A program made the translations under genes and the position numbers. From Flavonifractor sp. An10 (GTDB taxonomy: Bacteria; Bacillota; Clostridia; Oscillospirales; Oscillospiraceae), in assembly GCF_002161215.1 (NCBI RefSeq), contig NZ_NFMB01000006.1:1-64000 (forward strand): DNA of 64,000 bases, written 5' to 3'. Under the pieces are notes generated by a model. That model did no database searches and was not told the DNA's origin. It saw only the letters and a list, made by a program, of their open reading frames with translations. Shown here one piece after another: positions 1 through 64,000 of the stretch; position 1 is the first letter of the stretch; each line of letters begins with the position of its first letter.

Positions 1-1
1 G

Positions 2-208
2 GCCCTCTTCTCCCCCCGGGAGCACCTCCCCCTGGCCCGGGCGGAGGGGCGGGTGTGCGCCCAGCAGATCGCCCCCTATCCGCCGGGGGTGCCGGTGGTG
101 GCCCCGGGAGAGCGAATTTGCAAAAAAAGTATCGCATATTTGGATGAAATAGGTTATAATACTCGGGAGGACATTGCGGTCGTGCCGCAGTCTGTGTGTG
201 TTTCATAG
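2..208 (+). CDS. Orn/Lys/Arg decarboxylase family protein, C-terminal end (partial)
   Basis: The window opens inside this gene; only the last 68 residues are present, read in the second frame up to TAG at 206-208. The fragment contains GRVCAQQIAPYPPGVPVV followed by PGE, the conserved end of the C-terminal domain of PLP-dependent ornithine/lysine/arginine decarboxylases. In Bacillus the yaaO gene of this family lies at the start of the tmk-yaaQ-holB-yaaT cluster, and here darA, holB and ricT follow, so context supports the call. The catalytic PLP domain is outside the window, so the substrate cannot be judged. A TATAAT hexamer at 155-160 lies within its last codons and may serve the next gene. 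Confidence 0.8.
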   Translation, partial: ALFSPREHLPLARAEGRVCAQQIAPYPPGVPVVAPGERICKKSIAYLDEIGYNTREDIAVVPQSVCVS

Positions 209-247
209 GATTGGTTCAGAGCACCTTTTCTATAGGAGGGAGATACC

Positions 248-571
248 ATGAAGCTGATTCTTGCCATCATCAACCACGATGACGCCAACACCGTCACCCA
301 GTCCCTGACCAAGAAGGGCTTTTCGTCCACCAAGCTGGCCACCACCGGCGGCTTCCTGATGGCGGGCAACGTGACCATCCTCATCGGCGTGGATGAGGAG
401 AAGGTGCAGACCGTCATCGACATCATCCGGGAGCACTCCCACAGCCGCAAGCAGATGATCCCCACCGCCAGCGAGATGAGCTACGGCTACTACCCCTCCA
501 TGCCCGTGGAGGTGGTGGTGGGCGGCGCCACCATCTTCGTGGTGGATATTGAGCGGTTTGAGCGGGTGTAA
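248..571 (+). CDS. darA: Cyclic-di-AMP receptor protein DarA/PstA (YaaQ family)
   Basis: 107 residues, the usual length of this PII-like family, which binds the second messenger c-di-AMP as a trimer; the downstream target is unresolved. The N-terminus MKLILAIINHDDA and the segment TKLATTGGFLMAGNVT match the family signature. The start is set by a strong ribosome site (AGGAGGG at 235-241). It lies between the decarboxylase gene and holB and is separated from holB by only 6 bases, so the two are probably co-transcribed. The tmk gene that often precedes it in Firmicutes is absent here. Function is inferred from family membership. Confidence 0.9.
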   Translation: MKLILAIINHDDANTVTQSLTKKGFSSTKLATTGGFLMAGNVTILIGVDEEKVQTVIDIIREHSHSRKQMIPTASEMSYGYYPSMPVEVVVGGATIFVVDIERFERV

Positions 572-577
572 GGCCCC

Positions 578-1561
578 ATGAACCTGACGCGCCTGGCGGG
601 CAACGGCCCCCTGAAGCGTCAGCTGGAGCTGGAGACCGCCCGGCGGGGCCTGTCCCACGCGTACATCCTCAGCGGCCCGGCGGGCTCCGGCAAGCGGACG
701 CTGGCCGGGCTGCTTGCCGCCGCCCTGGTGTGCACCGGCGGGGGGGAGCGCCCCTGCCTGTCCTGCCCCGGCTGCCGCAAGGCCCTGGCGGGCATCCACC
801 CGGACATCGTCCGGGCGGGGGACGACGGGAAGGACATCTCCGTGGCCCAGGTGCGCCAGCTCCGGGCCGACGCCTACATCCGGCCCAATGAGGCCGACCG
901 GAAGATCTACATCCTGGAAAATGCCCAGACCATGAACCCCAGCGCCCAGAACGCCATGCTCAAGCTGCTGGAGGAGGGGCCGGCCTACGCCGCCTTCCTC
1001 CTGCTCACCGACAACGCCGCCGCCCTGCTGCCCACGGTGCGCTCCCGGTGTGAGCTGCTCCCCCTCTCCCCCGTCACCGAGGCGGAGGCGGAGGAGTGGC
1101 TGGCCGGCCGCTTCCCCAACCGTTCCCCGGAGGAGCGGCGGCAGGCCGCCCGGCGGTGCGAGGGCCTGCTGGGCCGGGCGGTGTCCCTGCTGGAGGGGCA
1201 GGCCGGCGGGGAGGACAAGGCCCTCTCCGCCGCGCTGGAGCTGGTGAAGCGCCTGGCCGCCCGGGACGAGCTGGCCCTGGCCGAGCACTGCGTCACCCTG
1301 GAGAAGTGGGATCGGGACGGCCTGCGGCAGGTGCTGGACGAGACCGTCCTGCTGCTGCGGGACGCCCTGCTCTGCGCCGCCGGCGCCCCCTGCGAGGCCG
1401 ATCCCGTCCGGCGGGAGGCGGCCCGGAACGCCGCCGCGGCCCTGTCCCCCAGGGCCCTCAGCCGGGCGGTGTCCGCGGCGGAGCGCCTGCGGGACGCCCT
1501 CACCTACAACATCGGCGCCGGCCACCTGGCCGGCTGGCTGGCCGCGGCGCTGAGCACCTGA
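578..1561 (+). CDS. holB: DNA polymerase III delta-prime subunit HolB
   Basis: 327 residues. AAA+ clamp-loader subunit that helps load the DnaN sliding clamp during replication. The P-loop GPAGSGKRT is at about residues 33-41; a four-cysteine zinc module (C52, C60, C63, C66) follows, as in DnaX/delta-prime proteins; the arginine-finger motif SRC is at about 156-158. A C-terminal helical collar domain completes the normal architecture. The start ATG lies 6 bases after darA, in the order known from Bacillus (yaaQ-holB-yaaT). A 181-base gap with palindromic repeat sequence separates it from ricT. Confidence 0.92.
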   Translation: MNLTRLAGNGPLKRQLELETARRGLSHAYILSGPAGSGKRTLAGLLAAALVCTGGGERPCLSCPGCRKALAGIHPDIVRAGDDGKDISVAQVRQLRADAYIRPNEADRKIYILENAQTMNPSAQNAMLKLLEEGPAYAAFLLLTDNAAALLPTVRSRCELLPLSPVTEAEAEEWLAGRFPNRSPEERRQAARRCEGLLGRAVSLLEGQAGGEDKALSAALELVKRLAARDELALAEHCVTLEKWDRDGLRQVLDETVLLLRDALLCAAGAPCEADPVRREAARNAAAALSPRALSRAVSAAERLRDALTYNIGAGHLAGWLAAALST

Positions 1562-1742
1562 CGCTATCAGGCGGGGCACGGGCCGGCCAGGTGTCCGGCC
1601 CCTACAACACATCGGAACCCCTGTTACAGGCGTACGCCGCGTAAATCCGGTATCCCGCGCCTGCCTGTAGGGGCCGCCGCCCTCGGCGGCCCGTCCGGCC
1701 CGAACCGGCGGCCCATCCTTTCCAACAGAATCGGAGGAAATT
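1562..1742. repeat. holB-ricT gap with GTAGGGG-type palindrome
   Basis: No gene. Around 1666-1700 lies a GTAGGGGCCGCCG arm followed by CGGCGGCCCG, an example of the dispersed palindrome family that begins with GTAGGG and is found throughout the window. The ricT ribosome site (GGAGG) is at 1733-1737. Confidence 0.6.
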
Positions 1743-2973
1743 ATGACCGAGATCATCGGCGTCCGCTTCAAGAGCGGAGGCAAGCAATACTATTTCGACC
1801 CCCAGGGCCAGACGGTGGAGCCGGGCCAGGGGGTGATTATCGAGACCTCCCGGGGCCTGGAGTACGGCGAGTGCGCCCAGGGCAACACCATGGTGGAGGA
1901 CGAGGCGGTGGTGCCCCCCCTGCGCCCCCTGATCCGCCTGGCCACCGACAGGGATCTGGAGACGGTGGAGAAGAACCGGGAGAAGGAGAAGCGGGCCTTC
2001 GCCATCTGCCAGGAGAAGATCGCCGCCCACGGGCTGGAGATGAAGCTGGTGGAGGTGGAGTACAGCTTTGAGGGCAACAAGATCCTCTTCTTCTTCACCG
2101 CCGAGGGCCGGGTGGACTTCCGGGCCCTGGTGAAGGATCTGGCCGGGGTGTTCCATGCCCGCATCGAGCTGCGGCAGATCGGCGTGCGGGACGAGGCCAA
2201 GATGCTGGGAGGCCTGGGCATCTGCGGCAAGCCCTTCTGCTGCGCCACCTTCCTGGACGAGTTCCAGCCCGTGTCCATCAAGATGGCCAAGACCCAGAAC
2301 CTGTCCCTCAACCCCACCAAGATCTCGGGCACCTGCGGGCGGCTCATGTGCTGCCTGAAGTACGAGCAGGAGGCCTATGAGGACGCGGTGAAGCGGATGC
2401 CCAAGAACGAGTCCTTTGTGGAGACCCCCGAGGGGGTGGGCACCGTCACCCAGGTGAACCTGCTGAAGGAGACGGTGAAGGTGCGCCTGGAGGAGCAGCC
2501 GGAGAGCCCCAAGTGCTTCCACAACTGCGAGATCTGCGTGGTGCGCAACGGCAAGGGCAAGATCCCCGAGGGGTACGTGCCCCCGCCGCCGGAGGAGCTG
2601 GCCAAGCTGCGCAAGGTCACCCCGGTGGAGGAGCCCCGCCATCTGGCGGGCAGCCTGGACGCGGCCCTGAGCCACCTGGGCGTGGACGCCCAGCCCCAGC
2701 CGGAGGAGAAGCCGGAGGGGAGCTCTCGCCGCTCCCGCCGCCGGGGCCGCGGCGGCTCCAGGCCGCCGCCCAGTCCGGCGGGGGCAGGCCGCCCCCAGCG
2801 GAGGACAAGCCCGCCCAGCAGCCCCAGGCAGCGCCCCAGGCAGGCGGAGGCCCCAGGCCGGAGGGCGAGGCCAGAGCGCCGGGGAGAAGTCCGGGGAGAA
2901 GAAGCGCCCCCACCGCCGCCGCTGGCGGGGCCGCCCCCGGGGCGGGGACAAGGGCCCCAAGCCGGAAAACTGA
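1743..2973 (+). CDS. ricT: RicT/YaaT (PSP1 domain) with two apparent frameshifts in the C-terminal tail
   Basis: PSP1-domain protein. In Bacillus, RicT with RicA and RicF forms an Fe-S complex that stimulates RNase Y-dependent RNA maturation. Residues 1-330 are intact and carry the family cysteines: GICGKPFCC (about 159-167), SGTCGRLMCC (about 195-204) and the later KCFHNCEIC. After about 2745 the first frame turns into an Arg/Pro-rich read-through that would overlap the next gene. A sensible tail continues in two other frames, first a segment with AEDKPAQQPQ, then one with EKSGEKKRPHRRR, ending at TGA 2971-2973 just before a terminator. Two single-base losses, near 2745-2770 and 2878-2886, restore a 410-residue protein. 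I therefore place the end at 2973. Either sequencing error in G/C runs or real tail variation. Confidence 0.85.
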
Positions 2974-2981
2974 CGAAAAAA

Positions 2982-3010
2982 CGGGCGGCCCCGGCGGCCG
3001 CCCGTTTTTT
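2982..3010 (+). terminator. Rho-independent terminator after ricT
   Basis: CGGGCGGCC at 2982-2990 pairs with GGCCGCCCG at 2996-3004, followed by six T. It ends the darA-holB-ricT unit 9 bases after the proposed ricT stop, which supports that stop. Confidence 0.9.
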
Positions 3011-3027
3011 GGAAAGGATGCGTCTCC

Positions 3028-3597
3028 ATGACGGAATACGAGAAAATGCTGGCCGGGGTGTGGTATTACCCCGGTGAGGAGGAGCTGGCCGCCCTCCGCC
3101 GCCGGGCGGCGGAGGTGTGCTTCGCCGCCAACCGCCTGCCGCCGGGGCGGGAGGAGGAGCGGATGGAGCTGCTGCGCCCCCTCTTCGGCAAAACCGGGGC
3201 GGAGTTTACCATCACCCCGGTTTTCCACTGCGACTACGGCGGCAACATCACCCTGGGGGAGGGCTTTTACGCCAACTACAACCTGGTGATCCTGGACTGC
3301 GCGCCGGTAACCTTCGGGGACAACGTGCTGGTGGGCCCCGGCTGCGGGTTCTACACCGCCATCCACCCCCTGGACGCCGCCCACCGGGCCACCGGGGAGG
3401 AGAAGGCCGCCCCCATCACCGTGGGCAGCGACGTGTGGTTCGGCGGGAACGTCACCGTTCTGCCCGGGGTCACCATCGGCGACGGGGCGGTGATCGGCGC
3501 GGGCAGCGTGGTCACCCGCGACATCCCGCCGGGCGTGGTGGCGGCGGGCAACCCCTGCCGGGTGCTCCGCCCCGTGGATCAGGAGCAGGCCCCTTGA
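3028..3597 (+). CDS. Sugar O-acetyltransferase, maltose/galactoside type (left-handed beta-helix)
   Basis: 189 residues. Acetyl-CoA-dependent O-acetyltransferase of the Maa/LacA group. The N-terminal Mac region (MTEYEKMLAGVWYYPG) is followed by hexapeptide repeats; the catalytic His is in YTAIHPLDA, and GGNVTVLPGVTIGDGAVIGAGS is interrupted by no gaps. It starts 18 bases after the ricT terminator with ribosome site GGAAAGG. The natural sugar substrate of this family is usually unclear; a detoxifying role is often proposed. Its stop codon overlaps the -35 box of the promoter of the next transcript. Confidence 0.85.
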   Translation: MTEYEKMLAGVWYYPGEEELAALRRRAAEVCFAANRLPPGREEERMELLRPLFGKTGAEFTITPVFHCDYGGNITLGEGFYANYNLVILDCAPVTFGDNVLVGPGCGFYTAIHPLDAAHRATGEEKAAPITVGSDVWFGGNVTVLPGVTIGDGAVIGAGSVVTRDIPPGVVAAGNPCRVLRPVDQEQAP

Positions 3598-3622
3598 CAG
3601 GGCGGGGAATTGATGGTATCAT
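3594..3622 (+). promoter_or_regulatory. Sigma-A promoter for the SMR exporter leader
   Basis: TTGACA at 3594-3599 and TATCAT at 3617-3622 with 17 bases between them. The predicted start near 3630 leaves a leader of about 125 bases before the ATG at 3754. Confidence 0.8.
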
Positions 3623-3639
3623 TCCCCTTGTCAAATTCA

Positions 3640-3726
3640 TAGATTTGCCGCCGGGTAAATAGAAGCGCAGGCGTTTGTACCGATAGGCCTTTTTGCAGGT
3701 ACAGACCAACCACGCTTCTTTTTTTT
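3640..3726 (+). ncRNA. Structured leader ending in a terminator; candidate guanidine-class riboswitch
   Basis: AGAAGCG at 3661-3667 pairs with CGCTTCT at 3713-3719, which runs directly into a T tract (3719-3726), forming an intrinsic terminator upstream of the exporter. Inside lies a second stem, TGTACC (3676-3681) with GGTACA (3698-3703), with a 16-base loop. A hairpin-within-terminator in front of an SMR gene of the Gdx/SugE type is what guanidine-controlled transporters show. The sequence does not show the hallmarks I know for guanidine-I, so a guanidine-IV-like or new class is possible. The ligand is inference. Confidence 0.5.
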
Positions 3727-3753
3727 GCGGCAAATGGAGAGGAGTTTTTTGTT

Positions 3754-4074
3754 ATGGCATGGCTGTTCCTGCTGGTGGCCGGCGCGCTGGAGGTGTTCTG
3801 GTCTACCTGCCTGAAGTTCTCCCAGGGGCTGACGGTGCCCAAGTTCACCGTCTGCACCATCGTGGGCATGGTGCTCAGCTTCGTCTTCCTGTCCCAGGCC
3901 ACCAAGGTGCTCCCCCTGGGCACCTCCTACGCCATCTGGACAGGCATCGGCGCCCTGGGCGCGGTGGTGGTGGGCGTGGTGATCTTCCACGAATCCCTCT
4001 CCCCCGCCCGGCTGCTGTTCGCCGCCCTCCTGCTGGTGGGCATCATCGGCCTGAAGGCCACCTCGGGGCACTGA
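3754..4074 (+). CDS. SMR family transporter, Gdx/SugE-like (guanidinium exporter type)
   Basis: 106 residues, four membrane helices, the standard size for small multidrug resistance proteins, which work as antiparallel dimers exchanging a cation for protons. The essential membrane Glu lies in GALEVFW (about residue 13) and is followed by LKFSQGLT; LPLGTSYAIWTGIGALG matches the Gdx/SugE branch more than the EmrE branch. Gdx proteins export guanidinium. Preceded by its own promoter and a terminator-type leader, so it is probably controlled by transcription attenuation. Ribosome site GAGAGGAG at 3737-3744. Confidence 0.85.
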   Translation: MAWLFLLVAGALEVFWSTCLKFSQGLTVPKFTVCTIVGMVLSFVFLSQATKVLPLGTSYAIWTGIGALGAVVVGVVIFHESLSPARLLFAALLLVGIIGLKATSGH

Positions 4075-4173
4075 GGAGGAGATGTCCGTGACTCTGGCTA
4101 TGCCCTGCGGGCCATCCAATACCTCCAGCGGGACGCCCTGGTCACCACAGAGCAGGTGGAGGCCGCAGAATAA
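4072..4173 (+). pseudogene. Short in-frame coding remnant after the SMR gene
   Basis: Continuing the exporter frame past its TGA gives about 32 codons (VRDSGYALRAIQYLQRDALV and on to a TAA) with protein-like composition but no start codon. It could be the tail of a deleted gene. I do not recognise it. Confidence 0.25.
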
Positions 4174-4182
4174 AAGCAGAAA

Positions 4183-4215
4183 GACGCGCGCCTGGTACAA
4201 CACCCGGCGCGCGTC
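4183..4215. terminator. Bidirectional terminator between convergent genes
   Basis: GACGCGCGCC (4183-4192) pairs with GGCGCGCGTC (4206-4215). A-rich sequence lies on the left (U-rich for the minus strand) and a T-rich tract on the right. Confidence 0.75.
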
Positions 4216-4220
4216 CTGCA

Positions 4221-4715
4221 TTATTTCTCTCCGGCCTGGAGCAGCTCGGTGGCCTGCTTGCCGGAGAGGTGCTCCACCGTCATCTCCAGCATGCACAGGG
4301 GGGCCCACTCCTTGTCGATGTAGCGGTTGCGGTTTTCCCGCGTGTCGCCGGGGTGGTACTTGAGGGCCAGCCGCTCCACGGCGGAGCGCCTCTCCCCGTC
4401 GTCCCCGATCACCCGGATGCGGCCGAAGGCGATCACGCTGCGGAAATAGGTGGTGTACTCCTCCGGCACCACGCGATCCTGGTCGATGACGCAGAAGGAG
4501 GCCTTGTCGCACCGGGCGACGGCGTCGAGCTTGTGGCCCGCCTTGGCGCAGTGGAAGAGCAGCTTCCCGTCCTCATACAGATAGCTCAGGGGCACCGCGT
4601 AGGGATAGCCGTCGTCGCCGGCCAGGGCCAGCACGCCGGAGGTGCCCCGGCTCAGCACCGCCTCGCAGTCGGCCCGAGACAGGGCCTGCCTCTTTCTTCT
4701 CAGCTCGCGGAACAT
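4221..4715 (-). CDS. Pyridoxamine 5'-phosphate oxidase family protein, NimA-like flavoprotein
   Basis: 164 residues. The split-barrel flavin-binding fold is suggested by MFRELRRKRQALSRADCEAVL and YPYAVPLSYLYEDGKLLFHCAKAGHK, typical of the NimA-related group found in gut anaerobes, some members of which reduce nitroimidazoles. Whether this one does is not shown by sequence. Its ATG overlaps the TGA of the upstream flavodoxin gene by one base (TGATG), so the two flavoproteins are translationally coupled. It ends at a bidirectional terminator. Confidence 0.8.
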   Translation of the reverse strand: MFRELRRKRQALSRADCEAVLSRGTSGVLALAGDDGYPYAVPLSYLYEDGKLLFHCAKAGHKLDAVARCDKASFCVIDQDRVVPEEYTTYFRSVIAFGRIRVIGDDGERRSAVERLALKYHPGDTRENRNRYIDKEWAPLCMLEMTVEHLSGKQATELLQAGEK

Positions 4716-5233
4716 CAGCGCTCCTCCTCCCGTTTCAGAATGGCCCGGGTAAAGCTCCGGGCGCCCTCCAGATCCATCGGATCCGGGTGGGTCTTGGCGT
4801 GGTCGTAGGCCGCCAGCATGTTCTCCAGACGCTTGTCTTCGGGGTGCTCCGCCAGCTGGGCCTCATACCGCTCCCGTACCGCCGGCGGCATCTTCCCCGG
4901 GCAGAACCAGGCGTCCACCACCCTGCTGTCCGCCGGCAGCTCCGCCTTGAACCGGTCTCCCAGGGAGGCGAAATAGCTCTCCGACAGGCCGAAGCCCGCC
5001 GTGCCGAACAGGACGACGTTCTTGCCGTGGAGGGTGTGGAGAAACGCCCGCATCTCCGGCGCGCAGGTTCCCCTGTCCGTCCAGGAGCCGGCAAACACCA
5101 GCTCCGCCTCCCCCACGTCCGCCGGCGGCGGGCCGAAGGCCACGATCTCGTGGCCCGAGCACCCCTCCCGAACCGCCAGGGCCACCTGGAGGGTGTTCCC
5201 CGTCTGACTGGCAAATATGATGGCTACTTTCAT
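4715..5233 (-). CDS. Flavodoxin family protein
   Basis: 172 residues from the ATG at 5233, chosen because AGGAGG lies just upstream; an earlier ATG would read through this ribosome site. The phosphate loop SQTGNT (residues 9-14) binds FMN. A C-terminal extension (residues about 125-172) goes beyond classic short flavodoxins and resembles the flavodoxin/BilS type seen in clostridia. It sits 17 bases after rnhA and overlaps the NimA-like gene, so the three minus-strand genes probably form one operon. Likely electron carrier; partner unknown. Confidence 0.8.
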   Translation of the reverse strand: MKVAIIFASQTGNTLQVALAVREGCSGHEIVAFGPPPADVGEAELVFAGSWTDRGTCAPEMRAFLHTLHGKNVVLFGTAGFGLSESYFASLGDRFKAELPADSRVVDAWFCPGKMPPAVRERYEAQLAEHPEDKRLENMLAAYDHAKTHPDPMDLEGARSFTRAILKREEER

Positions 5234-5250
5234 GGACGAACCTCCTTTTC

Positions 5251-5691
5251 TCACTGCTTGAACCTGCGGCTCTCCGCCACCGCTAATTCATCGCAGCGGT
5301 TGTTATTTGGGTTGTCGGCGTGGCCCTTGACCCAGTGGAGGCGGACGGTGTGCTTCTCGCACAGCTCCAGCAGCCTCTCCCACAGATCCGGGTTGAGGGC
5401 CGGCTTCTTGTCCGCCTTGACCCAGCCCCGGGCCTTCCAGCCCTTGGCCCAGCCCTTCTTCAGGGCGTCGATGACGTATTTGGAGTCGGAGTAGAGCTCC
5501 ACAATGCAGGGCTCCTTCAGCGCCTCCAGCGCCGTGATCACCCCGGTGAGCTCCATCCGGTTGTTGGTGGTGTGGGCCTCACCGCCGGAGAGCTCCTTGC
5601 GAAACTCCCCGTACTGGAGGATGGCACCCCACCCCCCGGGGCCCGGATTGCCCGAGCAGGCCCCGTCGGTGTAAATGGTGACTGTTTTCAT
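5251..5691 (-). CDS. rnhA: Ribonuclease HI
   Basis: 146 residues from ATG 5691. Degrades the RNA strand of RNA-DNA hybrids. All catalytic residues are visible: D9 ([14 protein letters not shown]), E47 (NNRMEL), D69 (LYSDSKYV), H124 and D134 ([14 protein letters not shown]). The basic protrusion segment [17 protein letters not shown] is also present. The same reading frame stays open upstream, through a dispersed hairpin repeat, into a DUF559 reading frame that begins near 6174, so an annotation pipeline could call one 300-residue fusion. I favour a separate start because the RNase begins with its normal N-terminus and GAGGAA precedes it. Confidence 0.88.
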
Positions 5692-6174
5692 GTTCCTCGT
5701 TTCCATGTGTGGGCCATGCGCCCCCTCATCCGGCCCTCCGGGCCACCTTCCCCCCTGTGGGGGGAAGGTCTTTTCTTTGGCTTCCCCCCGCTGGGGGGAA
5801 GCTGGCTCGCGGAGCGAGACTGATGAGGGGATCCGCCCTTTGACCGTCCGGTCTATGGCAGCGCACACGCCCTCCAAATTCTGCTGAACCTCCAGATTGG
5901 AAAACCGCAGTACCAGCAGGCCCCAATTTCGTTCCAGGGCTTCCGTCCGTTCCCGGTCATTTTCCGGCCCGGTTCCATCGAAGTGCTGAGAGCCGTCCAG
6001 TTCCACCACAAGCCGCGCCTTTGCGCAGAAAAAATCCACAATATACCGGCCAAACACCGCCTGCCGCCGGAACTGGACGGGATAGGTGCGCAGAAAGCCG
6101 TACCAAAGCCTGTTTTCCTCCCTGGTGGCCTTCTTACGCAGTGTCCGGGCATATACCCGCATATCAGGGCGCAT
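5692..6174 (-). CDS. DUF559 (endonuclease-like) protein, in frame with rnhA
   Basis: From ATG 6174 the frame encodes a complete DUF559 domain: [42 protein letters not shown] and [13 protein letters not shown], the PD-(D/E)XK-type pattern related to very-short-patch repair endonucleases. It ends at about residue 112 (nucleotide 5838). Then follow about 45 residues of low-complexity sequence encoded by two inverted copies of a hairpin repeat (5722-5830), after which the frame enters rnhA with no stop codon. Either a true fusion created by the repeat, or a gene that lost its stop. The coordinate 5692 is simply where rnhA begins. DUF559 function is unproven. Confidence 0.65.
5722..5830. repeat. 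S-type hairpin repeat, two inverted copies, inside an open reading frame
   Basis: Copy one (5722-5768) reads CCCCTCATC, then a small variable hairpin, then CCTTCCCCCC with GGGGGGAAGG. Copy two (5781-5830) is the inverse. Read on the minus strand they encode [18 protein letters not shown] and onwards in frame with both neighbours. Other copies lie at 6184, 25437, 28586 and 47190. Confidence 0.8.
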
Positions 6175-6183
6175 ATCCAAAGC

Positions 6184-6236
6184 CCCCTCATCCGCCCCAG
6201 TCGGCGCACTGAGGCATCCCCCACAAAGGGGGAAGG
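6184..6236 (+). repeat. S-type hairpin repeat
   Basis: CCCCTCATC, a variable stem around CCCCAGTCGGCGCACTGAGG, then a CCCCC/GGGGG hairpin ending in GAAGG. It separates the DUF559 start from the upstream SHOCT gene. Confidence 0.7.
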
Positions 6237-6248
6237 CTTTTTTTACAG

Positions 6249-6611
6249 CTACAGCTCCTTCAAAATCTCCTGCCGTTTGCGCTCATACTCCTCCTGAGTG
6301 ATGAGCTTCTGGTCACAGAGCCGCCGGAGCTCCCGGAGGCGGGCCTCCCGGCCGGCGGGCAGGGACTCCTCCGGCCACCGGCAACGGAAGAACATCCCCT
6401 TCTCCTGGAACACGCAGTAGACACAGACAGCGGCCACGGCGGCCAGCAGCGCAAGCCACCCAAGGCCCATAATCCCCAGGTAGAGGAAGCCCTCCTGCCG
6501 CAGGAAAAACACGAGCAGGCACACCGCGGCGATGGCAAAACCAGCGGCCAGAATCCGGCTCAGTATGATTTTTCCCTGCCCCGGGGCGCGGGACAGCTGC
6601 ACATACCTCAT
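6249..6611 (-). CDS. Small membrane protein with C-terminal SHOCT domain
   Basis: 120 residues. Two predicted membrane helices (about 19-36 and 45-66) are followed by a cytoplasmic SHOCT motif: [20 protein letters not shown] with [14 protein letters not shown] domains are short helical oligomerisation modules of unclear function. The last 20 residues are almost identical to those of the next gene upstream (6628-6972), so the pair are tandem paralogues with different membrane parts. The operon runs gyrA - SHOCT - SHOCT on the minus strand. Confidence 0.75.
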
Positions 6612-6627
6612 GACGCCCTCCTGTCTG

Positions 6628-6972
6628 TCACAGCTCCTTCAAAATCTCCTGCCGTTTGCGCTCGTACTCCTCCGGGGTGATGAGCTTCTGCTCATAGAGG
6701 GCGCGGAGGGTCTCCAGCCGCTGCTGCACGTCCTCCGGTTTTCCACACTCCTCGTCCTCGATGTGGATTTCCGGGCCGGTATACTTCCTGCCGAAGGCCT
6801 GGTAGAAGCTGGCGATGGTGATGCCGGCGGCCAGGAGCGTCCACAGCACGCCGAAGGGGCCGAAGGCGGGGATGACCACGAACAGGCCGATGCCCACGAA
6901 GATGAGCCCCGCCACGCCGCCGAAGACGGAGCCGGCCTTGCTGGGCCGGTAGGTGACGCGCTTTCTGGCCAT
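6628..6972 (-). CDS. Small membrane protein with C-terminal SHOCT domain
   Basis: 114 residues. Two hydrophobic segments (about 16-33 and 38-55), a linker with IHIEDEECGKPED, and a SHOCT end (LRALYEQKLITPEEYERKR). The start ATG lies 3 bases after the gyrA stop, so it is very likely translated from the gyrA transcript. Paralogue of the following gene. No function is recognised; linkage to gyrA may be only positional. Confidence 0.75.
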   Translation of the reverse strand: MARKRVTYRPSKAGSVFGGVAGLIFVGIGLFVVIPAFGPFGVLWTLLAAGITIASFYQAFGRKYTGPEIHIEDEECGKPEDVQQRLETLRALYEQKLITPEEYERKRQEILKEL

Positions 6973-6975
6973 GGC

Positions 6976-9489
<2,514 letters not shown>

Positions 9490-9529
9490 GTATCTGCCTC
9501 ACAATCTTTGTGATAAGGTCTCAAAGGTC

Positions 9530-9665
9530 TCAGCGGACGCGGCCGTCCTATATGGCGGCCCTACGGTCTCAACAGGCCGTACAGATTCCCTCGTAGGGCC
9601 GCGATACATCGCGGCCGTTCCGCGTTTCTCCCCAGGGGCCGGCCCCCTGGCCGGCCCGCCTTTCC
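9530..9665. repeat. GTAGGGCCGC-type palindromes between gyrB and gyrA
   Basis: Two hairpins of one family: GGCCGTCCTATATGGCGGCC near 9541-9560 and TAGGGCCGCGATACATCGCG near 9594-9613. The arms differ between copies (GCCGCC/GGCGGC in one, GCCGCG/CGCGGC in the other) but stay complementary. The same family recurs at 12488-12514 and 20816-20884. Confidence 0.7.
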
Positions 9666-9671
9666 CCGTGT

Positions 9672-11708
<2,037 letters not shown>

Positions 11709-11712
11709 TCAC

Positions 11713-11976
11713 TTATTCAAAGCTGTTGCTCTCCGCCCGCCGCAGCAGGGTGGCCGGGGAGAGCTGGGACAGGTAGATCCGCTCCTCTCCCCCCCGGTGG
11801 CGGCACAGGACAAAGGACTTGGGCAGGTCGCCGCTGGCGTTTACCACCCGGCCGGCCCGCTCCGCCCCCTCCAGAAAGGCGCGGGTGACGCGGGAGGAGC
11901 TGGTGTTGTCCAGATCAAACACCCCCAGCACGTCCCGGTAGGGCACCACCACCCCCTGGCCCAGGTGCAGGTACAT
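11713..11976 (-). CDS. remB: Extracellular matrix regulator RemB (YaaB, DUF370 family)
   Basis: 87 residues starting MYLHLGQGVVVPYRDVLGVF, with FDLDNTSSSRVTRAFL and GDLPKSFVLC; this matches RemB/YaaB, which in Bacillus lies in exactly this place between recF and gyrB and helps activate matrix genes. The start at 11976 is chosen for the strong AGGAGGGG site; longer readings in the same frame have non-protein composition. The ATG overlaps the TGA of the upstream membrane gene. Confidence 0.88.
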   Translation of the reverse strand: MYLHLGQGVVVPYRDVLGVFDLDNTSSSRVTRAFLEGAERAGRVVNASGDLPKSFVLCRHRGGEERIYLSQLSPATLLRRAESNSFE

Positions 11977-12284
11977 CAGCCTCCCCTCCTGTCCTTGACC
12001 ACCCGGGGGCCCCACAGCCGCTTCCACAGCCGCCAGCCTAGCAGGGTGCCCAGCAGCGCAAAGGCCGCCGGCACGCCGGGGACAAACAGCAGCTGGGTTA
12101 CCGGGGAGACATCCGACTCCCACACGCTCAGCCGCCCCGCCGTCACCAGCGCCGTGATGGCCGCCACCGCCAGCGGCGGCAGCACCTTCCACCACTTCCG
12201 CCTGGTGAAGCGGCACACCAGATACTCCGGGATCAGCCCCGCCAGCAGCGGCAGGACGCAGAAAATGGCAATGTAGATGGGCAT
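11976..12284 (-). CDS. Small membrane protein of unknown function
   Basis: 102 residues from ATG 12284 (ribosome site AAGGAG). Three hydrophobic segments: MPIYIAIFCVLPLLAGLIPE, LPPLAVAAITALVTAG and LLFVPGVPAAFALLGTLLG, ending in a basic tail. I do not recognise a family. The TGATG overlap with remB indicates translational coupling. Transcribed toward gyrB. Confidence 0.65.
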   Translation of the reverse strand: MPIYIAIFCVLPLLAGLIPEYLVCRFTRRKWWKVLPPLAVAAITALVTAGRLSVWESDVSPVTQLLFVPGVPAAFALLGTLLGWRLWKRLWGPRVVKDRRGG

Positions 12285-12299
12285 AGGGTTCTCCTTTTT

Positions 12300-12715
12300 T
12301 TGCTCGGGTGGCTGCGGTTTTCTCCGGAAGCGGGCCGCCGCCGCGGAAATGTCCGCTGCCAGCTCCGCAGGGGCGGCCTGTGGCCGCCCGTCTGGCGGGA
12401 TACAGGAACTCTCCCGCATGACCCGTGGGGCGCGACGACTCGGCGCGCCGGCCGTCTGGCGGGATACAGAAATTGTCCCGAATCGATCCGTAGGGCCGCC
12501 ATACATGGCGGCCGCTCAGTGGGGGCCCCGGTAATCGGGCGGCGCGTCAGGGATGCCGCGCCCTGCAGATCCGGGCGGCCACAGGCCGCCCCTGCCGGCA
12601 TGGCGGTTGACACGCGCGCCGAGGTCGTCGCGCGCCACGGGCCGGCGATCTCGGCGGCCCTGGGCGGGCGGATGCTATCCGCCCCTACAGGCTGTCTTCA
12701 TCTCATCGGGCAAAA
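12300..12715. repeat. Palindrome cluster upstream of the recF neighbour (P-type repeats)
   Basis: No gene in 12285-12755. It holds, in order: a GGGGCGGCCTGTGGCCGCCC hairpin (12370-12389), the GGGGCGCGACGACTCGGCGC module (12427-12446), a GTAGGGCCGCCATACATGGC hairpin (12490-12509), a GGCGCGTCAGGGATGCCGCG hairpin (12540-12559), a CGGGCGGCCACAGGCCGCCC hairpin (12572-12591) and GGGCGGATGCTATCCGCCCC (12667-12686). Confidence 0.7.
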
Positions 12716-12755
12716 GGCCCGCCGATTGGGCATGTTGACATGTTTCAAACAAGCC

Positions 12756-13862
12756 CTAGGAAACCAGCTGTCCGTCCCGGATGCGGAAGGTCTTCCCCTC
12801 CCCCAGGCGGTTCAGCCCCACGTCCTCACAGCAGGTGATGAACACCTGCCCGCCGGTGATGCGCCGGAGGACGAACTCCTGCCGCCGCTGATCCAGCTCG
12901 GAGAGCACGTCGTCCAGCAGGAGGACGGGCCACTCCCCGGTCTCGTGGAAGAAGATCTCCCGGGAGGCCAGCTTGAGAGACAAGGCGGCGGTGCGGGTCT
13001 GGCCCTGGGAGGCGAAGGCCTTGGCGCTCACCCCGTCCAGCTCCACGGTGAGATCGTCCTTGTGGGGGCCGGACAGGCACTGCCGGGCCTCCAGCTCGGC
13101 CTTGCGGTGGCTCTCCTGGTGGGAGAGCAGCTGGCCGAGGATCTGCCTGGGGCTCCCCTCCGGATCGGTGACGGTGGACACCGTCTCATACCGGAGATCC
13201 AGCCGCTCCCGCCCGCCGGAGAAGTCCCGGTGGATGGGGGGCGTCACCTCCCGCAGGCGCTTGACGAAGTGGGCCCGGTAGTGGATGATCAGGGCGCCGG
13301 TCTGGGCCATGCGCAGGTTGAACTCGTCCAGGGTGTCCAGCAGGGAGGGGTGCTCCTCCCAGTCCCGGAGTATGCGGGTCTTGTGCTCATAGAGCCGCCG
13401 GTACTCCGCCAGGGCCTCGGCGTACTTGGGCCGCAGCTGGCAGATGCAGGTGTCCAGGAACCGCCGGCGGGTGGCCGCCCCCTCCCGGATGAGGTACAGA
13501 TCCTCCGGGCAGAAGAGCACGGTGTTGAGCACCCCGGACAGCTCCCCGGCGGACTTGAGCCGCACCCCGTTGGAGAAGAGCTGCCGCCGCACCCCCCGGC
13601 CCAGCCGGGCCTCCAGGGTGAAGTCCCGCCCCCGGGCGGACACCTCCCCCTTCACAAAGGCGTGCTCCACCCCGAACTGGATGAGCTCCTTGTCGTACCG
13701 GGCCCGGTGGGAGGAGGCGGTGGACAGGTAGGCGATGGCCTCCAGCAGATTGGTCTTGCCCTGGGCGTTCTCCCCGCAGATCACGTTGACCCCCGGGGCA
13801 AACCGGGCCTCCAGATGGAGGTAGTTGCGGAAAAAGTCCAGGGTGAGGGCGCGGACGATCAT
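12756..13862 (-). CDS. recF: DNA replication and repair protein RecF
   Basis: 368 residues. SMC-like ATPase that, with RecO and RecR, loads RecA at gaps. Walker A is [14 protein letters not shown] (about 29-42); signature and Walker [15 protein letters not shown] near residue 315. The ATG overlaps the TGA of yaaA by four bases (ATGA), so the two are translationally coupled. Conserved position between dnaN and gyrB. Confidence 0.96.
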
Positions 13863-14071
13863 ACCAGCGTGAGCTCCACCCCGTCCAGCGACACCCGGTC
13901 GCCAGGCCGGAGCTTGCGCCCCCGCTGGGTGCAGACCTCCCCGTTGACGGCCACCTCCCCGGCCTGGATGCGCTCCTTGGCCTCCCCGCCGGTGGAGGTG
14001 AGGCCCTCAAATTTCAGGAGCCCCTCCAATTTGATGAAATCCGTGTGAATGTGAACCTCTCGCGTCTCCAT
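13859..14071 (-). CDS. yaaA: S4-domain RNA-binding protein YaaA/RlbA
   Basis: 70 residues, almost entirely one S4 domain ([20 protein letters not shown], then [18 protein letters not shown]). The family lies between dnaN and recF in Firmicutes and has been linked to ribosome assembly. Overlaps recF by four bases. The 5' region carries an AT-rich repeat shared with two other genes of the window. Confidence 0.88.
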
Positions 14072-14084
14072 AACGACAACCTTT

Positions 14085-14122
14085 TTGAAAAAATTGATAA
14101 TTGAAAATGGATCATGGACAAT
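14085..14122 (-). repeat. AT-rich leader repeat upstream of yaaA
   Basis: On the minus strand: CCATTTTCAATTATCAATTT, about 15-35 bases before the yaaA start. Near-identical, same-orientation copies precede glyQS (23447-23483) and mrp (47293-47328). Confidence 0.6.
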
Positions 14123-14130
14123 TTGGCTTG

Positions 14131-14547
14131 CTACAGCAGGGACTGAAGAATTCCGTACACCTCTGGCAGGGCCCGCTTCAGGGCCACGGGGCGGCCCTTG
14201 CTCCGGTCGTAGAAGAAGTGGCCGGAGGTGCCCTCCGCCTTCAGCTCCCCGGTGGTGGTCTCCACCATGCGGTAGCCCAGCTCCAGCTTGGCGGGGGACA
14301 GGTGGTTGATGGTCAGGGTGACAGCCACCTCCTCCCCGAAGCGGGTCATGGAGCGGTACCTGCAGGACACGTCGGTGAGGGCGAAGTCGATGCCCGCGTC
14401 CACGGCCCTGGAATAGGGGAAGCCGATCTGATCCATGAAGTCGGTGCGGGCCTCCTCCATCCAGGCGATATAGTTGCCGTGCCAGACGATGTTCATGCCG
14501 TCGGTCTCATAGAAGTGGGGCCGGCGGAGGTAGGGCTTCAGCTCCAT
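14131..14547 (-). CDS. Acyl-CoA thioesterase, YbgC/4-hydroxybenzoyl-CoA type (hot-dog fold)
   Basis: 138 residues, one hot-dog domain. The active-site region reads [20 protein letters not shown], with the Asp at residue 16 in the family position. Hydrolyses acyl-CoA thioesters; chain preference cannot be read from sequence. Inserted between dnaN and yaaA, where most Bacillus-type origins have no gene. The ATG is next to the dnaN stop, so probably part of the dnaN-recF transcript. Confidence 0.85.
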
Positions 14548-14548
14548 C

Positions 14549-15661
14549 TCACTCCCCTGCCTTCAGCCGCACGGGCAGCACCATGTAGAGGAAGTTCTCC
14601 TCCCCCTCGGTGGGCAGGATCACGCAGGGGGACACGCCGGTGGTCAGCTCCAGCCGCACCTTGTCCGCCGGGGCGGCCTTGAGGGCGTCCATCAGGTACT
14701 TGTTGTTGAAGCCGATCTCCAGCCCGCCGCCGTCCCCCTCCAGGGGGCACTCGTCGTAGGCGTCGCCGATGGCGGTCTTGGTGGAGATCTTCAGCAGGTT
14801 GTGGTCAAAGGTGCAGCGCAGGGGGCTCTTCAGCTTGTCGCTGATGATCAGGCTCACCCGGTCGATGGAGGAGAGCAGGGCCCGGGTGTCCCCCACCACG
14901 TGGATGGTGTTGTTGCGGGGGATGGCCTGGCGGTAGGCCAAAAACTCCCCCTCCAGCCGGCGGGACACCAGCATGGTGGAGCCCACCTTGAACATCACGT
15001 GGCGGGCGCCCTGGATGATCTGGGCGGGCTCATCCACGTCGGAGCAGATCTTCTCCACCTCGGACAGGGCGGCGCCGGGCACCACGAAGGAGAAGGACTC
15101 CGCCCCCTCCTTTTTGTCGATGGCCTCGTGCCGCAGGGCCAGGCGGTAGCCGTCCACCGACACGATGGTGAGCCCCTTGTCGTCCGCCTCAAACAGGGAG
15201 CCGGTGTGGATGGGGCGGCTCTCGTTGTCGCTGACGGCGAACAGGGTCTGGCCGATCATGGCGCGCAGCTTGGCCTGGGACAGGGTGATGGTATTCTGGT
15301 ATTCCACGGTGGGCAGCTCGGGGAACTCCTCCGGGTCGGTGCCCAGGATGTTGAACTCGCTCATGCCGCAGGTGATATTGACCATATAGTGGTCGGCGCG
15401 GAAGGTGACGATGTCGTCGGGCAGCTTGCGGATGATGTCGCCGAACAGGCGGGCGCCCAGCACCAGGGTGCCCTCTTCCTGGATGTCGGCGGGCACCACG
15501 GTGCGGATGCCGGTCTCCAGGTTGTAGCCGGTGAGGCGCAGCTCATTGCCCGCCTCCAGCAGGATGCCCTCCAGGGCGGGAATGGAGCTCTTTGGAGACA
15601 CGGCCCTGGAGGTGGTGGAGATGGCGGCCTGCAGCAGGGCCTTTTCACAGGAGAATTTCAT
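14549..15661 (-). CDS. dnaN: DNA polymerase III beta subunit (sliding clamp)
   Basis: 370 residues from ATG 15661 (MKFSCEKALLQAAISTTSRA), the normal N-terminus and length; longer in-frame readings would cross the origin. Three clamp domains; the C-terminus LYMVLPVRLKAGE matches the hydrophobic partner-binding pocket end (typical PMRL). Dimeric ring that tethers polymerase to DNA. Follows dnaA on the same strand across the origin spacer. Confidence 0.97.
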   Translation of the reverse strand: MKFSCEKALLQAAISTTSRAVSPKSSIPALEGILLEAGNELRLTGYNLETGIRTVVPADIQEEGTLVLGARLFGDIIRKLPDDIVTFRADHYMVNITCGMSEFNILGTDPEEFPELPTVEYQNTITLSQAKLRAMIGQTLFAVSDNESRPIHTGSLFEADDKGLTIVSVDGYRLALRHEAIDKKEGAESFSFVVPGAALSEVEKICSDVDEPAQIIQGARHVMFKVGSTMLVSRRLEGEFLAYRQAIPRNNTIHVVGDTRALLSSIDRVSLIISDKLKSPLRCTFDHNLLKISTKTAIGDAYDECPLEGDGGGLEIGFNNKYLMDALKAAPADKVRLELTTGVSPCVILPTEGEENFLYMVLPVRLKAGE

Positions 15662-15907
15662 GGAAGGGTGACCTCCGTTCGTAGGATGGCGATCTCCCGG
15701 GAGAGGAGGGGGATCAGATCGTAATAGTAGACCGTAGGGAAATTTTTTGTGGAAAAAGCCCGGAATATGCTGGGCGGCAGGGCTTTGCCCGTCCACAGGG
15801 TATGTGGAGGCGGCCCGCCGCTTTCCACACGGGGGAGGGTGGCGGCCTGTTTGTCCACACAGGGTTGTCCACATTCCCACAAAAAGCCGTGGAAATGTGG
15901 ACAGCGG
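15662..15907. other. oriC part 2: dnaA-dnaN spacer with DnaA boxes
   Basis: DnaA-box-like 9-mers cluster here: TTGTCCACA at 15851-15859 and 15865-15873, TGTGGACAG at 15896-15904 (inverse of CTGTCCACA), TGTGGAAAA at 15748-15756, and TTTCCACAC at 15822-15830. The consensus is TTATCCACA, so most differ at one or two bases. Position and clustering indicate the downstream half of the chromosomal origin. Confidence 0.8.
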
Positions 15908-17230
15908 CTATTCATACCGGGCGTTGATGTTGGCGTTGATGTCCTTGATGACCTCGGCCACCTCGGGGGACTGCTTGGTCAGCTTCTCGATGCGGTCGAT
16001 GGAGTGCATGACGGTGGTGTGGTCGCGGCCCTCGAACTCCTTGCCGATCTCCTTCAGGGACAGGTTGGTCATGCGCCGGATCTGGTACATGGCGATCTGC
16101 CGGGCCAGGGCGGTGTCCTTGGTGCGGCCCTGCCCTCGGATGGCGTCGGGGTCGATGCCGTAGAACTTGCCCACCTCGTCGATGATGATCTCCGGTGAGG
16201 GGAGGAAGTCGGCCTTGTCCTTGAACATGTCCCGCACCGCCCGGGTGACGGTGTCCACGTCCACGCTCTCCCCCATCAGCTCCTGGAAGGCCAGGATCTT
16301 GTTGACGGTGCCCTCGATCTGCCGCACGTTGGAGGTGATGTTCTCCGCGATATACTGGAGCACCGGGTCGGGCAGGTTCATGCCCCGGCGGATGGCCTTG
16401 TTCTTGATGATGGCGACCCGGGTCTCGTAGTCCGGGGGCTGGATGTCCACGGGCAGGCCCCACTCAAACCGGGTGCGCAGCCGGTCGTCCAGCCGCAGCA
16501 TCTCCTTGGGGGGGCGGTCGGCGGTGAAGACGATCTGCCGGCCCGCCTCGTACAGGGTGTTGAAGGTGTGGAACATCTCCTCCTGGGTGGACTCACGGCC
16601 GGCGATGAACTGCACGTCGTCCATCAGGAACACGTCGGCGGAGCGGTACTTCTCCCGGAACTCCGGATTGCGCCCCTCCCGGATGGCCTGGATGAGCTCG
16701 TTGGTGAAGGAGTCGCCCTTGATGTAGACGATGCGGTACTCCGGATGGTTCTGGTGGATCTTGTGGGCGATGGCGTAGAGCAGGTGGGTCTTGCCCAGGC
16801 CGGACTCGCCGTAGATGAACAGGGGGTTGTAGGTCTGGGCCGGATGCTCCGCCACCGCCAGGGCCGCCGCGTGGGCGAACTTGTTGGACGAGCCCACCAC
16901 GAACCGCTCAAAGGTGTACTCCTCCGTGCCGGGGAGGAACAGCTCGTCGGTCTTCTTCTCGCCGAAGTCCTCCAGCTCCCCCTCCCCCAGCACTACCACC
17001 TCGAAGTCGGCGGAGAACAGCTCGTGCAGCGCCTTCTGGATGGCGGGCAGGTAGCGGGACACGATGATGTCCCGCTTGAAGTTGGTGGGGGTGTGGAGAA
17101 TAAACCGGTTGGCCTCCAGAGCCACCGGCACGGCGTCGTCAAACCAGGTGTTGATGGTGGTGGCGGTCATGTCCCCCTCCGTCTCCATCAGAGAGAGCAC
17201 CTTGGCCCAGATGTCGGCCGGGAAATTCAC
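15908..17230 (-). CDS. dnaA: Chromosomal replication initiator DnaA
   Basis: 440 residues from GTG 17230, chosen because AGAGGTGG lies 8 bases before it; a longer frame from 17260 would translate this site. Domain I residues 1-80; AAA+ domain with Walker A GESGLGKTH (141-149) and Walker B FLMDDVQF (201-208); C-terminal box-binding helix with GRDHTTVMHSI. Binds DnaA boxes and melts oriC. Flanked by box clusters on both sides and probably autoregulated through them. Confidence 0.97.
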   Translation of the reverse strand: MNFPADIWAKVLSLMETEGDMTATTINTWFDDAVPVALEANRFILHTPTNFKRDIIVSRYLPAIQKALHELFSADFEVVVLGEGELEDFGEKKTDELFLPGTEEYTFERFVVGSSNKFAHAAALAVAEHPAQTYNPLFIYGESGLGKTHLLYAIAHKIHQNHPEYRIVYIKGDSFTNELIQAIREGRNPEFREKYRSADVFLMDDVQFIAGRESTQEEMFHTFNTLYEAGRQIVFTADRPPKEMLRLDDRLRTRFEWGLPVDIQPPDYETRVAIIKNKAIRRGMNLPDPVLQYIAENITSNVRQIEGTVNKILAFQELMGESVDVDTVTRAVRDMFKDKADFLPSPEIIIDEVGKFYGIDPDAIRGQGRTKDTALARQIAMYQIRRMTNLSLKEIGKEFEGRDHTTVMHSIDRIEKLTKQSPEVAEVIKDINANINARYE

Positions 17231-17268
17231 GAAAAGACCACCTCTTTTGAAAAATATCACAGCACTTT

Positions 17269-17297
17269 ATTATACCAAAAATTCCGCCTCCGCGCAA
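17269..17297 (-). promoter_or_regulatory. Sigma-A promoter of dnaA
   Basis: On the minus strand TTGCGC (17297-17292) and TATAAT (17274-17269) with a 17-base spacer, about 40 bases before the GTG start. Confidence 0.7.
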
Positions 17298-17597
17298 CAG
17301 ATACTATTATAAAAAAGAAACTCTTTTTGGCTGGGGATATTGTGGGGCGCGGCATCCCTGACGCGCCGCCCGTCTTCCCCAGTGCGCACACCGGGGTGGA
17401 TGAGGGGTTCCCGGATGCCCGCCCAGCCACCGCTATCCGTGGGGCGCGACGACTCGGCGCGCCGTCCGTAGGGGCGGCCTGTGGTCGCCCGTCTGGCGGG
17501 GCCCCCGCGCGGGGCGGGCCTGCCTGACCTGTCCACAAGATCTGGTATTCCCCGGGGAAGGCCGGCCCAAACGGGAAAAAAGATTGCAAAAAGGGAG

Positions 17598-17627
17598 TTG
17601 ACAGGGCATTTTGGAATAGGCTATAAT
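17598..17627 (+). promoter_or_regulatory. Sigma-A promoter of rpmH
   Basis: TTGACA at 17598-17603 and TATAAT at 17622-17627, 18 bases apart, about 110 bases before rpmH. Confidence 0.85.
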
Positions 17628-17745
17628 ATCATCTGCATCGTATGGGCATCCATGGTGTAAAGCAGTTTTCTTTGACGACCGCAGCCGCAAGGCTGTTGTG
17701 GTGGGCGGCTCTGCCGCCGGATTACAGGACAGGAGGTGTACCGAA

Positions 17746-17880
17746 ATGGTTCGTACCTATCAGCCCAAGAAGCGCCAGCGCTCCAAGGAGCACGGGTTCC
17801 GCAAGCGGATGCGCACCGCCAACGGCCGCAAGGTTCTGGCTCGCCGCCGCGCGAAGGGCCGCGCCCGTCTGACCCACTGA
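17746..17880 (+). CDS. rpmH: Ribosomal protein bL34
   Basis: 44 residues, [20 protein letters not shown] then [20 protein letters not shown], the full basic L34 protein of the large subunit. Start fixed by AGGAGG at 17731-17736. First gene of the rpmH-rnpA-yidD-yidC-jag operon running away from the origin. Confidence 0.97.
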
Positions 17881-17973
17881 TGGTCAGAGAAACGGAATAG
17901 GGCATTTCAGAGGGGCGGGGGAGCTTTTCCCACCGCCCCTGCGGAGCATACGCAGAAAAAGGGGGCGGGAGAC

Positions 17974-18321
17974 GTGGAGCACACGGTTTCGCTGAAACTC
18001 AATCACGTGTTCCGCCGCCTGTACGGCAGGGGCAAGAGCGCGGTGAACCCGTGCCTGGCCCTGTACTGCCGCAGGAACAACCTGGGCTACAGCCGTCTGG
18101 GCCTCACCGTGGGGGTGAAGCTGGGCAAGGCGGTGGTGCGCAACCGCACCCGCCGCCGCATCAGGGAGGCCTACCGCCTCCACGAGCACCAGTTCCTCCC
18201 CGGCTACGACCTGGTGGTGGTGGCCCGGGTGAAGGCGGGGCACAGCCGCTACCGGGAGATCGAGCGCAGCCTGCTCTCCCTGGCGGACAGGCTGGGCCTG
18301 CTGCGAAAAGAGGGAGCGTAA
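17974..18321 (+). CDS. rnpA: Ribonuclease P protein component
   Basis: 115 residues, GTG start. Protein subunit of RNase P, which matures tRNA 5' ends. The RNR signature VRNRTRRRIREAYRLH is at about 50-65. Followed with no gap by yidD. Confidence 0.95.
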   Translation: MEHTVSLKLNHVFRRLYGRGKSAVNPCLALYCRRNNLGYSRLGLTVGVKLGKAVVRNRTRRRIREAYRLHEHQFLPGYDLVVVARVKAGHSRYREIERSLLSLADRLGLLRKEGA

Positions 18322-18540
18322 GTGAAGCGCCTGCTTCTGGCCCTCATCCGGGGCTACCGCAAATACATCTCCCCGGCCCGTCCCCCCTGCTGCCGCTTTA
18401 TCCCCACCTGCTCGGCCTACGCCCTGGAGGCGGTGGAGAAATACGGCGCGTGGAGGGGGGGGCTTCTGGCCCTGCGCCGCCTGCTGAAATGCCACCCGTT
18501 TCACCGGCAGAAATCCATCGAGTACGACCCGGTTCCGTGA
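18322..18540 (+). CDS. yidD: Membrane protein insertion efficiency factor YidD
   Basis: 72 residues, GTG start immediately after the rnpA stop. Family motif [20 protein letters not shown] then [11 protein letters not shown]. Small amphipathic protein that assists YidC; the conserved neighbourhood (rnpA-yidD-yidC) is intact. Confidence 0.93.
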
Positions 18541-18578
18541 GGAACCAAGAAGTAGTAAAGTAACTTGGAGGCGCGCAA

Positions 18579-20015
18579 ATGGATATTATCCTATCCCCTT
18601 TTGTCTGGCTGCTGGAGTGGTTTAACAGCTGGTTCAACAGCTACGGCCTGGCCCTGATCCTCTTCGCCGTGGTGGTCAAGGTGGTGCTGTTCCCCCTCTC
18701 CCTCAAGGGCAAGCGCAGCATGATCCAGATGAACATGCTCTCCGGACAGATGCAGAAGCTGCAGAAGCAGTACGGCAACAACCGGGAGCGGTACAACCTG
18801 GAGGTGCAGAAGCTCTACGAGAAGGAGAAGGTCAACCCCATGGGCGGCTGCCTGTGGTCTTTCATTCCCCTGATCATCCTGATGGTGCTCTACCCCATCA
18901 TCCGGGAGCCCATCCACTACATGATGGGCATCAACGACGCCAACGCCCTCAACGCCATTGCCCAGACCGTCAACTGGGGCAGTGTGGCCGTGGACAACGG
19001 CTGGATCCGCGAGGCGGCGGACACCTTTGCCAACACCGCCTACAACCAGCTGTACCTGTCCTCCCTGATCACGCCGGACAACCTGTCCGCCGTGCAGTCC
19101 GCCGCCACCGCCGCCGGCGCGGCCGGGCAGAACATCTTCTCCATCAACTTTGATTTCCTGGGCCTCATCGACCTGTCCCAGATCCCCAAGCTCCAGTTCT
19201 GGACGATGGAGGGGGGCTTCGGCCTGTTCCTCCTGCCCGTCATCTCCGCCGGCTCCAGCGTGATCTTCTCCCTCATCTCCATGAAGACCAACGCCGTCAA
19301 CAAGCAGGCCCAGCAGGCGGCCAACAACGCCAGCATGAAGAGCATGATGATCGTCTCCCCCCTCATCTCCCTGTGGATCGGCTTCACCATGCCCGCCGCC
19401 CTGTGCGTGTACTGGATTGCCAACAACCTGTTGTCCATGCTGCAGGAGTTCATCTGCGGCCGGCTGCTGAAGAAGGACTATGAGAAGGCCGCCGCCGCCC
19501 AGGCCGAGCGCGAGCGCCTGGAGAAGGAAGAGGAGAAGGAGGAGCGCCGCCGCAAGGCCGAGGAGCGCGCCCGCCGCATCGAGGAGGCCAAGCTCAGCAA
19601 GGGCAAGAAGAAAAAGGCCGAGAAGAAGAAGGACGAGGACGACGACAAGATCCCCGGCTCTGTCAAGGAGAACAGCCGGGTGGGCATGCGCCAGTATGCC
19701 CGCGGCCGGGCCTACGACCCCTACCGCTACAGCGAGGACGGCCCCACCCCCTACCCCGGCGAGGCGCCCATCTTCCCGCCCCGGGCCGACTCCCGGGAGC
19801 TGAAGCGGGAGGCCCGCGAGGTGGAGGAGGAGCTGCGGGAGCTCCACACCGACGAGGCCGTTGAGGAGACCATCCTCACCGGCGAGATCCCCGCCCCCGA
19901 GACGGACAGCCAGCCCGACGCCCAGCCCGGCGAGGCCCCCGCCCCCCAGGCGGAGGAGAGCGCGCCGGCGGAGGGCGGCGGCGACACCAAAACCGACGGC
20001 GAGTCCGGCAAGTGA
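18579..20015 (+). CDS. yidC: Membrane protein insertase YidC
   Basis: 478 residues. Oxa1-type insertase with about five membrane segments between residues 20 and 290, including FPLSLKGKRSMIQMNMLSGQ and a hydrophilic lumenal loop (about 115-200) longer than in Bacillus SpoIIIJ. The C-terminal 180 residues are a highly charged Lys/Glu/Arg tail (coiled-coil then acidic Pro-rich), which may contact ribosomes. Ribosome site GGAGG. Co-transcribed with rnpA, yidD and jag. Confidence 0.93.
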   Translation: MDIILSPFVWLLEWFNSWFNSYGLALILFAVVVKVVLFPLSLKGKRSMIQMNMLSGQMQKLQKQYGNNRERYNLEVQKLYEKEKVNPMGGCLWSFIPLIILMVLYPIIREPIHYMMGINDANALNAIAQTVNWGSVAVDNGWIREAADTFANTAYNQLYLSSLITPDNLSAVQSAATAAGAAGQNIFSINFDFLGLIDLSQIPKLQFWTMEGGFGLFLLPVISAGSSVIFSLISMKTNAVNKQAQQAANNASMKSMMIVSPLISLWIGFTMPAALCVYWIANNLLSMLQEFICGRLLKKDYEKAAAAQAERERLEKEEEKEERRRKAEERARRIEEAKLSKGKKKKAEKKKDEDDDKIPGSVKENSRVGMRQYARGRAYDPYRYSEDGPTPYPGEAPIFPPRADSRELKREAREVEEELRELHTDEAVEETILTGEIPAPETDSQPDAQPGEAPAPQAEESAPAEGGGDTKTDGESGK

Positions 20016-20049
20016 CGGCTGGCCGCTTTCATAAGGAGAGATGCCATTT

Positions 20050-20750
20050 ATGCTGAAATGGATCGAGAGCACCGGCAAGACGGAGGACGCCGCCATTGAG
20101 GCCGCCCTCCAGAAGCTGGGCCTGGACAGGGACGACGTGTCGGTGGAGGTGCTGGAGCGGGCCAAGTCCGGCTTCCTGGGCATCGGCAGCTGCCCGGCCA
20201 AGGTAAAGGTGACCTATGAGGCCCCCGACGAGCCGGAGGAGGCCCCCGCGCCGGAGCCGGTGCGGGAGGAGCCCCGGCCGCGGACGACGAGAAGGCCGCC
20301 AAGATCGACGCCTTCCTCACCGGCCTGCTGGAGCACATGGGCGCCGACGCCCGCCCGGTGGTGAGGGTGGACGAGAACGGCACCTACCAGGTGGAGCTGG
20401 TGGGCCAGGAGCTGGGCAGCCTGATCGGCCGCCGGGGCGAGACCCTGGACGCCATCCAGCAGCTCACCGGCTACGCGGTCAACCACGGCCAGTCCAGGCG
20501 GGTGCGCATCCACGTGGACGCCGAGGGCTACCGCGCCAAGCGGGAGGAGTCCCTGGTGCGCCTGGCAAAAAAGACCGCCGCCAAGGCGGTGAAGTACCGC
20601 CGCAACGTGACCCTGGAGCCCATGAACGCCTATGAGCGGCACGTGATCCACACCGCCCTCCAGGAGACCCCGGACGTGACCACCTACTCCATCGGCACCG
20701 AGCCCAACCGCCGCACGGTGGTGGCCTACAGCCGCGGGGAGCACCGATAA
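20050..20750 (+). CDS. jag: RNA-binding protein Jag/KhpB, frameshifted
   Basis: Jag_N domain (MLKWIESTGKTEDAAIEAAL, FLGIGSCPAKVKV) is read in one frame to about 20272; the KH domain (VELVGQELGSLIGRRGETLD) and R3H domain (YERHVIHTALQETPDVTTYS) continue in the next frame to TAA 20748-20750. One base lost in the GAGCCCCGGCC run near 20270-20283 explains it; restoring it gives 233 residues of normal order Jag_N-KH-R3H. Start at 20050 rather than 20041 because AAGGAGAG spaces correctly to it. Jag pairs with KhpA in RNA binding and cell-envelope control. Probably intact in reality. Confidence 0.88.
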
Positions 20751-20758
20751 GCAGTATG

Positions 20759-20787
20759 AAAAGGGCGCCCGGCCGGGCGCCCTTTTT
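20759..20787 (+). terminator. Terminator after jag
   Basis: GGGCGCCC (20763-20770) pairs with GGGCGCCC (20775-20782), followed by five T. Ends the rpmH-jag operon. Confidence 0.9.
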
Positions 20788-20815
20788 CCACAGCAGGCGG
20801 AATTTTGGGGACGGC

Positions 20816-20886
20816 GGCCGGCATGTATGCCGGCCCTACGCACAATCCGAATCTGTTTTGTAGGGCCGCCATATATGGCGGCCGCG
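20816..20886. repeat. Two GTAGGG-type palindromes
   Basis: GCCGGCATGTATGCCGGCCC (20818-20837) and GTAGGGCCGCCATATATGGC (20861-20880). The stems use different bases but pair fully. They sit between the jag terminator and the next gene. Confidence 0.7.
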
Positions 20887-20921
20887 CCCTGCACCCACTG
20901 ACCGTGAAGAGGAGGCCCACC

Positions 20922-21719
20922 GTGAACAAGACTGAACTGCTGAACAAGCTGTCCCGGGACGGCGACGAGCGGCTGCTGCTGGCCCGGACGCTGGACAGGC
21001 TGGAGCTGGCCCGCACCCGCAATATCCCGGCCTGCACCGGCTTTTTGTCCCCACAGGAGCGGGCGAGTGTGGAAAACCTGCTGAGCGCCTCCGGCCATCC
21101 GGCCCACCTGTTCTACGGCGGGTATGAGGGGGCCGAGCGCACGGTGTGCGCCTTCCTCCCCGACTGGCTGGAGGGGGCGGACTGGGCCGCCGACCCGGAC
21201 AGCTGCCCCGTGCGGGCCATCCGCTGCACCTGGAGCGGGGTCAGCCTGAGCCACCGGGACTTCCTGGGCGCCATCCTGGGCCTGGGCCTGGATCGGGAGA
21301 AGGTGGGCGATCTGCTGGTGGGGGACGGCGTGTGCGACATCCTGGCGCTGGAGGAGATCACCGGCTTTTTGCTTCTCCACCTGGAGCAGGCGGGCCGTGC
21401 AAAACTCAAGGCCGCCCCCCTGCCCCTGGACAGGCTGGAGCCCCCGGAGGTGAAGGTGAAGGCCATCCGGGACACCGTCAGCTCCCTGCGGCTGGACGCG
21501 GTGGCCGCCTCCGGCTTCTCCCTGTCCCGGGGGAGGGCGGCGGAGCTGATCTCCTCGGGGAAATTCCAGCTCAACCACCGGGAGTGCACCAAGCCCGACC
21601 GCCCCGTGGTGGAGGGGGACGTGCTCAGCTGCCGCGGCCTGGGCAAGTGCGCCGTCAAGACCGTGGGCGGCCCCTCCAAAAAGGGGCGCATCATGATAGA
21701 ATTGGAGCGATATGTGTAA
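20922..21719 (+). CDS. YlmH-like S4-domain RNA-binding protein
   Basis: 265 residues from GTG 20922 (ribosome site GAGGAGG). N-terminal YlmH domain (FLSPQERASVENLL, HLFYGGYEGAERTV) and C-terminal S4 domain (VAASGFSLSRGRAAELISSG, FQLNHRECTKPD). YlmH proteins have been linked to cell division loci and to rescue of stalled ribosomes; here it is away from the usual division cluster. Its TAA overlaps the next ATG (TAATG). Confidence 0.85.
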   Translation: MNKTELLNKLSRDGDERLLLARTLDRLELARTRNIPACTGFLSPQERASVENLLSASGHPAHLFYGGYEGAERTVCAFLPDWLEGADWAADPDSCPVRAIRCTWSGVSLSHRDFLGAILGLGLDREKVGDLLVGDGVCDILALEEITGFLLLHLEQAGRAKLKAAPLPLDRLEPPEVKVKAIRDTVSSLRLDAVAASGFSLSRGRAAELISSGKFQLNHRECTKPDRPVVEGDVLSCRGLGKCAVKTVGGPSKKGRIMIELERYV

Positions 21720-21928
21720 TGGAACAGGCAAAGATCGACCGCATCAACGAGCTGGCCAGGAAGGCCAAGAGCGAGGAGGGCCTGACCCCGGCGGAGATGG
21801 TGGAGCGGGATCTGCTCCGGCAGGAGTACATCGCCGCCTACCGGGACAACCTCATCGCCCAGCTGGAGAACACCTACATCGTGGAGCCCGACGGCACCAA
21901 GCACAAGCTGGGCAAAAGGCCCGACTAA
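21719..21928 (+). CDS. DUF896 family protein (YnzC-like)
   Basis: 69 residues, MEQAKIDRINELARKAKSEE then GLTPAEMVERDLLRQEYI, the short helical hairpin DUF896 family of Firmicutes, function unknown. Overlaps the YlmH-like gene by one base and ends at a strong terminator. Confidence 0.88.
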   Translation: MEQAKIDRINELARKAKSEEGLTPAEMVERDLLRQEYIAAYRDNLIAQLENTYIVEPDGTKHKLGKRPD

Positions 21929-21931
21929 ACC

Positions 21932-21969
21932 AACAGCGCCGTCCTCATTCCAGAGGGCGGCGCTGTTTT
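21932..21969. terminator. Terminator between convergent DUF896 and glyQS genes
   Basis: AACAGCGCCG (21932-21941) pairs with CGGCGCTGTT (21958-21967), T-rich after. Confidence 0.85.
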
Positions 21970-21997
21970 GCAGGCGGCGGTCAGGCCGCCGCGGATA

Positions 21998-23431
21998 TCA
22001 GAACTTGACGCGCTCAGCAATATAATTTTTGACCTGATCCATGGGAATGCGCACCTGCTCCATGGAATCCCGCTCCCGGACGGTGACGCAGCCGTCGGCG
22101 GGGGTGGTGTCGTCGCCCACGGTCTGGAAGTCCAGGGTGATGCAGAAGGGGGTGCCGATCTCGTCCTGGCGGCGGTAGCGCTTGCCGATGGAGCCGGCGT
22201 CGTCGTAGTCCACCATGAAGTCCTTCGCCAGCTCGTCCCGCAGCTGCTGGGCGGGGCCGGAGAGAACCTCCTTCTTGCTCAGGGGGAGCACGGCGCACTT
22301 GAAGGGGGCCAGGGCGGGGTGGAGGCGCAGCACGGTGCGCACGTCGTCGTTGCCCTTCTTGTCCTGGCCCACCACCTCCTCGTCGTAGGCGTCCACCAGG
22401 AAGGCCAGGGTGACCCGGTCGGCGCCCAGGGAGGGCTCGATGACGTAGGGGATATAGTGCTCGTTCTTCTCCTGGTCAAAGTAGGTGAGATCCTTGCCGG
22501 AGTGCTCCTGGTGCTGCTTCAGGTCGTAGTCGGTGCGGTCGGCCACGCCCCACAGCTCGCCCCAGCCGAAGGGGAACATGAACTCGAAGTCGGTGGTGGC
22601 CTTGGAGTAGAAGGCCAGCTCCTCCTTCTCGTGGTCGCGCAGGCGCAGGTTCTCCTCCTTCAGGCCCAGATCGGTGAGCCACTTGCGGCAGAACTCCCGC
22701 CAGTACTGGAACCACTCCAGATCGGTGCCGGGCTGGCAGAAGAACTCCAGCTCCATCTGCTCAAACTCCCGGATGCGGAAGATGAAGTTGCCGGGGGTGA
22801 TCTCGTTGCGGAAGGACTTGCCCACCTGGCACACGCCGAAGGGCAGCTTTTTGCGGGTGGTGCGCTGGATGGCGGGGAAGTTGACGAAGATGCCCTGGGC
22901 GGTCTCGGGCCGCAGGTAGACCTCGGTGCTGCTGTCCTCGGTGACGCCCTGGTGGGTCTTGAACATCAGGTTGAACTTGCGGATGTCGGTGAAGTCGCTC
23001 TTGCCGCAGCCGGGGCAGGTCACGCCGTTGTCCCGGATGAAGGCCACCAGCTCGTCGTTGGTCATGGCCTCCACGTTCACGTCGGTGCGGTTGTTCTCGG
23101 CGCACCAGCCCTCGATGAGCTTGTCGGCCCGGTGGCGCATCTTGCACGCCTTGCAGTCGATGAGCGGGTCGTTGAAGGTGGACACATGGCCGGAGGCCAC
23201 CCACACCTCGGGGTTCATCAGGATGGCCGCGTCCAGACCCACGTTGTAGGGGTTCTCCTGCACGAACTTCTTCCACCAGGCCCGCTTCACGTTGTTCTTC
23301 AGCTCCACGCCCAGGGGGCCGTAGTCCCAGGAGTTGGCCAGGCCGCCGTAGATCTCGCTGCCCGGATACACAAAGCCCCGGCCCTTGCACAGGGCCACAA
23401 TCTGCTCCATGGTCTTTTCGGTGTTCTTCAT
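21998..23431 (-). CDS. glyQS: Glycyl-tRNA synthetase, single-chain (alpha2) type
   Basis: 477 residues. Class II synthetase of the homodimeric type (not the tetrameric GlyQ/GlyS pair). Visible features: [20 protein letters not shown] at the N-terminus, zinc-type cysteines CKACKMRH and CPGCGKSDF, motif 2 ([21 protein letters not shown]), and the anticodon-binding domain near the end. Charges tRNA-Gly in the cytoplasm. Expression is controlled by the upstream T-box leader. Confidence 0.96.
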
Positions 23432-23446
23432 CGGTTGTACTCCTTT

Positions 23447-23483
23447 TTTTGAATTGAGAATGGATAATGGATAATTGAGAATG
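23447..23483 (-). repeat. AT-rich leader repeat before glyQS
   Basis: Minus strand reads CATTCTCAATTATCCATTAT followed by CCATTCTCAATTC, placed between the T-box terminator and the ribosome site. Same type as 14085 and 47293. Confidence 0.6.
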
Positions 23484-23544
23484 AATCCTTTTGCCGCAGG
23501 GGCCGGCCCCTTGGCCGGCCCGGCGGGGAAATATCCGCGGCAGC

Positions 23545-23781
23545 AAAAAAACGCCCCGAGCCGTAAGGCTCAGGGCGAAGCAAGCTCCGTGGTGCCACCT
23601 GAATTCGGGGTTATGGATGAAAACCCCGCGCTCAAATCCCATAACGGCGGGAACCGGCGGGGCATTGCCTCCCCGCGGCTCGCGGGCGCCTTCCGCCAGA
23701 CCCTCGGAAGCCTTTCACCGTCCGGCTTCTCTCTCAGGGCCAGGTCTGCGCGTACTCCTCCCGGTCACTGCCTGTCGCTGG
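23545..23781 (-). ncRNA. T-box riboswitch leader of glyQS
   Basis: On the minus strand the T-box sequence AGGTGGCACCACGG (23600-23587) is followed by a terminator hairpin, CGCCCTGAGCC with GGCTCGGGGCG, and seven T (23551-23545). Upstream is stem I: GAGTACG (AGTA motif), CAGACC pairing with GGTCTG, and a GAAGCC/GGCTTC apical stem whose loop includes GGTG. Uncharged tRNA would stabilise the antiterminator and allow glyQS transcription. The specifier is probably GGC, but I cannot fix it. The UGGN base is C rather than the A expected for tRNA-Gly. Confidence 0.88.
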
Positions 23782-23786
23782 CCGAT

Positions 23787-23815
23787 ATTGTATCACGCAA
23801 AAAGCCCGCCGTCAA
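23787..23815 (-). promoter_or_regulatory. Sigma-A promoter of the T-box-glyQS transcript
   Basis: Minus strand TTGACG (23815-23810) and TACAAT (23792-23787), 17-base spacer, directly upstream of stem I. Confidence 0.8.
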
Positions 23816-23828
23816 GGCATTTCGGCCC

Positions 23829-24317
23829 CTATTCCACCAGAATCAGGCCGAAGTGGCTGTGCTCCTCCCCCATCTCCCGCAGGGTGTGGATCTCCAGGCC
23901 GTGGGCGCGGGCGGTGGCGAACACGTCGATGCCGCACCCCTCCATGGAGGGGATGGCCTTCCCGGGAAAGCGGCACCCCGCCGGGTCGCAGGAGGGGCAC
24001 AGCTTGCACGGCCCGCTGCCGAAGGCGAGGGCCTTGTAATACCCCGCCAGGAAGAGCCGCCGGGCGCACTCCCAGGCCATGCGGCTGGCGCCGTAATGGT
24101 GGATGCGGAACAGGATGGCGGTGGAATAGCTGTCCAGCACCGCCCGGGTGCGGGTGTAGTCCGGCGCCTCCGGCGGGCAGCAGTGGTTGTGCCCGTAGCT
24201 CTCGCACCCGAACTGGCACCGCAGCCTGGGCCACGGCGCGGTGATTACCGTATGTGGGTCGATGACGATGGCCGGGTCGGCCCCGTTTTCCCGCAGATAC
24301 TCCAGACAGGCCTCCAT
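23829..24317 (-). CDS. DUF2284 metal-binding protein
   Basis: 162 residues from ATG 24317 (ribosome site GAGGAGGG). Cysteine clusters CQFGCESYGHNHCCPP and CKLCPSCDPAGCRFPG are typical of DUF2284, presumed to bind iron-sulfur or zinc. Function unknown. A hydrophilic longer start is possible but lacks a ribosome site. Transcribed toward the glyQS promoter. Confidence 0.8.
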   Translation of the reverse strand: MEACLEYLRENGADPAIVIDPHTVITAPWPRLRCQFGCESYGHNHCCPPEAPDYTRTRAVLDSYSTAILFRIHHYGASRMAWECARRLFLAGYYKALAFGSGPCKLCPSCDPAGCRFPGKAIPSMEGCGIDVFATARAHGLEIHTLREMGEEHSHFGLILVE

Positions 24318-24433
24318 ATCGCCGTCCCTCCTCTCCCCCACAGTGTACTCCCGGCGGGAAAAACCGTCAAGGGGGGAGACAGCATCCACAGAAATATGAT
24401 ATAATGTGGAAAAACAGCCAGGAGGCGATTGTG

Positions 24434-24694
24434 ATGAAACGACCCGCTGTCCGCATTACCCTCATCGACCGGCTGGGCAGGTGCGGCTGCCACCGGGGCC
24501 ACAAGGTGGGGGACAGCTATGATTTCGACACCCAGCGGGGCCAGCTGTGCCCCATGGCCATGCACGTGGCCTTCCCCTATGTGGATATCCTCCGCTACGG
24601 CGGCGCCATCCCCGGCCAGCCGGAGGGTACCGCCACCTTCTGCTGCCCCGATGTGGACACCATCAACGTGTTCAAAATCGAGGTGGAAAAGTAG
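24434..24694 (+). CDS. TIGR04076 family protein
   Basis: 86 residues, start ATG 24434 after AGGAGG (GTG 24431 possible). Cysteine-containing motif RCGCHRGHKVGDSYDFD and the end ATFCCPDVDTINVFKIEVEK match this small family of uncharacterised, often Clostridia-specific proteins. A TATAAT at 24399-24404 may be its -10. Its TAG stop is also the first bases of a repeat edge (TAGGGCGCGC). Confidence 0.7.
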   Translation: MKRPAVRITLIDRLGRCGCHRGHKVGDSYDFDTQRGQLCPMAMHVAFPYVDILRYGGAIPGQPEGTATFCCPDVDTINVFKIEVEK

Positions 24695-25530
24695 GGCGCG
24701 CCATCCGTATGGACGCGCATTGTGCGCCCGCCTTGTGGAGGCCCAGCCTCCCGACGGTGGCCTGCCCGGCCGGGGCCTACGCGGCCGGCGCCCCGCTTTT
24801 GATGGCAAAAGCGGGGGGAAAACCAGCAGGGAGGGGGATTTCGATTTCCCCCTCCCTGCACCCACCCCTTGAAACGACCAATCAGGGGGGAGCTGCGGCT
24901 CCCCCCTATTGGATGTACCCCCCGGAGCTGTTCTACAGGTAGCTTACCGGCGGCGAAGGCTTACTTCGTAACGCCTCCGCCGCTCGGATGCCGCCGCGAC
25001 CGCCCCGGTATTTCGGAGGCATGGCACCGACGGCGGCCCGGCGGGCCAAGTTGGTACAGCGCAACTACTTTCAGGGCTTGCAGGGTAACCCCGATGCGTG
25101 CCGCCCAAGGCGCGGCAGCGCCTGTGACAAAACTACCAGGAAAACTTGCGGCGATGCTCGGCCGGTCTTTGCGGGCCAAAGACAGCGCACCGCCGCCATG
25201 AGCCCCCGTATTGGGGGCTGGGGTCGAAGGCGCCGGGGGCGCCTTCGATGAAAATCAATGCGAAGCCACCTCAAAATAGGCGAAGCCCCCCGGCCCTTCT
25301 TTCTCCCCATTTCTTCGGGAAGAAATGGGGGCGCCCGCCGCGTAGGCGCGTCCCCCGGGGGGAGCCCCCGGTAATCGAGCGGCGCGCCGAGTCGTCGCGC
25401 CCCACGGATAGCGGTGGCCGGGCGGGCATTTGGGAACCCCTCATCCGTCATTTGCTCCGCAAATGCCACCTTCCCCCCACAGGGGGGAAGGCTTCGGGCG
25501 GAGGATATCCGCCCGTGGGAAACGCCGGTT
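24695..25530. repeat. Composite repeat island 1 (modules D partial, C, D, P2, S)
   Basis: 836 bases without a gene between convergent genes. Order on the plus strand: edge GGGCGCGCC from 24695; part of D with a CCCCGCTTTTG/CAAAAGCGGGG hairpin (24791-24816); module C (25017-25132: GGCATGGCACCGACGGCGGC ... GGCGCGGCAGCGCC); D (25185-25360) with three hairpins, AGCCCCC/GGGGGCT, GAAGGCGCC/GGCGCCTTC and CCATTTCTTC/GAAGAAATGG; the inverse P2 module (GGCGCGCCGAGTCGTCGCGC); an S-type hairpin (25437-25491); and GGCGGAGGATATCCGCCC. E1 is missing here. Confidence 0.8.
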
Positions 25531-25950
25531 TTACGGCTGAACCTCAATGGGGATGGCGGTCTGCTCCGTGTCCGTGGTGATGGAGCGGAAGGCGGCGGCG
25601 TTGAGCAGTATCAGCAGGACGGTGGCCGCCGCCAGGCCGATGAGCACCCCGGCCACCACCCGCCAGATTCTCCGGCTCCGCCGGTTGCGCTCGGCCAGCA
25701 GGCGGTTGAGCTCGGCCAGGTGGGCGGCCACCTGGTCGGGGGCGGGCTCCTCCTCCACCGGGCCGCCCAGCAGACGGCTCACCGGCACCTCCAGCTCCTC
25801 GGCCAGGCGGAGGAGCAGCTCCGCGTCGGGCACCGACAGGGCGTTCTCCCACTTGGAGATGGTCTGCCGGGTGACGTGGAGGCGGCCGGCCAGCTCCTCC
25901 TGGCTCAGGCCCCTGGCCCGGCGTAAGGTCTTGAGATTGTCAGCGAACAT
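25531..25950 (-). CDS. XRE-type HTH regulator with a C-terminal membrane helix
   Basis: 139 residues from ATG 25950 (AAGGAG upstream). HTH at residues about 6-60 (LKTLRRARGLSQEELAGRLH, TRQTISKWENALSVPDAELL). A linker is followed by one membrane segment, WRVVAGVLIGLAAATVLLIL, and about 25 extracytoplasmic residues. Membrane-tethered XRE regulators are common in Oscillospiraceae; the signal is unknown. Ends against repeat island 1. Confidence 0.82.
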   Translation of the reverse strand: MFADNLKTLRRARGLSQEELAGRLHVTRQTISKWENALSVPDAELLLRLAEELEVPVSRLLGGPVEEEPAPDQVAAHLAELNRLLAERNRRSRRIWRVVAGVLIGLAAATVLLILLNAAAFRSITTDTEQTAIPIEVQP

Positions 25951-26030
25951 GGATATCATCTCCTTTCCGCCCCAGCATACCCCAAAAACCCCCGTTGCGG
26001 CAAGCAACGGGGGCGGACATGGGCGGGATT

Positions 26031-26870
26031 TCACGTCTGATCCAGCCGGCGGCGGTACCAGACGCAGTTGAACACATCCCCCAGGATGAGGATGTTGCCG
26101 CAAAGGTAGAGCCACACCAGCAGGATGATCACCGAGGCCAGGGAGCCGTACACCAGGGAGTACCGGGCGGACAGGCCGATGAACCAGGAGAACAGGGCGG
26201 TGGCGGCCACCAGGGCCCCGGCGGCCAGGAAGGCGCCGGAGAGGACGGGGGGCCGGGGCTCCCCTCTGGGGGCGGCCATGCGGTAGGTCAGCAGCACGAA
26301 GAGAAGCACCAGCAGGAACAGCAGCAGGAAGCGGAACCACTGCCACTCCCAGGGCATGGCCTCCTCCGGCAGCTCCAGCCGCCCGGCCAGCCAGGAGAAG
26401 AGCCACTCCCCGGTGAAGAGCACCGCCACCGCCAGGTAGACGGTGAGCAGGAAGAGCACCGAGAAGGCCACGCTGGCCGCGATGCGCTTCACCCCCCGGT
26501 AGCCGCCCCGGCCGTACAGCTCCTCCATCACCCGCATGAGGGTGCGGAAGGCCGCCGAGGCGGAGAACAGGGTCATGCCCGCCCCGGCCAGCAGCAGGGC
26601 GGGGGACTGGTTGGTGGTGATGTAGCCCATGTAGTCGGCCAGGATGCCCAGGGTCTCCCGGGGGAGGATGGCGGCGGCGGCGTCCAGCACCGCCCCCACG
26701 TCCAGGCGGAGCAGGCCGATGAAGGCGTTGACGCAGATGAGCAGGGGGAAGAAGGACAGCAGCAGGAAGTAGGCCAACGCCGCCGCGGAGCGGGACACGT
26801 GCCGGCCGAAGTAGAGCCGGGCCACCTCCAGGCCGAAGCGCACCGGCGCCCAGTCCAGCAGCTTTTTCAC
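26031..26870 (-). CDS. YihY/virulence factor BrkB family membrane protein
   Basis: 279 residues, about six membrane helices. Family motifs: SAAALAYFLLLSFFPLLICV near the N-terminus, SASAAFRTLMRVMEELYGR and YGSLASVIILLVWLYLCGNI near the C-terminus. Once called RNase BN, the family is now regarded as transport or envelope related with no settled role. Located between the XRE gene and rpsT, own ribosome site GGAGGGGAGG. Confidence 0.88.
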   Translation of the reverse strand: MKKLLDWAPVRFGLEVARLYFGRHVSRSAAALAYFLLLSFFPLLICVNAFIGLLRLDVGAVLDAAAAILPRETLGILADYMGYITTNQSPALLLAGAGMTLFSASAAFRTLMRVMEELYGRGGYRGVKRIAASVAFSVLFLLTVYLAVAVLFTGEWLFSWLAGRLELPEEAMPWEWQWFRFLLLFLLVLLFVLLTYRMAAPRGEPRPPVLSGAFLAAGALVAATALFSWFIGLSARYSLVYGSLASVIILLVWLYLCGNILILGDVFNCVWYRRRLDQT

Positions 26871-26935
26871 GGCCTCCCCTCCCCTCTCCTACCAGCATAC
26901 CCGCTTTTCCCCGGCCCCATGCCTCCGGAAAAAGC

Positions 26936-26967
26936 AAAAAAGCCGTCTGCCCGGCAGACGGCTTTTT
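26936..26967 (-). terminator. Terminator after rpsT
   Basis: AAAAAGCCGTCTGCC pairs with GGCAGACGGCTTTTT; symmetric, works on both strands. Confidence 0.88.
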
Positions 26968-26981
26968 CATGGGTTCACGCG

Positions 26982-27245
26982 TTAGGCCAGCTTGTTCAGC
27001 TTGATGGTCATGGCGCTCTTCTTGTGCGCGGCGTTGTTCTTGTGCAGCAGACCCTTGACCACAGCCTTGTCGACCGCCTTGACGGCCACCTTGTAAGCGC
27101 CCTCGGCCTCGCTGCGGTTGCCTTCGACCACCGCGGCCTCGAACTTCTTGATGTCGGTCTTCAGCGCGGACTTAGCGGCCTTGTTCTGCGCGGCCTTGGT
27201 CTTGTTCACCAGGACACGCTTCTTGGCAGACTTAATATTCGGCAA
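26982..27245 (-). CDS. rpsT: Ribosomal protein bS20
   Basis: 87 residues from a TTG start at 27245 (LPNIKSAKKRVLVNKTKAAQ); GGAGGAGGTG is correctly spaced and no ATG fits. The UUG start is of interest because E. coli rpsT also uses UUG, where it is tied to autogenous control. Binds 16S rRNA. gpr lies divergently upstream, as in Bacillus. Confidence 0.94.
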   Translation of the reverse strand: MPNIKSAKKRVLVNKTKAAQNKAAKSALKTDIKKFEAAVVEGNRSEAEGAYKVAVKAVDKAVVKGLLHKNNAAHKKSAMTIKLNKLA

Positions 27246-27306
27246 ACCAAACACCTCCTCCGATGACGAAATCATATTCTTACACAGTTTGCCCGTGCAG
27301 ATTCTT

Positions 27307-27335
27307 ATTTTAACAGCCATCGGCCCAAATTGCAA
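27307..27335 (-). promoter_or_regulatory. Sigma-A promoter of rpsT
   Basis: Minus strand TTGCAA (27335-27330) and TAAAAT (27312-27307) with a 17-base spacer. Confidence 0.7.
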
Positions 27336-27445
27336 CTGTTTTTTTGAACTTTTTTCTCTTTTTTTGTATAGCCCGGCCTCCTTCGCAAAAAATAGGGGTA
27401 TCAAATGTGCAAAATACCACATCTTGCGGTGCGGAGGGGACGACT

Positions 27446-28340
27446 ATGCTGACATGGAGAACGGATCTGGCCCTGGAGGCGGCCCAGCTCTGGCGGGAGA
27501 GCGCCGGGGAGGCGGCTCAGCTGCCGGGGGTGGAGAGCGCGGAGGGGCTGCGGGAGGGCTACCCGGTGACCACGGTGCGCATCCTGGACGGGCGGGGGGA
27601 ACAGGCCCTGGGCAAGCCGGCGGGCACCTATATCACCCTGGAGCTGGACGGCCTGGCCCACCGGGAGAGCGACGCCTTCGGCCGGGCGGCCCGGGCCTGG
27701 CCGCCGAGCTGGCCCCCTCCTCCCCGGATCCCCGGGCCCCCGCCCTGGTGGTGGGCCTGGGCAACCGGCCATCACCCCGGACAACATCGGCCCCAAGGCC
27801 GCCGACCACCATGGTCACCCGCCACCTGGTGGAGCAGGTGCCGAGCACTGGCGCCTTCCGGCCGGTGGCCGCCCTGGCCGCCGGGGTGCTGGGCACCACC
27901 GGGGTGGAGAGCGGCCAGCTGGTGCGGGCTGTGGCGAGCGCATCCGTCCGGCCTGCGTGCTCTGCGTGGCCGCCCTGGCCGCCCGCAGCGTCCGCCGGGT
28001 GTGCCGCACCGTCCAGGTGGCCGACACCGGCATCACACCCGGCTCCGGCGTGGGCAACGCCCGGGAGGCCCTCAACGCCCAAACCCTGGGCGTGCCCGTC
28101 ATCGCCATCGGCGTGCCCACCGTGGTGGACGCCGCCACCCTCACCCGGGACGTGCTGGCCCAGGCCGGCCGGGAGGAGCTGGAGCCCCACGCCCTGGGAG
28201 AGGCCGGCGGGGGGCTGATCGTCACCCCCAGGGACATCGACACCCAGGTTCACGACCTGGCAAAGGTCATCGGCTACGGCATCAACCTGGCCCTCCACCC
28301 CGGCCTCACCATCCAGGACGTGGAGCTGTTTCTGAGCTAG
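27446..28340 (+). pseudogene. gpr: Germination protease Gpr, interrupted by several frameshifts
   Basis: A61-type spore protease that degrades small acid-soluble proteins at germination. The protein is recognisable across three frames: KPAGTYITLELDGLAHRESD first, then ALVVGLGNR and MVTRHLVEQV with RPVAALAAGVLGTTGVESGQ, then CVAALAARSVRRVCRTVQVA, TLGVPVIAIGVPTVVDAATL and the end IQDVELFLS. Five frame-changing bases appear lost: near 27695 (CCC run), 27768 (GGG run), 27810 (two bases) and 27930 (GGG run); near 27845 three bases are gone in frame. Adding the five gives 300 codons. Codon use is otherwise normal. Either poor consensus sequence or recent decay. Confidence 0.85.
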
Positions 28341-28679
28341 CGGCGGGGAATCGCCGTGCCCTGCCGGGCCGGAGGGACAGGTCGCCCATGCGTGGGGCGC
28401 GACGACCCCGGCGCGCCATTTGCCAGCCGCCGCGACCTCCATGATAGTTCAGAGGCATGGCACCGACGGCGGCCCGGCCAGCGCGGGGGCACCCCGCCAG
28501 ACGGGCGACCACAGGTCGCCCCTACGGACGGCGCGCCGAGTCGTCGCGCCCCACGGATAGCGGTGGCTGGACGGGCATCCGGGAACCCCTCATCCGCCCC
28601 AGTGCGCGCACTGGGGCACCTTCCCCCCACTGGGGGGAAGGCTTCGGGCGGATGATATCCGCCCCTGCGGGCTTGCCCG
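28341..28679. repeat. Repeat island 2 (partial): P-type, C fragment and S modules
   Basis: 339 bases between convergent gpr and MATE genes. Contains GGGGCGCGACGACCCCGGCG, a short C fragment (GGCATGGCACCGACGGCGGC, 28455-28474), GGGCGACCACAGGTCGCCCC (28503-28522), the inverse P2 module, an S-type hairpin (28586-28641) and GGCGGATGATATCCGCCCC. No E1. Confidence 0.75.
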
Positions 28680-29972
28680 TTAAGGATGCTGTGCCCCGCG
28701 GGTGCGGAAGAGGAGAACGGCCCCGGCCAGGGCGGTGCACAGCTGGGACAGGGGCACGGCGGCCCATACCCCCGTCAGCCCCAGCGCCCGGGGCAGGAGG
28801 AGCAGCAGCGCCAGCAGGGCAGCGGGCTCCCCGTAGATGAGCAGGCAGGCCAGGCGATCCCGCTGGGTGGCATAGCAGTAGGAGGTGGCGGTGCGGGACA
28901 GGGCGGCGCACAGCAGGCCGGGCAGGAACACGGGCAGGGCCAGGGCGGCCTGGGCGGTCACCTCCGGGGAGGCGCCGAAGAGGGCGGCGGCCCCGCCCCG
29001 CAGGAGAAAGAGCGCCCCGGCGCACACCCCGGCGGTGAGCAGGGCCCCGGCCAGGGTCATGCCCCGCAGGGTCAGCACCCCCCTCTCATCCCCCCGGCCG
29101 TGGGCCAGGGAGAGCAGGGGCTGGCTGCCGTCGGTGACCCCCTGGATGAGGAGGAGCACCACGCAGGTGAGATAGCTGATGGCGGCGTAGCAGGCCACGG
29201 CGGAGTCGCCGCCGGCCAGGACGGCGCTCTTGTTGACAAAGATCAGGGTCAGGTTGGGGGAAAAGGTGAGGCCGAAGGGGGACAGGGCGGCCCACAGGAT
29301 GCGCCGGAACAGGGCGGCGTCCCCCAGGGTGGGCTTCTCCCCCCGGCGGAGCATCACCGCCGCGCACACCAGGAAGGTGACCCCCTGGCCCAGCACGGTT
29401 GCCGCGGCGGCCCCCGCCATGCCCCAGGGGATCACCCACACGAAGAGCCAGTCCAGCACGATGTTGGAGGCAAAGCCCGCCATCATGGCGGCCATGGCCG
29501 CCACGGAGCACCCCATGTTGCGCAGGAAGGGCACCAGCCCGGTGCCCAGCACCTGGAACACCGCCCCCAGGGTCACCCAGGTCAGGTACTCCCGGGCCAG
29601 CTCCAGCACCTCCCCCCGGGCGCCGAAGAGGCGGAGCACCCCCACGCCGAAGAGCAGGTAGAGGGCGGTGAGCAGCACCCCCGCCGCCCCCAGCAGGGTC
29701 AACCCCGTGCCCAGGGCCCGCCGTCGGCCGGGGAGATCCTCCCCGCCGGTGCACACGGCGTAGCGGATGGCCCCCGCCATGCCCAGGCCGGTGCCCGCGG
29801 CCTGGAGAAAGGCGGTGAGGGGGAAGGCCAGGTTCACCGCCGCCAGGGCGTTGTCCCCCAGGGCGTTGCCCACAAAGAAGCCGTCCACGATGGCGTACAC
29901 CCCGGACAGGGCGAAGGCCAGCATGGAGGGGGCCACGCTGCGGAAAAAGTCCCGCCGGTAGTCCGTCCGCAT
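28680..29972 (-). CDS. MATE family multidrug/cation efflux transporter
   Basis: 430 residues, 12 predicted membrane helices in two MatE repeats (PSMLAFALSGVYAIVDGFFV; SPNLTLIFVNKSAV). The MarR regulator precedes it with a one-base stop/start overlap (TGATG), so the pair form one regulated unit. Likely exports organic cations with sodium or proton exchange; substrate unknown. Confidence 0.87.
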   Translation of the reverse strand: MRTDYRRDFFRSVAPSMLAFALSGVYAIVDGFFVGNALGDNALAAVNLAFPLTAFLQAAGTGLGMAGAIRYAVCTGGEDLPGRRRALGTGLTLLGAAGVLLTALYLLFGVGVLRLFGARGEVLELAREYLTWVTLGAVFQVLGTGLVPFLRNMGCSVAAMAAMMAGFASNIVLDWLFVWVIPWGMAGAAAATVLGQGVTFLVCAAVMLRRGEKPTLGDAALFRRILWAALSPFGLTFSPNLTLIFVNKSAVLAGGDSAVACYAAISYLTCVVLLLIQGVTDGSQPLLSLAHGRGDERGVLTLRGMTLAGALLTAGVCAGALFLLRGGAAALFGASPEVTAQAALALPVFLPGLLCAALSRTATSYCYATQRDRLACLLIYGEPAALLALLLLLPRALGLTGVWAAVPLSQLCTALAGAVLLFRTRGAQHP

Positions 29973-30406
29973 CACGCCTGCACCTCCCGGAATGTGCGGA
30001 TGTAGCGGGCCTGGATGGTCATGAGGGTGTCCACCGTGTCCTCCCCCAGGGCCTCCCACACCCGCCGCTCATGGTCTATGATCTCCCGGTGCAGGGGGAG
30101 CGCGGCCGCCTCCCCCGCCGCCGTCAGGCGGACGGTCTTGCTCCGGCGGTCTTCCGGCCGGGTCTCCAGGGTTACCCATCCCCGGGCCTGAAACTGCCGC
30201 AGGATGGAGTGCACCGTCTGCTTGGACATGCTCCACTGGTCACAGATGTCCCGCTGGGTGCGCCCCCCCTCCGCCAGGGAGGAGAGCACCATCAGCTCAA
30301 AGTAGGAGAACCCCCGGGCCTGGGCCCACTCCCCATAGATCTCGTTGTCCTCCCGCCACAGGGCGTAGTAGCGGCGGAGCTTTTCCAGAAAGACGGCGTC
30401 GTCCAT
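29972..30406 (-). CDS. MarR family transcriptional regulator
   Basis: 144 residues from ATG 30406 (ribosome site GGAGGAA). Winged helix with GGRTQRDICDQWSMSKQTVH and the wing TLETRPEDRRSKTVRLTAAG. Probably represses its own operon with the MATE gene by binding the palindrome over the -10 box at 30432-30465, and is released by transported compounds. Confidence 0.88.
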   Translation of the reverse strand: MDDAVFLEKLRRYYALWREDNEIYGEWAQARGFSYFELMVLSSLAEGGRTQRDICDQWSMSKQTVHSILRQFQARGWVTLETRPEDRRSKTVRLTAAGEAAALPLHREIIDHERRVWEALGEDTVDTLMTIQARYIRTFREVQA

Positions 30407-30431
30407 GCAAATTCCTCCATTGGTCTGTCTG

Positions 30432-30487
30432 TGGACTATAATAGTCCGAACGGGGACTATTATAGCGGGAGGGGGCGGGAAAGTCAA
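30432..30487 (-). promoter_or_regulatory. MarR-MATE promoter and palindromic operator
   Basis: Minus strand TTGACT (30487-30482) and TATAAT (30464-30459), 17 bases apart. CTATAATAGTCC (30436-30447) pairs with GGACTATTATAG (30454-30465), and GGACTATAATAGTCC (30433-30447) is itself a perfect palindrome, so the operator covers the -10 box and the start site. Confidence 0.8.
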
Positions 30488-30603
30488 GGAGTGCGAAATT
30501 CAAAAAAGATGTCATCTTTCTTCATGCTTTATACATAATTTTTGTTTATCCTAGGTATCGTTCCAAGGGAACAGCGTGAGTCCGTGAAAAGGAGAGAGCA
30601 AAT

Positions 30604-31929
30604 ATGTATAACAGTGATTATAACCGGATCCCGGAGGATCGGGAACCGATCGAGACCGAGCAGTTCCACGTCTATGAGGCCGAGCCCCCCAAGCAGAAGA
30701 AGCGGAAGGGAGCGGCCCGGTTTGTGGCCCTGGGCCTGTGCTGCGCCCTCATCGGCGGCCTGGCCGGCGGCGGCGGCGTGCTGGCCTACAACCACTTCGC
30801 CGGCGGCTCCACCACCATCTATCAGGGCAGCGCCCCCACCACCGCCGTCAACCTTGCCAGCGTGGACGGCCACACCGTCCTCACCCCGGAGGAGATCTAC
30901 GCCGCCAACCTGGGGGCCGCGGTGGGCGTCAACGGCGACGTGACCACCAACGCGTGGGGCTACACGGTGCGCAATGCCGTGTCCGGCTCCGGCTTCGTCA
31001 TCAGCTCCAACGCCACCTCCAGCTACATCGTCACCAACTACCACGTGATCAAAAACGTGCAGGACATCAAGGTGTTCTTCGCCAACGGCGACAGCTATGA
31101 CGCCACCCTGGTGGGCGGCGAGGAGGACAACGACATCGCGGTGCTCCGCATCGAGGTGGGCAACCTCCAGACCGTCACCCTGGGCGACTCCGACGCCCTC
31201 AACGTGGGCGAGAACGTCTACGCCATCGGCAACCCCCTGGGCGAGCTGACCTTCACCTTCACCGGCGGCTACGTCTCCGCCAAAGACCGCTCCGTCACCA
31301 TGAGCGACGGCACCGTCATGAACATGCTGCAGACCGACACCGCCATCAACAACGGCAACTCCGGCGGCCCCCTGTTCAATGAGTACGGCCAGGTCATCGG
31401 CATCGTCTCCGCCAAGCTGTCCAGCAGCTCCAGCTCCGAGGCCAGCGTGGAGGGCCTGGGCTTCGCCATCCCCATCAACGACGTGCGGGATATGATCACC
31501 TCCATCATCGAGAACGGCTACGTCACCGGCAAGCCCAGCATGGGCATCCTGCTGGACGACGTGCCCCAGGCCGCCCAGCAGTACGGCGTGCCCGCCGGCG
31601 CCGAGGTGCTGGCCATCCTGGACGGCTCCGGCGCGGACAACGGCGGCCTCCAGGTGGGCGACATCATCACCGCCGTCAACGGCACCGAGGTCTCGGGCAG
31701 CAGCGATCTGCAGAGCGCCGTGTCGGAGTTCTCCGCCGGCGACACCGTCACCCTGTCCATCTACCGCAGCGGGGAGACCACCACGGTGGACGTGACCCTG
31801 GACGAGGAGAACACAGACCGCAACGCGGCCATGGATGAGCTCCAGCAGGAGTACAGCGCCAGCCAGCAGCAGCAGTCCCAGCAGCAACAGCAGCAGGGCG
31901 GCTACTTCCAGTGGCCCTTCGGCTGGTAA
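30604..31929 (+). CDS. HtrA/DegP-like membrane-anchored serine protease with PDZ domain
   Basis: 441 residues. Cytoplasmic N-terminus of about 38 residues, one membrane helix (about 39-62), trypsin-like domain with His147 (VTNYHVIK), Asp177 (EEDNDIAVL) and Ser253 (NNGNSGGPLF), then one PDZ domain (about 320-405) and a Gln-rich tail ending YFQWPFGW. Quality-control protease acting outside the membrane. Own ribosome site GGAGAG; ends at a strong terminator. Confidence 0.93.
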   Translation: MYNSDYNRIPEDREPIETEQFHVYEAEPPKQKKRKGAARFVALGLCCALIGGLAGGGGVLAYNHFAGGSTTIYQGSAPTTAVNLASVDGHTVLTPEEIYAANLGAAVGVNGDVTTNAWGYTVRNAVSGSGFVISSNATSSYIVTNYHVIKNVQDIKVFFANGDSYDATLVGGEEDNDIAVLRIEVGNLQTVTLGDSDALNVGENVYAIGNPLGELTFTFTGGYVSAKDRSVTMSDGTVMNMLQTDTAINNGNSGGPLFNEYGQVIGIVSAKLSSSSSSEASVEGLGFAIPINDVRDMITSIIENGYVTGKPSMGILLDDVPQAAQQYGVPAGAEVLAILDGSGADNGGLQVGDIITAVNGTEVSGSSDLQSAVSEFSAGDTVTLSIYRSGETTTVDVTLDEENTDRNAAMDELQQEYSASQQQQSQQQQQQGGYFQWPFGW

Positions 31930-31950
31930 CAAAATCCCAGGACAAAACAG

Positions 31951-31987
31951 CGGCGGCGCACGGATTTCCGTGCGCCGCCGTTTTTTT
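31951..31987. terminator. Terminator between HtrA and spoIIID
   Basis: CGGCGGCGCACGG pairs with CCGTGCGCCGCCG, followed by seven T. Confidence 0.92.
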
Positions 31988-31992
31988 GCCTG

Positions 31993-32244
31993 CTATTCCC
32001 CGCCGCGGTACTTCCGCCGGGTGGCGATGCCCCCCCGGATGTGCCGCTCGGCCTTGTTCTCATCCAGCACCTGCTTGACCTGGAGGTAGAGGGGCTTGTT
32101 GAAGGCGGGCAGCCGCTCGCTCAAATCCTTGTGCACCGTGGACTTGCTGATGCCGAACCTCTGGGCCGCGCCGCGCACCGTCGCCTTGTTCTCTATGATG
32201 TAGAGCGCCAGCTGGCAGGCGCGCTCCTCGATGTTCCCTTTCAC
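31993..32244 (-). CDS. spoIIID: Sporulation transcriptional regulator SpoIIID
   Basis: 83 residues. Mother-cell DNA-binding protein acting with sigma-E. N-terminus MKGNIEERACQLALYIIENK, HTH ATVRGAAQRFGISKSTVHKD and basic C-terminal helix (RHIRGGIATRRKYRG) all match. Evidence that the organism belongs to a sporulating lineage. Confidence 0.95.
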   Translation of the reverse strand: MKGNIEERACQLALYIIENKATVRGAAQRFGISKSTVHKDLSERLPAFNKPLYLQVKQVLDENKAERHIRGGIATRRKYRGGE

Positions 32245-32308
32245 ACAGCAACACTCCCCCGAATTTGTTCTCTCGGGGGATGTATATGCGCCGGCCGGGG
32301 TGGTTATG

Positions 32309-32352
32309 AAAAAGCTGCGGCGGGGGGCATCGGCCCCCGCCGCAGCTTTTTT
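32309..32352. terminator. Symmetric terminator upstream of spoIIID
   Basis: AAAAAGCTGCGGCGGGGG pairs with CCCCCGCCGCAGCTTTTT. Probably ends transcription coming from ychF on the minus strand. Confidence 0.85.
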
Positions 32353-32399
32353 GCGCGGATATGGTTCAGGAACGGCGATCAGGTCTTACACATTAAATC

Positions 32400-32793
32400 G
32401 GAACAGGACAATGTCGCCGTCCAGCCCCACGGAACTGCGTTCCGCGGGGGCCCCAGATTTCAACTCAGCCAGGGCGGAGTGAATCCGCCCTGGCCCAAGA
32501 TTTTGGCCGGGGCCAAAACGCTTGTACGCGCAGAGCGCGTCCCGCCTTCGGCGGGTTCCACATGAAGGACGGCGATTGGGGCTTACACGTTGAACCGGAA
32601 CAGGACAATGTCGCCGTCCAGCCCCACTCAACTGCGTTCCGCGGGGGCCCCAGATTTCAACTCAGCCAGGGCGGAGTGAATCCGCCCTGGCCCAAGATTT
32701 TGGCCGGGGCCAAAACGCTTGTACGCGCAGAGCGCGTCCCGCCTTCGGCGGGTTCCACATGAAGGACGGCGATTGGGGCTTACACGTTGAACC
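32400..32793. repeat. Two 197-base tandem repeats carrying copies of the ychF 3' end
   Basis: GGAACAGGACAATGTCGCCG occurs at 32400 and 32597, exactly 197 bases apart, and the matching ychF sequence begins at 32794, again 197 bases on. Each unit holds on the minus strand the codons for GDIVLFRFNV and a stop, followed by about 160 bases with GGGCGGA/TCCGCCC, TTGGCC/GGCCAA and GCGCG stems. The two units are nearly identical; the outermost stop region has drifted but still encodes LFRFNV. No other gene in 32245-32779. Confidence 0.9.
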
Positions 32794-33889
32794 GGAACAG
32801 CACGATGTCGCCGTCCTTCATGACATACTCCTTGCCCTCGGAGCGGACTAACCCCTTCTCCTTGGCGGCGGCCATGGAGCCGCAGGCCATGAGGTCGTCG
32901 AAGCTGACCACCTCGGCCCGAATGAAGCCCCGCTCAAAGTCGGTGTGGATCTTGCCGGCGGCCTGGGGGGCCTTGGTGCCGTTGGTGATCGTCCAGGCGC
33001 GGCACTCGTCCTCGCCGGAGGTGAGGAAGGAGATCAGGCCCAGCAGGGCGTAGCTGGCCTTGATGAGCCGATCCAGGCCGGACTCGGCGATGCCCAGGTC
33101 GTCCAGGAACATCTTCTTCTCCTCCGGCTCCAGCTCGGCGATCTCCGCCTCCAGCTTGGCGCACACGGGGATCACCTGGGCCCCCTCCCGGGCGGCCAGA
33201 TCGGCCACCTGCTGATAGTAGGCGTTGTCGGCGTAGGCGGCGAAGCCGTCCTCGTCCAGGTTGGCGGCGTAGATGATGGGCTTGAGGCTCAAGAGCTCCG
33301 AGGTGGCGATGAGGGCGGCGTCGTCCTCGTCGCACTGGAAGGAGCGGGCGGAGTTGCCGTCGTTGAGCCAGTCCTTCAGGGCGGAGAACACCTCCACCTC
33401 GTGGAGGAACTTCTTGTCCCCCTTGGCGGCCTTCTGGGCCTTGTCGATGCGGCGCTCCACCATCTCCACGTCGGCCATGATCAGCTCGATGTCGATGACC
33501 CCGATGTCCCCCACCGGATCCACCGGCACGTTGGTGCTGGTGTCGGCCACCACGTGCATGATGTTCTCGTCGTCAAAGCAGCGCACCACGTGGACAATGG
33601 CGGCGCACTCCCGGATGTTGGCCAGGAACTTGTTGCCCAGGCCCTGGCCCTGGCTGGCCCCCTTCACCAGGCCGGCGATGTCCACGAACTCCACCACCGC
33701 CGGGGTGGTCTTCTTGGGGTGGTACATCTCGCTGAGGGCGTCCAGGCGGTGGTCGGGCACCGCCACCACCCCCACGTTGGGGTCAATGGTGCAGAAGGGG
33801 TAGTTGGCGCTCTCCGCGCCGGCGTTGGTAATGGCGTTGAACAGGGTGCTCTTGCCCACGTTGGGCAGGCCCACGATGCCTAATTTCAT
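32780..33889 (-). CDS. ychF: Redox-regulated ATPase YchF (Obg-like GTPase family)
   Basis: 369 residues. G1 GLPNVGKSTLFN (6-17), a DPNVGVV switch, FVDIAGLVKGASQGQGLGNK and the C-terminal TGS domain (KIHTDFERGFIRAEVVSFDD). YchF binds ATP, associates with ribosomes and affects stress responses. Its last codons are copied twice downstream in the 197-base tandem repeats. Confidence 0.95.
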   Translation of the reverse strand: MKLGIVGLPNVGKSTLFNAITNAGAESANYPFCTIDPNVGVVAVPDHRLDALSEMYHPKKTTPAVVEFVDIAGLVKGASQGQGLGNKFLANIRECAAIVHVVRCFDDENIMHVVADTSTNVPVDPVGDIGVIDIELIMADVEMVERRIDKAQKAAKGDKKFLHEVEVFSALKDWLNDGNSARSFQCDEDDAALIATSELLSLKPIIYAANLDEDGFAAYADNAYYQQVADLAAREGAQVIPVCAKLEAEIAELEPEEKKMFLDDLGIAESGLDRLIKASYALLGLISFLTSGEDECRAWTITNGTKAPQAAGKIHTDFERGFIRAEVVSFDDLMACGSMAAAKEKGLVRSEGKEYVMKDGDIVLFRFNV

Positions 33890-34005
33890 CTCTATCCTGC
33901 ATCTCCTTAATGATCACAATTCCAACAGGGCCGGGGCCCATACAGTAAAAGCATTGTAACACGCGGGCACCGTTTTCTCAATAGAAAAGTTGTCCGCCGG
34001 CGCGG

Positions 34006-34296
34006 TCATTCCCCGGCTTTGGACTGGTGGAAATAGTCCAGCAGCTCATAGAGGATGCGGATCTCCCGCTCCGTCAGGCCGGACAGGCTGAGGTGCCCGG
34101 CGGATTCCAGCCCCAGGATGAAGTCGGTGGAGACGTGGAACAGCCTGGCCAGCTCAATGATATACACGGCGGTGGGGGCGGACAGCCCGCTCTCCCAGGC
34201 GTTTACGGAAGACCGCGTGACGGAGAGCCGCCTGGCCAGCTCAGACTGGGAATAGCCGGCCCGCTCCCGCAGGATCCGAATGGTATCGCCGATCAT
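34006..34296 (-). CDS. XRE family HTH regulator
   Basis: 96 residues from ATG 34296 (AAGGGGTGA upstream). HTH in IRILRERAGYSQSELARRLS and VTRSSVNAWESGLSAPTAVY; a short C-terminal helix follows. Divergent from a lipoprotein gene; a 16-base palindrome in the shared region is a likely operator. Confidence 0.85.
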   Translation of the reverse strand: MIGDTIRILRERAGYSQSELARRLSVTRSSVNAWESGLSAPTAVYIIELARLFHVSTDFILGLESAGHLSLSGLTEREIRILYELLDYFHQSKAGE

Positions 34297-34333
34297 GCCA
34301 TCACCCCTTTTGTCCATCTTACAGGACTTCTTG

Positions 34334-34349
34334 TGACAATAAATTGTCA
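34334..34349. promoter_or_regulatory. Palindromic operator between XRE and lipoprotein genes
   Basis: TGACAAT-AA-ATTGTCA, a perfect 7-base inverted repeat with a 2-base centre, about 40 bases upstream of the XRE start and about 20 upstream of the lipoprotein -35 box. Confidence 0.6.
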
Positions 34350-34366
34350 TACAATGTATTGATTTA

Positions 34367-34395
34367 TTGACAAACGGCGGCGGAAGTGCCATAAT
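34367..34395 (+). promoter_or_regulatory. Promoter of the lipoprotein gene
   Basis: TTGACA at 34367-34372 and CATAAT at 34390-34395, spacer 17. Confidence 0.75.
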
Positions 34396-34433
34396 GGAGC
34401 CGGTATTTCGAAGATGGAAAGGATGGTTCTGAC

Positions 34434-34946
34434 ATGAAGCAGCGTATTCTCACCCTGGCCGCCCTGGCCTGCATGCTCCTCACCCTGGCGGCCTGCGGCG
34501 GCGGGCAGCAGGCCGCCGGCCCCGACGCCGCAGAGCCGGCCCAGACCACAGCGCCCGCGGCCATGAGCAAGGAGGACTACCAGACCGAGGTGGAGAATCT
34601 GAGCGCCGACATCGCTGACGCCATGACCGCCATGGGCAGCCTGTCCATCACGGACGAGGAGTCCGCCCGTACCGGCGTGGACACCCTGCGCTCCATGGCC
34701 CAGCCCTTCCGGGACTTCGCCGCCATCCCCAATCCCCCGGAGGAGTGGGCGGAGGGCCACGGCAAGATCGCCGAGGGCTGCACCCTCTTTGCCGACTCCC
34801 TGGAGGGGCTGTGCGACAGCGCCATCGGTGTGCTGGACGGCGAGATGGATCAGGGGGCGTATGCCGCGGCCATCACCGACTACAGCACCAGCCTCACCGA
34901 CGCCGCGACCCTGATCACCGAGGGCCTCGGCATGCTGGAGATGTAA
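34434..34946 (+). CDS. Putative lipoprotein of unknown function
   Basis: 170 residues. Signal peptide with lipobox TLAAC (Cys21), then a Gly/Ala/Thr-rich linker (22-45) and a helical, acidic domain. No family recognised. Paired divergently with the XRE regulator, which may control it. Ends at a terminator. Confidence 0.75.
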   Translation: MKQRILTLAALACMLLTLAACGGGQQAAGPDAAEPAQTTAPAAMSKEDYQTEVENLSADIADAMTAMGSLSITDEESARTGVDTLRSMAQPFRDFAAIPNPPEEWAEGHGKIAEGCTLFADSLEGLCDSAIGVLDGEMDQGAYAAAITDYSTSLTDAATLITEGLGMLEM

Positions 34947-34971
34947 GCCGGCACCGTGCCGGTGCGCCCGG

Positions 34972-35009
34972 AAAAGGCCGCCCCTGCCCACAGGCAGGGG
35001 CGGCCTTTT
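34972..35009 (+). terminator. Terminator after the lipoprotein gene
   Basis: AAAAGGCCGCCCCTGCC pairs with GGCAGGGGCGGCCTTTT. Confidence 0.88.
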
Positions 35010-35062
35010 CCGTCCCGTCGGCGGCGCGTCCCGCCGGGACGCAAACTTTCCTGCCGCCCCCC

Positions 35063-35091
35063 TTGCTTTTCCGGTGGGAAGCGTGTAGAAT
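35063..35091 (+). promoter_or_regulatory. Promoter of the MATE gene
   Basis: TTGCTT (35063-35068), 17 bases, TAGAAT (35086-35091). The same pair of hexamers with a 17-base spacer precedes azlC. Confidence 0.65.
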
Positions 35092-35144
35092 CGTATTCGC
35101 TCCGCCCGCGGAGGCGGAATTGAGATTTTCAAGGAGGGGTTTCC

Positions 35145-36506
35145 ATGGGACTGCTGCGCCAGCCCACCGGCGACATCACCCAGGGCGTGATCTGGAAGCA
35201 GCTGATCGGCTTCTTCTTCCCCCTGTGGTTCGGCACCTTTTTCCAGCAGCTTTACAACACGGTGGATACCCTGGTGGTGGGCCGCTTCGTGGGCAAGGTG
35301 GCCCTGGCCGCCGTGGGCTCCACCGGCGTGATCGTCAACCTGACCGTGGGCATCTTCACCGGTCTGTCCGCCGGCGCGGTGGTGATCATCGCCCAGCAGT
35401 TCGGCGCCCGGAAGTGGGAGGACGTGCACAAGAGCGTCCACACCACCATGCTGCTGGGCGTGATTGTGGGCGCGTTCTTCATGGCGGCGGGCTTTATCCT
35501 CACCCCCTGGGCCCTGCGGGCCATGGGCACCACCCAGGAGGCCATGCCCGGCGCGGTGCTCTACCTGCGGGTCTACTTCCTGGGCATGGTGCCCAACGTG
35601 GTGTACAACATGGGCACCGGCGTGCTCCGGGCCATCGGCGACTTCCGCCGGCCCCTGTACTTCCTCATCGCCGCCTCCGGGTGCAACATCGTGCTGGATC
35701 TGCTGCTGGTGCTGGTGTTCCACCTGGACGTGGCCGGCGTGGCCATCGCCACCATCTGCTCCCAGCTGCTGTCCGCCGTGCTGGTGGTGGTGGCCCTGCT
35801 CCGCTCCGAGATGACCCCCTATCAGCTCTTCCCCCGGCAGCTGCACATCCACCCGGAGCCCATGAGGGGCATCCTCCACATCGGCGTGCCCACCGCCCTC
35901 CAGTCGGTGATGTACAGCGCCTCCAACATCGTCATCCAGGCCGCCATCAACTCCTTCGGCACCGACACCGTGGCCGCCTGGACGGCCTACGGCAAGATGG
36001 ACGTGATCTTCTGGATGACCGTCACCGCCATGTCCCAGTCCATCACCACCTTCGCCGGGCAGAACTACGGCGCCGGGCAGTACCAGCGGGTGAAAAAGGG
36101 CCTGTGGGTGTCGGTGGGGATGCTCAGCGTCTTCACCATCGGCATCAGCGCCGTGTTCTTCTTCCTGGCCCGGCCCATCCTCACCATCTTCACCCCCGAC
36201 GCCGCCGTGCTGGACATCGGCGTGGACATGGTGCGCTTCCTGGCCCCCTGCTACATCACCTACATCCTCATTGAACTCATCGCCGGCGCCGTCCGGGGGG
36301 CGGGCAAGTCGGTGGGGCCCATGCTCATCGACGTGTTCGGCGTGTGCGGCCTGCGCCTGGCCTGGCTCTTCCTGGTGGTGCCCGTCCACCACACCCTGAC
36401 GGTGGTCATGGCCAGCTACCCCATCACCTGGACGGTCACCTCCGTGGCCCTGCTGATCTACTACTTCTTCGGCCGCTGGCTCAGGGAGCCCCAGCCCGCG
36501 CCGTAA
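35145..36506 (+). CDS. MATE family efflux transporter
   Basis: 453 residues, 12 helices. N-terminal repeat with WFGTFFQQLYNTVDTLVVGR and second repeat with VPTALQSVMYSASNIVIQAA and FAGQNYGAGQ. A different subgroup from the MATE gene at 28680 (low similarity outside family motifs). Monocistronic with its own promoter; ends against repeat island 3. Substrate unknown. Confidence 0.87.
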   Translation: MGLLRQPTGDITQGVIWKQLIGFFFPLWFGTFFQQLYNTVDTLVVGRFVGKVALAAVGSTGVIVNLTVGIFTGLSAGAVVIIAQQFGARKWEDVHKSVHTTMLLGVIVGAFFMAAGFILTPWALRAMGTTQEAMPGAVLYLRVYFLGMVPNVVYNMGTGVLRAIGDFRRPLYFLIAASGCNIVLDLLLVLVFHLDVAGVAIATICSQLLSAVLVVVALLRSEMTPYQLFPRQLHIHPEPMRGILHIGVPTALQSVMYSASNIVIQAAINSFGTDTVAAWTAYGKMDVIFWMTVTAMSQSITTFAGQNYGAGQYQRVKKGLWVSVGMLSVFTIGISAVFFFLARPILTIFTPDAAVLDIGVDMVRFLAPCYITYILIELIAGAVRGAGKSVGPMLIDVFGVCGLRLAWLFLVVPVHHTLTVVMASYPITWTVTSVALLIYYFFGRWLREPQPAP

Positions 36507-36572
36507 GGGCCGCCCCCGGCACGCAGCCGCCGCAAGCGCCATGGTATTTCAGGGGCGTGGCACCGATGGCAT

Positions 36573-36690
36573 CGTCGGCCCAAGCTGCGGATCGTTCGCT
36601 TCCGCGTAACCGCGAAAGCTCATTCCCTTCGCTGGGCCTCCTCTCCCCACGACGACCACTTCGTTGGGTCGCCGCGGGGGCCCCATTGGG
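36573..36690 (-). repeat. E1 structured repeat, copy a (inserted within module C)
   Basis: GGGGCCCC edge at 36677-36684, GGGGAGAGG, hairpin B with arms TTTCGCG/CGCGGAA, and long-range pair GGCCCA with TGGGCC. Confidence 0.85.
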
Positions 36691-36945
36691 CGCACCTGGT
36701 ACAGCGTAGCGGCTGTCAGGGCCTGCCGGGTGTCCGGCGCGGGCCGCCCGAGGCGCGGCAGCGCCTGTTACGAAAGCAAAAAAGGAACCGGGCGTGGATG
36801 CACGCCCGGTTCTTGCCCTGTCTGTACACCTTTCCGCCGCCGTGAACCCCCGTACTGGGGGGCGCCGGGGGGACTTTCCCCCGGCCCCTTCTTTCCCACC
36901 GCTTTCTTTGGAAAGAAAGCGGTGCCGCCGGAGGCCGGGCCTCCA

Positions 36946-37231
36946 TCGTCGGCACAAGTTACGGATCGCTCGCTTCGCCGCAAGCGGCAAAGCTCGTTCC
37001 CTCCACTGTGCCCTTGCTCCCGTCGCGGCATTGCGATTCCCGGGCCAGACTGGCCCGCCAATCGCGCCGCTCCTTTTCCCCGGCTTGCTTTATCCGCCAT
37101 TGGCGGCGCTTCGCCGGGGAACTCTCCCCACCGAACCCGCTGCGCAGCCGTTGGCGGCTTTGCCGCCTTACGGATGCGGCGTGCCCCTTGCGGGTACTTC
37201 GCTGGGCTTCGGCGGGGGCCCCATCTATGGC
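36946..37231 (-). repeat. E1 structured repeat, copy b (interrupted)
   Basis: Hairpin B arms GCCGC/GCGGC, long-range GGCACA with TGTGCC. About 90 unrelated bases (37020-37110) separate it from the extended hairpin A that ends at GGGGCCCC near 37220. Confidence 0.75.
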
Positions 37232-37375
37232 GACCACAGGTCGCCCCTACGGACACGGCAGTTGGCACGCGCGCCGGGGTCGTCGCGCGCCACGGGCCGG
37301 TGATTCCGGGGGCGGGGGGATGATATCCACCCCAACAGGGTGGGGCAGTTATCCGCCGGCCGGGCAGGCCCCGCC

Positions 37376-38548
37376 CTACCCCTCCAGTTCCAGGAGCACC
37401 TGCCCGGCGGAGCGGGCGAAGAGCCGGGCGGCGGCGAGGGCCTCCTGGAGGGTGTTGCCGTGGGTGCCCACCTCCACCAGCACCGAGCCGGTGGACAGCT
37501 GCTGGTTGTACCGGGAGGAGCGCATGGTCATGGGCCGGGCCAGGGTGGGATAGAGGTTGTTCATGCTCTCCTGGAGCCTGCAGGCCAGGGCCAGGTTCTC
37601 CATCCAGCTGGGGTGCTCGCCCCCCTCGCTGGAGCCCAGCACCAGCATGACCTGGGCGGTGTCCACCCCGTCGATGCGGGTGACCGCCTTGTAGACGGTG
37701 CCGTCCTCCCCCACCAGGGCGTCCCGGTGGACGTCCAGCACGATTTTGATGGTGGGGTACTGCGCCAGGTAGTTCTTCACCGCCTCGGCGGAGCGGTCGT
37801 AGGCCCCGCTGTACCTGGGGTAGTCGTAGAGGGTGGTGTCGTGCACCACGCTCAGGCCCAGCTCGGTGAACACCCGCTCCATCTCGTCCCCCACCCGCAC
37901 CATGTTGTAGTTCTCGTCCAGGGTGCGGGTGTTGTTGTCCGAGGGCTCGTAGATGTCCGTCCCGTCGGGGGTGTAGGCCTCGCTGCCGTGGGTGTGGATG
38001 ATCAGGATCTGGGGCCCGTCGCCGGACAGGGTGATGTTCACCGGCGCGGCGGCCGCCGCCGCCAGATCCACGTCCAGCCCGGTGCGGTTATAGAGGTAGA
38101 TGCCCCCCGCCGTCACATAGCCCTGGGGGCTGGTGGGCACCAGGGTGCGGGCCACGATGTCCCCCGGGGCGGCGGTGGTCTCCGGCGGCGGCTCGTTCAC
38201 GTCGTCGTGATCCTCGGCGGGCTGCCCGGCGGGGAGATCGGGGGTGTCCGCCGCCTCCGCCCCGTACTCCGCCGCGGCCTGCCCGCCCGCCAGCAGCAGC
38301 GGTGACTGCCGCACCACCAGGCGGCCCCAGCCGTCCAGGCCCGCCAGGGGCCCGGTCTCCCCGGGGGCCTGTCCCAGCTCCAGGGCCAGGGCGGCGGAGA
38401 CGAAGCCCGGGTTCTCCCCCAGGCCCCGCAGGGCCCCGGCGGCGGAGCCCCCGCCCGACACCAGCAGCAGGGCCCACACCGCCAGGGTGGCAAGGAACAG
38501 GGCGGCGCTCCGCCGCAGCAGGCGGCCCCATCGGATCTTCGGCTTCAT
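37376..38548 (-). CDS. spoIIP: Stage II sporulation protein P (SpoIIP)
   Basis: 390 residues. Membrane anchor at about 14-32, a variable Pro/Ala/Glu region, then the amidase/endopeptidase domain starting ILIIHTHGSEAYTPDG with later IVLDVHRDAL and VLVEVGTHGN, the zinc-binding His/Glu motifs of SpoIIP. Cuts septal peptidoglycan during engulfment with SpoIID and SpoIIM. In Bacillus it follows gpr. Stop TAG overlaps a repeat edge (TAGGGCGGGG). Confidence 0.92.
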   Translation of the reverse strand: MKPKIRWGRLLRRSAALFLATLAVWALLLVSGGGSAAGALRGLGENPGFVSAALALELGQAPGETGPLAGLDGWGRLVVRQSPLLLAGGQAAAEYGAEAADTPDLPAGQPAEDHDDVNEPPPETTAAPGDIVARTLVPTSPQGYVTAGGIYLYNRTGLDVDLAAAAAAPVNITLSGDGPQILIIHTHGSEAYTPDGTDIYEPSDNNTRTLDENYNMVRVGDEMERVFTELGLSVVHDTTLYDYPRYSGAYDRSAEAVKNYLAQYPTIKIVLDVHRDALVGEDGTVYKAVTRIDGVDTAQVMLVLGSSEGGEHPSWMENLALACRLQESMNNLYPTLARPMTMRSSRYNQQLSTGSVLVEVGTHGNTLQEALAAARLFARSAGQVLLELEG

Positions 38549-38633
38549 ACGGCATCATCATCCTTTGTAGTGGGATGGTGATCTCTATGCCCCGGGGCGG
38601 CAGATTATGCTACACTTCCCGGAATGTGTCCGC

Positions 38634-38661
38634 TTGACTTTTCGCGTCAATCCGATATAAT
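38634..38661 (+). promoter_or_regulatory. Promoter of the DegV gene
   Basis: TTGACT (38634-38639) and TATAAT (38656-38661), spacer 16. Confidence 0.75.
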
Positions 38662-38711
38662 GACTTTTACAGTTGTACAGGTTGTATGGAAAGTCTGAAA
38701 AGAGGTTCTTT

Positions 38712-39581
38712 ATGAGTAGAATTGCCATTGCCACCGACAGCAACAGCGGCATCACCCAGGCCCAGGCAAAGGAGCTGGGTATTTTTGTGCTGCCCATGCC
38801 CTTCTATATCAACGACGAGCTGTTCCTGGAGGACATCACCCTGACCCAGGAGCAGTTTTACCAGAAGATGGAGGAGGGGGCCGACGTCAAGACCACCCAG
38901 CCCGCCCCCGGCGACGTGATCGAGTTCTGGGACAAGATCCTCCAGGACTACGACGAGATCGTGCAGATCCCCATGTCCAGCGGCCTGAGCAGCACCTGCG
39001 AGACGGCGGAGATGCTCTCTGAGGACTACGGCGGGAAGGTGCAGGTGGTCAACAACCAGCGCATCTCCGTCACCCAGCGGCAGTCCGCCCTGGACGCCCT
39101 GGCCCTGGCCGCCGCCGGGTGGAGCGCCAGGGAGATCAAGGAGCTGCTGGAAAAGACCAAGTTTGACTCCGACATCTACATCACCGTGGACACCCTGAAG
39201 TACTTAAAGAAGGGCGGCCGCTGCACCCCCGCCGCCGCCGCCATCGGCACCGTGCTGGGCATCAAGCCGGTGCTGCGCATCAAGGGGGAGAAGCTGGACT
39301 CCTTCGCCAAGGCCCGTGGGTGGAAGGCCGCCAAAAAGACCATGCTGGACACCGCCCGGAAGGTGATGGACACCGACTTCGCCGACTGCCACGGCCCGGC
39401 GGATCTCCACATCGCCGTGGCCTACACCAGCACCCGGGAGGAGGCCGAGGCGTGGCGGGCCGAGCTGGAGGAGGCCTTCCCCGGCTACGACATCCACATG
39501 GATCCCCTGTCCCTGTCGGTGGCCTGCCACATCGGGCCCGGCGCCCTGGCCGTCACCCTCACCAAGGCCATCCACATCTGA
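38712..39581 (+). CDS. DegV family fatty-acid-binding protein
   Basis: 289 residues from ATG 38712. N-terminal IAIATDSNSGITQAQAKELG, the binding-site Ser/Thr motifs TTQPAPGD and IPMSSGLSSTCETA, and a C-terminal GPGALAVTL, as in DegV/FakB proteins that bind fatty acids for the FakA kinase. No fakA nearby, so the role in phospholipid synthesis is inference. Monocistronic. Confidence 0.9.
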   Translation: MSRIAIATDSNSGITQAQAKELGIFVLPMPFYINDELFLEDITLTQEQFYQKMEEGADVKTTQPAPGDVIEFWDKILQDYDEIVQIPMSSGLSSTCETAEMLSEDYGGKVQVVNNQRISVTQRQSALDALALAAAGWSAREIKELLEKTKFDSDIYITVDTLKYLKKGGRCTPAAAAIGTVLGIKPVLRIKGEKLDSFAKARGWKAAKKTMLDTARKVMDTDFADCHGPADLHIAVAYTSTREEAEAWRAELEEAFPGYDIHMDPLSLSVACHIGPGALAVTLTKAIHI

Positions 39582-39591
39582 ATCGGAACAG

Positions 39592-39628
39592 AAAAAATCC
39601 CGCTCCGGTATTCCGGAGCGGGATTTTT
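39592..39628. terminator. Terminator between DegV and the M23 gene
   Basis: AAAAAATCCCGCTCCG pairs with CGGAGCGGGATTTTT, usable on both strands. Confidence 0.9.
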
Positions 39629-39637
39629 GATCTGCGA

Positions 39638-41131
39638 TCAGCTCAGGTAGGACAGGGGGTTAACCGAGGTGCCGTTGATCTTCACCTCAAAGTGGCAGTG
39701 GTTGCCGGTGGAGCGGCCGGTGGAGCCCACCCGGGCGATGGGCTGGCCCTGATAGACCTTGTCGCCGGCGGAGACCAGCACGCTGGAGCAGTGGCCGTAG
39801 TAGGTCTGCTTGCCGTTGCCGTGGTCGATGATCACCAGGTTGCCGTAGCTCCACATGCTGCCGGTGGCCCGGCCGGCGAACACCACCGTGCCGCCGTCGG
39901 CGGCGGCGATGCTGGTGCCGTAGGAGGTGGCGATGTCGATGCCGCCGTGGTAGCTGTAGGAGCCGAAGATGGAGCGGTAGCCGAAGTAGGAGGTGATGTT
40001 GCCGTACACAGGCCAGATGAAGTACCCGTTGGGCAGCCAGGAGGGCCGCACCTTGGTGCCCACCGCGATGACCTTGTTGGTAGCCTCCCGGGTGACCTGG
40101 GTGGAGAGCACGGTGCGCTCCTGCTCCACGCCGTTGAGATAGGCGATGTCGGCGTTGACGATCTGCTCGCCGGGGACGCCCGCGTCAATGACCCGGGACT
40201 CGCCCTGGTACATGGAGTCGTCCTCCACCTCCACCACCGGGCAGGCGATCTCCTCGGTGTAGGTCACGTTGTCCACCGTCTTGACGGAGAGGAAGGGGAT
40301 CTCCTCCTTCACGTTGAGCAGCTGGCCGATATAGATGACGTTGATGTCCACATCGGGGTTGAGCTCGCTCATCTCCGAGACGGTCATGCCGTTGTCCAGG
40401 GCGATCTGCATGAAGGTGTCGCCCGCCTGCACCTCATACACGGTCTGGCCGTTGGTGTTGGCGGTGAGGGCGGCCAGCATGGCCGCGGGATCCTGGTTCA
40501 CGTCGGAGGCGGTGTACTCGTGGGTGATGTACACCCCGGAGGTGAACTCCGCGGACACCGTGTTCTCCGTGGTGTAGGCGGCCTTGATCTGCTCCAGCAC
40601 CGCGTCCAGGGTCGCCCGATCCTGGGCCGCGCCGATGAACTGGCCGTCCACCGTGAGCACGTAGCTCTTCATCACCTCGCCGATCTGGTCGAAGAGATAG
40701 GTCTCAAAGTCGGCGATGGGGGTGATGCTGTCCCGCTCCGTCAGGGCGGGGGCGTAGCTGATCTCCCCCGCAATGTCGTAGTCATAGCCCAGGATTCCGG
40801 TGGCGCGGGACTCCACCCGGTTCACCACGGCCTCAAACTCAGCGGGGGCAGTGACGGTGCCCAGGGGCACGCCGTCCAGCGACACCACGTAGCTGGGGGT
40901 GTAGACCGTGCCCACCACGGCGGCCACGCCAAGCACGGCGGCGGCGGCCAGCAGGTGGAGCGGATTGACCACCCGGCGGCCCCCGGCGGTGGCGGCGTCC
41001 AGCTTGTGGCGCAGAGGCGCCAGCCGGGCGCGCAGGGCGTCGGCGCCGCCGGTCAGCCTGGCGCGCAGGGGCGCCAGAGAGAGACCGGATTCCTGGGCCT
41101 CCTCATGGCCTGTGTGCAGGAGTTCATCCAT
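39638..41131 (-). CDS. M23 peptidoglycan endopeptidase with LysM and G5 domains
   Basis: 497 residues. Membrane segment at about 58-80 (LHLLAAAAVLGVAAVVGTVY), LysM (about 235-280: YEVQAGDTFMQIALDNGMTV), G5 (about 285-355), then a LytM/M23 zinc peptidase with YHGGIDIA and HCHFEVKING. Anchored enzyme that cuts peptide cross-links; similar proteins in Clostridia support growth or engulfment. Own promoter at 41237-41265. Confidence 0.92.
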   Translation of the reverse strand: MDELLHTGHEEAQESGLSLAPLRARLTGGADALRARLAPLRHKLDAATAGGRRVVNPLHLLAAAAVLGVAAVVGTVYTPSYVVSLDGVPLGTVTAPAEFEAVVNRVESRATGILGYDYDIAGEISYAPALTERDSITPIADFETYLFDQIGEVMKSYVLTVDGQFIGAAQDRATLDAVLEQIKAAYTTENTVSAEFTSGVYITHEYTASDVNQDPAAMLAALTANTNGQTVYEVQAGDTFMQIALDNGMTVSEMSELNPDVDINVIYIGQLLNVKEEIPFLSVKTVDNVTYTEEIACPVVEVEDDSMYQGESRVIDAGVPGEQIVNADIAYLNGVEQERTVLSTQVTREATNKVIAVGTKVRPSWLPNGYFIWPVYGNITSYFGYRSIFGSYSYHGGIDIATSYGTSIAAADGGTVVFAGRATGSMWSYGNLVIIDHGNGKQTYYGHCSSVLVSAGDKVYQGQPIARVGSTGRSTGNHCHFEVKINGTSVNPLSYLS

Positions 41132-41236
41132 GAAGAAAAACCCTCCTATTCAGATTCTGTGGTTTGGGGCGCCGGGGCGCGAAGCCCCCGCCCGTAACAG
41201 TTGGAAAACGAAAAGTTACAAATGGTTACAATGCGT

Positions 41237-41265
41237 ATCATACACGCTTTTTCCCAAAAAGTCAA
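41237..41265 (-). promoter_or_regulatory. Promoter of the M23 gene
   Basis: Minus strand TTGACT (41265-41260) and TATGAT (41242-41237), spacer 17. Confidence 0.75.
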
Positions 41266-41444
41266 GACTTTGGCCGAATTGGAGGGAAAACAGGGCGGTT
41301 GGCGGCGGCCGCCGGATCTGCCACGACATGTGGTGGTCGGGGGGCGGATAGGCCGCGCCCCACCCCAAGAAGGGGGAGGGCCGCCCCGCGGCGCCCCGAA
41401 AATTTTGTCAGATCTGACAGCGGGGCGTCCGGCGGCCCTTTCCG

Positions 41445-41474
41445 TTGACGGGAGGCGGTGGGGCGTATTATAAT
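41445..41474 (+). promoter_or_regulatory. Promoter of the alanine-racemase-like/dtd operon
   Basis: TTGACG (41445-41450) and TATAAT (41469-41474), spacer 18, about 30 bases before the start codon. Confidence 0.7.
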
Positions 41475-41506
41475 GAGGGAAACACACACAGAAAGGCGGA
41501 CGGGCC

Positions 41507-42574
41507 ATGAAAACGCTGGTCATTGAGCGGGAAGCCCTGCGGCACAATATCGGCGTCATCAAGGAGCGGGCGGGGCAGGCGGTGATCTACGCGGTGCTCA
41601 CCGGCGACGGCCACGGGGCCGGGCTGGTGGAGCTGGCCCGGGTGCTCCGGGAGGAGGGCATCGGCCGCTTCGCCGTCAGCGAGCCGGCGGAGGCCGCCGC
41701 CCTGCGCAAGGCGGGCTTTGTGGAGGAGGAGATCCTCATGCTCCGCCCCACGGTGGATCGGGAGGAGCTGGCGCAGCTCATCGAGCTGGACGTGGTGTGC
41801 ACCGTGGGCTCCTCGGACACGGGCATGGCCCTCAACGCCGCGGCGGAGGAGCGCTCCACCGTGGTGGAGGCCCACATCCAGATCGACACCGGCATGGGCT
41901 TCGGCGGCTTCCTGGCCGACGAGCCGGAGAAGATCCTGTCGGTCTACCGCAACCTGCCCAACGTGGCCATCTCAGGCATCTGCACCCAGATCCAGGTGCG
42001 CAAGAAGGACGGGCGGGACCTCACCGCCCAGCTGGAGCAGTTCCACCGGGCGGTGGACGCCATCCGGGGGGCCGGGTTTGAGACCGGCACCGTCCACGCC
42101 GCCGGCTCCTACGCCCTGCTCCACTGGGACGAGGCCCGGCTGGACGGGGTGCGGGCGGGCTCCGCCCTGCTGGGCCGGTGCCGCCGCACCCGGGGGGACG
42201 GCCTGCGCCGGGTGGGCTACGGCGAGGTGGGCATCGAGGAGACCCGCTGGCTCCCCAAGGGCCACACCGTGGGGGGCGACAGCCCCGTCAGCCTCCGCCG
42301 CCCCACCCGGGTGGCGGTGCTCCCCGTGGGCTATCAGAACGGCTTCGGCGTGGCCCGGGCCAGGGGCGGCGGCCTGTGGGAGCAGGTGCGCCGCTGGCTC
42401 GCCTCCCGCCGCCGCACCGTCCGGGTCAACGGCCAGAAGGCCCGCATCCTGGGCTCCATCGGCGCCATCGAGACCGTGGTGGACGTCACCGACATCAAAT
42501 GCGCCGCCGGCGATCCGGCGGTGTTCGACCTGGATCCCCTCTACGCCAGGGGCTTTGTCCGGGAATACCGATAA
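41507..42574 (+). CDS. Alanine-racemase-like protein lacking the catalytic residues
   Basis: 355 residues with both Alr domains (PLP barrel and C-terminal beta domain with [16 protein letters not shown]). The hallmark AVVKADAYGHG is replaced by [11 protein letters not shown] (about 29-39): no PLP lysine. The KxDTGMxR motif reads QIDTGMGF (125-132), losing the Lys and Arg. The Tyr of the second half-site (usually VGYG) is missing from [10 protein letters not shown]. The fold seems kept but racemase chemistry is unlikely. It is followed 22 bases later by dtd, which removes D-amino acids from tRNA; the pairing suggests a D-amino-acid-related or regulatory role, which is inference. Confidence 0.8.
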
Positions 42575-42596
42575 CAAGGAAAGGAATTTATCCACT

Positions 42597-43040
42597 ATGC
42601 GCGCAGTTGTCACACGGGTAAAGAACGCCTCCGTCACCATCGAGGGGCGTGTCAACGGGGAGATCGGCCAGGGGTTCCTGGTGCTGCTGGGGGTGGGCCC
42701 CAACGACACCGAGGCCCAGGCCGTCAAGATGGCCGACAAGATCTGCGGCCTGCGGGTCTTTGAGGACGAGAACGGCAAGATGAACCTGAACCTGGAGGCG
42801 GTGGGGGGCTCCCTGCTGGTGGTGAGCCAGTTCACCCTCTACGCCGACACCAAGTCCCGCCGCCCCGGCTTCACCGGGGCCGCCAAGCCCGACACGGCCA
42901 TCCCCCTCTATGAGAAGTTCATGGCCGAGTGCGCCGCCCGGGGCTTCCGGGTGGAGCACGGCGAGTTCGGCGCGGACATGCAGGTGTACAGCCAGAACGA
43001 CGGGCCGGTGACCATCCTGTTCGACACCGACCAGATGTAG
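42597..43040 (+). CDS. dtd: D-aminoacyl-tRNA deacylase
   Basis: 147 residues. Removes D-amino acids (and glycine from tRNA-Ala) from tRNA. Motifs SQFTLYADT and the cross-subunit Gly-cisPro motif [11 protein letters not shown] are intact. Second gene of the operon with the alanine-racemase homologue. The stop TAG is part of TAGGGCGCC, the edge of repeat island 4. Confidence 0.95.
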
Positions 43041-43125
43041 GGCGCCTTATGATGGGGAGTGAAGGCCCGCCGACGGTCTGCCAACTGCCAAGCCTGTAGG
43101 GGCGGATAGTATCCGCCCGCCCAAT

Positions 43126-43240
43126 GGGGCCCCCGCCGAAGCCCAGCGAAGCGGGTTCGGTGGGGAGAGGAGGCCCAGCGGAGGGAATGAGCTTTCGCGT
43201 TTACGCGGAAGCGAACGATCCGCAGCTTGGGCCGACGATG
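43126..43240 (+). repeat. E1 structured repeat, copy c
   Basis: GGGGCCCC edge, short hairpin A, GGGGAGAGGA, hairpin B arms TTTCGCG/CGCGGAA, closing pair GGCCCA/TGGGCC, end CGACGA. Confidence 0.88.
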
Positions 43241-43524
43241 TGGGGCGCGACGACCCGGCGCGCCATCTGCCTGCCGGGATGCCCCCGGGGGCGGGCCGCT
43301 TTTTTGGAGGTGGCTTCGCTGGATTTTTATCGGAAGCGCCCCCGGCGCCTCCGACGCGGCGGGCGCACCGCTTTCTTTCCGAAAGAAAGCGGTGGGAAAG
43401 AAAGGGCCGGGGGTGTGCCCCCGGCGCCCCCCAAAAACGGGGGCTCATGGCGGCGGTGGGCTGTACGGAGCTTGCAAAAACCGGGTCGGCATCGCCGCCC
43501 GCCCCATTGGCGCTTGCAGTAATT

Positions 43525-43695
43525 GGGGCCCCCGCCGAAGCCCAGCGAAGTACCCGCAAGGGGCACGCCGCATCCGTAAGGCGGCAAAGCCGCCAACGGC
43601 TGCGCAGCGGGTTCGGTGGGGAGAGGAGGCCCAGCGGAGGGAATGAGCTTTCGGGCCTGCCCGGAAGCGAACGATCCGTAGCTTGGGCCGACGAC
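43525..43695 (+). repeat. E1 structured repeat, copy d (long hairpin A)
   Basis: Hairpin A is extended by about 57 bases including GGCGGCAAAGCCGCC. Hairpin B arms CGGG/CCCG, closing pair GGCCCA/TGGGCC. Confidence 0.88.
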
Positions 43696-43867
43696 GCCGC
43701 GCCTTGGGCGGCCCGCATCGGGATGACCCCGCAGGCCCTGGGAGCGGGTGCGCTGTACCGGCCTGGCCCGCCGGGCCGCCGCCGGTGCGGTGCCCCTGAG
43801 AGACCGGGGCGCCTGCGGCGGCTGTGTGAATCAAAGCATCCATCTTTGCGTATTGAGGTGACAGGAT

Positions 43868-44476
43868 ATGAACATCAAAACCATGCAGGTGGGCCCGCTG
43901 GGCACCAACTGCTACCTGCTGGAGGACGAGCACACCCACGCCGCGGCGGTAATCGATCCCGGCGGAGACGGGGCGCGGATTGAGGCCCAGCTGCTGGCCG
44001 ACGGGGCGGAGCTGAAGCTGATCCTCCTCACCCACGCCCACTTCGACCACACCGGCGGCGTGGCGGAGCTCCACGCCGCCCACCCCGACGTGCCGGTGTT
44101 CCTCCACCCGGCGGACGCCGCCCGCCTGGGCAGCCAGGTGTTCCCCCCCATCGGCGCGCCCACCGTGCCCTACGGCGACGGCGACGTGGTGAAGCTGGGG
44201 GATCTGGACATCCAGGTGCTCCACACCCCCGGCCACACCCCCGGCGGGGTGTGCCTGCTGGTGGGGGACGCCCTCTTCACCGGCGACACCCTGTTCCAGG
44301 GCTCCATGGGCCGCATCGACTTCGAGGGAGGCTCCTACGAGGATATCATGGCCTCCCTGGCCCGGCTGGCCCACCTGCCCGGCGACTTCCGCGTCCTCCC
44401 CGGCCACATGGACGCCTCCACCCTGGAGCGGGAGCGCAAGACCAACTACTACATCCGGGAGGCCCTGAGGGGATAA
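43868..44476 (+). CDS. Metallo-beta-lactamase fold hydrolase (glyoxalase II-like)
   Basis: 202 residues, one MBL domain. Metal site THAHFDHTGG (H56, H58, D60, H61), then HTPGHTPGG and GDTLFQGSMGR, ending with PGHMDASTLERE. Resembles hydroxyacylglutathione hydrolase-type proteins common in Firmicutes (YqgX), which may hydrolyse thioesters; substrate uncertain. Followed by a P-type hairpin and hemZ. Confidence 0.87.
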   Translation: MNIKTMQVGPLGTNCYLLEDEHTHAAAVIDPGGDGARIEAQLLADGAELKLILLTHAHFDHTGGVAELHAAHPDVPVFLHPADAARLGSQVFPPIGAPTVPYGDGDVVKLGDLDIQVLHTPGHTPGGVCLLVGDALFTGDTLFQGSMGRIDFEGGSYEDIMASLARLAHLPGDFRVLPGHMDASTLERERKTNYYIREALRG

Positions 44477-44504
44477 GGGGCGGGGGCATACCCGGCGTCT
44501 CCCG

Positions 44505-44530
44505 GCGGGCGGATGATATCCGCCCCTACA
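44505..44530. repeat. P1-type hairpin between MBL gene and hemZ
   Basis: GGGCGGATGATATCCGCCCC, the same hairpin core as in the islands, standing alone. Confidence 0.65.
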
Positions 44531-44551
44531 CTCCCTGAAAGGAAACGCCCA

Positions 44552-46141
44552 ATGAAGCTCTATTATCGCGGACACAACTATAAATACGCGGCGGAACAGA
44601 TGCTGCTGACCCTTTTCCCCACCGAGCGGCCGGAGTACGCCGACGCACCCCCCGGGCCGGGGGAGGACGCCCTGGTGCTCTCTTTGAGCCGGGGGAAGAC
44701 CTGGGCCACCGCCACGGCGGCGCTGACCTGGGGCGGGGCGGAATACCGGGCCGCCCGCCGGTGCCGGGTGTCGGAGCTCACCGACCAGCTGTCCGCCGAC
44801 CGGGCTCTCCAGCGGATTCTCAAGCTGGCCTTCTACGACGCGGGCACGGCGGCGCTGGGAAAGGAGCCCCCCTGGGGGGCCCTCACCGGCGTGCGGCCGG
44901 TGAAGATCCCCGCCAAGGCCATGCTGGCCGGGGCCACCCCCGCCCAGGCGGAAAAAGTCCTGCGGGACACCTACCGGGTGAGCCCCGGCCGGAGAAAGCT
45001 GGCCATGGACTGCGCCCAGGCCAGCCTGGCCGCCCAGCGGAGCCTGGGGGAGCATGAGGTGTCCCTCTACGTGGGCATCCCCTTCTGCCCCACCCGGTGC
45101 GCCTACTGCTCCTTTGTCTCCGCCGACGTGGGCCGGGCGCTGAAGCTGATCGACCCCTTCCTGGACGCCCTGTCCGAGGAGATCCGGGCCACCGGGGCCA
45201 TGCTGGAGGGGGCGGGGCTGCAGGTGCGCACCGTCTACTTCGGCGGCGGCACCCCCACCACCCTCACCGCCCCCCAGCTGGATCGGCTGATGGGGGAGCT
45301 GGCGGAGCACATCGACCTGTCCGCCTGCACCGAGTACACGGTGGAGGCGGGCCGGCCAGACACCATCACGGCGGAGAAGCTGGCGGTGCTGAGGCGCCGG
45401 GGCTGTGACCGGGTGTCGGTGAACCCCCAGTCCATGTCCGACGCGGTGCTGGCCGCCATGGGGAGGGCCCACCGGGCCGCCGACATCCTGCGGGCCTTCG
45501 CCCTGGTGCGGGAGAGCGGCATCGGGTGCGTCAACATGGATCTCATCGCCGGCCTGCCCGGCGACAGCGCGGACGGCTTCCGCGCCTCCCTGGATCAGGT
45601 GCTGGAATTGGCCCCGGAGAACGTGACGGTGCACACCCTGGCCCTGAAAAAGGGCTCCCGCTTAATGAACGGGGCCCCCAACAAGGGCAAGGCCCTTGTT
45701 GGGGAGAGGACGAGCGGCGGCATGAGTGAGCTTCCCTGGAAACAGGGAAGCGAAGGATATAAAGCCCGCGAGGACGAGGGGGATACCCCTCTGCCCGCCG
45801 GGGAGGACGTGGCCGCCATGCTGGACTACGCCTGGGCCGCCCTGCGGGAGAGCGGCCAGATCCCCTACTATCTCTACCGGCAGAAGTACATGTCCGGTTC
45901 CTTTGAGAACGTGGGCTGGTGCCTGCCCGGCACCGAGAGCCTGTACAACATCTGCATGATGGAGGAGCTGCACACCATCGTCTCCCTGGGGGGCGGCGGG
46001 GTCACCAAGCTGGTGGATCGGCACACCGGGTACATCCAGCGGGTGGCCAACGCCAAGTATCCCCAGGAGTACATTCAGAAGATCGACGCCATCTGCGCCG
46101 ACAAGGCCAGGGTGGCGGAGTTCTGCCGCCAACACGGGTAA
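44552..46141 (+). CDS. hemZ: Coproporphyrinogen dehydrogenase-like radical SAM protein HemZ, with an in-frame repeat insertion
   Basis: 529 residues from ATG 44552. The radical SAM cluster CPTRCAYCSF is at about 178-187, followed by TVYFGGGTPTTLTAPQL and the HemW/HemN-like C-terminal region (YYLYRQKYMSGSFENVGW). Family members are coproporphyrinogen III oxidases or related enzymes. Residues about 374-410 (nucleotides 45671-45779) do not belong to the family; they are a copy of the dispersed E1 repeat read in frame, between KKGSRLMN and PLPAGEDVA. The insertion lies at a loop position and keeps the frame, so the protein may work. Located before a uridine kinase gene with a short gap. Confidence 0.88.
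   Translation: MKLYYRGHNYKYAAEQMLLTLFPTERPEYADAPPGPGEDALVLSLSRGKTWATATAALTWGGAEYRAARRCRVSELTDQLSADRALQRILKLAFYDAGTAALGKEPPWGALTGVRPVKIPAKAMLAGATPAQAEKVLRDTYRVSPGRRKLAMDCAQASLAAQRSLGEHEVSLYVGIPFCPTRCAYCSFVSADVGRALKLIDPFLDALSEEIRATGAMLEGAGLQVRTVYFGGGTPTTLTAPQLDRLMGELAEHIDLSACTEYTVEAGRPDTITAEKLAVLRRRGCDRVSVNPQSMSDAVLAAMGRAHRAADILRAFALVRESGIGCVNMDLIAGLPGDSADGFRASLDQVLELAPENVTVHTLALKKGSRLMNGAPNKGKALVGERTSGGMSELPWKQGSEGYKAREDEGDTPLPAGEDVAAMLDYAWAALRESGQIPYYLYRQKYMSGSFENVGWCLPGTESLYNICMMEELHTIVSLGGGGVTKLVDRHTGYIQRVANAKYPQEYIQKIDAICADKARVAEFCRQHG
45671..45779 (+). repeat. E1 structured repeat, copy e, inside hemZ coding sequence
   Basis: GGGGCCCC edge, perfect hairpin A (CCCCAACAAGGG with CCCTTGTTGGGG), GGGGAGAGGA, hairpin B arms TTCCCTG/CAGGGAA, AAGCGAAGGAT and end GAGGACGA. 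The sequence has drifted from the intergenic copies, but the layout and pairing are kept. Confidence 0.78.
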
Positions 46142-46153
46142 AGGAGGGAAACC

Positions 46154-47098
46154 ATGCCCTATCAGCTCAGTGAGATCAACGACAAGATCCGCAGGGATCC
46201 GGCCGCCTTCCTGGCCGAGTGCGACGCCCACTACCAGGAGCGCATCCACACGGCGGTGGACACCATCCTGGAGCGGATGAAGGTGAGCCCCATCGCGCTG
46301 CTGTCCGGCCCCTCCGGCTCCGGCAAGACCACCACGGCCATGAAGCTGGAGCAGGAGCTGGAGCGCCGGGGGGTGAACAGCCACACCATCTCCCTGGACA
46401 ACTACTTCAAGACCCTCAACCGCAAGACCGCCCCCCGCACCCCCGAGGGGGACATCGACTACGAGTCCCCCCTGCTGCTGGACATGGAGCTGCTGGACGA
46501 CACCTTCTCCCGCCTGTCCCGGGGGGAGTGGGTGATCGTCCCCCACTTCGAGTTCGCCCGCCAGATGCGCAACGACAGCCAGGGCACCCCCCTCAAGCTG
46601 GAGAAGAACGAGATCGCCATCTTCGAGGGCATCCACGCCCTCAACGACGACATCGCCGGCCGCCACCCGGAGGCCACGGGCATGTACATCTCCGCCCGCT
46701 CCAACATCCTGGAGGGGGAGGCGCTGCGCTTCAAGGGCACCTGGATGCGCATCACCCGCCGGGCGGTGCGGGACTACAACTTCCGGGGCACCGACCTGCT
46801 GGAGACCCTGCTCATGTGGTATAATGTCCGCCGGGGGGAGAAAACCTACATCTCCCCCTTCAAAAGCCGGGCCCACGTGATCATCGACTCCTCCCTGCGG
46901 TATGAGGTGCCCGTGTTCGCCCACTACGCCGACGCCCTCCGGGCCGCCGTGGAGCAGGTGCCGGAGGACAACCCCCGCTGCCGGGAGTTCCACGACCTGG
47001 TGGACGCCTTCCGCTGGTTTGAGCCCATCGACCCCGCCCTGGTGGCCCCCGACTCCCTGATCCGGGAATTTATCGGCGGGGGATCCTATCATTATTGA
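46154..47098 (+). CDS. Uridine kinase-like nucleoside kinase (phosphoribulokinase/uridine kinase family)
   Basis: 314 residues. P-loop SGPSGSGKTTT (51-61), SLDNYFKTLNR lid/substrate region, IAIFEGIHALND and a C-terminal part longer than Udk. Firmicutes proteins of this type (often called Udk-like or TgtA-like ATPase) lack clear substrate evidence. Starts 12 bases after hemZ. Confidence 0.83.
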   Translation: MPYQLSEINDKIRRDPAAFLAECDAHYQERIHTAVDTILERMKVSPIALLSGPSGSGKTTTAMKLEQELERRGVNSHTISLDNYFKTLNRKTAPRTPEGDIDYESPLLLDMELLDDTFSRLSRGEWVIVPHFEFARQMRNDSQGTPLKLEKNEIAIFEGIHALNDDIAGRHPEATGMYISARSNILEGEALRFKGTWMRITRRAVRDYNFRGTDLLETLLMWYNVRRGEKTYISPFKSRAHVIIDSSLRYEVPVFAHYADALRAAVEQVPEDNPRCREFHDLVDAFRWFEPIDPALVAPDSLIREFIGGGSYHY

Positions 47099-47335
47099 GG
47101 GGCATCCGTCTGTAGGGGTGGTCTTTGACCGCCCGCGGGCGACCACAGGTCGCCCCTACGGGCCCCGCGTCCGGTTGCGGCGGGCAGCGCCCCCTCATCA
47201 GTCAGCCTTCGGCTGCCAGCTTCCCCCCTGAGGGGGGAAGCCAAATCCGGTTTGCAAGCCCTGTTGAACCCACAGAGCCCCCCCCTCCCCGGCCATTCTC
47301 AATTTTCCATTATCAATTATCAATTCAACCCGAGG
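47099..47335. repeat. P-type hairpin, S-type hairpin and AT-rich leader before mrp
   Basis: GGGCGACCACAGGTCGCCCC (47136-47155), S-type hairpin (47190-47241) and, just upstream of mrp, the AT-rich CATTCTCAATTTTCCATTAT element (47290-47328) that also precedes glyQS and yaaA. Confidence 0.7.
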
Positions 47336-47353
47336 AAAGAAGGAACGATTATC

Positions 47354-48175
47354 ATGTCCGAATGTACCCACAACTGCTCCTCCTGCGGCGAGAGCTGCTC
47401 GGAGCGCACCACGCCCCAGGATTTCCGCGCGCCGGCCAACGGCCTGTCCCACATCGGGAAGGTGATCGCCGTGGTCAGCGGCAAGGGGGGCGTGGGCAAG
47501 AGCACCGTGACCTCCTCCCTGGCCGTAGCCATGCGCCGGCTGGGCAAGAAGGTGGGCGTGCTGGACGCCGACATCACCGGCCCCTCCATCCCCACCGCCT
47601 TCGGCGTCCACACCAAGGCCGAGGGCAGCGAGCTGGGCATCTACCCGGTGGAGACCAAGACCGGCATTGAGATCATGAGCCTCAACCTGCTCATGGAGAA
47701 CGAGACCGACCCGGTGGTGTGGCGGGGCCCCGTCATCGCCGGGGCGGTGAAGCAGTTCTGGACTGACGTGATCTGGGGCGACGTGGACTACCTGTTCGTG
47801 GATATGCCGCCGGGAACCGGCGACGTGCCCCTCACCGTGTTCCAGTCCCTGCCGGTGGACGGCATCATCGTGGTCACCTCCCCCCAGGAGCTGGTGAGCA
47901 TGATCGTCACCAAGGCGGTGAAGATGGCCGAGATGATGCACATCCCGGTGCTGGGCCTGGTGGAAAACTACAGCTACTATGAGTGCCCCGACTGCGGCAG
48001 GCGCCACGCCGTCTTCGGCGAGAGCCACATCGACCAGACCGCCGCCCAGCACGGCCTCAAGGTGCTGGCCCGGCTGCCCATCGACCCGGCGGCGGCCGCC
48101 GCCTGCGACGCGGGCACCATCGAGGATTTCGAGCCCAACTACCTCGCCGATGTGGCAAAGGCCCTGGCGGAGTAA
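47354..48175 (+). CDS. Mrp/NBP35 family iron-sulfur carrier ATPase
   Basis: 273 residues from ATG 47354 (ribosome site GAAAGAAGGA). N-terminal cysteines (C4, C8, C11, C15) and P-loop SGKGGVGKST (42-51), VDMPPGTGDVPLTV and a C-terminal ECPDCGRRH motif. Transfers Fe-S clusters to apo-proteins; ATP-dependent dimer. The N-terminal Cys cluster is typical of the clostridial NBP35-like form. Confidence 0.92.
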   Translation: MSECTHNCSSCGESCSERTTPQDFRAPANGLSHIGKVIAVVSGKGGVGKSTVTSSLAVAMRRLGKKVGVLDADITGPSIPTAFGVHTKAEGSELGIYPVETKTGIEIMSLNLLMENETDPVVWRGPVIAGAVKQFWTDVIWGDVDYLFVDMPPGTGDVPLTVFQSLPVDGIIVVTSPQELVSMIVTKAVKMAEMMHIPVLGLVENYSYYECPDCGRRHAVFGESHIDQTAAQHGLKVLARLPIDPAAAAACDAGTIEDFEPNYLADVAKALAE

Positions 48176-48203
48176 CCCCAATCAGCAAAGGAAGTGCATC
48201 CCC

Positions 48204-49460
48204 ATGTCCCATACCGCCGAGCTCATCGCCGTGGGCACCGAGCTGCTGCTTGGAAATATTGCCAACACCGACGCCCAGATGCTCTCCCAGGGCCTGTCCG
48301 CCCTGGGCATCAACGTCTACTACCACACGGTGGTGGGAGACAACCCCCAGCGGCTCCGCGCCGCCGTGGAGCTGGCCCGCACCCGGGCGGACATTATCAT
48401 CACCACCGGCGGCCTGGGCCCCACCTGCGACGACCTCACCAAGAACGTGCTGGCGGAGTGCTTCGGCAAACCGCTGGTGTTCCATGAGCCCTCCGCCCGC
48501 CGCATCGAGGCCTACTTCCAGCGGCTTCACGCCGGCCGGCCCATGACGGAGAACAACTACCAGCAGGCCATGCTCCCCGAGGGGTGCACGGTGCTGGACA
48601 ACGACTGGGGCACCGCCCCCGGCGTGGCCTTTGAGGCCGGCGGCGTCCGGGTGATCATGCTCCCCGGCCCGCCCCGGGAGTGTAAGGCCATGTTCACCCA
48701 CCGGGTGGTGCCCTATCTGAAAAGCCTGGCCGACGGGGTGATCGTCTCCCGCACCCTGAAGCTCTTCGGCATCGGGGAGTCCTCCATGGAGGCCCAGCTG
48801 CGGGACGAGATGAACGCCATGACCAACCCCACCCTGGCCCCCTACGCCAAGGAGGGGGAGTGCGAGCTGCGCATCACCGCCAGGGCGGAGGATGAACAGG
48901 CCGCCCACGCCCTCATCGACCCGGTGGAGGCGCGGCTGCGGGCCAAATTCGGCCCCCTGATCTACGGCGCCGACGTGCCCTCCATCGAGGCGGCGGTGTT
49001 CCGGCTCCTGAAGGAGAAAAACCTGACCTTCGGCTGCGCCGAGAGCTGCACCGGCGGCCTCATCGCCAAGCGCATGACCGACCTGTCCGGGGTGTCCGCC
49101 GTGTTCCGGGGGGGCGTGGTGAGCTACGCCACCCAGGTGAAGCACACCGTCCTGGGGGTGGAGCAGGCCCTCCTGGAGCAGTACGGCGCGGTCAGCGAGC
49201 CCGTGGCCCGGGCCATGGCCGAGGGGGCCCGGCGGGTGCTGGGCTGCGACATCGCGGTAGCTTCCACCGGCGTGGCCGGCCCCGATCCCGACGAGCGGGG
49301 CAACCCGGTGGGGCTGGTCTACCTGGCCCTGGCCGCCCCCGACGGCACCTGGGTGCGGAAAATCCAGCAGGGCATGGGCCGGGAGCGGGTGCGCCACGTG
49401 GCTGCCTCCCACGCCTTCGACCTGGCAAGGCGGTACCTGAGCGGCCTGGAGATGAAGTAA
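48204..49460 (+). CDS. cinA: CinA family protein (nicotinamide-nucleotide amidase/ADP-ribose pyrophosphatase)
   Basis: 418 residues. N-terminal MoCF-like COG1058 domain (AELIAVGTELLLGNIANTDA, TTGGLGPTCDDLTKN) and C-terminal amidase domain (GCAESCTGGLIAKRMTDLSG, ASTGVAGPDP). Recycles damaged pyridine nucleotides; named for competence links in Streptococcus. Starts 28 bases after mrp. Ends at a strong terminator. Confidence 0.93.
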   Translation: MSHTAELIAVGTELLLGNIANTDAQMLSQGLSALGINVYYHTVVGDNPQRLRAAVELARTRADIIITTGGLGPTCDDLTKNVLAECFGKPLVFHEPSARRIEAYFQRLHAGRPMTENNYQQAMLPEGCTVLDNDWGTAPGVAFEAGGVRVIMLPGPPRECKAMFTHRVVPYLKSLADGVIVSRTLKLFGIGESSMEAQLRDEMNAMTNPTLAPYAKEGECELRITARAEDEQAAHALIDPVEARLRAKFGPLIYGADVPSIEAAVFRLLKEKNLTFGCAESCTGGLIAKRMTDLSGVSAVFRGGVVSYATQVKHTVLGVEQALLEQYGAVSEPVARAMAEGARRVLGCDIAVASTGVAGPDPDERGNPVGLVYLALAAPDGTWVRKIQQGMGRERVRHVAASHAFDLARRYLSGLEMK

Positions 49461-49463
49461 ACA

Positions 49464-49512
49464 GAAAACAGCGGGTATTCTGCAAAATGCAGAATACCCG
49501 CTGTTTTCTTTT
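49464..49512 (+). terminator. Terminator after cinA
   Basis: AAAACAGCGGGTATTCTGC pairs with GCAGAATACCCGCTGTTTT, then T-rich. Confidence 0.92.
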
Positions 49513-49574
49513 CCCGAGCCAAGTAGCGGAAATCACCCCGCCCTGTAGGGGCGGATATCATCCGCCCGTCTAAT

Positions 49575-49688
49575 GGGGCCCCGCGGCGACCCAACGGAGT
49601 GGTCGTCGTGGGGAGAGGAGGCACAGTGGAGGGAACGAGCTTTGCCGCTTGCGGCGAAGCGAGCGATCCGTAACTTGTGCCGACGATG
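49575..49688 (+). repeat. E1 structured repeat, copy f
   Basis: Hairpin A arms GCGACC/GGTCGT; hairpin B arms TTTGCCGC/GCGGCGAA; closing pair GGCACA/TGTGCC, the alternative to GGCCCA/TGGGCC. Confidence 0.88.
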
Positions 49689-49819
49689 TAGGGGCGGATA
49701 TCATCCGCCCGCTTGCCCCCGCAACCGCTGGCCCGTGGGGCGCGACGACTCGGCGCGCCGTCCGTAGGGGCGACCTGTGGCCGCCCGTCTGCCGGGGTGC
49801 CCCCGGGGACGCGCCCAAT

Positions 49820-49933
49820 GGGGCCCCCGCGGCGACCCAACGGAGTGGTCGTCGTGGGGAGAGGAGGCCCAGCGGAGGGAATGAGCTTTCGGGCCTGCCC
49901 GGAAGCGAACGATCCGCAGCTTGGGCCGACGAC
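49820..49933 (+). repeat. E1 structured repeat, copy g
   Basis: Hairpin A as in copy f; hairpin B arms CGGG/CCCG as in copy d; closing pair GGCCCA/TGGGCC. Confidence 0.88.
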
Positions 49934-50130
49934 GGCGCCCCCATTTTTTCCCGAAGAAATGGGGAGAAAGAAGGGCCGGGGGGCTTTCCGCCTTTTCAAA
50001 AAGGATGCTTCGCATAGATTTACATCGAAGGCGCCCCCGGCGCCTTCGACCCCGGCCCCCCAAACGGGGGCCCAGGGCGGCGGTGGGCTGTACGCACAGG
50101 GCAGAGACCGGGCGTGCATTGCCGCCCGCA

Positions 50131-50243
50131 TCGTCGGCACAAGTTGCGGATCGCTCGCTTCGCCGCAAGCGGCAAAGCTCGTTCCCTCCACTGTGCCTCC
50201 TCTCCCCACCGAACCCGCTTCGCTGGGCTTCGGCGGGGGCCCC
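50131..50243 (-). repeat. E1 structured repeat, copy h
   Basis: Hairpin B arms GCCGC/GCGGC with GGCACA/TGTGCC; hairpin A of the short CCGAAGCCC type as in copy c. It mixes the halves of copies c and f. Confidence 0.85.
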
Positions 50244-50424
50244 GTAATGATCATCTCTCCAGGCGCTGCCGCGCCCCGGGTGGCACGCATCGGGGTTACC
50301 CTGCAAGCCCTGAGAGCTGCTGCGCTGTACCGGCTTGGCCCGCCGGGCCGCCGTCGGTGCCATGCCTCCGAAATACCAAGGCATTCGCGGCGGCTGGAAA
50401 ACGGCGCGTCAGGGATGCCGCGCC

Positions 50425-51024
50425 CTACGCCTCCAGAGTGATGGCCACGGCGTAGGCCCGGTCGTACTGGTTGAGGTAGGCCACGTCAAAGAAGCTGTCG
50501 GGCAGGGCGGCGGAGGTGACCCCCTCGCCGTCGTCGTACACCGCCAGGTAGAGGGGCGCGCGCTCCCCCACGGTCAGGGCCTGGGGGTCGTTCAGCCACG
50601 CCCAGGTGCGGCCCGTGTCGGTGCGGGTGACGCCGCTCAGGGCGGCGTTGACGCTGTACCGGCCGGAGCCGTCCTGCCAGTTGATGCGGATGCCGTCCTC
50701 CTCCAGCACCACGCCCAGCCGGAGGCTGTCGGAGGAGCCGGAAACGCCCACCGAGCCGCCCCCCACGGCCAGCCACTGGCCGTCCTGCCAGGAGAGCACC
50801 TCGATGCTGCAGCCGGTGACCGCCTCACCGGCGGAGAGCTGGTACACGCCGTACTCCGTGTCCGCGCCCCCCACCAGGGCCAGCAGGGCCGCCTCTTCCT
50901 CGCTCGGCTCCAGGGGAGCCACGGAGTTGTCCCCCAGCTCCTCGTTCTGCTCCCCGCCGCCCCGGGGGGCGCAGCCCGCCAGGGCCAGGGTGCACACCAG
51001 GGCCAGACAGATCAGCTTTTTCAT
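50425..51024 (-). CDS. Putative lipoprotein of unknown function
   Basis: 199 residues. Signal peptide with lipobox LALAGC (Cys18), Gly/Glu-rich linker, then a beta-rich domain with SWQDGQWLAVGGGSVGV. No family recognised. Downstream of mnmA by 18 bases on the same strand, so probably co-transcribed. Stop TAG is fused to a repeat edge (TAGGGCGCGGCATCC). Confidence 0.75.
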   Translation of the reverse strand: MKKLICLALVCTLALAGCAPRGGGEQNEELGDNSVAPLEPSEEEAALLALVGGADTEYGVYQLSAGEAVTGCSIEVLSWQDGQWLAVGGGSVGVSGSSDSLRLGVVLEEDGIRINWQDGSGRYSVNAALSGVTRTDTGRTWAWLNDPQALTVGERAPLYLAVYDDGEGVTSAALPDSFFDVAYLNQYDRAYAVAITLEA

Positions 51025-51042
51025 GTTCCTCGTCCTCTCTTT

Positions 51043-52047
51043 TTAGGTAATCCAGGCGCTTCCCAGCACCGTGTCGCCGTCGTAGAACACCGCCAGCTGC
51101 CCCGGCGTGGGGGCCCGGGCGGGGGTGTGCATGCGGAGCACCACGCCCTCCCCGTCCGCCTCCAGGGCGGCGGGGAACTGGGTGCGGGAGTGGCGCAGGC
51201 GCACCTGCACCTCCACCGGGCCGGTGAGGCCGTCCGCGGCCAGCCAGTTGGGGCGGACACACCGCACCGTGTCCCTCCCCAGGTCGGAGCCGTCGGAGAG
51301 CACCACCTCGCAGGTGTCCGGCCGCAATTCCGTGACGAAGTACCGGTGGGGCCCCGACACCCCCAGGCCCCGGCCCTGGCCCAGGGTATAGCGGTGGATG
51401 CCCTTGTGCTGTCCCAGGATATGGCCCGATTTGTCCACAAAATTGCCGGGCGGTGTGGAAAAGCCACGCGCCTCCAGCCAATCGCCGTAGTCCCCCTGGG
51501 GGATGAAGCAGATCTCCATGGAGTCGGGCTTGTCCGCCACCGGGATGCCGAAGCCCCGGGCCAGGGCCCGTACCTCGGTCTTTTCGTAATCGCCCAGGGG
51601 GAAAATAACCCGCTGTAATTGCTCCCGGGTGAGCCGGGAGAGCATATAGGACTGGTCATTGGCGGGCCGCCCCTTTTTCAGCAGGCCGTTTTCCACCCGG
51701 GCGTAGTGGCCGGTGGACACATACCGGGCCCCGATTTTCTCCGCCAGGGCGAAGAGGGCGGGGAACTTCACCAGCCGGTTGCAACGGGCGCAGGGCAGGG
51801 GCGTCCGCCCCGCCAGGTAGTCGGCGGCGAAGGGGGCGCACACCTGTTCCTCCAGCTGCGCCCGGATGTCCGCGATCTCCAGGGGGATGCCCAGCCGCTC
51901 CGCCACGGCGGCGGCGTCCGCCGCCCCGCTCCCCCCCAGGCCGATGTCCAGATAGAGGCCGGTGACGTCGTAGTGCTCCTGCAGCAGCTTGGCCGCCACG
52001 GCGGAGTCCACCCCGCCGGACAGGCCAAGGACAATTTTCTCTCCCAT
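51043..52047 (-). CDS. mnmA: tRNA-specific 2-thiouridylase MnmA
   Basis: 334 residues from ATG 52047 (ribosome site AAGGAG). PP-loop GLSGGVDSAVA (SGGVDS at 10-15), nucleophile Cys89 in CARCNRLVKF, persulfide Cys180 in SMEICFIPQGDYG. Makes 2-thiouridine at tRNA position 34. Slightly shorter than the usual 360 residues. Lies directly downstream of mnmG, which modifies the same base, so they act on one pathway. Confidence 0.95.
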   Translation of the reverse strand: MGEKIVLGLSGGVDSAVAAKLLQEHYDVTGLYLDIGLGGSGAADAAAVAERLGIPLEIADIRAQLEEQVCAPFAADYLAGRTPLPCARCNRLVKFPALFALAEKIGARYVSTGHYARVENGLLKKGRPANDQSYMLSRLTREQLQRVIFPLGDYEKTEVRALARGFGIPVADKPDSMEICFIPQGDYGDWLEARGFSTPPGNFVDKSGHILGQHKGIHRYTLGQGRGLGVSGPHRYFVTELRPDTCEVVLSDGSDLGRDTVRCVRPNWLAADGLTGPVEVQVRLRHSRTQFPAALEADGEGVVLRMHTPARAPTPGQLAVFYDGDTVLGSAWIT

Positions 52048-52129
52048 AGGTTCTCCTTTGTGTTGGGTGATCTCAGACGGCGGGGGCAAGCCCCCGCCCT
52101 ACAAGCCGGGGGCGGAATCGGGCCTGCCT

Positions 52130-53935
52130 CTACTTCTCCAGCTGGAGCATGAGCACGGCGATGTCCGCCGGGCTCACCCCGGAGATGCGGGAGGCCTGCC
52201 CCAGGCTGAGGGGGCGGATCCTGTCCAGCTTCTGCCGGGCCTCCAGCCGCAGGCCGGCCATGGACAGGTAGTCCAGATCCGGCGGCAGGGGCCTGTCCTC
52301 CATCTTCCGCTGCTCCTCCACCTGCCGCAGCTGGCGGTCGATGTACCCCTGGTACTTCACCGCGATCTCCACCGCCTCGGTGACGTCGGGGGGCAGGTCG
52401 GGCCGGCCCCTGTCCGCCGCCGCCAGGCCCTCATAGGTGTTCTCCGGGCGGCGGAGCAGATCCACCAGCCGCCCGTCGGGGGTGCCGGTGTGCTCCAGCC
52501 GCCTGATCTCCTGATCCACGGCGGCGTATTTGTCCAATACTTTTTGATACCGCTGGTCGCTGACCAGGCCGATGGCGTGCCCCACGGGGCACAGCCGCCG
52601 GTCGGCGTTGTCCTGCCGGTGGAGAAGCCGGTACTCGGTGCGGGAGGTCATCATCCGGTAGGGCTCGTTGGTGCCCTTGGTGACCAGATCGTCGATGAGC
52701 ACCCCGATGTACCCCTGATCCCGCCGGAGCACCAGCGGCTCCCGCCCCAGAATCTTCAGCGCCGCGTTCACCCCGGCCACAAAGCCCTGGGCGGCGGCCT
52801 CCTCATACCCGGAGGAGCCGTTGAACTGCCCGGCCCCGTACAGGCCCTGGATGCGCTTGCACTCCAGAGTGGGCAGCAGCTGGGTGGGGTCTAAGCAGTC
52901 GTACTCGATGGCGTAGGCCGGGCGGGTCATCTCGGCGCGCTCCAGCCCGGGAATGGTGTGGAGCATCTGAATCTGCACGTCCTCCGGCAGGGAGGAGGAG
53001 AAGCCCTGGATGTACAGCTCCTCGGTGTTCAGCCCCATGGGCTCCACGAAGAGCTGGTGCCGCTCCTTGTCGGCAAAGCGCACCACCTTGTCCTCGATGG
53101 AGGGGCAGTACCGGGGCCCCACCCCCTCGATCACCCCGGAGAACAGGGGCGACCGATCCAGGTTGGCCCGGATCACGGCGTGGGTGGCGGCGTTGGTGTA
53201 GGTGAGCCAGCACACGGCCCTGTTCTCCGGCGGCGTCTCCGTCTCGAAGGAGAAGGGGAGCGCCTGCCCGTCCCCCTCCTGCAGCTCCATCTGGGAGAAG
53301 TCCACGCTGCGGGCGTTGACCCGGGGGGGCGTGCCCGTCTTGAACCGCCGCAGCTCCAGCCCCAGCTTTTCCAGGCTCTCCGTCAGGGGGAGGGCGGCGG
53401 CCAGCCCGTCGGGGCCGGACTGCCGCGTCACGTCCCCCACGATGGTGCGGCCACCCAGGTAGGTGCCGGTGGCCACCACCACAGCTTTGACCCGGTACAC
53501 CGCCCCGTAGGCGGTGCGCACAGCGGCGACCCGGCCGTGCTCGGCAAACACGTCGGTGATCTCCGCCTGCTTCACCCACAGGTGCTCCTGCCGCTCCAGG
53601 GTGTGCTTCATGATCTCCTGGTACCGGCGGCGGTCGGCCTGGGCCCGCAGCGACCACACCGCCGGGCCCTTGCCCCGGTTTAAGAGCCGGTACTGGATGC
53701 ACGCCTGGTCGGCGGCCTTTGCCATCTCGCCCCCCAGGGCGTCCAGCTCCCGCACCAGGTGGCCCTTCCCCGTGCCGCCGATGGCCGGGTTGCAGGGCAT
53801 GTTGCCCACCGCGTCCAGGTTCACCGTGAAGCACAGGGTGTCCAGCCCCAGCCGGGCGGCGGCCAGCGCCGCCTCAATGCCCGCGTGGCCCGCGCCGATG
53901 ACCGCGATATCGTATGTTCCTGCTTCGTAATCCAT
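52130..53935 (-). CDS. mnmG: tRNA uridine-5-carboxymethylaminomethyl modification enzyme MnmG
   Basis: 601 residues. FAD-binding [18 protein letters not shown] (13-30), [24 protein letters not shown], and C-terminal helical domain ending [20 protein letters not shown]. Works with MnmE. In many Firmicutes it follows jag and mnmE at the origin; here mnmE is absent from the window and mnmG is 33 kb away on the other strand. Confidence 0.95.
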
Positions 53936-54183
53936 GCGTTCGATACTCTTTCCTCTGTGATGTGTATGCCTGTGCGTGGGGCCTGGAGCCCCTCATCCGC
54001 CCCGGCGGGGGCAAGCCCCCGCCCTACGAGTGGTGCGGATTCAGAACGTGCTGTGTGCCGCCACATCCGCCAAGCTCGTTCGGCGGCATGGCACCGGCGG
54101 CGGCCCGGCGGGCCAAGCCGGTACAGCGCAGCAGCTGTCAGGGCTTGCCGGGTAATCCCGATGCGTGCCGCCCGAGGCGCGGC

Positions 54184-54354
54184 GTCGTCGGCCCAAGCTA
54201 CGGATCGTTCGCTTCCGGGCAGGCCCGAAAGCTCATTCCCTCCGCTGGGCCTCCTCTCCCCACCGAACCCGCTGCGCAGCCGTTGGCGGCTTTGCCGCCT
54301 TACGGATGCGGCGTGCCCCTTGCGGGTACTTCGCTGGGCTTCGGCGGGGGCCCC
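54184..54354 (-). repeat. E1 structured repeat, copy i (long hairpin A)
   Basis: Near-identical inverse of copy d, including the 57-base hairpin A extension and CGGG/CCCG hairpin B. Confidence 0.88.
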
Positions 54355-54627
54355 AGTTACCGCAAGCGCCAGCCAATGGGGCGGGCGGCGATGCCGGCCC
54401 GGTTCTTTCCAGCCAATCACAGCCCACCGCCGCCATGGGCCCCGGGTCCAGGGTCGAAGGCGCCGGGGGCGCCTTCGATGAAAATCCACGCGAAGCCACC
54501 TCAAAAAACGCAGGCCCTGGTGGTTTTCCCACCGCTTTTGACACCAAAAGCGGTGCGCCCGCCGCGCAGGCGCCCCCGGGGGCACCCCCGGCAGGTGGAT
54601 GGCGCGCCGAGGTCGTCGCGCCCCACG

Positions 54628-54740
54628 TCGTCGGCACAAGTTACGGATCGCTCACTTCGCCGCAAGCGGCAAAGCTCGTTCCCTCCACTGTGCCTCCTCT
54701 CCCCACGACGACCACTCCGTTGGGTCGCCGCGGGGGCCCC
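54628..54740 (-). repeat. E1 structured repeat, copy j
   Basis: Inverse of the copy f type: hairpin B GCCGC/GCGGC, closing pair GGCACA/TGTGCC, hairpin A GCGACC/GGTCGT, next to P1. Confidence 0.88.
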
Positions 54741-54825
54741 ATTAGACGGGCGGATGGTATCCGCCCCTACGGGCCTGGCAGTTGTCATACCGCCCCAGCG
54801 GGCGGCGCGCCGGGGATGCCGCGCC

Positions 54826-55719
54826 CTACTTGCCGTAGACGATGGAGACGGCCTTTTGGCAGTTGAGGATCTCCGCCGTTTTGGGGGCGCCGCCGAACTC
54901 GCCGTCCAGAGTCCAGGGCAGCTCCTGCTCACAGGTGATTTTCAGCCGGCTGGTGCGGTAGCTGGTGACCAGCCCGCCCTCGTCGGGGGACATGGTGAGC
55001 AGGGCGCGGATCACGGCCTGGAGCTGGATGGGGTTCTCCGGCCGGCGCACCAGCACCACCTCAAAAATCCCGTCGTCCAGGGCCACCGGCTGGGCGGGCG
55101 TCCCCTTGAAGCCCCCCACGGACACGGTGTTGCTCACCATGCCGTAGCAGTAGCCCCCCGCCTCCACCCCGCCGTCGTGCTCCACGGTGAGGGGGTAGGA
55201 CTGGATGGAGGCAATGCGGGTGACGCTCTCCAGCATATAGGCGGTGCGGCCCAGCAGGTTCTTCACCGGCTGGGGGGTGTTGTAGGACACGTCGGTGAAG
55301 GCGCCGAAGGCGGCCACGTAGATGAAGTGCTCGCCGTTGAACCGGCCGATGTCCACCGGCCGGGGCACCCCGGCGGCGGCGGTGCGGGCCATGGCCTCCA
55401 TCCCCCGGGGGAGGGACAGGTTCCTGGAGAAGTCGTTGGTGGTGCCGGCGGGGATATAGCCCACCTCCGGCCGCGCCTCGGGCGGCAGGGCCATCAGGCC
55501 GTTCACCACCTCGTGGAGGGTGCCGTCCCCCCCGCCGCAGACGATGCGGTCAAACTCCCCGGCCCGGCGGGCGGCCAGCTCCGCGGCGTCCCCGGTCCCC
55601 CGGGTGGGGTGAACCGTCACGTCCCAGTCCCGGGCCAGCTCCTCCAGCACCGCCGCCAGGCGGCTTTTCAGCAGGCCCTTCCCCGCGTGGGTATTGTAGA
55701 TAAACAGCAGCTTCTTCAT
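54826..55719 (-). CDS. Diacylglycerol/lipid kinase family protein (YegS/DagK type)
   Basis: 297 residues. Catalytic-domain motif VCGGGDGTLHEVVNGL (GGGDGT at 62-67), preceded by NTHAGKG and followed by PAGTTNDFSRNL and the C-terminal DGEFGGAPKTAEI. Phosphorylates a lipid (diacylglycerol or undecaprenol); substrate not decided. Stop TAG begins a repeat edge (TAGGGCGCGGCATCC). Confidence 0.92.
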   Translation of the reverse strand: MKKLLFIYNTHAGKGLLKSRLAAVLEELARDWDVTVHPTRGTGDAAELAARRAGEFDRIVCGGGDGTLHEVVNGLMALPPEARPEVGYIPAGTTNDFSRNLSLPRGMEAMARTAAAGVPRPVDIGRFNGEHFIYVAAFGAFTDVSYNTPQPVKNLLGRTAYMLESVTRIASIQSYPLTVEHDGGVEAGGYCYGMVSNTVSVGGFKGTPAQPVALDDGIFEVVLVRRPENPIQLQAVIRALLTMSPDEGGLVTSYRTSRLKITCEQELPWTLDGEFGGAPKTAEILNCQKAVSIVYGK

Positions 55720-55811
55720 AGCGCTCCTCCGTTGTCATGTGCCTATATTATACAGGGATTGCCGCAAAATACAACCACCCGCCGGAGCGGGCGGCAAATT
55801 TCCGCCGGGTC

Positions 55812-55840
55812 TTGCTTTTTTTCGCTAAAGTGTGTAGAAT
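55812..55840 (+). promoter_or_regulatory. Promoter of azlCD
   Basis: TTGCTT (55812-55817), 17 bases, TAGAAT (55835-55840). Confidence 0.7.
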
Positions 55841-55877
55841 AAAAATCTCAGCGCAAACACAAAGGAGTGCTGCCGAT

Positions 55878-56588
55878 ATGGATCGCAAAGCCCTGGCCGC
55901 CGCCTTCCCCGTCACCCTGCCGGTGCTGATGGGCTATCTGGCCATCGGCATCGCCTTCGGGCTGATGCTCCAGGAGATCGGCTACAACTTTATCTGGGCC
56001 TTTTTCATGAGCCTGACCATCTACGCCGGGTCGGGGCAGTATCTGGGGGTGACCCTGCTGTCCACCGCCGCGGGCCTGGGCACCGTGGCGGTCATGACCC
56101 TGCTCATCAACTTCCGCCACCTGGTCTACGGGCTGTCCATGCTGGAGAAGTTCCGGGGCATGGGCTGGCGCAAGCTGTACATGATCTTCTCCCTCACCGA
56201 CGAGACCTACGCCCTGCTCTCCTCGGCCCAGGCCCCGGTGGGGGTGAATCCCAAAAGCTTCTACTTCGCCATCGCCGTTCTGGATCAGAGCTACTGGATT
56301 CTCGGCTCGGTGATCGGCGCGGTGGCCGGGGCGGTAATCCCCTTCAGCACCGAGGGGGTGGACTTCGCCATGACCGCCCTGTTCGTGGTCATCGCGGTGG
56401 AGCAGTGGAAGACCTACCGAAAGCACCTGCCCGCCCTGCTGGGGTGTGCCGTGACGATGGTGTTCCTCATCATCCTGGGCAGCGTCTTCGGGCAGGATCA
56501 GATGCTGCTCATTTCCCTGGGCGTGATCGTGCTCATCCTGCTCATCCTGCGGGACAGACTGGACGAAAAGGAGGGAGAACCATGCTGA
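55878..56588 (+). CDS. azlC: AzlC family branched-chain amino acid exporter subunit
   Basis: 236 residues from ATG 55878 (AAAGGAGTG upstream). Family motifs VLMGYLAIGIAFGLMLQEIG, YAGSGQYLGVTLL and INFRHLVYGLSM; six to seven membrane helices. With AzlD forms a complex that exports branched-chain amino acids or analogues such as 4-azaleucine. Overlaps azlD by 7 bases. Confidence 0.92.
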   Translation: MDRKALAAAFPVTLPVLMGYLAIGIAFGLMLQEIGYNFIWAFFMSLTIYAGSGQYLGVTLLSTAAGLGTVAVMTLLINFRHLVYGLSMLEKFRGMGWRKLYMIFSLTDETYALLSSAQAPVGVNPKSFYFAIAVLDQSYWILGSVIGAVAGAVIPFSTEGVDFAMTALFVVIAVEQWKTYRKHLPALLGCAVTMVFLIILGSVFGQDQMLLISLGVIVLILLILRDRLDEKEGEPC

Positions 56589-56911
56589 GCACCGGCGCAG
56601 CCATCGCGGCCATCGCCGTCATGGCCATTGTCACCTTCCTCACCCGGGTGCTCCCCTTCCTGCTCTTCGACCGGGGGGAGTCGCCCCCCAAGCTCGTGCT
56701 CTACCTGGGCCGGGTGCTCCCCCCGGCCATCATCGCCATGCTCATCGTCTACTGCCTGCGGGGGGTGAGCTTTTCCACCCCAGGCGGCTGGGTGCCCCAG
56801 CTGCTGTGCGTGGCGGTGGTGGTGGCCCTCCACCTGTGGAAGCACAACAACCTGCTGAGCATCTTCGGCGGCACCGTTCTCTACATGGTGCTGGTGCAGG
56901 CGGTGTTCTGA
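56582..56911 (+). CDS. azlD: AzlD family transport subunit
   Basis: 109 residues, four membrane helices (TFLTRVLPFLLFDRGESPPK, YLGRVLPPAIIAMLIVYCLR). Small partner of AzlC; the 7-base overlap ensures joint translation. Followed by a terminator. Confidence 0.92.
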   Translation: MLSTGAAIAAIAVMAIVTFLTRVLPFLLFDRGESPPKLVLYLGRVLPPAIIAMLIVYCLRGVSFSTPGGWVPQLLCVAVVVALHLWKHNNLLSIFGGTVLYMVLVQAVF

Positions 56912-56926
56912 AAAGGCCAATAAACG

Positions 56927-56964
56927 CAGCGGCACAGGCCCGAAGGCCTGTGCCGCTGTTTTTT
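56927..56964 (+). terminator. Terminator after azlD
   Basis: CAGCGGCACAGGCC pairs with GGCCTGTGCCGCTG, then six T. Confidence 0.92.
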
Positions 56965-57203
56965 GAAAGAAGAGAGGAAAGAGAGGGGGTATGGTCATCT
57001 CTGACCACGCTGTTATCCTATCCCATCCCTGTGAACCCATTTTGAACCGGATATGAACGTTTTGTAAAGGAATGGGGGGCGCGGCGGCGGCCGGCTCCGA
57101 TGTCAGAAAAACGTCAGAAATAATTAAGGATTTTTCCCGGCGGAGGCGTGTATACTGACTGTACTAATGCAAGCGATACAGTTTCCGGAAAGGAGACGGC
57201 GGG

Positions 57204-57596
57204 ATGATCCAACTGAACTACCGCGACGCGCGGCCCATTTATGAGCAGGTGAAGGACGGCCTGCGGCACCTGGTGGTGACCGGCGCCCTCCAGGCGGGGG
57301 ACAAGCTGCCGTCGGTGCGGGCGCTGGCCTCCTCCCTGGCCATCAACCCCAACACCATCCAGCGGGCCTACGAGTCCCTGGAGCGGGAGGGCTATCTGTA
57401 CACGGTGGCGGGCAAGGGCTCCTTCGCCGCCCCCCAGGCCGACGTGAACGCCGACCGGCGGGCGCGGCTGCTGGAGCAGTTCGACGCCTCGGCGGCGGAG
57501 CTTTTGTTCCTGGGCCTGACGGCCGGGGAGCTGGCGGCCCGGCTCCAGGCGGCGGAGACGGGCCGCACAGGGCACAGAGAGGAGGAGAGAGCATGA
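57204..57596 (+). CDS. GntR family regulator (YtrA type)
   Basis: 130 residues. N-terminal winged helix (IQLNYRDARPIYEQVKDGLR, LPSVRALASSLAINPNTIQR, GKGSF) with a short C-terminal helical part, the YtrA subgroup that usually represses its own ABC transporter operon. A TATACT at 57151-57156 is a possible -10; around it the near-repeat TGTATAC/TGTAC could be the operator. Overlaps the ATPase gene by 4 bases. Confidence 0.9.
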   Translation: MIQLNYRDARPIYEQVKDGLRHLVVTGALQAGDKLPSVRALASSLAINPNTIQRAYESLEREGYLYTVAGKGSFAAPQADVNADRRARLLEQFDASAAELLFLGLTAGELAARLQAAETGRTGHREEERA

Positions 57597-58507
57597 GTGA
57601 GGCAATGATTGAGGCCAGAAACGTGGTGAAGGCCTTTGACGGATTCAGGGCCCTGGACGGGCTGACCATGACGGTGCCCCGGGGCTCCATCTACGGCCTG
57701 GTGGGGCCCAACGGGGCGGGCAAGAGCACCCTGCTGCGCCACGTCACCGGCATCTACCGGCAGGACAGCGGCTCGGTGCTGCTGGAGGGCAACCCCATCT
57801 ATGAAAATCCGGCGGCCAAGGCCCGGATTGCCTCCATCCCCGACGAGCTGTACTACTTCCTCTCCGCCTCCACCCGGGACATGATGCGCTTCTTCAAGGG
57901 CTTCTACCCCCGGTTCGACGGGGCGCGGTACGAGGCGCTGAAGGACGTGTTCACCACCATCAACGAGAAGCAGCCCATCCGCCGCCTGTCCAAGGGCATG
58001 CAGAAGCAGGCCGCCTTCTGGCTGGCCCTGTGCTGCCGGCCCGACGTGCTGGTGCTGGACGAGCCGGTGGACGGCCTGGATCCGGTGATGCGGCGGCAGG
58101 TGTGGGGCCTGCTGATGGGGGACGTGGCGGAGCACGGCACCACGGTGCTGGTGTCCTCCCACAACCTGCGGGAGCTGGAGGACGTGTGCGACCACGTGGG
58201 CATCCTGTCCAAGGGCAAGGTGCTCATCGAGCGCAGCCTGAACGACCTCCAGGAGAACCTGGTGAAGATGCAGGTGGTGTTCCAGGAGAAGGAGATGCCC
58301 CGGATGCCGGAGGATCTCCAGGTGCTCCACGTGTCCCGGGTGGGGCGCATCCACACCCTGATCGTCCGGGGCGGCGCCACCGAGGTCACCAACCGGCTGG
58401 CCGCCTTCGGGCCCATCCTGCTGGAGGCCCTGCCCCTGACCCTGGAGGAGATCTTTATCTATGAGCTGGGAGGTGAGGACTATGCGGTCCGGGACATCGT
58501 ACTTTAA
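57593..58507 (+). CDS. ABC transporter ATP-binding protein
   Basis: 304 residues. Walker A GPNGAGKSTLLRH (38-50), signature RLSKGMQKQAAFW, Walker B VLVLDEPVDGLD, H-loop VLVSSHNLRELEDVCDH. Powers the permease encoded next. The operon GntR-ATPase-permease resembles YtrA-type envelope stress or antibiotic-sensing systems. Confidence 0.93.
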   Translation: MSEAMIEARNVVKAFDGFRALDGLTMTVPRGSIYGLVGPNGAGKSTLLRHVTGIYRQDSGSVLLEGNPIYENPAAKARIASIPDELYYFLSASTRDMMRFFKGFYPRFDGARYEALKDVFTTINEKQPIRRLSKGMQKQAAFWLALCCRPDVLVLDEPVDGLDPVMRRQVWGLLMGDVAEHGTTVLVSSHNLRELEDVCDHVGILSKGKVLIERSLNDLQENLVKMQVVFQEKEMPRMPEDLQVLHVSRVGRIHTLIVRGGATEVTNRLAAFGPILLEALPLTLEEIFIYELGGEDYAVRDIVL

Positions 58508-60413
58508 CAAGACCCTGTTTGCCAAGCACTTCGCCCGGTTCTGGCCCATCTGGGGGCTGTACGGGCTCATCTGGACCATGTGCCTCCCCCTGGGCATCCT
58601 GCTGGACAGCCGCTCCGGCTGGACGCAGGTGCGGGCCCGTGTGCTCCCCCTCAACTACCTGGACACCACCGGCTGGTTCAGCGCCGCCACCCTCCTGGCG
58701 GTGGTGTTCGGCCTGCTGGCGGCCATGGCGGTGTTCTCCTACCTGTACAGCGCCCGCTCCGTGAGCCTGTTCCACGCCCTCCCCCTGCGGCGGGAGGGGC
58801 TCTTCCTCACCAGCTACCTGGCGGGGCTGGGCTTCCTCATCCTGCCCAACCTGGCCGTGTTCCTCCTGGCCCTGGCGGCGGAGGCGGCCTGCGGCGCGGT
58901 GGTGTTCTCCAGCCTGTTCACCTGGCTGGTGGTGTCCTCCCTGCTGGGCCTGTTCTTCTACTCCTTCGCCGTGTTCTGCGCCATGTTCACCGGCCATATC
59001 CTGGCCCTGCCCGCCTTCTACGTGGTGCTCAACGGCCTGGCCGCCGGGCTGGCCGTCCTGTTCGGCCAGATGGCCCACGAGTTCCTCTTCGGCTTCGACG
59101 GGGCGGCCTGGCTCACCGCCGTCGCCTCCTGGCTCTCCCCTGTGCTCCGGCTGTCCGCCTGCCATGTGGTCATCCCCACCGTCATGGATGCCGCCGGCAA
59201 CGGCTGGGCGGACTACGCCTCCGCCTACTTCACCGGCCTGGGCTACGTGGCCCTGTACGCCCTGGTGGGCGTGGCGCTGGCCGCCCTGGCCCTGGCGGTC
59301 TACCGCCGGCGGCAGCTGGAGACCGCAGGCGACGTGGTCAGCGTCTCCTGGGTGCGGCCGGTGTTCAAGTACGGCGTGGCCTTCTGCGCCGCCGTGGCCC
59401 TGGGAGAGACCCTGTACAGCCTCTTCTCCGCCCTGCTGCCCCGGGGGGCCTGGGGCCTGCTGCTCATGCTGCTGCTGTGGGGCGCGGCGGGCTACTTCGT
59501 GGCGGAGATGCTGCTGCGCAAGAAGTTCTGGGTGTTCCGGGGCAGCTGGAAGGGCTGCGTGGTGCTGCTGTGCTGCCTCACCGCCGCCATGTGCCTGATG
59601 GAGTTCGACGTGACGGGCTTTGAGCGGCGGGTGCCCGACCCGGCCCGGGTGCAGTCCGTGTCCCTGGACGCGGGCTCCACCGCCCCCTATGACGACGCCA
59701 ACGGGCAGGGGCTCCTCCTGGACGGGCCGGAGGACATCGCCGCCGTCACCGAGCTCCACCGCGCCATCGTGGCGCGGAAGGCGGCCATCGAGGGGGCGGA
59801 GCCGGACTACACCTACGAGCAGCTGGACAGCGGCCTGGAGGTGGAGACCTCCGGCCAGGCCTGGGTGCAGCTGCGCTACACCCTCACCAACGGCTCCGTG
59901 GTCACCCGCAGCTACCGCATCCCCCTGACCCAGGAGGCCCTGGACGACCCGGACACCCCCGCCGCCCGGCTGGACGCCCTCCTCAACGCCCCCGGACAGG
60001 CGGAGAAGGCCTACTTCGGCGCCATGGCCGAGGGGGACTACCTCATCAGCGCGGTGGTGACCCAGCCCCACTATGACGAGGAGGGCGCCTATTACTACGA
60101 CGAGAAGCCGGTGGACAGCGCCGGGCTGGAGGAGCTGTGGAGCGCGGTGCAGGCCGATCTGGCCGACGGGAGCCTGGGCCGCCGCTACCTGCTGGAGAAC
60201 CAGGCGCGGCTGGAGAACTGCTACGTCAACGACCTGATCCTCACCTTCCGCCGGGCGGGCCAGGCCGCCCGCGCCGACGGCAGCGACACCTACTCCGTCA
60301 CCGTCACCCTCCAGACCACCGGCGCCCGCACCCTGGCCGCCCTGGAGCAGTACGGCTTTGACCTGGACAGCCTGCTCACCCAGGCACAGGCCCAGCTGAA
60401 AGAGCGGCAGTGA
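58482..60413 (+). CDS. ABC transporter permease, large two-part membrane protein
   Basis: 643 residues from ATG 58482 (GGGAGGTGAGG just upstream, inside the ATPase gene; 26-base overlap). N-terminal half has about seven to eight helices with VSLFHALPLRREGLFLTSYL, the YtrC/D-like start; then from about residue 380 a 260-residue soluble region (DFEVDVTG-like, extracytoplasmic) with no recognised domain. Likely one half of a homodimeric transporter. Substrate unknown. Confidence 0.82.
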   Translation: MRSGTSYFNKTLFAKHFARFWPIWGLYGLIWTMCLPLGILLDSRSGWTQVRARVLPLNYLDTTGWFSAATLLAVVFGLLAAMAVFSYLYSARSVSLFHALPLRREGLFLTSYLAGLGFLILPNLAVFLLALAAEAACGAVVFSSLFTWLVVSSLLGLFFYSFAVFCAMFTGHILALPAFYVVLNGLAAGLAVLFGQMAHEFLFGFDGAAWLTAVASWLSPVLRLSACHVVIPTVMDAAGNGWADYASAYFTGLGYVALYALVGVALAALALAVYRRRQLETAGDVVSVSWVRPVFKYGVAFCAAVALGETLYSLFSALLPRGAWGLLLMLLLWGAAGYFVAEMLLRKKFWVFRGSWKGCVVLLCCLTAAMCLMEFDVTGFERRVPDPARVQSVSLDAGSTAPYDDANGQGLLLDGPEDIAAVTELHRAIVARKAAIEGAEPDYTYEQLDSGLEVETSGQAWVQLRYTLTNGSVVTRSYRIPLTQEALDDPDTPAARLDALLNAPGQAEKAYFGAMAEGDYLISAVVTQPHYDEEGAYYYDEKPVDSAGLEELWSAVQADLADGSLGRRYLLENQARLENCYVNDLILTFRRAGQAARADGSDTYSVTVTLQTTGARTLAALEQYGFDLDSLLTQAQAQLKERQ

Positions 60414-60423
60414 GCCGAAGATG

Positions 60424-60462
60424 AACCGCCTGGTTTGTTTTGCACAAACCAGGCGGTTTTTC
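60424..60462 (+). terminator. Terminator after the ABC permease
   Basis: AACCGCCTGGTTTG pairs with CAAACCAGGCGGTT, then T-rich. Confidence 0.92.
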
Positions 60463-60500
60463 CGCGCCGAATCCCGTCTCCCTTACCGCTCAGTCTCTAG

Positions 60501-60529
60501 TTGATTTTTCCCAAACGGCGCGGTATAAT
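60501..60529 (+). promoter_or_regulatory. Promoter of the thiolase-CoA transferase operon
   Basis: TTGATT (60501-60506) and TATAAT (60524-60529), spacer 17; leader about 55 bases. Confidence 0.8.
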
Positions 60530-60590
60530 TGGAAGCGAAGGGTATTTTCGGTATGGGAAGAACACAAAAATTATTTTTGGAGGTTTTACC

Positions 60591-61847
60591 ATGAAAGAAG
60601 TCTATGTCGTGAACTGCTGCCGTACCGCGGTGGGTTCCTTCGGGGGCAGCCTGAAGGACACGCCCGCCCCCGAGCTGGGCGCCGTGGTGGTGAAGGAGGC
60701 CCTGAACCGCGCCGGCGTGAAGCCCGAGCAGGTGGACGAGCTGATGTTCGGCTGCATCCTCACCGCCGCCCTGGGCCAGAACCCCGCCCGCCAGGTGGGC
60801 GTGAAGGCCGGCCTGCCCTACTCCGTCCCCGCCTACACCGTGGGCATGGTGTGCGGCTCCGGCATGAAGAGCGTCATTGAGGGCGCCCGGGCCATCCTGG
60901 CCGGCGACGCCGACATCATTGTGGCCGGCGGCACCGAGAACATGTCCGCCGCCCCCTTCGCCCTGCCCAATGAGCGCTGGGGCGCCCGCATGGGCGACAA
61001 GAAGGTCGTCGATACCATGATCAAGGACGGCCTGTGGGACGCCTACAACAACTACCACATGGGCACCACCGCCGAGAATATCTGCGACGTGTGGGGCATC
61101 ACCCGGGAAGAGCTGGACGCCTTCGGCGCCGCCTCCCAGCAGAAGGCCGAGGCCGCCATCAGCTCCGGCCGGTTCAACGACGAGATTGTCCCCGTCATGG
61201 TGAAGAAGAAGGAAATGGTGGAGTTCAAGGTGGACGAGTTCCCCCGCGCCGGCACCACCGTGGAGGGCCTGGCCAAGCTGAAGGGCGCCTTCCCCGTGGG
61301 CCCCGAGGGCGTGGAGGACGAGATTGTCCACACCTTTGAGCCCACCCAGGTGCACGCCGACGACACCCGCAAGCACGTGCAGCGGGTCACCGCCGGCAAC
61401 GCCTCCGGCATCAACGACGGCGCCGCCGCCATCGTGCTGGCCAGCGGCGAGGCCGTTGAGAAGTACGGCCTGAAGCCCATGGCCAAGCTGGTGAGCTGGG
61501 GCCAGGGCGGCGTGGATCCCAAGATCATGGGCGTGGGCCCGGTGCCCGCCTCCCGTCAGGCCATGGAGAAGGCCGGCCTGAAGATCGAGGACATCGACCT
61601 GGTGGAGGCCAACGAGGCCTTTGCCGCCCAGTCCATCGCCGTGGCCCGTGAGCTGGGCTTCGACATGGACAAGGTGAACGTCAACGGCGGCGCCATCTCC
61701 ATCGGCCACCCCGTGGGCGCCTCCGGCGCGCGCATCATCGTCACCCTGCTCCACGAAATGCAGAAGCGGCCCGAGGCCAAGAAGGGCCTGGCCACCCTGT
61801 GCATCGGCGGCGGCATGGGTGTTGCAACCATCTTCGAAAAGTGCTAA
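60591..61847 (+). CDS. Acetyl-CoA C-acetyltransferase (thiolase)
   Basis: 418 residues. Condenses two acetyl-CoA to acetoacetyl-CoA or the reverse. Active residues: Cys88 ([10 protein letters not shown]), His373 ([10 protein letters not shown]), Cys404 (LCIGGGMG). About 25 residues longer than typical 392-residue thiolases because of an internal stretch, [20 protein letters not shown] and following, before the conserved [13 protein letters not shown]. Followed by both subunits of a 3-oxoacid CoA-transferase, consistent with acetoacetate/butyrate metabolism. Confidence 0.93.
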
Positions 61848-61940
61848 ACTAGGAATATCAGGCACGCCGGGGACAGGCCTTCTGCCCCCGGCGTGTCCGA
61901 AAATGAAACTTCCAATCTATTTTTACAGGAGGGTAACACT

Positions 61941-62633
61941 GTGCGCAATAAGATTATTTCTGTTGCGGAGGCCGTGGACATGATCCCCGACGGGGCGACC
62001 ATCATGTACGGCGGCTTCCTGGGCTGCGGCAGCGCCCATCACATCATCGACGCCCTGGCCGAGAAGGGCACCAAGGATCTGACCATCATCGGCAACGACT
62101 GCGGTATGGCCACCGGCCCTCTGGGTGAGGAGTACTACGGTGTTGCCAAGCTGGTGCACAACCACCAGGTCAAGCACGTCATCGCCACCCACGTGGGCAT
62201 GACCCCCGACGTGGGCACTCAGGGCATGGTGGACAAGACCCTGACCGTGGATCTGATTCCCCAGGGCTCCCTGGCCGAGATGATCCGGGCCGGCGGCGCC
62301 GGCCTGGGCGGCGTGCTCACCCCCACCGGCGTGGGCACCATCGTGGAGGACTCCCCCTTCTGCCTGGGCAAGCAGACCATCGACGGCAGGGAGTACCTGC
62401 TGATGAAGCCCATCCGCGCCGACTTCGCCCTGCTCAACGGCCACATCATTGACAAGTTCGGCAACATCTGGTACAAGGGCACCACCCGCAACTTCAACAT
62501 CGTCATGGCCACCGCCGCCGACGTGGTCATCGCTGAGGCGGACAACGTGGTGGAGATCGGCGACATTGAGCCCGAGAACGTGGTCACCTCCGGCGCCTTT
62601 GTCAATTACATCGTGGATGGAGGGAATGTGTAA
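61941..62633 (+). CDS. atoD: 3-oxoacid/acetoacetate CoA-transferase subunit A
   Basis: 230 residues from GTG 61941 (ribosome site AGGAGGG); a longer ATG reading lacks a ribosome site. Family I CoA-transferase alpha subunit: ISVAEAVDMIPDGATIMYGG, FLGCGSAHHIIDALAEKG, GGVLTPTGVGTIVE. Moves CoA between acetoacetyl- or butyryl-CoA and acetate. TAATG overlap with the next gene. Confidence 0.9.
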   Translation: MRNKIISVAEAVDMIPDGATIMYGGFLGCGSAHHIIDALAEKGTKDLTIIGNDCGMATGPLGEEYYGVAKLVHNHQVKHVIATHVGMTPDVGTQGMVDKTLTVDLIPQGSLAEMIRAGGAGLGGVLTPTGVGTIVEDSPFCLGKQTIDGREYLLMKPIRADFALLNGHIIDKFGNIWYKGTTRNFNIVMATAADVVIAEADNVVEIGDIEPENVVTSGAFVNYIVDGGNV

Positions 62634-63292
62634 TGGATAAGTCTGAGATCAAGGCCTTTATTGCCAAGCGCGTGGCCAAGGAGCTGAAGGACGGCGACGT
62701 GGTCAACCTGGGCATCGGCCTGCCTACCCTCGTTCCCGCCTATCTGCCCGAGGGCGTCCACGTGATCCTCCAGTCCGAGAACGGCATCATCGGCACCGGC
62801 GCCAAGCCCACCGCCGAGGAGGCCGACCCCCACTTCAAGATCGACGCCGGCGGCTCCCCCGCCCAGGCCGCCGTCTTCGGCTGCTACATTGACTCCGCCA
62901 CCTCCTTCGGCTTCATCCGCGGCGGCCACGTCAACGCCACCATCCTGGGCGGCCTGGAGGTGGATCAGGAGGGCTCCCTGTCCAACTGGATCATCCCCGG
63001 CAAGAAGATGCCCGGCATGGGCGGCGCCATGGATCTGCTGGTGGGCGCCAAAGAGGTCATCGTGGCCATGGAGCACACCGCCAAGGGCAAGCCCAAGATC
63101 CTGAAGAAGTGCACCCTGCCCTACACCGCCGTCCACTGCGTCACCAAGATCATCACCGAGATGTGCGTGATCAACGTGACCGACAAGGGCCTGGAGCTGG
63201 TGGAGATCAACCCCGAGTTCACCGTGGACGACGTGAAGGCCGCCACCGAGGCCGACCTGATCATCTCCCCCGATCTGAAGCCCATGTGCTGA
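62633..63292 (+). CDS. atoA: 3-oxoacid/acetoacetate CoA-transferase subunit B
   Basis: 219 residues. Beta subunit with catalytic Glu49 in LQSENGIIG, preceded by VNLGIGLPTLVPAYL; AVHCVTKIITEMCVINVT near the end. With AtoD and thiolase it could make butyrate from butyryl-CoA, or use acetoacetate released from amino acids; the window does not decide. Followed by a run of hairpins. Confidence 0.92.
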   Translation: MDKSEIKAFIAKRVAKELKDGDVVNLGIGLPTLVPAYLPEGVHVILQSENGIIGTGAKPTAEEADPHFKIDAGGSPAQAAVFGCYIDSATSFGFIRGGHVNATILGGLEVDQEGSLSNWIIPGKKMPGMGGAMDLLVGAKEVIVAMEHTAKGKPKILKKCTLPYTAVHCVTKIITEMCVINVTDKGLELVEINPEFTVDDVKAATEADLIISPDLKPMC

Positions 63293-63297
63293 AACCT

Positions 63298-63460
63298 CAA
63301 TCAGACGGCAGACGCCGTCTGATTGAAAACAGCCCGCTGCATGCAAGGCCGGGCCGCCGTCGGCGGCCCGGCCTCACACTTGCGGGCTGAGCAGTGTTTT
63401 CAGCCACGCACATGTCGCGGCTGAAAACTGCCTGCTATTTTTTCGCGCCGCAGGCGCGAA
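63298..63460. repeat. Four consecutive hairpins after atoA
   Basis: CAATCAGACGGC/GCCGTCTGATTG (63298-63325); CAGCCCGC/GCGGGCTG enclosing GGCCGGGCCGCCG/CGGCGGCCCGGCC (about 63330-63390); GTTTTCAGCC/GGCTGAAAAC (about 63396-63430); TTCGCGCC/GGCGCGAA (about 63441-63460). None has a clear T tract at its end except the third, weakly. Confidence 0.75.
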
Positions 63461-63502
63461 CTCTGCGAGGCCGCCCCTGGGGGAAGGTTCCTTGACAGAC
63501 GG

Positions 63503-63537
63503 AGCGCCGCCCCGGCATTGCCGGGGCGGCGCTTTTC
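63503..63537 (+). terminator. Terminator between atoA and the MocA-like gene
   Basis: AGCGCCGCCCCGG pairs with CCGGGGCGGCGCT, followed by TTT on the plus strand. Oriented for the CoA-transferase operon. Confidence 0.75.
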
Positions 63538-63539
63538 TG

Positions 63540-64000
63540 CTATCGGGACAGATCCGCCGGGGTGTCCACGTCCATCAGCTCTCTGGGGGAGGACGCCTCC
63601 ACCAGCCGCAGCCGCTCCGGGTGGCGGCGGAGCACCGCGCTGCCGCCGGTGTCGCCGGTGAGGGCGGCCAGCTCCCCAAAAAAACAGGCGGGGAAAATCA
63701 CCGGGTTGCCCCGGGTTCCCCGCCAGGACAGGGCGCAGATGGCGTCCCCCGCGTCCGAAAAGGCGTCCAGCAGCCGCCGGACGCTCTCCGTGGTCAGCCA
63801 GGGCTGGTCGCAGACGGCGAACAGGGCCCCGTCCATCCCGTCCATGGCGGCCACGCCCAGGCGGATGGAGGCGGCGATGCCCTCCCCCGCCCCCGGGTTG
63901 TCCAGGGGGCGGAAGCCGTACTCCGCCCCGGCGGAGAGCACCTCCGGATAGGGGGAGCACACCACCAGCCGGCCGAAGCCGGCGGGGGCCAGGGCGGCCA
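63540..64000 (-). CDS. MobA/MocA-like nucleotidyltransferase (partial, N-terminus outside)
   Basis: 153 C-terminal residues; the frame is open to the window edge. Contains GEGIAASIRLGVAAMDGMDG, LFAVCDQPWLTTESVRRLLD, GTRGNPVIFPACFFGELAAL, TGDTGGSAVLRRHPE and VDTPADL, the pattern of molybdenum cofactor cytidylyltransferase MocA and relatives (NTP_transf_3). It would attach CMP to molybdopterin for Mo/Se hydroxylases. The N-terminal Gly-rich NTP loop lies beyond 64000. Confidence 0.85.
   Translation of the reverse strand, partial: AALAPAGFGRLVVCSPYPEVLSAGAEYGFRPLDNPGAGEGIAASIRLGVAAMDGMDGALFAVCDQPWLTTESVRRLLDAFSDAGDAICALSWRGTRGNPVIFPACFFGELAALTGDTGGSAVLRRHPERLRLVEASSPRELMDVDTPADLSR

Follow-up and report, generated by a model that had tools for sequence, protein, structure and literature searches.

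The window, by which we mean the whole 64,000-nucleotide stretch of Flavonifractor sp. An10 DNA that was analysed, contains a hemZ gene with a copy of a dispersed repeat, E1, in frame within it:

44552-46141, forward strand: hemZ, coproporphyrinogen dehydrogenase HemZ, 529 aa (TIGR03994; Radical_SAM, PF04055; open frame)
45671-45779, forward strand: E1 copy in frame in hemZ, HemZ residues about 374-409 (alignment, BLASTN, profile, orthologues)
45676-45704, forward strand: hairpin A of the hemZ copy, 13-bp perfect stem
45701-45710, forward strand: conserved GGGGAGAGGA stretch of the hemZ copy
45730-45751, forward strand: hairpin B of the hemZ copy, 9-bp stem, GAAA loop

The NCBIfam model TIGR03994 matches HemZ at 498 bits in two stretches, the best of which ends at residue 375; the CxxxCxxC motif and the family blocks are present, and the 529 codons run without a stop. 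The first-pass annotation had placed a complete E1 element here, and each of the parts it named is found at 45671-45779: the left edge GGGGCCCC, hairpins A and B, the GGGGAGAGGA stretch and GCGAAGGAT (ending at 45758); the right edge of the copy is GAGGACGAGG. Its further claim, that the element keeps the reading frame open and that HemZ family sequence restarts after it, was borne out on both points; the host frame is open across the copy, and stops occur in both other sense frames.

The GGGGAGAGGA stretch has 11 exact occurrences in the window, nine of which, including the one in hemZ, lie exactly 67 nt from the end of GACGA; the other two (24329 and 11783) are not E1. The pattern from this anchor to GCGAAGGAT has one match in the window and none in 100 shuffled sequences. 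A profile of 51 copies, from which the hemZ, methyltransferase and rpoD copies had been left out, matches the right part of the segment (45696-45777) at E 1.1e-8 in a search of the window; its alignment had previously been fitted to a covariance model, R1, which does include the hemZ copy and scores it at 105.8 bits. BLASTN of the segment against the An10 genome returns other copies at E 1.3e-7 and 6.6e-5, and the fold of the hemZ copy has a z-score of -5.4. A chance hairpin in hemZ is ruled out by the pattern search against shuffles, the fold z-score and the leave-out profile. By BLASTN and a nine-copy alignment, the nearest copies are those at the rpoD 3' end and in the methyltransferase gene, which together with the hemZ copy form a diverged subgroup; by BLASTN, the nearest relatives are not the main intergenic E1 type of the window. 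The other E1 copies in the window are as follows:

36571-36684, reverse strand: E1 copy outside recognised genes
36945-37058, reverse strand: diverged E1 copy, 72 bits
43126-43239, forward strand: E1 copy outside recognised genes, 132.7 bits
43525-43695, forward strand: E1 copy with a 57-nt extension in hairpin A
49574-49687, forward strand: E1 copy flanked by two 24-nt copies of another window repeat
49820-49933, forward strand: E1 copy outside recognised genes
50130-50243, reverse strand: E1 copy outside recognised genes
54184-54354, reverse strand: E1 copy with a 57-nt extension in hairpin A
54627-54740, reverse strand: E1 copy outside recognised genes

The 57-nt extension is common to the two copies that carry it. 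Further dispersed repeats, of types GTAGGGGCGGATATCATCCGCCC and GTGGGGCGCGACGACTCGGCGCGCC, alternate with E1 copies (49542-49808, 43093-43133, 17433-17512 and others).

E1 extends well beyond the window. The R1 model finds at least 53 copies in the An10 genome, a lower bound since only 150 of 990 candidates were scored, and it has matches in all 20 genomes of the genus that we examined (at least 2 to 26 in each of the 19 others). At E<=1e-6, E1 is present in at least 76 of 120 genomes sampled from the family, An10 included, and in at least 68 of 106 genera; at the level of the order it is present in at least 12 of 79 sampled genomes, four of these 12 belonging to the same family as An10. All genome-wide counts are lower bounds for the same reason, namely that candidates were only partly scored. 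Sequence resembling E1 is present, too, in plasmid records of Subdoligranulum variabile and Pusillibacter faecalis and in a single faecal phage contig. The copies taken from relatives are the best matches listed rather than a random sample, and the set of 155 copies used below had the two weakest of 54 matches and the weakest of 104 left out beforehand.

Most copies are 107-121 nt long, with two modules and 33 consensus base pairs. Among 102 distinct copies from relatives, 97% of the alignment cells pair, and 30 of the 33 pairs have changed on both sides; the covariation score is 0.633, against 0.06-0.11 when the partners are slid by one to three columns. The alignment was fitted to the model, so the score is inflated, but the contrast remains large. 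E1 is thereby shown, as far as aligned copies allow, to be a covarying two-hairpin element with a conserved predicted fold, and the family is best explained as a small mobile element of Oscillospiraceae that is non-autonomous and that folds, as a single strand, into two hairpin modules. No E1 copy in the window matches Rfam at the gathering score, and at E<=5 over nine loci the only hit overlapping an element is RF01740 at locus L058 (E 0.49; 21.2 bits against the required 45), so that there is no convincing match to a known RNA family. At one locus of genome G019 (L123, contig C139, 901-1354) four E1 copies form a head-to-tail array that repeats every 113 nt, and at two others (L111 and L122) the right edge of the element (AGGACG...) lies directly 5' of an ATG start and may act as a ribosome-binding site.

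We compared the hemZ segment with HemZ loci from other genomes, 80 in all, of which 75 could be read across the segment and five did not parse. Orthologues had been expected in the first-pass annotation to lack the insert, and 73 of the 75 readable loci do lack it: the segment is 48 residues long in 59 loci, 52 in 12, 49 in one and 50 in one, compared with 84 residues in An10. The two exceptions are both metagenome-assembled genomes. G008, a Flavonifractor, is the sole other full carrier (L208, 85 residues), and G019 (L207, 54 residues) has a scar. At the protein level this scar consists of ACGGGGCC plus CGCGGGGACGAGG, the element's two ends only; its DNA reads ATGGACGGGGCC CGCGGGGACGAGG, with both ends present and the middle missing, where F. 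plautii has ATGGAGGAG. We read the scar, from its sequence, as a probable in-frame internal deletion between short GCC repeats. Because 73 loci lack the segment, one is filled and one retains a scar of the ends, the segment is an insertion and not native sequence. The contrary reading, a native variable loop of HemZ that resembles E1 by convergence, can appeal to the variation of this loop by a few residues (48-52) among Oscillospiraceae, but we give it almost no credence: the orthologue comparison rejects it through the loci without the segment and the scar of both element ends, the profile built without coding copies still matches at the E value given above, and the constant 67-nt right part is common to other copies in the window. 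The annotation had also held that its reading would fall if the same insert stood in distant HemZ proteins of genomes with no E1 elsewhere, and this was not found: G008 belongs to the same genus and has 17 E1 matches, and the scar carrier G019 has 26. The segment at 45671-45779 is thus confirmed as an E1 copy inserted in frame in hemZ.

The An10 and G008 inserts are more alike than their surroundings. They are identical at 104 of 108 positions, whereas neighbouring 100-nt windows are 83-84% identical and the two HemZ proteins 79% identical; dS is 0.35 outside the insert, and none of the roughly 24 synonymous sites inside it differs. Plain descent does not explain such near-identity. Two independent insertions at a preferred target loop would account for both the identity and the absence of synonymous change, yet we consider this unlikely, if still a live option: a TTA codon just upstream of the insert (CGC TTA ATG) is common to An10 and G008 and absent from G019 and F. 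plautii, which favours one insertion spread by short-tract recombination, and the G019 scar suggests that the element was already present in the ancestor of An10 and G019. The simplest reading would be a short tract exchanged between lineages, although this does not fit easily with the same scar, which would imply that the element predates the An10/G019 split. The four differences between the two inserts are all nonsynonymous and all in hairpin B, where two form a compensatory pair, one gives a wobble and one breaks a pair; because all four are nonsynonymous, we see no sign of selection on the peptide sequence of the insert.

An AlphaFold2 model of HemZ, made with 35 aligned HemZ sequences, has a mean pLDDT of 86.4, and residues 368-410 fall below 50, between a strand (357-362) and a helix (417-433). 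This agrees with the suggestion in the first-pass annotation that structure prediction might reveal a surface loop: the insert is predicted to be a disordered loop on a well-folded enzyme. Outside the insert, dN/dS of hemZ is 0.43 between An10 and G008, 0.43 between An10 and G019 and 0.31 between An10 and F. plautii, and by these ratios purifying selection seems to act on the remainder of the gene; since 0.43 exceeds 0.31, some relaxation of HemZ is possible. The same excess is what one would cite for a hemZ that has been inactivated and is drifting, its open frame being accidental. This we find improbable, given that the 529 codons remain free of stops with the CxxxCxxC motif and family blocks kept, that the genome has no second HemZ (the other match, on contig C11, is only 36% identical), and that a second species has the same open insert. 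On the strength of the structural model and the dN/dS values of 0.31-0.43, the gene instead looks functional with an added flexible loop.

It is also conceivable that E1 is removed at the level of RNA or translation, by splicing or ribosome hopping, and that HemZ is made without the insert. Translational bypassing or hopping has precedents in the mitochondrial byps and in T4 gene 60. The strong fold of the copy and its covariation are in keeping with removal, as is the restriction of the An10-G008 changes to hairpin B, one compensatory pair included. Removal would, however, make frame and stops irrelevant, yet five copies within open reading frames, at three loci, are in phase and free of stops in the host frame, the hemZ copy has stops in the two frames that are not used, and no Rfam intron family was matched. 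This evidence is weakened by the fact that coding copies were partly chosen by their open frame; even so, we regard removal as very improbable. We are rather confident, in the absence of expression or peptide data, that the in-frame E1 copy is translated as a tolerated disordered loop; its translation, its retention in the protein and its tolerance by HemZ are inferred. The course of events would be that an E1 copy entered hemZ in a Flavonifractor lineage, in a variable loop between a core strand and the helix VAAMLDYAWAAL, with a net gain of 36-37 codons, a multiple of three and stop-free in that frame; hemZ would have stayed open for these two reasons, leaving a HemZ with an extra, repeat-encoded and tolerated disordered loop.

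The hemZ copies are not the only ones in frame. Among the 155 copies examined, five lie within open reading frames at three loci, namely hemZ, a phosphatase gene and a methyltransferase gene. A low-molecular-weight protein tyrosine phosphatase (PF01451) has an in-frame E1 copy in both G008 and G019, reading LMEYAGR...CFDEVADPWYTG where relatives have HLLMEYTERPGDVADPWYTG and the like; the LMW-PTP match is continuous in G008 and in one gene copy of G019, and elsewhere is broken, between residues 117/118 and 156/157. The phosphatase is a multi-copy family, with two further G019 copies lacking the insert, and its site could be parsed in nine of 30 loci, two filled and seven empty. The third host gene, in An10 itself, encodes a phage-type cytosine methyltransferase; the insert is absent from the faecal phage record MT838034, which aligns across the site at 62% identity. 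The N-terminal part of this methyltransferase seems by eye to be in another frame, and the gene may be damaged. The right end of the element is read in the same frame in hemZ and the phosphatase (...DE) and in a different one in the methyltransferase. In-frame copies were found partly by searching open frames, which biases the set towards them. A crude gene caller put 151 of the 155 copies outside its genes; of the four inside, the two hemZ copies were kept. Candidates rejected as in-gene copies were L115 and L118, called by the crude gene caller, whose upstream flank has no coding signal, and L121, which is a boundary between two genes: a weak codon-usage scan finds coding signal on both flanks and a stop inside, and by eye the copy comes after the end of one mobilisation gene and before the next one starts. 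The excess of open frames in E1 over shuffles is modest, the copies are related, and we conclude nothing from it.

At gene 3' ends, many copies have an unusual target signature. Of the 152 copies that could be tested, 42 are followed, directly from their right edge, by DNA that duplicates a sequence no more than 400 nt upstream, in many cases the 3' end of the gene before the element; of 3469 random positions in these loci, 19 gave a positive result. Another window repeat is involved in one of the 42 and tandem E1 units in two, and a left-anchored match without a right-anchored one was seen in two copies (L052 and L078). Genes with a duplicated tail include pgk, tpiA, rpoD, fusA and smc, and those duplications that are complete, extending to both edges of the element, are 52, 58, 105 and 110 nt long. 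An inverted copy of the target junction, 10-22 nt long, is present in 20 of 40 such copies (p<=0.01 each, 300 shuffles) and ends within 11 nt to the left of the element, overlapping it by 2 nt in one case. These are not 20 independent events, because they fall on eight gene targets. Of the remaining 20, three have p 0.013-0.03 and 17 are chance-like; most of the 20 are spaced by more than 100 nt. At pgk, the junction GGAGCTG|CCCGGC is mirrored before the element as GCCGGGCAGCTCC. The pgk 3' end (L344-L360) is usable in 17 of 20 genomes: the element and a second tail copy are found in G019, G008, G012, G003, G006 and G016 and, in diverged form, in G000; only the inverted motif is left in G014, the G011 contig stops too early, and eight genomes lack the element, G009 and G015 among them retaining the second tail copy. 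The five copies within open reading frames, the two in hemZ included, have neither a duplicated tail nor an inverted junction in a test that four positive controls pass and that is blind to a target duplication of a few nucleotides. Elsewhere, at seven of the eight loci tried (L066, L090, L099, L156, L161, L166 and L174), E1 lies head-on to a tRNA gene on the opposite strand, with its right edge directly against the 3' end of that gene; the flank of the eighth, L079, resembles a tmRNA start by eye, where ARAGORN found nothing. At L073, on contig C9 of An10 (2537-3097), an intact tpiA is followed by E1 plus a 105-nt tpiA 3'-end copy as a unit repeated three times in tandem, and upstream there is a further E1 accompanied by a copy of the pgk tail.

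The order at the 3'-end copies is thus the left half of the target (A), a new copy of the gene's tail (B), the A|B junction in inverted form, E1 and the original B, and we know of no transposition scheme that explains it. A scheme drawn from these end products would have a nick at A|B prime strand-displacement synthesis of B; the new end would fold back and copy the A|B junction, and the copying end would then jump to an E1 template and be joined to the displaced B. An insertion near the 3' end of a gene would in this way leave the gene intact, and the orientation bias could be explained by selection, because only 3'-end insertion in that orientation keeps the gene whole. Rare copies without such marks would land inside genes and, if in frame, become protein loops as in hemZ; they may have come by another route or have lost the extra segments by in-frame deletion. 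That E1 represents a hitherto undescribed kind of small mobile element, inserting by a chemistry of its own through nick, fold-back and template jump, is a tentative proposal, which we think possible but rather doubtful. Mobility by an enzyme acting in trans is inferred, and that enzyme is unidentified. E1 lies near two of the 23 RAYT loci searched (23 of 29 matches, six of IS200 type having been left out), both at the smc 3' end, and near none of 26 Y1_Tnp (IS200-type Y1 transposase) loci; across 20 genomes, E1 number and RAYT number correlate with rho 0.41 and p 0.07, in a hand tally that counted some partial matches. With these proportions and a correlation that is not significant, neither RAYT nor the IS200-type Y1 transposase is accepted as the mover. 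At the smc 3' end in two genomes (L146, G012:C4; L160, G014:C232), E1 and the copied smc tail are followed directly by a RAYT-like gene, which matches NF047646 below the curated cut-off.

Repeats inserted in frame into coding sequence have been described in Rickettsia and in other bacteria, as far as the available portions of the cited papers go (PMC10969869, PMC3733652, PMC2759123). Rickettsia palindromic elements (RPE) are described in two of these sources, each available in part, as palindromic repeats of about 150 bp, in frame in unrelated protein genes and also found elsewhere (PMC10969869, PMC3733652). E1 is like them in standing in frame in unrelated genes (hemZ, LMW-PTP, methyltransferase) and being absent from relatives; it differs in having two tandem hairpin modules with GGGGAGAGGA anchors and a GACGA right edge, in occurring in Clostridia, and in having only five in-frame copies, at three loci, among those examined. 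The comparison with Rickettsia elements made in the first-pass annotation holds as a resemblance, to which two further unrelated proteins with in-frame copies can be added; E1 may work as those elements do, through tolerated coding insertion, but this is by analogy of kind, no RPE sequence having been compared. REP sequences are stem-loops of 20-40 bp, and those tagged with CGTC or GTAG are foldback repeats, many downstream of genes and some inside; in several species REP-type repeats lie within genes, and RPE sequences with CGTC at their end are mentioned, all in the part of one source that was available (PMC3733652). Of the distinct E1 copies, 139 of 151 have GACG (CGTC on the other strand) in their last 8 nt, as in CGTC-tagged REPs, but E1 is not a single stem-loop of 20-40 bp with an 8-9 bp stem: most copies measure 107-121 nt, a second hairpin is present and the right module is branched, and the association of E1 with tyrosine transposases is weak. 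Bacterial MITEs (ERIC/RU, QMITE1, BOX, RUP) occasionally form in-frame gene fusions, according to partial text of two papers (PMC10969869, PMC2759123); E1 is likewise small, non-autonomous and dispersed, but its alignments have no terminal inverted repeats visible by eye, and the complete target copies at its 3'-end sites are 52-110 nt, not a short fixed duplication. We could not file E1 in any known family, and the literature searches made, which covered open-access papers only, gave no description of the repeat.

This repeat family of gut Clostridia has empty, filled and scarred alleles at a single codon of hemZ, so that one can test directly whether a core enzyme tolerates a loop encoded by a repeat; small-repeat coding insertion is best known from Rickettsia. 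The wider E1 family (at least 68 of 106 sampled genera), with its covarying fold and odd target signature, raises the question of what moves it. The window contains two further features outside E1: a T-box leader on the reverse strand (23568-23777; RF00230, 100 bits) and a tandem 197-nt repeat (32372-32816) in which two complete copies, 96% alike, are joined by a partial third.
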